This document shows, piece after piece, positions 1 to 37,081 of a stretch of 37,081 bases of DNA. How positions within the stretch are numbered: position 1 is the stretch's first letter; every line of letters starts with the position of its first letter. The stretch covers positions 1 through 37,081 of the forward strand of contig QHYK01000094.1 in assembly GCA_003224085.1 (NCBI GenBank), in the 5' to 3' direction. The DNA is from Acidobacteriota bacterium (lineage in GTDB: Bacteria > Acidobacteriota > Terriglobia > Acidiferrales > UBA7541). The notes under the pieces were generated by a model. The model ran no database searches, was not told where the DNA came from, and saw only the letters and a list, made by a program, of their open reading frames with translations. The position numbers and the translations under genes are program-made.

Positions 1-10
1 CGATTCTGCG

Positions 11-719
11 ATGAGCAATCTCGTCATTCTTTTTGTCCATTTCCTTGCTACCCTGGCCCGCTTGCTCGGACCTAGGGGCGTCCGTTCCATAGTTGTGGAG
101 TCCCTTATCCTTAAGCACCAACTCTTGATAGTGGCTCGCTCACGGCAACGATCGCCGAATTTATGCACGTCGGACCGCATCCTCGCCGGCTTAAATGGCA
201 CTCTTGGTACGTCCCACTCGTCTGCTCCGTTCCGCAATCGTTCTGAAGCCTTCGACACTGCTAGCCCTTCATAAAGCCATGAGCAAGGGAAAGTACCGGA
301 TGCTGTTCTCCCCGGATCGCCGCCGTCAGCCCGGCCCGAAAGGTCCGAGCGCAGAACTCATCCTTGCGGTCGTCGAAATGAAGCAACGAAATCCCAACTG
401 GGGCTGTCCGCGAATCGCTCAACAAATGGCCTTGGCGTTCCATCTCCAAATCGACAAAGACGTGGTTCGCAGGATTCTCGGCCATCACTACCAGCCGGGA
501 CATTCCTCCGGTGATCCTTCCTGGCTGACGTTCCTGGGCCACATGAAAGACAGCCTCTGGAGCATGGATCTGTTCAGGTGCGAGTCGGCAACGCTGCAGA
601 CCCATTGGGTCCTGGTCGTCATGGATCAATATACGCGCCGGATCATTGGGTTCGGCGTCCATGCGGGCGACGTCGATGGTGTCACCCTCTGTCGGATGTT
701 CAACCGTGCCATTCGAGGG
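11..719 (+). pseudogene. DDE integrase/transposase (rve) relic, frameshifted and 3'-truncated
   Basis: The reading starts in one frame at 11 (MSNLVILFVHFLATLARLLG) and passes into another at about 193-195, where one extra A breaks the frame; the second frame continues from ATG 195. Together they give the N-terminal helix-turn-helix part and the start of an integrase core domain of the kind found in stand-alone acidobacterial integrase-core proteins and IS481/IS3-like transposases. Visible landmarks are KPGPKGPS-like (RRQPGPKGPSAEL), NPNWGCPRIAQQ and the first catalytic Asp in SLWSMDLFRCES. Similarity stops at about 719, after FNRAIRG, before the second Asp and the Glu of the DDE triad. The gene cannot make an active transposase. 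The family is recognised by motif memory, not by a search. Confidence 0.8.
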
Positions 720-1076
720 CCCGCGGACGGCCCGATCCTACGCGGCGTGAAGGGTGGGCCGCTTGAACTGAACATGCTGGCGAAGCGAGTCATCCGGCCA
801 GCACTACGCAACCGCGAGAACTACCGCAACGGCGAGTCGAAAAATTGGAAGCCGCTTGAGTGGCAAGGCTTCTATTCGCTCCGTCGAGGCATCGCTACGC
901 AGCTAACCGCGATAACCCGCGATCCGATGGCAGCCAAGGGGCTGTTGCGGCATTCCAGCGTCAACACAACTCTGGCGCACTACATCAAGGACGTGCCAGA
1001 AGTCACGGCGAACGGAATGGCGCAAGTTGAACAGCTATTTGACAAGCTCGATGCTGGCGAGCAGGTAGTCCAGTAA
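720..1076 (+). pseudogene. Tyrosine recombinase (phage integrase) C-terminal half, fused in frame to the DDE relic
   Basis: Residues 176-293 of the open frame that begins at 195 are the C-terminal catalytic part of a tyrosine recombinase. YSLRRGIATQL carries the second-box Arg, LLRHSSVNTTLAHY carries the conserved His, and the Tyr in AHYIKDV is the expected nucleophile. The first catalytic Arg and the whole core-binding domain are absent. The join to the DDE piece lies in a GC-rich stretch at about 717-725, so two unrelated recombinase families share one continuous frame. It sits 95 bp from the tRNA-Ser gene, a usual target of such enzymes. It is probably inactive; an intact relative elsewhere could still act on its old site. 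Confidence 0.8.
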
Positions 1077-1171
1077 AGTTGATTGTGATAAGACTGTGAT
1101 AAAAAGCCGCGCAATCACTCGCCTCAACCGAAAGGGCAGTTCTTCTAACTCCGACGCTGCTTTGGGTTTAG

Positions 1172-1261
1172 TGGCGGAGGAGGGGGGATTCGAACCCCCG
1201 AGACCCTTTCGAGCCTAACGGTTTTCAAGACCGCCGGTTTCAACCGCTCACCCACTCCTCC
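1172..1261 (-). tRNA. tRNA-Ser (anticodon TGA)
   Basis: The minus strand folds as a complete class II tRNA. It has a 7-bp acceptor stem GGAGGAG/CTCCTCC, an anticodon loop CTTGAAA with anticodon TGA (complement at 1225-1227), a long variable arm, a T-arm with GGTTCGAATCC, discriminator G, and an encoded 3' CCA (1172-1174). Length is 90 nt. A TAGAAT -10-like box lies 7-12 bases upstream (1269-1274), with a weak ATGACC at 1294-1299, so a promoter there is possible. The stretch 1224-1251 (D-arm to anticodon loop) recurs almost exactly at 12228-12255. Confidence 0.97.
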
Positions 1262-1372
1262 GTTTTTAATTCTAGCGTATTCTGTGAGTTAGCGGTCATT
1301 TTGCTACACTCGGGACTCGAATTGCTGCATTTTGGTGCAAGGGGTGTGGCTAAAGCCGGCGGAGAGTCTTCT

Positions 1373-2506
1373 TCATGAGCGCGCTCCTTGGCTCACCCAA
1401 AGCAGCGGCTGCCGTATGGGGTAGTTGCGAATGATTTCTTCGACAGTCGGATCTGGATCAGCTTGCTCCAGACCGCGAGATATTGCGGCTTCGAAAGCGA
1501 GATTCCCGCGAATAGGAGGCTCGGTTGCCGCACGGGCCATTCATCGAAATACTCGACAGCATGCGCGTGAGGCCACGTTTTCTTATCCGCGATGAAGGGA
1601 AACACAAAAGCCATTGCTTTTTGCAAACCCTCGACCATCGGGAAGGGAATAAGAGAAAAGATTGTCCTCGCGCGTCGACAGGATTTGGCAGACGGTGGAC
1701 ATGACATCAAGGTTGAAAAGGCAATAGCCGTAAGGTTTTGTGCGGCTCAGCTCTCGAGGGAAGCTGCCATTTTCGGCGATCTGTTCGGGCAGAAGGACTT
1801 CCTTAAATCGCTTTCGACAAGATTCGCGTAGCTCATTGTCGGCTGTAAACGTCGCAAACTCTAACCCCTGCATTAGCCAGCAAGTCCCGTGATTGTTCTT
1901 CGCGTCCCGCTCTTCCTGGCCGTTCTTCGACGTCGTCATCCAATCCAGATAATCGACGAACCACTTTCGCAAGCCGCGCATTTCCGCTGCAGAAAGAGCG
2001 CCAGACTTCTCCAGTATCGAGATGGAACGAACAACTTCGACGAGATGAATCGTGTCGATGATCCCCGTTCCCCTTCCCGTAGTCACTCCGTGAATTGCCT
2101 GAGCGTACTGAAGGTTTGCGTGCATTAGCGTGGCGGGGTCAAGAAACCAGGCTCGTAAGTGTTTCGCAGCATGCGCCTCGCAGCGGAGCTCGCGCGTAAG
2201 CAGCCACGCTGCGGTCAACGCGGGGACCTGCAAACTCAATTGAATAAGGGCATGACGGTGCGCCGTGAAATTGTCGGGATTGGACATGCCGTCACGGCGG
2301 ATATACGGACCGGAAGGATTTTGGGGATCGGGCCACCAGTAGTCCCCTTCGGAAAAATAATCGTGCTGCCCGCCCGCGCTCCGCGGACTCGAGAACGCGG
2401 TGATTGTTACCGGCAATTCCTGGACGTATCGGTCCGCCGCGCTGAGGATCGTCGATGGCATGGCCCTGCTGCGCGACGCGAGCGAGCTCTTTCCGGAATC
2501 GAGCAA
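1373..2506 (-). pseudogene. Alginate lyase family protein (PF05426-like), two frameshifts
   Basis: The main frame (2506 down to about 1625) carries the family landmarks in order: SEGDYWWPDPQNPSGPYIRR, DNFTAHRHAL, GRGTGIIDTIHLVEV, AKNNHGTCW and LSRTKPYGYCLFNLD. The Asn-His of KNNHGT and the Tyr of TKPYGY are in the region expected for catalysis. Near 1625 the frame is lost. The C-terminus continues in a second frame (LQKAMAFVFPFIADKKTWPHA, YFDEWPVRQPSLLFAG) and, after about 1480, in a third (DPDPTVEEIIRNYPIRQPLLW), ending at a TGA at 1373-1375. The N-terminus has no clear signal peptide, and its first 30 or so residues abut the relic of the opposite-strand receptor gene, so the 5' end is probably lost as well. 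The ancestral enzyme would have been an exported polysaccharide lyase. Confidence 0.85.
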
Positions 2507-3363
2507 GGTTCGGAATGGTCCGGGGAGTTACCACGCGCTTCAGGCAAAATTCCAGAGGCGTTTCTCGAGCGGACTCCAGGCGCTGGCGTCGTACACGTGG
2601 TCAAAATATTTGGGAGTCAGCAGCGGCTGGTTCAACGTCGAGAATAGCGGAACCGGCGGCAATGGAGGCACGGTAACGGAAAACTATTTCGATAAAGCCT
2701 GTCTTACGGGCCTTGCGCATTTGATATCCCGCAGGATGTTACCTTGAGCGCCGATTATGAATTGCCCTTTGGGCGCGGAAAGAAGTACCTCACGCACGGG
2801 CCGTTTTCGTGGGCCTTAGGGAATTAGGAAACCAACCTGTTCTTCATCGGGCGCTCTGGACAGAACTTTCAGATCACCAACGGAAGCGCCGATCCCGCGG
2901 CCATTTCCGGGAGCGGAGGGATTGGTAAGACCTCGGTGAGCGGCTACGATCGTCCAGACTTGGTGCCCGGGCAACCTCATCCTTCGAATCAAAGTCAACT
3001 CCAGTGGTTCAATCCGGGGCCTTGTGCATCATTCCGTCTTCTCCCGGGCAGACTGCTCCAAAAGGCGCTTTGGCCCCGATGTGCACGGACGCCCTGCCTG
3101 GCGGCTTTCCTGTTTTTGGAGACCTGGGTGTGGGTGTTCTGCGTGACCAATTCTTCTGTGACGTTGATTTCTCCTTGTCGAAGCGCTTCCGAATTTCCGA
3201 GCAGAAGAGTCTGCAGATTCGCGCCGAAGCTTTCAACATTTTTAATATGCAGATACTATATAGGAACTCCGGGCGCGGACGTCACTTCCGGCACGCTCGG
3301 AGTCATCCACAGCATCGCAAGCACGCCGCGAAAGTTGCAACTCGGAGCGAAATTTGTTTTTTT
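2481..3363 (+). pseudogene. Oar-like TonB-dependent receptor, C-terminal barrel relic with several frameshifts and a nonsense codon
   Basis: Pieces of the C-terminal beta-barrel of an Oar/carboxypeptidase-regulatory-domain TonB receptor can be read in sequence across changing frames. NALQ-type YHALQAKFQRRFSSGLQALA and YTWSKYLGVSSGWFNVEN lie at about 2530-2650. From 2748 come ADYELPFGRGKKYLTHGPFS, a TAG at 2825-2827 where the family has Trp (LGN-stop-ETN), then FIGRSGQNFQITNGSADPA and GYDRPDLVPGQ. After 3110 come FGDLGVGVLRDQFFCDVDFS and LQIRAEAFNIFN, then GVIHSIASTPRKLQLGAKFV in a further frame. The large N-terminal part is missing. Such receptors import oligosaccharides in Acidobacteriota, which fits the neighbouring glycosidases. 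Boundaries are approximate. Confidence 0.85.
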
Positions 3364-3476
3364 AAGAGGGAGCGCTGGCTGGCTTTCGATTGCGCAACCA
3401 TTTACTTTGTGGCACGGCGGCCTCACGCCGCCGTGCTTGGGCCGGTGGAGCTGAGCACCTAGCGGGGGCGTTGAGA

Positions 3477-4853
3477 ATGAGCAAAAATCAAACGTCGCGA
3501 CGAGAATGGATCTTCGAGAGCGGCTTGGGGGCAGCCGCGGCAGCCCTCTCGGGCAAAATGGCGAGCTTTGCCACAATCGATGGCCGCCCCTTCGAGCCAA
3601 TGCAGGCAGAAGCTAAAACAGCGCCAACAACCGGTGACGAAAAGGACCGCGTTCGCCGGATGAAGTGGTGGCACGAGGCCCGCTTCGGGATGTTCATTCA
3701 TTGGGGGCTCTACAGCGTCCTCGGCCGTCACGAGTGGGTCATGGAGAACGAAGGCATCCCGGTTTCGGAATACGCCCCCCTGGCCCAACAATTCAAGCCG
3801 AAGCCGTTTCCTGCACGCGACTGGGCCAAGCTCGCGCGCGAAACGGGCATGCGCTACATGGTCATGACCACGAAGCACCATGAAGGCTTCTGCCACTTCG
3901 ACACCAAAACCACGGATTATTGTTCGCCAAAGCAAGGACCGGGCCGCGATCTCGTCCGCGAATATGTGGACGCCGCTCGCGGCGAAAGCCTGCGCGTCGG
4001 TTTTTATTATTCGTTGATGGACTGGCACCATCCGGACGGCGCACGCTGCGCGAAGGATGAGGCCGCACGCAAGCGCTTCGTCGAATACATTCATACGCAC
4101 GTTCGAGAGTTGATGACCAATTATGGAAAGATCGACGTGCTTTGGTATGACGTGGCGTGGCCGCTCGACGCCGCCGGCTGGGAGTCCGAGCGCATGAACA
4201 AAATGGTGTTCGAGCTTCAGCCGGATATTATCGTCAACAACCGCAACAAGCTTCCGGGCGATTTTTCGACTCCCGAGCAACAGATTAAGGCGGATACGGA
4301 AGGCCGCGCCTGGGAAACGTGCATGACGCTCAACGACAGTTGGGGATACCAACGGGCCGATGATGATTGGAAGAGCCCCAGGCGGGTGATACAAAATCTG
4401 ATTGCTTGCTCGCGCGACACCGGTAATTATCTGCTCAATATCGGTCCCCGTGCCGACGGCAGCGTGCCGGAAGATTCCGTCCGCGTGCTGACCGAAGTCG
4501 GACAATGGCTGCGCCGCAACGGGGAAGCGATCTATGGATCCGATCCCTGCCAGCCCCGCCGCTCGAACTACGCGAGCTTCACGCGCAAGGGCAACACGCT
4601 TTTCATGCACGTGCACTTTTGGCCAGGCCATTACGTGGCGATCGCGGGGCTGCAAACAAAAGTGAAATCCGCGCGGTTGCTCGCGTCCGGCCAAAAGATA
4701 GATTTCCAGCAGGATCCCTACCGCGTCCGTCTCACCGGCCTGCCCGAAGAGGTGCCCGACCATCCTGTGACGACCATTGCTCTGGAATGCGAAGCCGAAC
4801 CTACCCAAGACAATATTTTTGTCCGTGAAGAGAAGCCCCGCGACGGCGTCTGA
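3477..4853 (+). CDS. Alpha-L-fucosidase (GH29), Tat-exported
   Basis: The enzyme hydrolyses terminal alpha-L-fucosyl residues of glycans, probably in the periplasm. I chose ATG 3477 over the longer open frame (3390), because it opens with a twin-arginine signal (QTSRREWIFESG followed by an Ala-rich stretch) and a G-rich sequence precedes it. This gives 458 residues, normal for GH29. Motifs visible are MKWWHEARFGMFIHWGLYSV, MVMTTKHHEGFCHFDTKTTD, VGFYYSLMDWHHPD and IDVLWYDVAWP, whose Asp225 is the expected nucleophile. WETCMTLNDSWGY and NYLLNIGPRADGSVPED are typical of the family C-terminal half. It is the only undamaged gene of the 1.37-6.26 kb carbohydrate cluster and lies between two broken relatives of the same pathway type. 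No frameshift is visible. Confidence 0.93.
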   Translation: MSKNQTSRREWIFESGLGAAAAALSGKMASFATIDGRPFEPMQAEAKTAPTTGDEKDRVRRMKWWHEARFGMFIHWGLYSVLGRHEWVMENEGIPVSEYAPLAQQFKPKPFPARDWAKLARETGMRYMVMTTKHHEGFCHFDTKTTDYCSPKQGPGRDLVREYVDAARGESLRVGFYYSLMDWHHPDGARCAKDEAARKRFVEYIHTHVRELMTNYGKIDVLWYDVAWPLDAAGWESERMNKMVFELQPDIIVNNRNKLPGDFSTPEQQIKADTEGRAWETCMTLNDSWGYQRADDDWKSPRRVIQNLIACSRDTGNYLLNIGPRADGSVPEDSVRVLTEVGQWLRRNGEAIYGSDPCQPRRSNYASFTRKGNTLFMHVHFWPGHYVAIAGLQTKVKSARLLASGQKIDFQQDPYRVRLTGLPEEVPDHPVTTIALECEAEPTQDNIFVREEKPRDGV

Positions 4854-5014
4854 AGATCAGCAACTGCGAGGGGCAGGCTATCCAAACTCTGGTTAGCACC
4901 AGCGAGCTTTTCGTCGACGATCTCGCAGGCGCAATCCCATCCGCCCAAAACCCGCAGGTCGCAACGGGTCCGCATGCAGGAAGTACAGGTCGCGAGCCTT
5001 GACGGTAAGACCGT

Positions 5015-6261
5015 TTGGTATGGCGGACTGACGGTCATTACGAAACCGAATACGTAAAGAAGGATATTGCCGACGTGGAATCCGGGGAATGGGCCGGGCC
5101 GCCGCTGACGTTTAAGCTGCCCGCGGGCAACGGGTATGCGTCCATCACGGGGACTATAGCGACGCCGTGGCGTGTAGTGATGGTTGGCAAGGACTTGAAC
5201 ACGCTCGTGAATAGCACGATCCTGCCGAACCTTTGTCCCCCTCCCGATCCGAAGCTTCTTCCCCAAGGCATTCATACCTCATGGATTAAGCCCGGACGCG
5301 CAGTGTGGCGCTACCTCGACGATGGTCTGCAAGGCGTCGAGGGCATGAAGGAATTCTCGCGGATGGCCTCGGAACTGGGATTCGACCACAGCATTCTCCA
5401 GGAATTTTGGAGCAAATGGACAACCGAGCGGCGAAAAGAGGTTGTGGCTTACTCGCGCAAGCTGGGCGTAAGTATCTGGTTCTGGAAACATAGCAAAGAG
5501 CTTCGCACTCCCGAAGCGCGCGAAGAGTTCTTCAAGATGCTGCACGACTTCGGCGTGGCAGGCGCGAAGATTGATTTCTTCGATCATGAGGCCAGGGAGT
5601 TGATTGATCTTTACGAAGCGCTTCTTCAAAAGGCGGCCGAATACCACGTGATGGTCGTGTTCCACGGAGCCAATAAGCCCACCAGCCGGGCGCGCACTTG
5701 GCCCAACGAGATGGTTCGCGAGGCGGTTCGCGGCATGGAGTCCAGCGCTCTCAAAGACCGTGCGTGGCACGAAACCACTCTGCCGATCACGCGGTGTCTT
5801 GCCGGGCCGGCGGACTATACGGCCATGATGTTTAATGAGCGTCGCCGCAATACCACCGCGGCACACCAGATCGCCAGTATGGCCATTTTTTCAGCCCCTT
5901 TACTTCACGATTGCCGATCCCGAAACCATTCTGAAAAGCCCCGCGGTCGACGTCATCAAGAGCGTTCTTCCGGTCTGGGACGAGACCATCGTTTTGCCGG
6001 ATTCAGAGATCGGGGAACTTGCAGCTTATGCTCGGCGAAAAGGGAATACCTGGTTCCTGGCGATAATGAATGCAAAAACACTGCACGTGCCGATGTCATT
6101 TCTCACAGAAGGAGAGTAATAAAGCCGCGACGGTTCGCGACAATCCTACCGATGATGCCAGCGTGGAAATGGAGAATACCATTCGCAAGCGAACCGACTC
6201 TCTCGACATCAGCTTGCGAGAAGGTGGTGGATTGCTCGCTCGCTTTTCCGCATCCAAGTGA
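5015..6261 (+). pseudogene. GH97 glycosidase (alpha-glucosidase/alpha-galactosidase family), truncated with internal deletion and two frameshifts
   Basis: The frame from 5015 (a TTG; no convincing start or ribosome site) reads into GH97 sequence: WAGPPLTFKLPAGNGYASIT, TPWRVVMVGKDLNTLVNSTI, GRAVWRYLDDG, VAGAKIDFFDHEARELIDLY, VVFHGANKPTSRARTWPNE and LPITRCLAGPADYTAMMF. The acidic FFDHE segment is where retaining members carry the nucleophile. The first 200 or so residues are absent, and about 70-80 residues expected between GYASIT and the TPWR motif are missing in frame. At about 5885 the frame shifts to IADPETILKSPAVDVIKSVL and VWDETIVLPDSEIGELAAYA, and near 6110 it shifts again to a tail, LDISLREGGGLLARFSASK, that ends at 6261. 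Clearly non-functional. It lies 161 bp after the fucosidase gene. Confidence 0.85.
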
Positions 6262-6709
6262 GTTAGTTGCTATCTCCTTGCGCTCGGTAGTCGGCGAAGT
6301 CCCCTAATCGGTCGGGGTATAAGAAACGCGCAGGATCTTGCCAACGCTCAAGCACGCAACCCAAACGCACTGCAAGTACATGCTCATCCTGCATCTCATC
6401 CCATCCGGCTAAGAGATTGTCTTCTACCCACCCTTTCCCACTCGAGCGCAAGAATCCCGCCGATTCGCAACCCAGTATTCAAGGCAACACGGCGATGTCC
6501 TGAAGAGTAGCGTGGCGTAGGACTGGAACGGAAGTCATGAACTACGTCCCGGACAAAAGTACCAGACCGATAGAACTTACCGGCTATTAAGACATCGCGG
6601 CTACGTGGGGATGATTAGTCAAGCGGGTGTCTGTACTCAACCAGTCGACGCCTGTTTCAAATCAGGAAAGATGGCAATCCAACGCGATTTTCCCTGGAGG
6701 ATAGTGGTA
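6262..6709. other. Intergenic region before the giant SBBP protein
   Basis: This 448-bp stretch contains no gene I can support. A short minus-strand open frame (6263-6451) contains GWDEMQDEHVLAVRLGCVLE and PARFLYPDRLGDFADYRAQ, which looks like real protein sequence and may be another relic, but I do not recognise its family. The last 15 bases hold the ribosome binding site of the next gene. Confidence 0.4.
6696..6700 (+). promoter_or_regulatory. Ribosome binding site fixing the start of the giant protein at 6710
   Basis: GGAGG is followed by a 9-base spacer and ATG at 6710. The longer open frame starts at a GTG at 6605 without such a site, so the shorter start with its signal peptide is preferred. 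Confidence 0.8.
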
Positions 6710-9700
6710 ATGAAAAAGTTGAATGCGCGGGGAAGTGTGGCAAACTTCGTAGGTGCGGCTGCACTGTTTTTGGGTGTCCTGTTCTTGCTTGTTTTGGGAG
6801 GTGCTCAGGATGCCCTTCTTGCCACAAGTGGCGGAGGTCATATTGCGGCTGCGAAAGCGGCCGCGGCGAAGGAAGCTCCCCGTTGGAGGGAAGCTTACGG
6901 CAAGCTTCCGTTGAGCTTTGAGGAAAACCAGGGACAAACGGCAGAGGAAGTCCGTTACCTGGCTCATGGCACCGGTTACGAACTATTTCTCACCCCCCAC
7001 GAGGCCTTGCTCGCTCTTCGTTCGCGTCGCCACCATGACTTGTCACCGCTTCATCGAACCGCCTCCCTTCGGGCCATCCGTAAAGCCCGCAAGGCGGGGC
7101 AGCTCACCGCGTTGCGCATACAGTTCGAAGGAGCAAATCTCCATCCGGCAGTGAATGGAATGGGCCGCTTGCCGGCCAGAACGAATTATTTCCTAGGGAA
7201 TGATCCGAAAAAGTGGCACACGGACGTGCCCTCTTATGGCCGCGTGCACTACGAAGGGGTCTATCCGGGTATAGACTTGGTGTTCTACGGCAATCAAGGC
7301 AAATTGGAATATGACTTCCTTGTCGCGCCGGGAGCAGACCCGGAAGTCATCCAACTAAAAATTGCCGGCGCGCGCAAGATGCGCCTCAACTCGAGCGGCA
7401 ATGTGGTGTTGAGTGCCGCGGCCGGCGAAGTCGAGCTGCAAAAGCCGCTCGTCTACCAAATGATCGACGGCAAGCGGCGCTTGATTGAAGGTAGGTATGT
7501 AGTCGCCGCCGATCACCGGGTGAGGTTCTCGGTTGCCCATTATGACCGCAGCAAGCCGCTGGTGCTTGATCCGGTGCTGAATTACTCGACTTACCTTGGC
7601 GGTAGCAGCGAAGATACTGGTTATGCGATTGCCGTGGACGGCGCGGGCAACGCCTTTGTGGCAGGCCAAACGCTGTCCACAGACTTCCCCGGAGCAGCGG
7701 CTCCTCCTGCGGTGAGCAATTGTGCGGCTACGAACAATTGCGGGGCCTCGTTCGTTGCAGAGTTGGACCCCACAGGGACGAAGCTGCTCTACGCAACGTA
7801 TCTGGCTGGTTCAACAACCGGTTCAGGTGAAAGCGCGTTCGGCATTGCGGTCGATTCTTCCGGGAAGGTCTATGTGACAGGAGTCACGTTTGCCACCGAT
7901 TTCCCCACGACTTCGGCGAACGCTTTGAACGCTGGTCCACTCGCTTCCAATGCCAACGGTACGGCATACCTGACCAAACTCGACCCCACCGTCAGCGGGC
8001 CAAGCTGTTTGATCTACTCCACCTACATAGCTGGAACGGGAGGCGACCATGCGAACAGCGTTGCCGCCGATGATGTGGGGAATGCTTATGTTGTGGGACT
8101 GACCTACTCAACTGACTTTCCTACGATGAATCCTTTTCAGAGCGCTCTCAGCAACACCAACGGAAACGCCTTCCTTACGCGAATCGACACGACCCAGTCA
8201 CAGGATGCCTCTCTTATTTATTCCACCTACCTGGGCGGAAACGGCGCAAATGCGGTTACCTACCTGGGCTATGGCGATGAAGGATGGGGAGTTGCGGCTG
8301 ATTCTTCCGGGAATGCCTACGTGGTAGGAGCGACGAGTTCCACCGATTCTAGTTTCATCACGAGCGCTACCGCCTACCAGTCGACTCCTCCTGCGACAAA
8401 CATAGAAGCGAGTGCATTCGTTTCCAGGATGGACACCACGCAGGTTGGGCCCGCATCGCTGATTTATTCGACCTATCTGGCGGGCTCAACCGCAGACCAA
8501 GGTTTAGCTATCGCCTTGGGCCCCAATAACGTCGCTTACGTAACGGGGACCACGAGCTCGGCCGACTACCCGGCAACAACGGGAGCTTTCGATACAACTG
8601 GATCAGGTAGTGGAAAGGCCTTCATAACTCTGGTGGATACCACCCAGTCGGGCTTGAGCTCCGTTCCGTATTCTACCTATTTGGGAGGAACGGGGGGTGA
8701 CTTGGGTTATGCCATCAAGGTGGACGCCTCTGGTAACGCCTACGTGGCCGGGACAACATTCTCGACAGATTTTGCCGGAGCCGGAACTCTGAACACTTTG
8801 GGGGCGTTTCAACCGACTCTCCTGAATCCCGCCGGTGAAGCGTTCATCGCCAAACTGAATCCCGCCGGGGGTGGCCAAGGCGACCTCTTGTACGCCACTT
8901 ACTTTGGGGGGAGCACCGGCATGTCTGCCGACTATGGATACGGAATTGCCATCGACTCCGCCTCACCTCCCAATGCGTATATCACGGGCGAAACGTCCTC
9001 AACGGATTTGCCGGTTTCTGCCACCGCTTTTCAGCCGACATTAAATGTGACGGGTGGCCCCGGTTTCGTAGACGCGTATGTTGCAAAGCTGGCGTTGATC
9101 CCGACTCTGGCCATCGTGCCAGCAAGCCCGGATTTCGGCGTGCAGCCGGTCGGCGCCACGTCCGTGCCGCAGACCGTTACCGTGACAAACAATAACAATG
9201 TCACGGTGAACTTCGGCAGCATAGCCTTCACCGGGGCAAACAGCGCTGATTTCGCCAAGGTTACCGACACGTGCACCCCGAGCGTTGCGGCTGGGGCTCA
9301 ATGCAGTGTCAGCGTTACCTTCACACCGTCGGTTGCCGCCACGGAGGCAGTCACGCTGGTTATCACCGGTGATGACGTGAACAGCCCGCAGAACATGAGT
9401 CTCGGCGGGACAGGTTCGAACTCCGCTCCCGGAGTGGGGTTGGCTCCCACGAGCCTGGCCTTTGGTAACCAGCTGCTGACGACCACCAGCACAGCGATGA
9501 CGGTAACGCTGACAAACACTGGCGCGGCCGATTTGACGATCAACTCGTTTGCGGCTTCCGGTGATTTTGCCGCAACGAGTACCGGTGCAAGTGCCTGCCC
9601 TACGAGCCCGGCGACTTTGGCCGCAGGTGGAAATTGCACCATCAACGTGACCTTTACGCCGACGGCCTTGGGTGCTCGGACGGGAACGCTGTCGCTTGGC

Positions 9701-11893
9701 GACAATGCCGGCGGCAGTCCGCAGATGCTTCCCCTCAGCGGAAACGGCACGGCTCCCGCCGTGGGATTGGCTCCCACGAGTCTAGACTTTGGTAACCAGT
9801 TGCTGGCGACCACCAGCACAGCGATGACGGTAACGCTGACAAACACCGGCACGGCCGCTTTGACGATCAACTCGTTTGCGGCTTCCGGCGATTTTGCCGC
9901 AACGAGTACCGGTGCAAGTGCCTGCCCTACGAGCCCGGCGACTTTGGCCGCCGGTGGAAATTGCACCATCAACGTGACCTTTACGCCGACGGCCTCGGGT
10001 GCGCGGACGGGAACGCTGTCGCTTGGCGACAATGCCAGCGGCAGTCCGCAGATGCTTCCCCTCAGCGGAAACGGCACGGGCCCCGGCGTGGGCTTGGTTC
10101 CAACCAGCCTAGACTTTGGTAACCAGTTGCTCGCGACCACCAGCGCACCGATGACGGTAACGCTGACAAACACCGGCGCGGCCCCTTTGACGATCAACTC
10201 GTTTGCGGCTTCCGGCGATTTTGCCGCAACGAGTACTGGTGCAAATGCCTGCCCCATGAGCCCGGCGACTTTGGCCGCCGGCGCCAATTGCACCATCGAC
10301 GTGACCTTTACGCCGACGGCCTCGGGTGCACGGACGGGAACGCTGTCGCTTGCCGACAATGCCGGCGGCAGTCCGCAGATGCTTCCCCTCAGCGGAAACG
10401 GCACGGCTCCCGCCGTGGGATTGGCTCCCACGAGTCTAGGCTTTGGTAATCAGCCGCTGACGACCACCAGCACACCGATGACAGTAACGCTGACAAACAC
10501 CGGCACGGCCGCTTTGACGATCAACTCGTTTGCGGCTTCCGGCGATTTTGCCGCAACGAGTACCGGTGCAAGTGCCTGCCCCACGAGCCCGACGACTTTG
10601 GCCGCCGGTGGAAATTGCACCATCAACGTGACCTTTACGCCGACGGCCTTGGGTGCGCGGACGGGAACGCTGTCGCTTGGCGACAATGCCGCCGGCAGTC
10701 CGCAGACGGTTGCGCTCAGCGGAAACGGCACGGGTCCCGGCGTAGGATTGACTCCAACGAGTCTGGACTTTGGTAACCAGCTGCTGACGACCACCAGCGC
10801 GCCGATGACGGTAACGCTGACAAACACCGGCACGGCCGCTTTGACGATCAACTCGTTTGCGGCATCCGGTGATTTTGCCGCAACGAGTACCGGTGCAAAT
10901 GCCTGCCCCATGAGCCCGGCGACTTTGGCCGCCGGTGGAAATTGCACCATCAACGTGACCTTTACGCCGACGGCCTTGGGTGCTCGGACGGGAACGCTAT
11001 TACTTGCCGACAATGCCGCCGGCAGTCCGCAGACGGTTGCGCTCAGCGGAAACGGCACGGCTCCCGTTGTGGGATTGGCTCCCACGAGTCTAGGCTTTGG
11101 TAATCAGCCGCTGACGACCACCAGCACACCGATGACAGTAACGCTGACAAACACCGGCACGGCCGCTTTGACGATCAACTCGTTTGCGGCTTCCGGCGAT
11201 TTTGCCGCAACGAGCACCGGTGCAAGTGCCTGCCCTACGAGCCCGGCGACTTTGGCCGCCGGTGCAAATTGCACCATCAACGTGACCTTTACGCCGGCGG
11301 CCTTGGGTGCGCGGACGGGAACGCTGTCGGTTGCCGACAATTCTGGCGTCGGTCCGCAGACGGTTCCGCTCAGCGGAAACGGCACGGCGGCGCCTGACTT
11401 TGGATTGACAGGCCCAGCCGGAACCCAGAACGTGAAACCCGGAAATACCCTCACGTTTACAGTCACCCTGACGCCGATCGGAGGATTCAAGTCGCCTGTC
11501 GGCCTCGCTTGCACGGGAGCGCTCATGGGCACCACTTGCACGGTATCGCCAGCTTCGGTCACTGCTACGGATGGAGTAACTCCCCAGCAGGCGCAAGTGT
11601 CCATGACGACCAACGCGTTCGTGATTCCACCGACGCGTTTGCCGGTACCCGCGCCGCCTGCCTGGCGATGGATTCCGCTGTTCCTCGTGCTGCTGCTGTT
11701 GGCGCTTGTGCCGAAAATGCGGCCGTTACGAGTGCGGCTGGGAATGGCCGCTGCGGTGCTCCTGTTGGCGTTCTTAGCGGGATGCGCCGGTTCACCGGGA
11801 GCTCCAAAGGGACCGGTACCGGTCGCGCTGACCATCACAGGCACCTCGGGCACCTCGGCTCATTCCGTGCAAGTGAATGTCACGGTGCAGTAG
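6710..11893 (+). CDS. Giant exported SBBP-repeat / choice-of-anchor D protein with C-terminal two-helix GCAG module
   Basis: The 1727-residue product starts at ATG 6710, which has GGAGG at 6696-6700. Residues 1-35 form a signal peptide (MKKLNARG, then a hydrophobic run). A DUF7948-like N-terminal domain follows (PLSFEENQGQTAEEVRYLAH; GVYPGIDLVFYGNQGKLEYD; KPLVLDPVLNYSTYLGG). From about residue 290 to 790 there are SBBP beta-propeller repeats (YSTYLGG..D.GYAIAVD..GNAYV.G.T.STDFP). One divergent choice-of-anchor D (ASH-like) domain spans about 797-908, then six near-identical 109-residue copies span 909-1562, then one Ig-like domain. The end is WIPLFLVLLLLALVP, a basic loop, a second helix, LAGCAGS at Cys1692 and a short beta tail. 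It is probably a cell-surface adhesion or scaffold protein; no enzyme domain is seen. It faces the S53 protease gene tail to tail. Confidence 0.9.
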   Translation: MKKLNARGSVANFVGAAALFLGVLFLLVLGGAQDALLATSGGGHIAAAKAAAAKEAPRWREAYGKLPLSFEENQGQTAEEVRYLAHGTGYELFLTPHEALLALRSRRHHDLSPLHRTASLRAIRKARKAGQLTALRIQFEGANLHPAVNGMGRLPARTNYFLGNDPKKWHTDVPSYGRVHYEGVYPGIDLVFYGNQGKLEYDFLVAPGADPEVIQLKIAGARKMRLNSSGNVVLSAAAGEVELQKPLVYQMIDGKRRLIEGRYVVAADHRVRFSVAHYDRSKPLVLDPVLNYSTYLGGSSEDTGYAIAVDGAGNAFVAGQTLSTDFPGAAAPPAVSNCAATNNCGASFVAELDPTGTKLLYATYLAGSTTGSGESAFGIAVDSSGKVYVTGVTFATDFPTTSANALNAGPLASNANGTAYLTKLDPTVSGPSCLIYSTYIAGTGGDHANSVAADDVGNAYVVGLTYSTDFPTMNPFQSALSNTNGNAFLTRIDTTQSQDASLIYSTYLGGNGANAVTYLGYGDEGWGVAADSSGNAYVVGATSSTDSSFITSATAYQSTPPATNIEASAFVSRMDTTQVGPASLIYSTYLAGSTADQGLAIALGPNNVAYVTGTTSSADYPATTGAFDTTGSGSGKAFITLVDTTQSGLSSVPYSTYLGGTGGDLGYAIKVDASGNAYVAGTTFSTDFAGAGTLNTLGAFQPTLLNPAGEAFIAKLNPAGGGQGDLLYATYFGGSTGMSADYGYGIAIDSASPPNAYITGETSSTDLPVSATAFQPTLNVTGGPGFVDAYVAKLALIPTLAIVPASPDFGVQPVGATSVPQTVTVTNNNNVTVNFGSIAFTGANSADFAKVTDTCTPSVAAGAQCSVSVTFTPSVAATEAVTLVITGDDVNSPQNMSLGGTGSNSAPGVGLAPTSLAFGNQLLTTTSTAMTVTLTNTGAADLTINSFAASGDFAATSTGASACPTSPATLAAGGNCTINVTFTPTALGARTGTLSLGDNAGGSPQMLPLSGNGTAPAVGLAPTSLDFGNQLLATTSTAMTVTLTNTGTAALTINSFAASGDFAATSTGASACPTSPATLAAGGNCTINVTFTPTASGARTGTLSLGDNASGSPQMLPLSGNGTGPGVGLVPTSLDFGNQLLATTSAPMTVTLTNTGAAPLTINSFAASGDFAATSTGANACPMSPATLAAGANCTIDVTFTPTASGARTGTLSLADNAGGSPQMLPLSGNGTAPAVGLAPTSLGFGNQPLTTTSTPMTVTLTNTGTAALTINSFAASGDFAATSTGASACPTSPTTLAAGGNCTINVTFTPTALGARTGTLSLGDNAAGSPQTVALSGNGTGPGVGLTPTSLDFGNQLLTTTSAPMTVTLTNTGTAALTINSFAASGDFAATSTGANACPMSPATLAAGGNCTINVTFTPTALGARTGTLLLADNAAGSPQTVALSGNGTAPVVGLAPTSLGFGNQPLTTTSTPMTVTLTNTGTAALTINSFAASGDFAATSTGASACPTSPATLAAGANCTINVTFTPAALGARTGTLSVADNSGVGPQTVPLSGNGTAAPDFGLTGPAGTQNVKPGNTLTFTVTLTPIGGFKSPVGLACTGALMGTTCTVSPASVTATDGVTPQQAQVSMTTNAFVIPPTRLPVPAPPAWRWIPLFLVLLLLALVPKMRPLRVRLGMAAAVLLLAFLAGCAGSPGAPKGPVPVALTITGTSGTSAHSVQVNVTVQ
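9434..11395 (+). repeat. Six tandem 327-bp in-frame repeats (choice-of-anchor D domains)
   Basis: Units begin at 9434, 9761, 10088, 10415, 10742 and 11069, with a period of exactly 327 bp (109 codons) and no length change. Each unit encodes VGLxPTSLxFGNQ, TMTVTLTNTG-like, TINSFAASGDFAATSTGA, CTINVTFTP and LSGNGT segments. DNA identity between units is very high, with long identical runs in the middle of the unit, while the start (GLAPTSLxFGNQ) and end (DNAxGSPQxxxLSGNGT) vary more. A more diverged unit precedes them (about 9100-9433). This points to recent amplification or gene conversion. Confidence 0.95.
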
Positions 11894-12532
11894 AAACTGC
11901 GCCTGAAACAGGGTGCCGTGCGTCGCCCACAGGGCGGGGCGATGAACTTACCGCTCCAGAAAACGAAGGAATGCGTGTGGGTGCGTCCAGAGGCTGTTGC
12001 TCAAATCGAATTTCCGGTGTGGACAGCAAGAGTTCGGGTCAGGCATGCAGAATTTGTACGGCTGCAAGAGGACAGAGACCAGAGACCCGCGACTCGTCAC
12101 GAAGGAACGCGTTTGCCCGGGCAACGTAATTTTTCAGCTTGCTCGCTTACTAGGACAATAATGCGGCAACGTTCGAGGTTCATTATTGAAACGCGTTGCC
12201 GAATTCCTGCAATCCCGTATTCAAGACTTCAAGACCGCCGGTTTCAATCGCTCACGACGAAAATCGGCCTGCGTCATTACAAGTTAATGTTGCTGCGCAA
12301 GTGCAAGTACATGATGCATTGATTGGCCTAATCAAATGTGGATTCAATCAGTTACAATGCGATTTCACGATTTCAATGTGGATTTGTGAATTCCCGTGCA
12401 TAACATGCATGACAACCATTCTCTCGCCCCTTCGTTACTGTTTGCTGCCGCAACCAAGCCGCAGTGGAAACCACGAACCTCGAATTGAGGCATCGAGCGC
12501 CGTTCCCAGTCGCCGGTGGAGTTGTCGAATCA
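11894..12532. other. Intergenic region between the two convergent giant genes
   Basis: This 639-bp stretch separates the 3' ends of two convergent genes. I see no supported gene. It holds the tRNA-Ser fragment at 12228-12255 and an AT-richer part at about 12280-12430. I see no clear rho-independent terminator for either gene. Confidence 0.5.
12228..12255 (-). repeat. Partial tRNA-Ser copy (D-arm to anticodon loop), possible attachment scar
   Basis: These 28 bases match 1224-1251 of the tRNA-Ser gene at 27 of 28 positions and in the same orientation; the single difference is T at 12249 against C. The match covers the 3' side of the D-arm through the anticodon stem and loop. Flanking bases on both sides do not continue the tRNA. 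It cannot form a tRNA. Tyrosine recombinases often use anticodon-arm sequences as crossover sites, and a recombinase relic adjoins the full tRNA, so an att remnant is plausible. Confidence 0.7.
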
Positions 12533-15500
12533 CTAATCGATGGTGAGCGTCAGAGAGGTTGATGCTGTAATAGACGGCGTGGTGCTATCGGTTCCGACAA
12601 TGGTTATAGCATAGTTTCCCTTCGCAGCCGTAGGAGAGCTTGGCGGCGGCGTGGACGCCACGCCTGCGCAACCCGAAGCCGCCAAACCAATCGCGGCAAG
12701 AACGCACAGAGTTGCGAGAGTGGCAAGCCTGCGGCAACGACGACCCATCAAACCGACGAAAAGCAGCCCAACCATAGCCATGCCGGCCTGGTTTGCCTGG
12801 AGCGCCAAAAACGGAGTCAGGTCCTTCTCGTTAGTATGCGGAGCGCCGTCAGGGATGCTGCGCGGGCTAACTCCTTTTCCAACGAGCGCGGGAGTCGGAC
12901 AAGCCGAGGCTACCGTGTTGACGGTCAAGGTGGTTGCAACCGCAGTTGTTCCGGAGATCGTTGTGTTGGGAATGATGAAGCAGCCGTTCGTCAGAGCAGG
13001 ACTGCTGGAGACGGTCCAAGCTATAGTGCCCGTGTAGCCGTTCTGGGGAGTGATGGTAACTGTCGAGACCCCCGGATTCCCTGCCATGACCGTCACATTG
13101 CCGGCAGCCAGATTGAAGGATTTGGCAAACACAGTCAGGGTAAGGGACCCGCTGGAAGGCGCATAGTTGGAATCGCCGGAGTAGGTGGCGGCGATGGTGT
13201 GGGGGCCTGCGACTGTCGAAGAGAAGGTGTACGTGGCAGATCCATTCGTCAGTGTAAGAGATGGAGTTTGCGTCGTTCCATCAACTGCGATAGTCAGCGT
13301 CCCGGTCGGTGTAGTTGTGCTCGAGGTTGATGCCGAAGCGACTGTAATGCTGATGGCATCGCTCGCTCCGACGGCGGGCGTGCTGGTAGCCGCGGAAAGT
13401 GTTGTCTTCGAGGGCACCGGCGGGGGCTGGACCACGTTGATAGAAATGGTGCCCGGAGTTGCGGAGGTAGCTCCGTTACTCTCCGCCACATTGAATGTGA
13501 AGCTGTCCGATCCCACATAACCTGTCGTTGGAGTGTACGTCGTGTTGGGAGGAGTGCCGCTCAATGCGCCGTGCGCAGGATTAGTCGCGATGGCAAAGGT
13601 CAGGGTGTCACCCGAAGTGCCTGGAGTCCCGGTCAGGGTGATAGCCACGGCTGTGTTCTTGTTGGTGCTCACGCTTTGGTTGTTGGCGACTGGAGGCGGG
13701 GGGCCGGAGGCGACGGTGATACTAACCGTGGCAGGGCTGGACGCAACGCCGTTCTCCGTGGCGTCAAAAGTGAAACTGTCCGGGCCGACGTAACCAGTGG
13801 CGGGAGTATAGGTCACGTTCGGCGCCGTTCCGCTGAGCGTGCCGTGGGCGGGATTGGCGATGATGGCGTAGGTCAGCGTGTCGCCGGGAGTTCCAGGCGT
13901 GGCAGTCAAGGTAATGGCTTTGGGAGTGTTCGCCGTCGTAGTCACGGTCTGGGCCATCGCCACCGGCGGAGAAGGCACCGTCACTGTTAGCGAGCCAGTA
14001 GAAGAAGCATAGGTCGAATCACCGGAGTAAGTTGCCGCAATGACATGAGCGCCGGGAGTCATGGAAGAGAAGGTGTAGGTCGCCGAACCATTCACCAGCG
14101 CAAGAGAGGAGGTCTGCAACGTTCCATCGACAGTGACAGTCAGTGTGCCCGTCGGCGTGGCGGTGCTTGAGGTCGATCCTGAAGCCACCCTAATCGTGAT
14201 GGCGTCGTTCGCACCGGGAGCGGGCGTCATGGTTGCTGCCGAAAGTGTCGTCTTCGAAGGTACCAACGACGAAGAAGATCCCGGCCAAGCCGTCATCAAG
14301 CTGAAAAAGTCCACCGAACCCAAGCCTGACGCCTCGTCATAGCCGGTCGTGGCGGGATACTGCGACGCGCCAGCCGTCGAGCAGATGCTTGTCCCCGCGG
14401 TGCATTGATTGCCGCCACTGGTGATGTCGTGGAATGCAGAGGCGTAGGTGGAGGAGTTTGCCGCAAGAGTGTAGAGAGTGGAGTTGATGACGCCCTGTCC
14501 GGTCGAGTTCAGCTTGTCATTGATAATCGCCAACATTCCGGCAAAAACCGGCGCGGCAAAACTCGTACCTCCGGCGACAGTCAGATTTACATTGGTGCTA
14601 TCTCGAAACCCGTTCGTGCAACTACCCGTGACCCTGGTCATAGTGTCGCTCGAGCAAAAAAGATACCCTGCGTTGTTGGCAGAGGAGGTCAGCGAAATAT
14701 CCGGCACGAAACGAAATGTTCCTGACGGGATGCCTGGTACGCCGGTCTGCCAACTGGGTCTAGGTGTGAGCGTGCTGACACCTCCGCCGCCCGAACCGAG
14801 CCCTGCGGAGGAATCGTCGTTCCACACCTGCTCGGGAATGTAGGAGAGAGCCGAGCTGACGAGGTCGCTGCCATTGGCCGCCTGCCAATACGTGGTATTC
14901 GCGGAGGTCACGGCAGCCAGTGGAAACTCGGTTCCACCCATGGCCGTTACGTACTGACTGCTCGCGGGAAAGTCCACCGCCAGGGCCTGTTGCTGGGCGG
15001 GGGTAAGGGATGTTTCTCTATAGCAGTCGGTCGAGCCGGTGTCGCCCGCCGCAACGATCACGGACTGGCCCTGACTGGCCGCCTGGGCCAGTATGGAGTT
15101 GAGGCTCGAATATTCCGAAGGTCCAAGCGCGGTCTCGCAAAGGCCGTAGCTTACGCTAATGATCGGCGCAGTCCTGTTGGTCACTGCGAATTGGATGGAG
15201 TCGAACACGTTATTGTTCGCGTTGTTGCCTACATAAACGAAGTAGATTGTCGCGCCATTCGCAATGGTGCTGGTGTATTCCAGGTCCAGATCGGATTCGG
15301 TTTCATCACCGGACCGAATGGTTGCGGTACCTGTGTTGGGAACGAGCACCAGCGTGGGGTCTTTGACGGCGAAACCCGCGGCGGTCTGGAAGTGTTCGAT
15401 GTCCGACAGCACGATCGCCGACTGGCCAACCACCGCAATCGACTGCCCAACACCGTTATAACCGGCCTTATAGGCTGGATTGATGTCGTAGATAGTAGCC

Positions 15501-16207
15501 ACGTCCTTCGGCGTCAGAAAATGGTTGCCCGACTGACTGGAGGTGAAATCTGGACTAACGGCGCGCCTTGGACCCGGGCCGCTGATGTGGGATTTGGGGC
15601 GAAAGGAGGAAAGATTCGTGACCGTTTGCACCACCGAGGAAAGCGCTGCAGGCACGCTGACATCTCGCGATGGAGCAAAATGTGTCTCACCATTGACCTT
15701 GTAGTAGTGGATCTCAGTGCCAAAGGCCGCTTCGACCTGATCGACCGTTCCAGAAAAGATGATGCGGTTCTTGCTGCGCGAAACACTCTCCACAGTAAAG
15801 CCGTACCGCTCCAGCCAAGACTGCACCTTGGCGATGTCGGAATCCGCCAGCCCAAAGCGCGCGCCAAATTCTTCTGGGGTCAGCCACTTGTGGTAGAGGG
15901 GCGAAGTTGGATCCTGCTGGGCCGCGAGGAGTGCTTGTAAATCGGCCTCTTGCGCCGAGGTTCGGCTGAAGGCAATGCCGACGCCCTGCAACTTGCTCCC
16001 CAACGGTACACGACCCGCCTCGTCTTCAGTCCTGGCCCTGCCAGGATGCGTGCCAGGAATGGTTGTACGTTCCGCGTCGTCGACCACAGCGGTTATACGT
16101 GCAACGGGGTGCTGCGCCGGCGAAGAAATTGCAAAAAGCGTAGAAGCGGCGAACCAACCCGCAAATTGGAGCTGCATGCGTACACCAACTCGGCGCGAAG
16201 TCTGCAT
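12533..16207 (-). CDS. S53 family peptidase (sedolisin/kumamolisin-like) with Ig-like tail and C-terminal two-helix GCAG module
   Basis: A secreted acid serine-carboxyl protease of 1224 residues. The start at 16207 has GAGGA upstream with a 7-base spacer. The signal peptide is MQTSRRVGVRMQLQFAGWFA and onward. A pro-kumamolisin activation domain (YHKWLTPEEFGARFGLADSD; FTVESVSRSKNRIIFSGTVD) covers about 60-200. The catalytic domain has Glu304 and Asp308 (ESDLDLEY), oxyanion Asp389 (AAGDTGSTD) and nucleophile Ser549 (AGGTSFAAP), then the calcium-site segments FHDITSGGNQC and GYDEASGLGSVD. After about residue 655 come Ig-like domains: two Big_3-type flank two cadherin-like units (SDSFTF/PDSFTFDAT). 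The C-terminus has GMAMVGLLFVGL, GRRCRRL, a second helix, SGCAGV at Cys1180 and a beta tail. All catalytic residues are present, so it is probably active. Surface attachment by the C-terminus is inferred. Confidence 0.93.
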   Translation of the reverse strand: MQTSRRVGVRMQLQFAGWFAASTLFAISSPAQHPVARITAVVDDAERTTIPGTHPGRARTEDEAGRVPLGSKLQGVGIAFSRTSAQEADLQALLAAQQDPTSPLYHKWLTPEEFGARFGLADSDIAKVQSWLERYGFTVESVSRSKNRIIFSGTVDQVEAAFGTEIHYYKVNGETHFAPSRDVSVPAALSSVVQTVTNLSSFRPKSHISGPGPRRAVSPDFTSSQSGNHFLTPKDVATIYDINPAYKAGYNGVGQSIAVVGQSAIVLSDIEHFQTAAGFAVKDPTLVLVPNTGTATIRSGDETESDLDLEYTSTIANGATIYFVYVGNNANNNVFDSIQFAVTNRTAPIISVSYGLCETALGPSEYSSLNSILAQAASQGQSVIVAAGDTGSTDCYRETSLTPAQQQALAVDFPASSQYVTAMGGTEFPLAAVTSANTTYWQAANGSDLVSSALSYIPEQVWNDDSSAGLGSGGGGVSTLTPRPSWQTGVPGIPSGTFRFVPDISLTSSANNAGYLFCSSDTMTRVTGSCTNGFRDSTNVNLTVAGGTSFAAPVFAGMLAIINDKLNSTGQGVINSTLYTLAANSSTYASAFHDITSGGNQCTAGTSICSTAGASQYPATTGYDEASGLGSVDFFSLMTAWPGSSSSLVPSKTTLSAATMTPAPGANDAITIRVASGSTSSTATPTGTLTVTVDGTLQTSSLALVNGSATYTFSSMTPGAHVIAATYSGDSTYASSTGSLTVTVPSPPVAMAQTVTTTANTPKAITLTATPGTPGDTLTYAIIANPAHGTLSGTAPNVTYTPATGYVGPDSFTFDATENGVASSPATVSITVASGPPPPVANNQSVSTNKNTAVAITLTGTPGTSGDTLTFAIATNPAHGALSGTPPNTTYTPTTGYVGSDSFTFNVAESNGATSATPGTISINVVQPPPVPSKTTLSAATSTPAVGASDAISITVASASTSSTTTPTGTLTIAVDGTTQTPSLTLTNGSATYTFSSTVAGPHTIAATYSGDSNYAPSSGSLTLTVFAKSFNLAAGNVTVMAGNPGVSTVTITPQNGYTGTIAWTVSSSPALTNGCFIIPNTTISGTTAVATTLTVNTVASACPTPALVGKGVSPRSIPDGAPHTNEKDLTPFLALQANQAGMAMVGLLFVGLMGRRCRRLATLATLCVLAAIGLAASGCAGVASTPPPSSPTAAKGNYAITIVGTDSTTPSITASTSLTLTID

Positions 16208-16637
16208 GTGCGTGTCCTCGCTAAACCGGGCGGCATCCGCTTTTTCTGAATCGAGGGTGCCCGGGATTCACCTCGACCCCTTGGGCTGGGAGAGGGGCTG
16301 TGGGTTTACGCATACTAACGGTCGGGCTTCCGAATCGCAAGGCACAAGAAGAACCCCAAATGAGCGTTGTTGACCGACAATTGGAACCCCTCAGGCCGGG
16401 GATCGGCGGCAATGGGTCTGGGATAAAAGCCCCAAAAAGCCTTGCAGGGTTCCCCTGGCATTGGCACGGTGATAAGTTGTACGGTGTGCGGGCGCCTCAT
16501 GGCCGAGCATCTATTTAAGGCATTCTAGCGAAACACATCATCCGGTCGGAACACAAGACATTAAGGCTCCGGATCTCGGGCTCACCGGGCGGATGCCGGG
16601 ATTCAAGAGGAAAGCCAAATGAAGGGAGGTGCCAATT
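16208..16637. other. Divergent intergenic region between the S53 gene and the small coiled-coil gene
   Basis: This 430-bp region should contain promoters for both flanking genes. I found no clear -35/-10 pair or riboswitch. A G/C-rich stretch at about 16567-16605 (ggctccggatctcgggct, followed by further CCGG repeats) could fold, but I do not recognise it. The ribosome site GGAGG lies at 16625-16629. Confidence 0.4.
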
Positions 16638-16886
16638 GTGCTTGATGAGAAGCAAGTCCGCGCCATTTTGGTCTGCGCTTTTGAGAACTTGCAGAGGCAG
16701 AACACCGTTCTATATTCTTTGACAACCGAACTTGAAGCCGTTCGAGATGTGCTTTGCGAGCATGCGCCGACATACAAGGCTTTGTTGGAGCAAAAGCGAG
16801 CTCATTACGTGGCAGAACTAAAGTCAACAGTCGCCGATGATTTCTCAAAATTTGAGCAGATAATTCAGCAATTGAGAGAACCTTAG
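16638..16886 (+). CDS. Small hypothetical helical protein
   Basis: GTG 16638 is chosen because GGAGG (16625-16629) lies 8 bases before it; an earlier GTG at 16629 overlaps that site. The 82-residue product begins MLDEKQVRAILVCAFENLQR and is predicted from composition to be almost wholly alpha-helical with heptad-like spacing (LYSLTTELEAVRDVLCEHAP; FSKFEQIIQQLREP). There is no signal peptide, membrane segment or DNA-binding motif. I do not recognise a named family. It stands alone between two minus-strand genes. The good ribosome site and amphipathic composition support it as a real gene. Confidence 0.6.
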   Translation: MLDEKQVRAILVCAFENLQRQNTVLYSLTTELEAVRDVLCEHAPTYKALLEQKRAHYVAELKSTVADDFSKFEQIIQQLREP

Positions 16887-17011
16887 CTGCCCTGATCTGC
16901 GTCTTAGGGGTGTACCACAAGAGAGCCGATCCTTGCGAACGGCGCTGCGGTTCGCTGCCGTTCTTTAACACTTTTGGGCCATTCCCATCACGCCGACTGG
17001 CTGGGAAATTT

Positions 17012-18763
17012 CTAGGCCGGCTTCTCGTGTTTGCGCTCGCGATCTTGCCTGGCGGCCAATTGCGGGCGAAGGCTCGCGAGGTTCTTCAATGTGTTGTACC
17101 AAAAGGCCGCGCCCAGGCTGAGAAAGGCTATCGTGACCAAAAGGCCTGGCCCTTCGGTCGAGGATAGCGGCGAAAATCGCTCGTCCTGGAAGAGCTTGAA
17201 CTCGGAGCGCGCGAGTTCATTCTTCAGCGAAGCGGACTGGTCAATGAGCTTGTCGGAGTCGCTGACCAGCTCGACGTTTACTTCCTGGTGATACGCGGCA
17301 GCAAGAGTTTCGCGCGCGGAATTTCCATCTAAGGTCGCACGAAGCCATGACTCTGCTTCCTCACGGCTTGCAAATCCCGGCCAAGTTTCAAGGGCATGCA
17401 TCGCTTTGGATTTCGCTTCAGAGGTGACACTGTCTTCGGCGGGAGCTGCGGTGGCCGCGACTTTTTCTCGCTCTTTGCTTCGTGCTTTCCGCTTTGCCGG
17501 TTCAGGGATGGCGGGGCCGGTGCGCAAGATCGAAACCATGGCCTTGCGGTAGACGTCTGGCACCACGGTGTGAGCGCTTTCCTTGGGACGTGAGAGTTGC
17601 TCGGCGTGCTTGTCCAGGGCTTCCGCAGTAGCAGCCAATCGTGCGCGCAATTCAGCGCCTTCCGACATCGACCGGAACAGTCGGGTGGCGTCAAAGTGCG
17701 CGGCAAAGACGAAAATACAGGAAAGCACGATCGTTACAAGGCGTGCTTCGAAGGCGAAGCGCTGCGAGGCCCTGTCCATGACGTGATCGAACCAAGCCCG
17801 GAGGCCTTCCAAGCGCGGCTCGGATGGAGTAGAAACCGAGGCTAATGCCCCGATGGCAGGAGCGGATTCCGGCTCGAGTTCCTTCGCTGGTGCGGGCGCG
17901 TTTTCCATTGCGACGGCGACGCTTGCTTCCGTTTCGACCGGCTCGGCGTGGCGAACGATGCCTTCGTCGAAATCCTCAGCCGGAGAGAGACGTTCATTCT
18001 GCAGCGACAACGCCTCCGAGGCGCGGCGGACAATGCCCTGATCGAAATAGGGCTTCGAGCGGACGGGCAAACCCTCTTGCAGCACTTCTGGCCTCGACCT
18101 GACTCCCGGTTTGTTCTCGCTCCACGCCATCATCAGCATTGCGCGCTGGGCAGGATCGGGCAAGGTTCCGGGAAGCGGTTCGGCGAGCTTTTCGAGGATG
18201 GCGGGGAGCTCTTCCACACTGATGGAAGTGGCCAAGCGCCAGCGGCTAAGCAGCCCGCCAAGAATCGCTCCTATGAGCGCCCCTGTGCCCAAAGGATGCT
18301 GGCAGAAATTGATCACTGAAACATAACCAGCCAAATGGTCCGTATAGAGGCAAGTATCTGCGAACCAGTGCTTGGCAATGGCCATTGCGATTGGCGTGAT
18401 GAAGATGCCTCCAACCGCACCCATGAGCAACGGCAACAGGGGAATGGAAGCGCTGATGCCTTGCAGCTTTCCTGCGGTCTCCGGCGGAATAAAGGGGACC
18501 TGGTCCACACGTAGGCGAAAACGCGAAAAGATCGAGTCAGAAATGGTGGGATGACGCAGGACTCTGCGGGCAATTTCCTTTGCCCATTGCCTGGTTTCGT
18601 GACCGGGACGGGCGGTTTCGAACAGATCCACCAGGCTGCGCCGCAAATTGGCCCCGCGCAGGCCTAGAAAACTGACGACAACCTGCGTGGCCGCCGTGAT
18701 GAACAGGCTGGCGACAAGCATGAGGACGACAAAGGCAATGACGATGTCAAGGTGTTGAAACAT
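17012..18763 (-). CDS. Hypothetical multi-pass membrane protein
   Basis: The start at 18763 (MFQHLDIVIAFVVLMLVASL) is preferred over the open frame's earlier codon, since it begins just before a membrane helix and has GGAAAG upstream. The product is 583 residues. Membrane segments are visible at about 6-30, 106-132 (LLPLLMGAVGGIFITPIAMA), 145-172 (GTGALIGAILGGLLSRW), 335-355 (LVTIVLSCIFVFAAHF) and 548-570 (LLVTIAFLSLGAAFWYN). Between them lie an acidic, Glu/Ala/Pro-rich cytoplasmic or periplasmic stretch (about 235-320) and a Lys/Arg/Glu-rich region (AKRKARSKEREKVAA). I do not recognise the family, and no enzyme motif is visible. No operon partner is near: it faces the plus-strand genes on both sides. 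Confidence 0.7.
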   Translation of the reverse strand: MFQHLDIVIAFVVLMLVASLFITAATQVVVSFLGLRGANLRRSLVDLFETARPGHETRQWAKEIARRVLRHPTISDSIFSRFRLRVDQVPFIPPETAGKLQGISASIPLLPLLMGAVGGIFITPIAMAIAKHWFADTCLYTDHLAGYVSVINFCQHPLGTGALIGAILGGLLSRWRLATSISVEELPAILEKLAEPLPGTLPDPAQRAMLMMAWSENKPGVRSRPEVLQEGLPVRSKPYFDQGIVRRASEALSLQNERLSPAEDFDEGIVRHAEPVETEASVAVAMENAPAPAKELEPESAPAIGALASVSTPSEPRLEGLRAWFDHVMDRASQRFAFEARLVTIVLSCIFVFAAHFDATRLFRSMSEGAELRARLAATAEALDKHAEQLSRPKESAHTVVPDVYRKAMVSILRTGPAIPEPAKRKARSKEREKVAATAAPAEDSVTSEAKSKAMHALETWPGFASREEAESWLRATLDGNSARETLAAAYHQEVNVELVSDSDKLIDQSASLKNELARSEFKLFQDERFSPLSSTEGPGLLVTIAFLSLGAAFWYNTLKNLASLRPQLAARQDRERKHEKPA

Positions 18764-19234
18764 GGTGGCTTTCCGAGATGAGGGCCATGAAGAGTATAGA
18801 AGAGACTGGGACGACGGGTGCAGAAAACGCAGGGTGAGTATCTTTATCGTTAAGAGGAAGGGCACACGGATTAGAAGAAATGTCTGCTAAACGGTCGCTT
18901 CAGTGGTCCATCGATCGGTGCAGATAGGTGGTAGATGAGTCTTGCGAGACTTACACAATGGTCTCTTGGGTGGGCAGCCAAAATCCAAACAGCCTCGCTG
19001 CCCACCATCATCTCCGAGCGCACTTAGGTACATCATGGTTGCGAAGCAGAATCGCGCCAGTTCTCCGAGGAAATAAATCGGTGCTGCGCGGAAGGTTTCA
19101 TAACTGTTGAAAACTGTTGAAAACCATTCTTGAAGAATAGGAAGCCGGGGAGTATCATTGCCTCCCATTCCATAATCCAACCTAGGATGTGACCCACCCT
19201 GCACCCTATGGAAATCGAAGGGAGCTTCAGCAAT
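18764..19234. other. Divergent intergenic region with short repeats upstream of the ACT gene
   Basis: No gene is supported here. Two tandem copies of aactgttgaa (19102-19121) are followed by a 13-bp palindrome, attcttgaagaat (19126-19138), about 97 bases before the ACT-protein start. Either could be a regulatory site, but I know no matching factor. Confidence 0.4.
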
Positions 19235-19651
19235 ATGCCTACAGCTAAAGAATTCATCCTTACGATGGACGATAAGCCAGGAACGCTTGGCAAGATCTGC
19301 CGAGCGCTGTCCGAACGCAACGTGAACATCATCGCCGCGCAGTCTTTTCCCGTCTCCGGAAAAAGCACCACGCGGTTCGTCTTCGATGATCCAACGAGAG
19401 CGCGAAGCGTGCTCGACGGCGAGCGCGTGACCTACACGGAAACGGAGGTCGTCAAGGTAAACCTTGCACACCGACCGGGAGAACTAGCGCGTGCTGCTCA
19501 GAAATTGGGCGAGGCGAGTATCAACATTAACTACCTCTATTGCGGAGTCGAGCCAAACTCGAACGCACCGCTCGTCATTTTTGGTGTCGCAGAGGTGGGC
19601 AAAGCAGTGCCGCTGCTAGAACAGGCGGCTGCCGCTACTGGCAGGAGTTGA
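19235..19651 (+). CDS. Tandem ACT-domain protein
   Basis: ATG 19235 is chosen because GAAGGGAG (19217-19224) precedes it, while the upstream ATG at 19208 has no ribosome site. The 138-residue protein is two ACT domains back to back: AKEFILTMDDKPGTLGKICR with ALSERNVNIIAAQSFPV, then VVKVNLAHRPGELARAAQKL with ININYLYCGV. ACT domains bind amino acids or other small ligands and usually regulate an attached or partner enzyme. No catalytic domain is attached, so it probably acts as a free-standing ligand sensor; partner and ligand are unknown. It is a single-gene unit ending in a strong terminator 23 bases after the stop. Confidence 0.85.
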   Translation: MPTAKEFILTMDDKPGTLGKICRALSERNVNIIAAQSFPVSGKSTTRFVFDDPTRARSVLDGERVTYTETEVVKVNLAHRPGELARAAQKLGEASININYLYCGVEPNSNAPLVIFGVAEVGKAVPLLEQAAAATGRS

Positions 19652-19673
19652 ACCACAAAACGAACTCAATCCG

Positions 19674-19701
19674 GGGACCGGCTTTGTGCCGGTCCCTTTT
19701 T
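19674..19701 (+). terminator. Rho-independent terminator of the ACT gene
   Basis: A perfect 9-bp stem gggaccggc (19674-19682) / gccggtccc (19688-19696) with loop tttgt is followed directly by five T residues (19697-19701). Confidence 0.92.
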
Positions 19702-19798
19702 GCTGCGGCGCGTAGGTCGTGCATCTCTGAGCGCAAACCCTTGTAGCCGGAAGGAAAAGATGGGGCGATTTAAATGATTTCGGATTGTTAATTTTCCG

Positions 19799-20008
19799 TC
19801 ATGCATTTTTGTTTTTGGCTCTCATCTTTGCCCACCGCGCCTTCTGTGCCCTCGACATCTTGGCCCGTGCACTTGCTGAGACGCGCCGTTTCCTGCCACG
19901 AGCGACGCTGTTCTTCCCGCCGCCCAAGATTTCGATGGCTGAGTTAATGCTGTTCAACTGCTTTTGTAGCTTTGACGCTTCGCCTTTCAACGCTGATAGA
20001 ATGTCCAT
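19799..20008 (-). CDS. Small basic-tail hypothetical protein
   Basis: The start at 20008 is preferred because GGAGGG lies just upstream (a short spacer); the open frame extends to 20065 only through TTG and ATG codons lacking such a site. The product of about 69 residues begins MDILSALKGEASKLQKQLNS with a helical, coiled-coil-like half. It then has a Gly-rich link (EILGGGKNSVARGRKRRVS) and a very basic tail rich in Ala, Lys and Arg (ARAKMSRAQKARWAKMRAK). This layout is common in small uncharacterised proteins of Acidobacteriota and other soil bacteria, and suggests nucleic-acid binding, which is inference only. No neighbour suggests a pathway. Confidence 0.65.
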   Translation of the reverse strand: MDILSALKGEASKLQKQLNSINSAIEILGGGKNSVARGRKRRVSASARAKMSRAQKARWAKMRAKNKNA

Positions 20009-20065
20009 TTGCCCTCCAGCGGAAGAATCTACCACAGGATACCGAGCAAGCATGAATTCAAACAA

Positions 20066-20363
20066 AAACAGACTGCCCCTTTTCGTGCCCTAAGCACATG
20101 CAGCCAGTTGCGAGCAAGCGGTTGGATTCTCTGCCAAGGCGGAAGGCCGAATTTATCGAGCCAATGGAGTGCGCTCCTGCCACGAAGCCGCTTTGTGGAC
20201 CGGAGTAGCCGTGAGATGGCCGCCGAGATGGCTTTATCGGGCGAACTCAAAAAGGGTCAGGGCCATGATTGGCCGACATGATTTGGTCCCTCTGATTTAA
20301 GAATCAGGCGAGACATAAACCCGCACCCGACTCCGCAAAGCCCACCAGGGTCTACGCTCTGGC
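20066..20363. other. Intergenic stretch without recognised genes
   Basis: I see nothing firm here apart from a small hairpin, ctgattTAAGaatcag, at about 20290-20307. Short open frames on both strands show no familiar motif. Confidence 0.3.
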
Positions 20364-20637
20364 TGGTGAATCTCATTTGGGAAACAGCGGCACGGTTGGG
20401 CTATTCCGCTGAGTTTCTCGATGACCCTTATTTGGTCGGGGGGACGACCATTATTCATTTATTAAAAGAGGAATCGCAGCCTGCGACATCATCGATTTCA
20501 GCGTTCAGGATACCTATTGGCACACGCCACAGGACACTTTGGATAAAGTTGACCCGCGTAGTCTCGCCATTGTCGGCCATGTTCTTCTACAGACCGTGCA
20601 GGCTTTAGAAAGAAAATTCCAGAGAACCTCATTTTAG
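20364..20637 (+). pseudogene. M28 peptidase / glutaminyl-peptide cyclotransferase-like C-terminal relic
   Basis: The frame to about 20450 reads VNLIWETAARLGYSAEFLDD. After a frameshift it continues FIKRGIAACDIIDFSVQDT, YWHTPQDTLDKVDPRSLAIV and GHVLLQTVQALERKFQRTSF, then TAG at 20635-20637. This is the C-terminal third of a zinc-dependent M28 family enzyme related to glutaminyl cyclases; the His of YWHTPQDT is the usual late zinc ligand. The N-terminal two thirds, including the first zinc ligands, are absent. It is a non-functional remnant. Confidence 0.8.
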
Positions 20638-20933
20638 GTGGCTGCGCCCCGAAGCGGTTGCTCATCGTACCTGATAAGCCCGGAGTGGTGGATGTATTCG
20701 ACGAGAGCATACTTCTCTTTACGAAGCGGCGACCAATGGTCCACGCGAATCATGTATTTCTACCAAATCAGGCAGTTCAGGCAGAGTCGTCATCGTTGTG
20801 CAACTTGCGTTGTGCAACTTGCAGTTGACTCGATGGGGCAGGAGGGCTAGGCTTTCCGGCGAAAAGGAATCTCAAGACGGAAATTCCTAAATCAAGTCGC
20901 AAATCAGGCGCAGCCTGCCAAGAGAGGTTAACT
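20638..20933. other. Intergenic region before the NmrA-type gene
   Basis: No gene is supported. A direct repeat gtgcaacttgc/gtgcaacttgc occurs at about 20798-20823. The ribosome site GAGAGG lies six bases before the next start. Confidence 0.35.
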
Positions 20934-21821
20934 ATGGATCTCGTGGTTGGTGCCACGGGTCTCGTGGGTCAACAAATTGCCCTCGGTCTTCGTCGTCAGG
21001 GGCGCTCGGTGCGCGCTCTCGTGCGCGGGGGAACACGCCACGAGAAAGCTGCCCCGGTAGTTGCCGCGAACATCCAAATAGTCGACGCCGACCTCACAAA
21101 GCCGGAAACCTTGCCCTCTGCCTGCGCGGGCGTGGAGGCCGTCCTCTGCACAGCTACATCCATGCCTCAAGCCAAGGATGACGGTCTACGTCGCGTCGAC
21201 CGTGATGGCGTCCTTTCTCTTATCGAGAGCGCCGAGCGTGCCGGCGTGCACCACTTTGTTTACACGTCTTATTCTGGGGACATCCGCCAGGATTCTCCGC
21301 TCGAAACGGCCAAGCGCGATTGTGAGAATCGTCTGCTCTCCGGGAAAATGCGCGTCACAATCCTCAGGCCCTCCTATTTCATGGAAATGTGGCTGAGTCC
21401 TGTGCTTGGTTTTGATCCCCCGAACAGTCGCGCTCGCATCTACGGCCCGGGAGATGCCAAAGTCAGTTTCATTTCGATGAATGACGTTGCTGCATTTGCC
21501 GTAGCCGCGGCCGCGAAGCCGCCGGATCACTCAGCGATTCTCGAAATGGGCGGGCCTGAGCCGCTTTCTCAGATTGATGTCGTTGGAGTCTTCGAGCGAA
21601 CACTGGGCAAGAAGTTCGAATTGGAAAAGGTTCCGCTTGCCGCTCTCGAGGAGCAGCACCGCTCCACCGATCCTCGCCAGAAGACGTTTGCAGCCCTCAT
21701 GATCGGCTATTCCAAGGGAAACGGAATTCCCGACAGCCTGGAAACTGCGCGCCGCTACGGCGTCGCGCTTCACTCCGTTTCCGACTACGCCGCGACATTC
21801 CTCAAAGCCTCGTCGGCCTAA
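20934..21821 (+). CDS. NmrA-like NAD(P)-binding SDR protein
   Basis: The 295-residue product starts at ATG 20934 after GAGAGG with a good spacer. It is an atypical short-chain dehydrogenase of the NmrA/SDR_a5 kind. The dinucleotide-binding loop VVGATGLVGQQIA is at residues 4-16, the expected basic residues for NADP follow (RALVRGG), then DADLTKPETL, the HFVYTSYSG strand and ILRPSYFMEMW. The catalytic Tyr-x-x-x-Lys of classical SDRs is not clearly present, as usual in NmrA-like proteins, which may be redox sensors or reductases of unknown substrate. It is flanked by gene relics on both sides and has no operon partner. A second, only distantly similar NmrA-like gene lies at 28832. Confidence 0.88.
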   Translation: MDLVVGATGLVGQQIALGLRRQGRSVRALVRGGTRHEKAAPVVAANIQIVDADLTKPETLPSACAGVEAVLCTATSMPQAKDDGLRRVDRDGVLSLIESAERAGVHHFVYTSYSGDIRQDSPLETAKRDCENRLLSGKMRVTILRPSYFMEMWLSPVLGFDPPNSRARIYGPGDAKVSFISMNDVAAFAVAAAAKPPDHSAILEMGGPEPLSQIDVVGVFERTLGKKFELEKVPLAALEEQHRSTDPRQKTFAALMIGYSKGNGIPDSLETARRYGVALHSVSDYAATFLKASSA

Positions 21822-21843
21822 CAATGACGCCTTGTGGCAGCTT

Positions 21844-22017
21844 CCCAACCTGCATACCGCCAAAGGAAGGCGGGATCGAGCCATCCTGATAGGTTGTGGA
21901 CACCGTCGAAGAGAACTCATCGATCTAACCGTTGACCACCTTCAGCGCCGGGAGGACCTTTGGGCGATTGTCGACCTGGGAAAAAGAGGGCATATCCGCA
22001 CAGTTCCATCTGATTAG
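21844..22017 (+). pseudogene. Tyrosine recombinase internal fragment
   Basis: The stretch reads TAKGRRDRAILIGCGHRRRE then LIDLTVDHLQRREDLWAIVD and GKRGHIRTVP. This is the start of the catalytic domain of an XerC/XerD-like tyrosine recombinase, containing the first catalytic Arg box (GCGxRRREL). Small deletions relative to the usual sequence (AILxLLLGCG; VDLVGKRGH) show decay. The His and Tyr boxes are absent. It covers the half of the enzyme missing from the fragment at 720-1076. Confidence 0.78.
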
Positions 22018-22050
22018 CCGCAAACGTTGGCAAGATCATTTACGTTGCCC

Positions 22051-22149
22051 AAAGACTTCGTTGTGCTGTCGAAGGATATCCTCGCGATTCCGGCGACTGA
22101 GTTAAAAACCAGGGTCCTGCTCACGGTCATGGGTGGCAAGGAAAACGTG
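22051..22149 (+). pseudogene. Amidohydrolase C-terminal relic
   Basis: One short frame reads KDFVVLSKDILAIPATELKT followed by RVLLTVMGGKENV. This resembles the end of amidohydrolase-superfamily proteins (GKLADFVVLSxD...RVxxTxxGGKxVY). Only about 33 residues are left and nothing precedes it in frame. The family call rests on this segment alone. Confidence 0.55.
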
Positions 22150-22306
22150 CTGGGACAAAGAGTTCCCGTGAGGCAAGCGCTCTTGCACACAATTTGACCC
22201 ATACTTGAGGGTAAGAGCCATTGCCGTCAGAGTATGATGCCGTGGTGAGCGTCAGCTCAGCATGTCTCTGCTTGAGAGGCTCGCTGCAAGCCAATTCAAC
22301 CGCGCC

Positions 22307-22311
22307 GGAGG
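22307..22311 (+). promoter_or_regulatory. Ribosome binding site fixing the GTG start of the GH51 gene
   Basis: GGAGG is followed by 9 bases and GTG 22321. No ATG with a similar site lies nearby in this frame. Confidence 0.75.
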
Positions 22312-22320
22312 TTTTAGCCA

Positions 22321-24360
22321 GTGAAAGGGACAATAGGTTGGCTCTCTTCCTTGTGTTTCTTCTGCCTCAGCTTGGCCTGGTCCTCTCGGTTGGCGACGCC
22401 GCAAAAGGATGCACCTTCGGAAGCGACGATCGTGATCGATGCTTCCAAGCCCTTTGGCTACAAAGTCCCACGGACGATCTTTGGAAGCTTTCTTGAGCCG
22501 ATAGCCAATTCGATTTACGGCGGACTATGGGCCGAAATCCTGGTCAACCCCAGCTTTGAGGACAATCTCTGGAGCGCCAGGACCATCCAGAAGATGATTA
22601 GCGACGAACCGGAATTAGCGCGGGCTTCTGAGTTGGGTCTTCCCCTTCCCTGGCAGCCACTCGATCCCAAACAGGGCAATCGTTACGAGCCGCGATGGAA
22701 CGACGCCGCCAACTCGTACCGCTCGCTTTTCCTGATGGGCTTGCCGGACAAGCAAGTGGGAGTGCGGCAAAAGGCCTACCTGCCGGTGCATCGAACGCTT
22801 CTTTACATGGGGAGTTTGTACGCGAAATACGAAAGTGGGCCGCGTGAAATCGAGGTTTCTCTTCGAAAGCGCGATCATCCGGAAGAGGTATTTGCGCGCA
22901 GCGCGATTGTGCTTTCTGGAAACGACTGGAAGCGCTATGAGTTCCGTCTCAACGCGGAAACGGGAAAGATTGCGCCCTTGGAACCGGCCGACTTTGTGAT
23001 CGCGGTGGGAAACGAAGGCCGTGTGCTGGTAGATGAAGCGTCCTTAATGCCAGCAGACAATGTGGATGGCATGGACCCCGATATGATCGCGATGGCGAAA
23101 GCCATGAAGTCGCCCATCGTGCGCTTCGGAGGAAACTTCACTTCCGCCTACCACTGGAGCGACGGGATCGGTCCGCGCGACAAGCGCGCGAGCATGTTGA
23201 ATATTGCCTGGGGCATGCCGGAATACAACACGTTTGGAACAGACGAATTCCTGCGATTTTGCGAGCTCATCGGGGCGCGGCCTCAGATTGCCCTCAACCT
23301 CGGAAGCGGCACACCGGAAGAGGCGGCGGGATGGGTCAAGTACGTGAACGAACATTGGGGAGATCATGAGGGAGGATTGCTGTGGGAATTGGGAAACGAG
23401 CTGTGGGGCACTTTTCAAGTGGGGTATCCGACCAGGCAGCGCGTAGCGGAACGGACAAAGGCGTTTAGCGATTCGGTGCGCAAGATCGATCCGAATGCAA
23501 AATGGATTGCGACGGGCGGTGACGAGGATTCGTACAAGGATTGGAATGAAGCGCAACTGACCAATCCGCGCGCCTTCGATTATTTATCCACGCATTTTGT
23601 GGTCACCACCGACAGAATGGTCAGAGAAAACCCTTCGCCCGATTTCATCAGCCAGGCGGATTTCGCGCTGCCCGTGGGCCTCGAGCGCAAGCTCCGCGAG
23701 ATGACCGAGCAAATCCAAGCCAATCCACAGGCGCGGGACAAAGTAAGAATTGCGTTCACCGAGTGGCTCTTCTGGGCCGGGCACGACAATGTGCCGCGCT
23801 ATGACAACATGGGAGGAGCGATCTGTTCGGCAGGATTTCTGAATATGCTGATGCGCGTGGCCGATATTGTGCCGGTGTCCGATATGACGGGAATCATGGA
23901 GTTTGGCGGCATTTGGAAAAAGCGCGGGCGCGTGTTCGGCACGCCATCGTATTGGGCGTTTCGCATGTATTCGAATGCGGCTGCCAGCCAACTGGTGGAG
24001 ACGCAAACGCAAGTGAATCAATATGACGTGGAGCAAGGATCGGTGCGGCTGGCGAGCATACCGAATGTTCCTTACCTGGACGTGGTGGCAGGGCGCAACG
24101 ACGCGAAGGACAAGCTGACACTTTTCTGCGTGAATCGGCACTTAACACAGGACATTGCTGCTCACATTTCCATTGCAGGGTTTGCGCCGGTCCCGGAAGG
24201 ATCCGCGCACACGCTCTTCGCCTCCAGCATCTATGAGAAAAACGATGAAGCACATCCGGAAGCGGTGATCCCGCATGAAAGTTCGGTCCGCGCCAGAGGT
24301 GGAAAGCTGAACTATATCTTTCCGCATGAAAGCATCACAGTGATTGAACTTCACAGGTAA
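22321..24360 (+). CDS. Alpha-L-arabinofuranosidase (GH51)
   Basis: The 679-residue enzyme removes L-arabinofuranosyl side chains from arabinan or arabinoxylan. It starts at GTG 22321. A signal peptide is visible (MKGTIGWLSSLCFFCLSLAW). Family motifs follow: TIFGSFLEPIANSIYGGLWA and EILVNPSFEDN, a beta-sandwich carbohydrate-binding-like insert at about 150-245 (REIEVSLRKRD; RVLVDEASLMPAD), then the TIM barrel with SPIVRFGGNFTSAYHWSDGI. Acid/base Glu360 lies in WELGNELWG and nucleophile Glu481 in AFTEWLFW. The C-terminal beta domain (YDVEQGSVRLASIPNVPYLD; TLFCVNRHL) is complete. It is exported, so it probably acts in the periplasm or outside. No transporter or regulator adjoins it. Together with the fucosidase it fits hemicellulose or pectin side-chain use. 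Confidence 0.93.
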   Translation: MKGTIGWLSSLCFFCLSLAWSSRLATPQKDAPSEATIVIDASKPFGYKVPRTIFGSFLEPIANSIYGGLWAEILVNPSFEDNLWSARTIQKMISDEPELARASELGLPLPWQPLDPKQGNRYEPRWNDAANSYRSLFLMGLPDKQVGVRQKAYLPVHRTLLYMGSLYAKYESGPREIEVSLRKRDHPEEVFARSAIVLSGNDWKRYEFRLNAETGKIAPLEPADFVIAVGNEGRVLVDEASLMPADNVDGMDPDMIAMAKAMKSPIVRFGGNFTSAYHWSDGIGPRDKRASMLNIAWGMPEYNTFGTDEFLRFCELIGARPQIALNLGSGTPEEAAGWVKYVNEHWGDHEGGLLWELGNELWGTFQVGYPTRQRVAERTKAFSDSVRKIDPNAKWIATGGDEDSYKDWNEAQLTNPRAFDYLSTHFVVTTDRMVRENPSPDFISQADFALPVGLERKLREMTEQIQANPQARDKVRIAFTEWLFWAGHDNVPRYDNMGGAICSAGFLNMLMRVADIVPVSDMTGIMEFGGIWKKRGRVFGTPSYWAFRMYSNAAASQLVETQTQVNQYDVEQGSVRLASIPNVPYLDVVAGRNDAKDKLTLFCVNRHLTQDIAAHISIAGFAPVPEGSAHTLFASSIYEKNDEAHPEAVIPHESSVRARGGKLNYIFPHESITVIELHR

Positions 24361-24532
24361 GACTGCTTTGCCATTGAAATGCGATTGGCGACCCAATGCT
24401 TTTTCTCTGAAAGCTATGAATCGTAGCGCTATCCGGTTATCACCTAATTGACATTGTCTGTAGTCTTTGAATAAACAAACGAGGGGATGGATTACCGGCT
24501 CACAAAAGCCGGATCATGAAGGAGTACTTACT

Positions 24533-24555
24533 CCGCCAGCGGGACTGGCTGGCGG
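24533..24555. repeat. Perfect 8-bp inverted repeat (hairpin)
   Basis: ccgccagc (24533-24540) and gctggcgg (24548-24555) are separated by gggactg. No T-run follows on either side, so it is not a typical terminator. Confidence 0.7.
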
Positions 24556-24674
24556 TGGAAAGATTGTTAAGCATGCGGAGCCACATTTCCGTACCTCTTC
24601 CTACTACCAAATCTTTCGGCAAGTTCTTTGTTTTCAAAAATGATGTTGCAAAGGAAGGACTTCCAAGAGATAAG

Positions 24675-24724
24675 CGGTCTGGCTTGGGCGCAGGAGATCC
24701 CCGGTTCAAATCCGGGCGCTCACA
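24675..24724 (+). pseudogene. tRNA-like 3' half (T-arm with degenerate anticodon arm)
   Basis: The T-arm is well formed: cccgg ttcaaat ccggg at 24700-24716, followed by a 7-base acceptor-like cgctcac. A possible anticodon arm with loop cttgggc (TGG, proline) precedes it at about 24680-24694 but pairs imperfectly. No matching 5' acceptor gtgagcg or D-arm is found upstream. It is most likely a truncated tRNA remnant; identity is uncertain. Confidence 0.45.
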
Positions 24725-25235
24725 CACTTCCTTCGTTTCAGCTACTTAAGCGAATAGCGCTTCACCCAAATCGCACCGGTGGAAAAACAAGCAGGCAGTA
24801 GGTTTGGTTCCTATAATAATGTGGTTCCATACGCGAAGGTTCCATCACACCGTCAAACTGGAAGGCACGAAGTTGGACTGCACTTTTGGCATGAAGGCAT
24901 CACGCTCTTAGAGTTTCAAGAGAAAGAGTGGAGTGTTCCGCTTGGCCTCTGGGCACGCCATCCGAGACCCCCCTGGAGAACGTTATGATCGAGCCACAAC
25001 TGGAGTTTTGAGGCGCTACTGAAACCGACGCCGCAGGCATGCCTTGTACGTGCCATGTGGGTGCATCCGGAAATCTAGCAAACTGTGGCAACGCCTCCTA
25101 ACCCCCGGTTCAACGCATTCGTCAAAACCGCGAGGACTACGGAACCTGGCGAGGCCCAGCAACGTTTTCCTAGCAAGGGGCTTGTACAGATTCCCAAAGA
25201 TGTTCGAAAAGAAGGCTACTCACAGGGGTGGACAG

Positions 25236-27671
25236 ATGCTGCGAGACGTGCGATTCGCACTTCGGATGCTACTGAAACAACCGGGCTTCAGCCTGATTGC
25301 GATGCTGACCCTGGCGCTGGGAATTGGAGCGACCTCGGCGGTCTTGAGCTTGATTCAGGGCGTGCTTCTAACACCGCCGCCGTACCGGCAGCCGCAGCAG
25401 CTGGTGCTCGTCGCGACCGCCCGAACGGACGGCCAAAAAATAGACAACCCGCGCGGCTGGCCCGCCGAGCAATGGATGGAATGGCAAAAAGAAGCGAAAT
25501 CCTTTCAAGGAATTGCCGCTTATGACTGGACCTTCAATTTTCTGATCCGAAGCGATGGAAGCCAATCGATGCAGGGCATGTGGGTTACGAACGACTATTT
25601 GCCCCTGATGGGGCTGAAGGCAGTGGCGGGGCGGGGCTTCGACCAGTCGGATTTTGGGCCAGGGCCGGTGAAGGTAATCCTCCTGGGGTACGAGTTTTGG
25701 CAGCGGGTCTTCAACGGCGATCCGCAAATTATCGGCAAGCCAGTGCGCATCAGCCGGTGGGATGTGCCGCCTATGGTGATTGGGGTAATGCAGCCGGGAG
25801 TGCGGTTTCTGCCTTCGCCAGGGGCTGCGAAGGAGCCGAATTACAACGTCAATGCAACGGTGGATTTTTGGATACCCGCAGCGCCGGATCCGAAGTATCT
25901 GAAGGAACCGTATTGGAATCTGGTAGCGCGACTGCGTGAGGGGACGGCGCAGCGGCAGGGACAGCAGGAACTGGCCGTGCTTGCAGCGCGAGAGGCACAG
26001 GCGGAGAAGAAATTTGAAGGGTTCACGCCGCAGCTCGAATCCGTGACGGAGGAAATGAATCAAGATGGGCGGAGGATTTTGCTGCCTTTGCTGGGAGCGG
26101 CGGCGCTGGTTCTGTTGATTGGTTGCGGGAATGCGGCAGCGCTGCTGCTGGTGCGGGGACTGCAGCGCCAGCAGGAGTACGCGGTGCGGAGCGCGATTGG
26201 GATGGGGCGCATCGCTCTTTTGCGGCAGGTCTCGACGGAAAGTCTCTTGCTGGCTTTGATGGGCGGAGCTTTTGGAGTGGGGCTGGCCTTTGCTGTCGTC
26301 CAGTTATTCAAGCTGATTGCCGGACACGCCGTTCCGCGGCTGGATGGGGTGAGGGCTGGGTGGGCCGTGTTGGCGTGGGGATTGGGCGCCGCGGTGCTGG
26401 CTTCGGCTCTTGCAGGAATTTTTCCAGCATTGCGGGCCTTCCGGTTGGATCCGATGGAGGTGCTGAAGAATGCCGGGCCGAAAGGGACGGCGGGAATCGG
26501 CGAGCGGCGACTGCTGCGCGGAGTCACGACGGTACAGACGGCATTGACGCTGGCACTACTGGTGGGCGCGGGGCTGTTGATTCGCACGATGGTGAATATT
26601 GCGAAGGTCCCATCGGGCTACAACACCGGACGCATCTTGACAATGAGCGTCACGGAGGTAGAGAGCTGGTCGACCTGGGGTAGCTTTCACCGGCAGGCTT
26701 TGGAGCGAGTTGCCGCACTTCCTGGGGTACAGTACGCGGCATTTGCGTGGGGAGTCCCCCTGACGGGCAACAATTGGCCGGCGACTTTAGAAATCCAAGG
26801 ACAGCCTCCGGCGATGAAGGAGAGCGACAAGACCGCCCTCCCGCTGCGCGCCGTCACGCCCGATTACTTCCGATTGATGGGCGTGGCGTTAATTGAGGGG
26901 CGGGAATTTCGCTCGACGGATGACGATAAGGCGCCGAAAGTGGCGATCGTGAACCAGGCGTTCGTGGACCATTATTTTCCGAATGAGAATCCGATCGGGC
27001 GGAAGTTCTGGATGGACGGCCGAGATAAGCCTGGCATCGAGATTATCGGCGATATCTCCAACAGCCGCACGGATGACCTCACACAAGAGCCGTCGCCGGA
27101 GATTTATCTGCCGCTGTGGCAGGCGACTGCGTTTTCGAAGCATTTGGTGGTACGGACGACGGCCGACCCACGCGCCGTGGTGGTTGCGGTGGAACGCGAA
27201 CTGCACGCCATTGATCCAACGGCCGCTATCGAAAACGTGAAGACCCTGGAGCAGATTCGGGATGATTCTCTGGCGTCCCGCACTTTCGCGATGCAGTTGC
27301 TGATCGGGTTTTCGCTTGTGGGAAGCGCTCTGACGCTCGTGGGAGTTTACGGTGTGCTTTCGCTGTCGGTTGCTTCCCGGAGGCGGGAGCTCGCGATTCG
27401 CAGCGCGGTTGGCGCTGAGCAAAAAGACATTCGCAACCTGATCTTCGGCGAAGGATTTCGATTGATTGCCAGCGGCGTACTCGCGGGAGTTGCGCTGGCG
27501 ATTGTTTTGTCGCGCGTGCTTAGGTCGTTCTTGTTCGAGGTGCAGCCCAGCGATCCGGCCACGTTGACCGTTGTTGGAACACTGTTCGTGGGGGTGGCGC
27601 TACTGGCCTGCTGGGCGCCGGTTCGCCGCGCAGCAAGGATCGATCCACTGGAAGCGTTAAGGTACGAGTGA
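25236..27671 (+). CDS. ADOP-type ABC permease (duplicated FtsX/MacB-like orphan permease)
   Basis: The 811-residue product starts at ATG 25236 (MLRDVRFALRMLLKQPGFSL), the conserved opening of acidobacterial duplicated orphan permeases; the upstream part of the open frame has no family sequence. It holds two MacB_PCD/FtsX units. Helix 1 is AMLTLALGIGATSAVLSLIQ, followed by a periplasmic MacB-core (about 50-280), then three helices (LLPLLGAAALVLLIGCGNAA; LLALMGGAFGVGLAFAVV; LAWGLGAAVLASALAGIF). The second unit opens at TTVQTALTLALLVGAGLLIR and ends with three helices and the signature ARIDPLEALRYE. No ATP-binding protein is near, as usual for this class, whose substrates are unknown. The PadR-like regulator that often precedes ADOP genes is not here. 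Confidence 0.92.
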   Translation: MLRDVRFALRMLLKQPGFSLIAMLTLALGIGATSAVLSLIQGVLLTPPPYRQPQQLVLVATARTDGQKIDNPRGWPAEQWMEWQKEAKSFQGIAAYDWTFNFLIRSDGSQSMQGMWVTNDYLPLMGLKAVAGRGFDQSDFGPGPVKVILLGYEFWQRVFNGDPQIIGKPVRISRWDVPPMVIGVMQPGVRFLPSPGAAKEPNYNVNATVDFWIPAAPDPKYLKEPYWNLVARLREGTAQRQGQQELAVLAAREAQAEKKFEGFTPQLESVTEEMNQDGRRILLPLLGAAALVLLIGCGNAAALLLVRGLQRQQEYAVRSAIGMGRIALLRQVSTESLLLALMGGAFGVGLAFAVVQLFKLIAGHAVPRLDGVRAGWAVLAWGLGAAVLASALAGIFPALRAFRLDPMEVLKNAGPKGTAGIGERRLLRGVTTVQTALTLALLVGAGLLIRTMVNIAKVPSGYNTGRILTMSVTEVESWSTWGSFHRQALERVAALPGVQYAAFAWGVPLTGNNWPATLEIQGQPPAMKESDKTALPLRAVTPDYFRLMGVALIEGREFRSTDDDKAPKVAIVNQAFVDHYFPNENPIGRKFWMDGRDKPGIEIIGDISNSRTDDLTQEPSPEIYLPLWQATAFSKHLVVRTTADPRAVVVAVERELHAIDPTAAIENVKTLEQIRDDSLASRTFAMQLLIGFSLVGSALTLVGVYGVLSLSVASRRRELAIRSAVGAEQKDIRNLIFGEGFRLIASGVLAGVALAIVLSRVLRSFLFEVQPSDPATLTVVGTLFVGVALLACWAPVRRAARIDPLEALRYE

Positions 27672-27901
27672 AATCGTGCGGGTCGCAATGACATGTCTGC
27701 GATTTCGTTGCCATTCGCTTGACTGGCCAGGAAACCTCAGGAGTGCTGAGTTTATTGTCCAGTGGATAACAAATAGAGACCTGCTGCAGGACGCCCAACC
27801 CGAACCAGCAACACAGCTGCTAAATGGATTAGGTCAAGACTGTCCGGATTGTCGACAATCCATCCAGAACGTATCAGCTCCGCCCCACGGGCGCGATCCA
27901 T

Positions 27902-28513
27902 TCAACGTCGGGCCTTAACGAAATAGCTCCTGAGATGCGTCAAAGCCTCCTGCACGGTTGTTTCAACGGTTTGACTGCTCCTTTTTATTTTGCCCATCAG
28001 CATAGCGCCCTGCATCGAGGCGATGCAGAAATCGGCCAGGACCTCGGCGTCGGCCTGTTTGGTAAGATTGCCCTTCGCTTTCTCTCTGACGAAGAACGCA
28101 GCAAGTTTGTTCTTGACGACCTCAAAGATAAGGCTGAGGTCCTGGCGGATAAGTTCATCATTATCTGTCACTTCGTTTCCCAGGGTTCCGAAGGGGCAGC
28201 CGCGGGTCATTTCATAGCTCTTTTGCGATTCGACCTGGGCATCGAACCACATCTCCAAATCCTTCCACGAATTGATTTCATAGCTGACGCGCGATGCGCC
28301 TCTCTTTATCTCATCCAGATGCGTTTGAAGTACTTCGTGGATGAGGCCTTCTTTGCTCTTGAAATAGTGATAGAATTGCCCCTTTCCTGTTCTCGAAGCT
28401 TCGATGATTTCATCGGGGCTGGTAGCGCGAGCTCCCTGCTTGTGAAACAGATCTGCCGCGCTGTGAATAATTCGCAGTCTGGTTTCTGCGCCTCTCACGA
28501 ACTGTCTTCTCAT
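27902..28513 (-). CDS. TetR/AcrR family transcriptional regulator
   Basis: The start at 28513 (MRRQFVRGAETRLRIIHSAA) fits the family; the longer frame (28558) adds only CGCTTRYREI-type sequence across a likely operator. The product is 203 residues. The N-terminal helix-turn-helix is clear: IIHSAADLFHKQGARATSPD, then IIEASRTGKGQFYHYFKSKE with the family's G-x-FYHYF recognition helix and the following GLIHEVLQ. The C-terminal ligand domain holds RGCPFGTLGNEV, typical of the TetR_C subgroup near redox or xenobiotic response genes. It is divergent from the NmrA-like SDR gene at 28832. A perfect dyad lies 9 bases before its start codon, suggesting self-repression. Confidence 0.93.
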   Translation of the reverse strand: MRRQFVRGAETRLRIIHSAADLFHKQGARATSPDEIIEASRTGKGQFYHYFKSKEGLIHEVLQTHLDEIKRGASRVSYEINSWKDLEMWFDAQVESQKSYEMTRGCPFGTLGNEVTDNDELIRQDLSLIFEVVKNKLAAFFVREKAKGNLTKQADAEVLADFCIASMQGAMLMGKIKRSSQTVETTVQEALTHLRSYFVKARR

Positions 28514-28521
28514 AATCTCTC

Positions 28522-28537
28522 TGTACCTGGTGGTACA
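28522..28537. promoter_or_regulatory. Putative TetR operator 1 (TGTACC-N4-GGTACA)
   Basis: The perfect 6-bp dyad TGTACC-TGGT-GGTACA lies 9 bases upstream of the TetR start codon. Its size (16 bp) and position fit a TetR-family autoregulatory site. A second copy is at 28699. Confidence 0.65.
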
Positions 28538-28698
28538 ACCGCAATTCGGGACGTACACGCGCCTCGCTGGTCACCGCTCCGCAGCTTGTACTTGATTTCT
28601 GTTTTCTCTATCACTATAAACTCGGTGTTCTTTGGCGGTTTGCCATCGGCTGGCGGGGAGGTCCCGGGTTCGTGTAATAGCACCGCCGGCCGGAGGAT

Positions 28699-28714
28699 TG
28701 TACCTCACGGTACC
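28699..28714. promoter_or_regulatory. Putative TetR operator 2 (TGTACC-N4-GGTACC)
   Basis: TGTACC-TCAC-GGTACC repeats the layout of the site at 28522, with one mismatch at the last base, 117 bases before the start of the NmrA-like SDR gene. Centres of the two sites are 177 bp apart. Together they suggest that the regulator controls both divergent genes. Confidence 0.6.
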
Positions 28715-28831
28715 GCGTAAGAGATAGCAGGTCATCTGTTAGGGCGAGCCTGGTAGAACCCCAAAATACTCGAGGCCCAGAAAAAAATTAGCGCTGGAGC
28801 TTAGAACGGCCGCGTTCAAAGGACTCGACTT

Positions 28832-29749
28832 ATGACCAATGCAGACAAGCTCGCCCTCGTGACCGGAGCGACGGGGAGGCAGGGTGGTGCGGTCGCCCGT
28901 CACATGCTTGCCAAAGGATGGAGGCTGCGCGCATTGACTCGCAATCCCGGCAGCTACGCCGGGAAGGAACTGGCGCGCGTAGGCGTCGAGGTGATGCGGG
29001 GAGACCTAGAGGACCCGGCTTCGCTTGAACGGGCTTCTCGCGGCGTCTACGGCGTTTACAGTGTCCAAGATTTCTGGAGTGTAGGAGCGAAGCGCGAGGT
29101 ACAGCAGGGCAAGAACCTGGCTGATGCTGCTAAGAAAGCGGGCGCACAACACTTTGTTTACAGTTCGGTGGGCGGCGCCGAACGCAATACTGGCATTCCC
29201 CATTGGGAAAGCAAGTGGGAGGTCGAAAAGCATATTCGCCAACTGAACTTGCCGGCGACTGTCTTTCGACCCGCTGCGTTCATGGAGATGTACAACGTCC
29301 TTCAGGTGGAAATCGGACTCCTAAAAGGAAAGTTTACAGATCCGCTTCGCGGCGATAAGCCGTACCAAACGATCGCGACCGATGATATTGGTGCCTTTGT
29401 GGCTCTGGCATTTGAGCGCCCGACGGAATTCGTCGGGAAACAACTGGAGATTGCGGGGAGCGAACTGACCAACCTCGAAGCCGCGAAGGTGTTCAGCCGA
29501 GTCATGGGCAGGCCCGTGAAGTTTCGCAAACTTCCCATGCCGATCGTTAGACTGTTTATGAGCAAAGAGTTCTACAAGATGTTCTGCTGGTTCAGTGAGG
29601 CAGGCTTCAAGGCGGACATTCCCGCTCTCCGCAGCCGCTATCCTGAAGTTCACCTTCACACCCTAGAGGAATGGTTGCGCGAAGAAGGCTGGCACAAGCG
29701 CGGCCTGCTAATGCAGGCGCCCAAAGCATGGATCCTCGGCAAAACCTGA
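28832..29749 (+). CDS. NmrA/HSCARG-like NAD(P)-binding protein
   Basis: The 305-residue product starts at ATG 28832 with AAAGGA eight bases upstream. It has the NmrA family opening KLALVTGATGRQGGAVARHM (Gly-x-x-Gly-x-x-Gly), then RALTRNPG for NADP preference, DLEDPASLERASRGVYGVYS, HFVYSSVGGAERNTGIPHWE, the KWEVEKHIR segment and TVFRPAAFMEMY. The C-terminal PAS-like extension of HSCARG-type proteins is partly there (GFKADIPALRSRYPEVHLHT). Such proteins bind NADPH and either sense redox state or reduce quinone-like compounds. Divergent pairing with the TetR gene and a shared dyad suggest induction by that regulator's ligand. Confidence 0.9.
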   Translation: MTNADKLALVTGATGRQGGAVARHMLAKGWRLRALTRNPGSYAGKELARVGVEVMRGDLEDPASLERASRGVYGVYSVQDFWSVGAKREVQQGKNLADAAKKAGAQHFVYSSVGGAERNTGIPHWESKWEVEKHIRQLNLPATVFRPAAFMEMYNVLQVEIGLLKGKFTDPLRGDKPYQTIATDDIGAFVALAFERPTEFVGKQLEIAGSELTNLEAAKVFSRVMGRPVKFRKLPMPIVRLFMSKEFYKMFCWFSEAGFKADIPALRSRYPEVHLHTLEEWLREEGWHKRGLLMQAPKAWILGKT

Positions 29750-30183
29750 GGCACCGGCCCGAATTATGCGCCGCACGATCAGCGCGATTGTGTCCGGATC
29801 GCGAACCCTGAAGTTATCGATTCTCAGTTTCTTGTTTGCGGTTTATTAGCGGCGCCCAGCCCACAGTCCTGACCAACTCTACCAACTCTTCTGACGCTAG
29901 TCGGGTTGAGGCTTCTGCGGTATGATATTTCCCTTCGGAAAGCCGGTTGCGGAACCAGCTCTGAAGCGATCCATGCGAGGTAAGCTATGGCGCATCGCGG
30001 CTCGTCCGGTCTCAGGTTCACTGCCTGTTATTGCGGGTCACAGTCTTGCACGTTTGTAGTTACCTTTAGTGTTGGCGCTTTTCTCCCACAGATGGTCAAC
30101 GTGCGGGAGAGGTCTCTCACCTTAAACGTCCCGTATATGGCCGTGGTTATCCTTACCATCGCATGTCTCTAATGAGGTGATAT
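29750..30183. other. Intergenic region before the MEDS/kinase operon
   Basis: This 434-bp stretch has no supported gene. Short open frames (for example 29987-30172) show no family features. It must carry the promoter of the downstream operon; I see no clear -35/-10 pair. GAGGTGA at 30174-30180 is the next gene's ribosome site. Confidence 0.4.
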
Positions 30184-30837
30184 ATGGCAATGGAGAGTCA
30201 TTCTGTACAGTTCGCCGGCGGCAATCTCGGCGGGCAACGTCACATTTGCGCTTTCTTCAACAGCATCGACGAGGAGCACAGGGTGCTTCGCTCGTTCATC
30301 AAAGAGGGCCTCGAGCGGGGGGAAAAAGCTTTCCATGTCGTTGACCCCGAGCTACGGGAAAAACATCTTAAGCTCCTAGCCGAAGCAGGTATCAATGTGC
30401 ATCAGGCGATTGATACCGGCCAGCTGGAAGTGCGGCGTTGGCAGGACGCTTACCTGCGCGGGGACCACTTCGACCAGAATGCGATGTTGGCATTGATCGA
30501 AGAAGTGCTCCAATCGGCCGATACGGCCGGGTATCCGCTCACCAGACTGGTGGCGCACATGGAATGGGCCCTGCTCGACAAACCCGGCGTCGATAACCTC
30601 GTGGAATACGAGGCGCGACTCAACTACGTGCTTCCGAACTACGATGATCCGGTGATCTGTACGTACGATCTGTCGAAATTTGGCGCCAATGTGACAATGG
30701 ATATCTTGCGCACGCACCCGGTCGTGATCATCGGCGGGGTGTTGCAGGAGAACCCCTTCTTCGTTCCGCCAGACCAGTTCCTCCTCGAGATAAAGGATCG
30801 GCGGTCGCTTCGCAGGAGCGCAGGCGCCGCAAACTAA
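30184..30837 (+). CDS. MEDS-domain sensory protein
   Basis: The 217-residue product starts at ATG 30184 (GAGGTGA just upstream; ATG 30190 is an alternative). It is a single MEDS domain (DcmR-type sensory domain, PF14417-like): GQRHICAFFNSIDEEHRVLR, FIKEGLERGEKAFHVVDPE, the LEVRRWQDAYLRGDHFDQNA segment, RLVAHMEWALLDKPGVDNLV and YEARLNYVLPNYDDPVICTY. MEDS proteins occur beside or fused to histidine kinases and anti-sigma regulators and are thought to sense small molecules. The KaiC-like ATPase core residues are degenerate. The stop codon TAA (30835-30837) touches the ATG of the kinase gene, so the two are translated together. Confidence 0.9.
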   Translation: MAMESHSVQFAGGNLGGQRHICAFFNSIDEEHRVLRSFIKEGLERGEKAFHVVDPELREKHLKLLAEAGINVHQAIDTGQLEVRRWQDAYLRGDHFDQNAMLALIEEVLQSADTAGYPLTRLVAHMEWALLDKPGVDNLVEYEARLNYVLPNYDDPVICTYDLSKFGANVTMDILRTHPVVIIGGVLQENPFFVPPDQFLLEIKDRRSLRRSAGAAN

Positions 30838-32871
30838 ATGCCCACGGAATCGCACACAGAGGCTGGGGCGCTTCGAGCGGCGCTTCGAGAGCTCGTGGCA
30901 CTTTCGACAATCCCGGCGGCGTGGGTGGGAAGAGAACCGCCTATCATCGCCGCCGGGCTCGCCGATGCGCTGGTTGGATCGCTGAATCTGGATTTTGCTT
31001 TTGTGCGTTTGTGCGATCCCCAAGGGGCCGGTGTGATCGAAGTCACGCGGGGACACGCATGGAAAGCATTTCCGGAATGGCTGCAAACTCACCTGGTCGT
31101 CGGCCAGTTTTTGCGTAAGGAAATCGTTGCTGACATTGGCGACGGAGACCCACGCCGCGGTCTTGTCATTCCCATTGGCGTCAGTGCTGAGGCTGGCCTG
31201 GTCGCCGCAGCGTGCAGTCGCGGCGACTTTCCCACTGAGATTGACCAGTTACTGCTTTCCGTGGCTGCGAATCACGCCGCTGCAGCGTTTCAGAACGCGC
31301 GTCTGCGCCACGAACTCGACGCGAAGGTGGCGGAACTCCGGCAAGCCCAAAACAAACTCGAGATGAAGGTGTCGGAACGAACCGCCGATTTGCAGCGGAG
31401 CGAGAGTTACTTAGCTGATGCACAGAGGTTGACCCGCACAGGCAGTTGGGCATGGAACGTGGCCACTAGACAGAGTGTCTATTGGTCACAGGAGAATTAC
31501 CGCCTGTTTGGCTTCGATCCGGAAGGGGGGATACCGTCAGACGAAGCGTTTTACCAGCGCATTCATCCAGATGATCGAGACAGGGTACGAAGAGAAGTGT
31601 TTCTTGAAAGGCCGGACGAAGGCTCCCACTTTGACGTGGATTTCCGGATCGTTCTTCCGGGCGGAGCGATTAAATGCGTTCGCTCGACAGGTCACCCCGT
31701 TCGCAACATATCCGGCGATCTCGTGGAATACGTCGGTACATCGATAGACGTGACCGAACGCAAGCGGGGAGAGCAGGCGACCCGTTTGCTGGCTGCAGTT
31801 GTGGAATCGTCGCACGATGCGATTGTGAGCAAAGATCTGGATGGCATAATCACCAGTTGGAATAAGGGCGCAGAACGACTGTTCGGCTATGCTGCGGAAG
31901 AGGCGGTCGGCCAGCATATCACGCTGATTATTCCCCCTGACCGTCGTGACGAAGAAAGAGCGATTATTGAACGGCTGATGCGAGGCGAGGGGGTCGACCA
32001 CTTCGAGACGGTCCGCATTCGCAAGGACGGCAGCCTGCTCGACGTTGCTCTGACAATTTCGCCGATCAAGGATGCCGCGGGTGGTATTGTTGGAGCATCG
32101 AAACTGGCACGGGACATAACCGAACGCAAACGTGCCGAAGACGCTTTGCGCCAGGCGCAGGCGGATCTCGCGTACATGAGCCGGGTAACCACCATGGGCG
32201 AGTTGACGGCATCGCTAGCGCACGAGATCAGGCAGCCGATTTCCGCAGCAGTAACGAACGCTAAAACCTGCTTGCGATGGCTTCGTCGCGATGAGCCCGA
32301 CGTTGCAGAGGCATGCGAAGCTGCATCGAGACTCGTTAAAGACGTAATGCGCGCGGCTGATATCATTGGCAGAATCACCTCGCTGTTCAAGAAGGGCGCG
32401 CTGCAGCGGGATTTAGTTGATGTAAATGAACTCATTCGAGAAATGATTGTCCTGCTTCGCAGCGAGGCGAGCCGCTACTCAATCTCAATCCGTAGCGAGC
32501 TTGCTGAGAATCTTCCCAAGGTCATGGCAGACCGTGTGCAGCTTCAGCAGGTCTTCATGAATCTCATGCTCAATGCCATCGATGCCATGAAGGAAGGGAG
32601 TGGCGGAAGTGAGCTTACCATCAAGTCGGAAGCCGGCGATGCTCAACTGCTGATCTCGGTCAGTGATACCGGTGCGGGATTGCCCCCGGAGCACGCGGAA
32701 CAGATCTTCAAGGCATTCTTTACGACCAAAGATGCCGGGACTGGTATGGGCCTGCCCATTAGTCGGTCGATCATCGAGTCGCATGGCGGTCGCTTGTGGG
32801 CCACAGGTGTTCCGGGGAGCGGCGCAACTTTTCAGTTCACCCTGCCCGCCACGGCCGCGGCGCACGCATAA
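30838..32871 (+). CDS. GAF/PAS sensor histidine kinase
   Basis: The 677-residue product starts immediately after the MEDS stop codon with no close ribosome site, so translational coupling is likely. The order is a GAF-like domain at about 15-155 (LNLDFAFVRLCDPQGAGVIE; AAACSRGDFPTEIDQLLLSV), a coiled coil at 155-190 and a PAS_3 domain at about 195-315 (GSWAWNVATRQSVYWSQENY; IHPDDRDRVRREVF; YVGTSIDVTERKRGE). A second PAS follows at about 316-440 (SHDAIVSKDLDGIITSWNKG; LFGYAAEEAVG). The HisKA box has phospho-acceptor His462 in SLAHEIRQPISA. The HATPase has NLMLNAIDAM, SDTGAGLPPEHAEQIF and TGMGLPISRSIIESHGGRL. All kinase motifs are intact. There is no membrane segment, so it is cytosolic. No receiver-domain partner lies in the window. 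Confidence 0.94.
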   Translation: MPTESHTEAGALRAALRELVALSTIPAAWVGREPPIIAAGLADALVGSLNLDFAFVRLCDPQGAGVIEVTRGHAWKAFPEWLQTHLVVGQFLRKEIVADIGDGDPRRGLVIPIGVSAEAGLVAAACSRGDFPTEIDQLLLSVAANHAAAAFQNARLRHELDAKVAELRQAQNKLEMKVSERTADLQRSESYLADAQRLTRTGSWAWNVATRQSVYWSQENYRLFGFDPEGGIPSDEAFYQRIHPDDRDRVRREVFLERPDEGSHFDVDFRIVLPGGAIKCVRSTGHPVRNISGDLVEYVGTSIDVTERKRGEQATRLLAAVVESSHDAIVSKDLDGIITSWNKGAERLFGYAAEEAVGQHITLIIPPDRRDEERAIIERLMRGEGVDHFETVRIRKDGSLLDVALTISPIKDAAGGIVGASKLARDITERKRAEDALRQAQADLAYMSRVTTMGELTASLAHEIRQPISAAVTNAKTCLRWLRRDEPDVAEACEAASRLVKDVMRAADIIGRITSLFKKGALQRDLVDVNELIREMIVLLRSEASRYSISIRSELAENLPKVMADRVQLQQVFMNLMLNAIDAMKEGSGGSELTIKSEAGDAQLLISVSDTGAGLPPEHAEQIFKAFFTTKDAGTGMGLPISRSIIESHGGRLWATGVPGSGATFQFTLPATAAAHA

Positions 32872-32901
32872 CCTCCCCAGCTGCTCCTACGTGGCGGCCA
32901 A

Positions 32902-32960
32902 CCTTTGTTCTATATGTGGGCCATACGTTTGACGAACAAAGGCTCGCTAGCAAAGCTAGC
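32902..32960. repeat. Two consecutive hairpins downstream of the kinase gene
   Basis: An inverted repeat cctttgttc (32902-32910) / gaacaaagg (32934-32942) encloses a 23-base loop and is followed by gctagc (32946-32951) aaa gctagc (32955-32960). They begin 30 bases after the kinase stop. No T-run follows directly, so a transcript-end or RNA-stability role is only possible. Confidence 0.6.
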
Positions 32961-33315
32961 ATCTTGTTCTTACACTTTGCGAAGACGAGGGTTACGTGGC
33001 CTTGTAAGACCCCCTCTGAAAAGAATCCGAACCTGCCGCTCCAATCTGAAATGGGAATTCTGTGGGCGCTGCCGCTGATCTTGGGCGAGTGTCGGCAACT
33101 CTTCCATCACACGCTTTTAGGGAAGGGCTGCCGACAATCCACGAAGTACGGATCCTGGTGTTGCCTTGACAGCTGCTCTGCCCCTCGTTACACTCTGCGA
33201 CTCTCAGCCCAAATCCTCGGGGCCCGTTCCATGGTCCGGCCCAAACGAGTCCCGCCGATGTGTACCGCATCATTCGAGCAAGGAGGGTATCAGCAAACAG
33301 AAAAAGTAGGATCAA
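32961..33315. other. Intergenic stretch without recognised genes
   Basis: The open frame running through it (from 32796, inside the kinase gene) has no family sequence before about residue 174. I see nothing else here. Confidence 0.3.
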
Positions 33316-33656
33316 AATATTTATCTATTGAATGCTCAACTTATGTTTCTGAAGCGCTGATCCGCAGCAAGGATTACACGAACGCTCGACAACGGCTCGA
33401 GCTCGATCTTGCCCAGAGTGAAAAGTTGGGCTTACGGATGCAGACGGCAAGAATTCATTATCTGCTGGGCACTCTCCTGCGCTTAAATGGCAATGCACGC
33501 GAGGCGGCACCGCACTACACCATCACTCTCCGCCTACTTAGTGATATCCAGAAGGGGTCCGGCGCCGAGCACATAATCGATCGCCCCGACTTGCATGACA
33601 TTTACGCCGAATCCGCTCGCTGGGCCAGTCAGAGAGATCTTAGCCCGATGCATTAG
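33316..33656 (+). pseudogene. TPR-repeat C-terminal relic
   Basis: From about 33340 the frame reads ALIRSKDYTNARQRLELDLA, QSEKLGLRMQTARIHYLLGT and LLRLNGNAREAAPHYTITLR, then DLHDIYAESARWAS. This is tetratricopeptide sequence of the type that ends Ser/Thr protein kinases or TPR signalling proteins of soil bacteria (x-A-xx-LGxxL-x-G). There is no start codon with a ribosome site near it, and no upstream domain remains in frame. A short independent protein cannot be excluded. Confidence 0.55.
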
Positions 33657-33870
33657 CTTGCGCTGTTGAAATTGGCAGCGCATGCTCGTTAATGAGGACT
33701 TTGGAGACGATAACTCATACCCATCCGATGTGCACTTTTGAACAGTTATGCTTTCCTTGGTGGCTCATACTGCATTGATGGAGCCTCTCAAGAGCTTTGT
33801 CAGCTATTATTGACCATCAGAACGTGGGCAGTTCCCGCTGTCCTGTTTCTAGAATAGAAATTCCCCTTAA

Positions 33871-35424
33871 ATGAAAATCTTACTGTACAACCCTGACAAC
33901 GGCGTGACCCGCAACTTCATGCCGCATCTTTGGATGTTTCTGCTGCAAGCACTCACACCGCCTGGCCACGAAGTGGTGCTGATTGACGGCAACGCGCAGC
34001 CCATGGATGAAGAAAGTATTGCGCGATACGTGCGTGAACAAAATGTCGGGCTCGTCGGCATCGGTGCGATGACTAGGATGATCGCCAAGGCTTATCGCAT
34101 GGCGGACGCGGTGCGCGCCGCGGGAGTAAAGGTCGTCATGGGCGGCCCTCACGTCACGGAAATGGCCAATGAGGCTCTCGGACGTGACGGTGGCTCGCGC
34201 CATGCCGACGCGGTTGCTCTCGGCGAAGCTGATGAGACATGGCCCAGAATTGTGGAAGATGCCGTGCGCGGCACGCTCAAGGATGTCTACGCGCCAGTGG
34301 ACGACTTTGGCCAAGAGCGCAAACCGTCGCTACAACCATATCCGGAGATTCCCTGGGACAAAATCAAGCTGGACCAATTCAATTTGCTCCCGGGCATAAT
34401 GCATCCGCTGCTGAAGCGCGTGGGCGCTGGTTGGGGAACGTTTCGGATTATTCCGGTGGAGTCTGGGCGTGGTTGTCCTTACGGATGCGAGTTTTGCACC
34501 GTGACGGGATTTTTTGGCGACTCCATCCGCTTTCGCACGAATGAAAGCGTGGTGAACGAACTATTGCTACTGAAAGCGCGAGCGCGGGAGGAGGGCGGTC
34601 AGATAGCCGTATTTTTCATCGACGACAATTTTGCCATCAATGTAAAACGCACAAAATCATTGCTGCGAGACATCATCGCTGCTAACGCGCAAGTGCATTG
34701 GGTCGCGCAGATCAGCGCCAATCTGCTGCGCGATGAGGAACTAGTTGATCTGATCGCGGCCGCAGGAGGCAAATGGATCTTCATCGGAATGGAATCCATC
34801 GATCCGGCCAACCTTGCTGATGTAAAAAAGGGCTTCAACAAGCCAGGTGAATATGCCGTGGTGCTCGATCGGCTCGCCCAGCGCAACGTTTTTGCCATCA
34901 CGTCTTTTATCTTTGGCATGGACAATGACACGCCTGGAGTGGCCGAGCGAACACTGAAGGAAATTCGCAGTTGGCCTCCGGGGCTGCCGATCTTTGGCTT
35001 GATGACCCCCCTTCCTGCGACGCCCCTGTACAAAAAGCTGGAAGCCGCGGGGCGGCTCACCCGCCCGAAGCACTGGCAAGAGTTCATTCCCTTTGCGATG
35101 GCCCATACGCCGCTGAAGATGAGCATTGACGAAGCGCATAACGAGGTCCGCAAGGGGTGGATCAGCTCTTACAATCCGGAGGCCATCGAAAGGGCCGTGG
35201 ATTCACTGAACCACAAGCCGCTGGGTTATCGCATCAACATCCTTATCGCACGCCTGTGCTTCCGGGGAATTTATTTTCCGCAAATGGGCCGCTTCGCCTG
35301 GCTGAAAACGATTCTTGAAAATCGGCGCACAATTCTCAAACTCATAAAGCAGGGGTTCGGAGGAGGGCTGCACGCAGCCGTGCCGTCAGTCGCAACCCAG
35401 CCGGTTACAGAGCAGCGGGACTGA
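33871..35424 (+). CDS. B12-binding domain radical SAM protein
   Basis: The 517-residue product starts at ATG 33871; no Shine-Dalgarno is evident, so it may be translated from a short leader. An N-terminal cobalamin-binding Rossmann domain spans about 1-140 (MKILLYNPDNG; GHEVVLIDGNAQPMDEESIA; VGLVGIGAMTRM; GVKVVMGGPHVT). The radical SAM core has the iron-sulfur motif Cys202-x3-Cys206-x2-Cys209 in GRGCPYGCEFCTVTGFFG, then IAVFFIDDNFAINVKRTKSL, GGKWIFIGMESIDPANLADV and FAITSFIFGMDND. A C-terminal region of about 110 residues (ISSYNPEAIERAVDSLNHKP) is typical of B12-radical SAM methylase or lipid-type enzymes. The His of the corrinoid D-x-H-x-x-G motif is not visible. The substrate cannot be told: no pathway neighbour is present. 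Confidence 0.9.
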   Translation: MKILLYNPDNGVTRNFMPHLWMFLLQALTPPGHEVVLIDGNAQPMDEESIARYVREQNVGLVGIGAMTRMIAKAYRMADAVRAAGVKVVMGGPHVTEMANEALGRDGGSRHADAVALGEADETWPRIVEDAVRGTLKDVYAPVDDFGQERKPSLQPYPEIPWDKIKLDQFNLLPGIMHPLLKRVGAGWGTFRIIPVESGRGCPYGCEFCTVTGFFGDSIRFRTNESVVNELLLLKARAREEGGQIAVFFIDDNFAINVKRTKSLLRDIIAANAQVHWVAQISANLLRDEELVDLIAAAGGKWIFIGMESIDPANLADVKKGFNKPGEYAVVLDRLAQRNVFAITSFIFGMDNDTPGVAERTLKEIRSWPPGLPIFGLMTPLPATPLYKKLEAAGRLTRPKHWQEFIPFAMAHTPLKMSIDEAHNEVRKGWISSYNPEAIERAVDSLNHKPLGYRINILIARLCFRGIYFPQMGRFAWLKTILENRRTILKLIKQGFGGGLHAAVPSVATQPVTEQRD

Positions 35425-35743
35425 GGACGGCGTTTTTTTCAACGTAAGATTGTTGTTCGCAAAAGCTGTTTAGCCCAGGGCAAGTTTCCCGCTGCAGAAG
35501 CAACCGCTGAGAACGAAATTAAAGGTTTGTACCGAAGCGGATTACTTGCAGGCCCACCTAACGGCTATTGTGGGAGAATCTCGCCACTTGGAATCCGGCC
35601 TTCCAAAACCTCAAACAGTGGGTAACGTCGATACTGAAGAAATGAATTGGGCCATCGAGCTGCGCCAGATCCTGGTAAGCCGGCTTGAAGGAAGTGATCT
35701 CCGCGCTTGGCATCGATCCTAGCAAGCTAGGACGACACGGAAC
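35425..35743. other. Intergenic stretch without recognised genes
   Basis: This 319-bp stretch has short frames but none with recognisable family sequence. Confidence 0.3.
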
Positions 35744-35980
35744 GTGATTAAGTCGAGACTGCAAGTGCGCGGAAAGCAGACCGCGTTGTCTCATGCCCGG
35801 ATGATTTGCCTCAGATCGGAAAAGCCGCTGGCAGCAGATGAGATCGCGCGACGCATCCTTGTTAATGGGTATTCCTCGCGCTCTAAGACTTTTACCGACT
35901 ACGTTCGTCGCCTGCTCAGGCAAGATGGTCGCTTTGTCACCAATGCAGAGGGCCAGTGGATGCTCCGCGCAGCTGCCTAA
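35744..35980 (+). CDS. Small HARE-like winged-helix protein
   Basis: A 78-residue frame from GTG 35744; the start is uncertain and no good ribosome site is seen. Residues 22-76 (ICLRSEKPLAADEIARRILV, NGYSSRSKTFTDYVRRLLRQ, DGRFVTNAEGQWMLR) have the helix-helix-strand pattern of HARE-type or H1-like winged-helix domains, usually found as one part of larger DNA-binding or restriction-related proteins. Here it stands alone, so it may be a real small DNA-binding protein or the tail of a lost gene. The Fic relic follows on the opposite strand, 42 bases on. Confidence 0.55.
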   Translation: MIKSRLQVRGKQTALSHARMICLRSEKPLAADEIARRILVNGYSSRSKTFTDYVRRLLRQDGRFVTNAEGQWMLRAAA

Positions 35981-36022
35981 TGTGCGCTCAGATTCCGTTC
36001 CTGCCCGATCGAGGGACCTCGA

Positions 36023-36745
36023 TTACGTAGTCGATGATGGTAACAACGAAGAAGGCGGATACAATCCTGGCATCCAGCGCGTCGCGAGCGCAGCCGGGAA
36101 AACGAGGTGCAGCGGCGCTCTGGGACCGCCAGAGGTGAGAACACCTTTATCGATTAGTGCTGAGACGATGCGCTGCGCACTACCCCCGACGTTCCAGTGG
36201 CGATGTCTACTTCACCGCGGGGCATCTCTCCACCGCGATAGAGAAGAGCTTCGAGCACGCGCCCTGAATTTGGCGGTAGATTTTTGAGTTTGATTTCCTC
36301 ATCTGCCCACGAGAGAATCCGCCCGCGCAATTCTTGTGGCTGCATCAACTTCTCCATAAAGTTGACCTGATCGATGCAGACCTTCAAAAAGAATTCCGTA
36401 AACGCCGCGAGTGCTTCTTCGCTCAGATTCCCGCGACCGTCAAGATCATTGCGTCGGGGCGCGTCACTGGCAGCAAGATGTTCTTTATAGTTGCCAACCT
36501 CGTTGCCGCCATGTTCCCATCAGCCCCGGCGCTGTGCCTCGATCCAGCGCCTCTAGGAATTTCGCGTGCGATACAAAACGCGCTACGCGTCCGTTGCCAT
36601 CACCGCGAAACCTCGCTGACTTCTGCACGAGTTCGACGGCGAGGTCCGTTAAAGGACCACGAAACCGGCTGGTTTCACCAATCAGCAGAGGCTCCATCTG
36701 GGCAATCGATTCCCCGCGATCCTCTGCCCGCGAGATGACCGGCAT
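36023..36745 (-). pseudogene. Fic family protein (AMPylase-type), internal deletion and two frameshifts
   Basis: Starting at 36745, the frame reads MPVISRAEDRGESIAQMEPL and TDLAVELVQKSARFR, then jumps straight to GDGNGRVARFVSHAKFLEAL. The central part of the Fic domain, including the HPF half of the HPFxxGNGR motif, is deleted. After TWRQRGWQL the frame shifts. The rest reads VGNYKEHLAASDAPRRNDLD, GRGNLSEEALAAFTEFFLKV, CIDQVNFMEKLMQPQELRGR and LPPNSGRVLEALLYRGGEMP. A second shift near 36180 then gives AQRIVSALIDKGVLTSGGPR and AALATRWMPGLYPP, ending at 36023. The ancestral protein would have transferred AMP to target hydroxyls. The C-terminal half includes a winged-helix domain. It is not functional. 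Confidence 0.88.
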
Positions 36746-37081
36746 TTTGGCAGCGTCTATGGTGGGATATCTGGCGACTTCTTTGGCGAGATTAGCCGTC
36801 CGGCAGCCGAGTCAGAGAAAGGGCCACGGCAACACGCCAGCCTAGGCAGCCTAGGCGGATATGGCCCTGTGCAGCCTGTGCAGATATCAGCTAGACGGAT
36901 TACGGCAAGCCTGAAATAATCCCATGGTAAGAGTTGCCGACTACTCGCTCGGAATCCGTCGAGCGTGAAGCCCAACGCCGGGGGTTCGACTCACTTTATG
37001 CTGCGGCTTCCAATGGTTGCTCCTTTGCTCCCCTAATCAAAAGCCACAAGATAATGGCTGGTTCGCCCAGCGTTAGCGGGA
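36746..37081. other. Terminal stretch without recognised genes
   Basis: I see no gene here. Around 36839-36882 there are two small tandem duplications: cagcctagg twice and then ctgtgcag twice. Reading frames across them have no familiar motif. Confidence 0.3.

Follow-up and report, generated by a model that had tools for sequence, protein, structure and literature searches.

The window, by which we mean the whole stretch of 37,081 nucleotides analyzed here, comes from a soil acidobacterium and carries two convergent genes for large secreted proteins, P0001 and P0002. P0001 (6605..11893, plus strand) consists of a DUF7948 domain, SBBP repeats, choice-of-anchor-D repeats, and a last Ig-like domain that contains the C-terminal module described below. 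P0002 (12533..16207, minus strand) ends in the same module; a domain scan of this protein returned a pro-kumamolisin activation domain, a weak Peptidase_S8 match, and Big_3_5 and Big_9 repeats. We take its protease to be of the S53 type, a label that comes from a sequence-only reading of this DNA and from general knowledge. The N-terminal hydrophobic peak reaches 3.2 in P0001, a clear signal, and 1.5 in P0002, a weak one. A conserved pairing of the two genes was not borne out, as a tblastn search around 24 loci of P0002 relatives (up to 4.5 kb on each side) gave no match to P0001 at an E value of 1e-10 or below.

At its C-terminus, P0001 reads RWIPLFLVLLLLALV, PKMRPLRVRL, GMAAAVLLLAFLAG, a conserved cysteine, and 35 further residues. 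Hydrophobic helix 1 lies at 11660..11710 on the plus strand, as judged from hydrophobicity and an AlphaFold2 model, and is followed by the basic loop (11711..11740, from the sequence) and by helix 2 with its lipobox-like LAG (11726..11782), which in the model starts within the basic loop. The cysteine codon is at 11783..11785; the residue is number 1727 of 1762 in the listed open reading frame, or 1692 if translation starts at the Met 35 residues downstream. P0002 has the corresponding order AGMAMVGLLFVGLMG, RRCRRLATLA, TLCVLAAIGLAASG, Cys1180 (of 1224 residues), and 44 residues. On the minus strand, hydrophobicity and sequence place its helix 1 at 12743..12787 and its helix 2, with ASG preceding the cysteine, at 12671..12712; the basic loop, read from the sequence, is at 12713..12742, and the cysteine codon, identified by conservation among the module members and P0002 relatives introduced below, is at 12668..12670. 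In both genes, the stop codon directly follows the tail. The arrangement of helix, basic loop, helix, GC, and beta tail that the sequence-only reading had described at both C-termini is thus present in the sequences. That reading had also given the shared tail end as LTI-x-GT; the motif is indeed shared, but its correct form is [LI]TI-x-GT (ALTITGT versus AITIVGT).

The module was said to belong to no named family, which is incorrect. It corresponds to the NCBIfam model NF058595, “invert_tail,” a lipo-invert putative C-terminal anchoring domain with a curated cutoff of 37 bits. P0002 scores 44.1 bits in a scan of the protein and 54.4 bits in a search of its own genome, and the C-terminus of P0001 scores 49.1 and 50.3 bits, respectively, so that both window proteins lie above the cutoff; the scan of full-length P0001 did not report the model at an E value of 1 or below. 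The family is C-terminal, with helix, loop, helix, cysteine, and tail in the order found here. Its name calls the anchor “putative,” and the split Ig domain that we describe below is absent from that name. Our literature searches returned no paper on NF058595 or on this module and no description of a mechanism for the family; it is a catalogued, yet mechanistically unexplained C-terminal anchor. In the own genome, NF058595 has 40 matches at an E value of 10 or below, seven of which exceed the cutoff; these seven include a tail fragment (C20) and a match covering just the tail portion of a member that is split (C5).

To describe the module beyond the window, we took 79 match regions, mostly the best entries of the own-genome and phylum NF058595 lists, leaving out the near-duplicates in genome G163. 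Two regions that are uninterrupted Ig ends (L122 and L124) and one fragment (L123) were dropped, which left 76 members, or 78 with the window pair. All 52 rows of alignment A1 are matched by NF058595 at an E value of 10 or below, the best being 1.1e-29. The cysteine is found at the end of helix 2 in all 78 members and is the sole invariant column of A1 (C146 of the alignment), while the helices vary freely. Likewise, the residue preceding it is small (G, A, or S) in 78 of 78, and the stretch from 36 to 17 residues before it has a net charge of at least +3 in every member (mean, +4.3). Together with the seven own-genome matches above the cutoff, this makes the shared C-terminus more than a coincidence. 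The part after the cysteine begins with a Gly/Ser-rich tether and is approximately neutral (mean charge, +0.2; range, −3 to +3); it comprises 34 to 55 residues in 76 members and 132 or 136 in the other two. An N-terminal hydrophobic peak of at least 1.9, as expected for export signals, is present in 68 of 78. P0002 falls below this value, and some of the nine other members with low peaks may have their true start outside the fetched stretch. The pattern [LVIAMS][RKH].P, an LRxP-like motif noticed by eye before helix 1, occurs in 15 of 78 members. In 300 shuffles, its count averaged 7.8 and reached 15 at most, so a conserved cleavage motif at this position is unconvincing.

The 78 members were picked with a profile that itself includes the cysteine; therefore, the relatives of P0002 carry more weight. 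These are 24 loci gathered by similarity to the whole of P0002, with one of the six search words lying within helix 1. The module and its cysteine are present in 22 of the 23 loci read, a short partial match (L163) having been left out. The remaining locus (L149) is cut off by a contig end. Among the 22, L153 is truncated just past the cysteine, and L158 was counted by eye, outside the script filter. Other hosts of the module in the own genome include two subtilases (L068 and L119), a phosphoesterase that has Ig-like repeats (L085), and two proteins recognized by sortilin/BNR matches (L065) and by Big_3_5 repeats (L121), respectively.

The beta tail supplies strands F and G to an Ig-like domain that has all its earlier strands ahead of the hairpin. 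The module is thus a membrane hairpin that interrupts the last Ig-like domain of its host just before the final two strands, and this architecture, which the sequence-only reading missed, is well supported by computation. We built an Ig profile of 97 positions from six Ig domains that the own genome encodes in uninterrupted form (in L139, L122, and L124) and judged scores by the percentiles of 1,560 shuffles, the 95th and 99th being 10.7 and 15.3 bits for the tail. The 99th percentile is exceeded before the hairpin by 73 of 78 members, after the cysteine by 56, and on both sides by 52. Matches to the first part end at profile positions 57 to 91 (median, 71), matches to the tail start at positions 28 to 77 (median, 69), and 54 of the 56 tail matches finish within three residues of the C-terminus. 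The tail resumes the profile approximately where the first half stops, which rules out a free, unrelated beta tail. P0001 passes the 99th percentile on both parts: the first, at 11396..11611, matches profile positions 1 to 65 with 29.3 bits, and the last, at 11816..11887, matches positions 77 to 97 with 19.3 bits. In P0002, the first part (12908..13108, minus strand; positions 6 to 69) passes with 34.6 bits, and the last (12539..12634, minus strand; positions 69 to 97) scores 12.1 bits, between the two percentiles; the NF058595 match in this protein spans residues 1092 to 1223. The claim that the two hosts are unrelated stands insofar as they are otherwise different proteins, but at this end they are not wholly so, each having a last Ig-like domain that the module splits.

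Structure prediction agrees with this arrangement. An AlphaFold2 model of the P0001 C-terminus (11348-11890), based on the 52 rows of A1, has a mean pLDDT of 85.6, with strands within residues 17 to 88, helices at 105 to 120 and 127 to 144, and strands at 157 to 167 and 170 to 180. VIA-align placed 97 residues of it (within 16..181) on a continuous Ig domain of 99 residues, sialidase 404 to 502, with a Z score of 12.7 and an rmsd of 2.0. The parts before and after the hairpin are therefore predicted to form one Ig fold jointly, in P0001 as well as in the L119 model described next. We read the strand pairing from the number of aligned residues and the model confidence because the ranges of a fold alignment give only the first and last residue and not the contacts. 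Pfam searches over A1 returned no family for the split domain, only scattered weak matches. Solved chains gave weak matches by sequence as well (best E value, 0.0057), with Ig parts at profile positions 15 to 89 and the starts of solute-binding proteins within positions 109 to 163.

Natural variants in the own genome point in the same direction. L119 and L121, the members with 136 and 132 residues after the cysteine, contain an extra Ig-like domain in this part, which in L121 matches Big_3_5 over positions 2 to 85 of 88 and in L119 has no Pfam match and is visible in the model. The model of L119 has pLDDT values of 94 to 97 in the blocks that span residues 1 to 70 and 241 to 269, and of 53 to 74 in the extra domain; VIA-align placed 99 residues (1..269) on Vpr 597 to 700 (Z score, 12.7; rmsd, 1.9). 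Strands F and G of L119 are thus predicted to complete the first domain still, across both the hairpin and the extra domain, and L121 appears from its sequence to be built alike. It is unlikely that an exported protein was simply joined to a lipoprotein encoded downstream of it, because the strands after the cysteine belong to the domain before the hairpin, even in L119 with a full domain in between. In L120, the hairpin seems to lie inside a Big_3-type domain: the end of the small Big_3 profile (positions 72 to 96) is found at the C-terminus with 15.2 bits, and the first part is hardly recognized (−1.3 bits in the full protein and 3.4 bits in the C-terminal piece). On these scores, a second Ig family is likely split at the same place, although this is less firmly shown.

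Helix 2 and the cysteine resemble the N-terminal lipoprotein signals of the own genome. Counted from the nearest charged residue or His before it, the cysteine lies at a median distance of 18 in the 78 members versus 16 in ten such signals, and the weak matches of A1 include models of N-terminal lipoproteins. Among 14 own-genome loci with weaker NF058595 matches, taken from the 30 loci of the own-genome search, 12 have a cysteine behind a hydrophobic stretch, mostly at or near the protein start, and the remaining two are uninterrupted Ig strands; NF058595 thus looks like a join of a lipoprotein-like signal and Ig strands. As in a type II signal peptide, a basic stretch, a hydrophobic helix, a small-Cys-small motif, and a Gly/Ser tether follow one another. 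In contrast to such a peptide, the module is internal, placed after a whole exported protein and another helix, and the strict lipobox [LVI][ASTVI][GAS]C is present in 32 of 78 members (61 of 78 for a loose pattern). Overall, the cysteine, the charges, and the N-terminal signals of the own genome agree with the earlier suggestion of a lipoprotein-type signal near the C-terminus of otherwise different exported proteins. An alternative is a plain hairpin, with two helices in the inner membrane, no lipid, and a cysteine kept for another purpose, such as a disulfide. Within their last 240 residues, 77 of 78 members have at least two hydrophobic segments at a single cutoff (L103 has one), with the basic loop between them, as a hairpin would have. 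Yet the cysteine alone is invariant while the helices are free to vary, and its surroundings match those of N-terminal lipoprotein signals in the own genome; we consider a lipid-free hairpin improbable.

In the lipoprotein pathway, Lgt lipidates the cysteine, LspA cuts, and basic segments keep to the cytoplasmic side; a lipidated cysteine behind a helix of this kind is what LspA acts on. We propose that the module is an internal lipoprotein signal, set in the loop that precedes the two final strands, that is lipidated at the cysteine and probably cut, with strands F and G serving as a clamp. The Sec system would export the protein body until helix 1 halts in the inner membrane. The Arg/Lys loop would remain cytoplasmic, and helix 2 would lead back out, presenting the small-Cys-small motif at the outer face as in a type II signal peptide. 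Lgt would then add a diacylglyceryl group to the cysteine, and LspA would probably cut before it. The resulting lipid-bearing peptide, composed of the cysteine, the Gly/Ser tether, and the two strands, would remain part of the body's beta sandwich, and the Ig fold would act as the clamp joining the protein to its lipid anchor. The split Ig build, the conserved cysteine, the charge pattern, and the predicted fold are results of computation and form the base of this proposal, to which we give about an even chance. The topology, lipidation, cutting, clamp, and final membrane we infer; the lipid clamp in particular can be tested. The split-Ig reading accounts for the retention of the tail. Should the chain be cut, a lipid peptide holding two Ig strands would also explain why the variants retain them.

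Donor-strand complementation in chaperone-usher pili offers a comparison: there, an Ig fold is completed by the strand of a separate chain. If the cysteine site is cut, the fold here would likewise depend on strands from another chain, but that chain is part of one and the same gene product and would bear a lipid, and we claim no homology. Alternatively, Lgt may modify the cysteine and the chain stay whole, so that two helices and a lipid together anchor the protein to the inner membrane; its Ig domain would then merely tolerate the insertion because the insertion ends lie close together. The conserved cysteine and the split fold fit this explanation equally, and a domain folded around an insertion requires no cut. 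The own genome, however, has LspA, and we regard an uncut anchor as doubtful. The proposal of lipidation and cutting has a weak point of its own: after a cut at the cysteine, both helices would keep the body tied to the inner membrane. An extension would be a two-chain anchor from one gene, with an LspA cut, a possible second cut that removes the hairpin, and a body held only by its two lipid-bearing strands. The 78 members show no motif at which such a second cut might occur, and we offer this extension tentatively, as something that may be so but probably is not. If it is true, an Ig-ended protein could become a lipoprotein with its N-terminus untouched.

The sequence-only reading raised the question of whether a specific membrane enzyme co-occurs with the module. 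The own genome has one ordinary LspA match and one Lgt match, and across 36 sampled genomes neither enzyme tracks the module as a partner would. LspA has one match in each of 35 genomes, with or without the module, and none was found in G304, which has the module. Lgt has two to four matches in six of the seven sampled f2 genomes and two in one of the five f72 genomes; three genomes that lack the module also have two, and all others, including the own genome, have one. There is thus no clear link between copy number and module in these 36 genomes and no dedicated copy of LspA or Lgt is implied.

A further alternative is dedicated sorting, in which an unknown, lineage-specific intramembrane protease reads the hairpin or the cysteine and sends the protein to the surface. 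Many different clients per genome and a restricted lineage are consistent with it, as is a precedent: MYXO-CTERM, with the myxosortase MrtX, has an invariant cysteine for which Lgt-like lipidation and intramembrane cutting have been proposed (PMC11980579). It is a C-terminal tag with an invariant cysteine and an Arg-rich cytoplasmic part on varied exported proteins, as here, but in the order cysteine, helix, and Arg-rich end (PMC11980579), whereas the module runs helix, Arg-rich loop, helix, cysteine, and two strands. The module lacks the combination of a cysteine motif, one helix, and a short Arg-rich C-terminus that marks a MYXO-CTERM, since its cysteine comes after helix 2 and is followed by at least 34 residues in every member. 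The MYXO-CTERM model TIGR03901 matches only 2 of 52 members, weakly (best E value, 0.027). Dedicated sorting is, in our judgment, the least probable of these explanations and very unlikely.

If the favored reading of an internal lipoprotein signal is true, it would add a route by which Acidobacteriota anchor surface proteins, secreted proteases among them. Moreover, if an internal signal that follows another helix is accepted by Lgt and LspA, lipoprotein prediction confined to the N-terminus misses these proteins.

Finally, we determined how NF058595 is distributed. In a sample of the phylum, it matches 62 of 199 genomes at an E value of 1e-4 or below and exceeds the cutoff in 23. The own class supplies 20 of the matching genomes (the own genome and 19 others), which leaves three genomes of other classes that must exceed the cutoff narrowly; presumably, these are the three with best E values of 4.4e-9 to 9.3e-9. 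Weak matches occur in all 14 control genomes at an E value of 10 or below and in one at 1e-4 or below, and none ever exceeds the cutoff. Within the class, 86 of 151 genomes exceed it, with 1 to 18 matches each. The carriers belong to families f1, f2, and f72, along with a single f74 genome with 9% contamination; the genomes without matches, among those listed, belong to families f3, f69 to f71, and f73 to f76. The impression that such ends are common in acidobacteria thus holds for part of the phylum. Named carriers of a P0002-type protein with the module include Terriglobus albidus, Bryocella elongata, and a Granulicella sp., the last genus belonging to the class Terriglobia.

Lipoprotein-like features also occur outside the complete module. 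In the genome from which the contig was assembled, a frame on another locus (L014, positions 1501 to 1653, minus strand) has a lipoprotein-like Cys close to its start; behind the Cys come a Gly/Ser linker and then an Ig-like stretch that shares the module's type, an arrangement that makes L014 an N-terminal counterpart of the module. At L164 (approximately 1934 to 2173, plus strand), a 111-residue stop-to-stop frame places a lipoprotein-like signal immediately upstream of the Gly/Ser linker and the tail of F and G strands. Neither the first Ig part, i.e., the strands that precede the hairpin, nor the first helix was found in the upstream frames inspected, and the locus may encode a free-standing tail lipoprotein or, alternatively, be a gene remnant.

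Two further loci carry parts of the module. L167 (match at approximately 525 to 851, minus strand) encodes the hairpin, the Cys, and the tail within a 130-residue stop-to-stop frame; the first Ig part was not found in the frames inspected. L165 (2246 to 2428, minus strand), in the contig's own genome, has a tail with helix 2 and the Cys, and the hydrophobic part upstream of these lies in a different frame. A broken copy or an error in sequencing is the likely explanation.

Among relatives of P0002, the S53-type protease protein, the C termini of L146, L147, L155, and L157 contain, between the Cys and the F/G strands, a stretch resembling the opening strands of the module's Ig type, with the pattern F[ST][LV]S[VI]SPS.VT[VL]SAG. 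Another relative with the module (L154), of acidobacterial type, lies on a contig assigned to a Rhodanobacteraceae metagenome-assembled genome; this contig was probably misbinned. Matches to the Lgt family number 2 to 4 per genome in six f2-family genomes (G007, G036, G084, G094, G139, and G171) and 1 in the contig's own genome.
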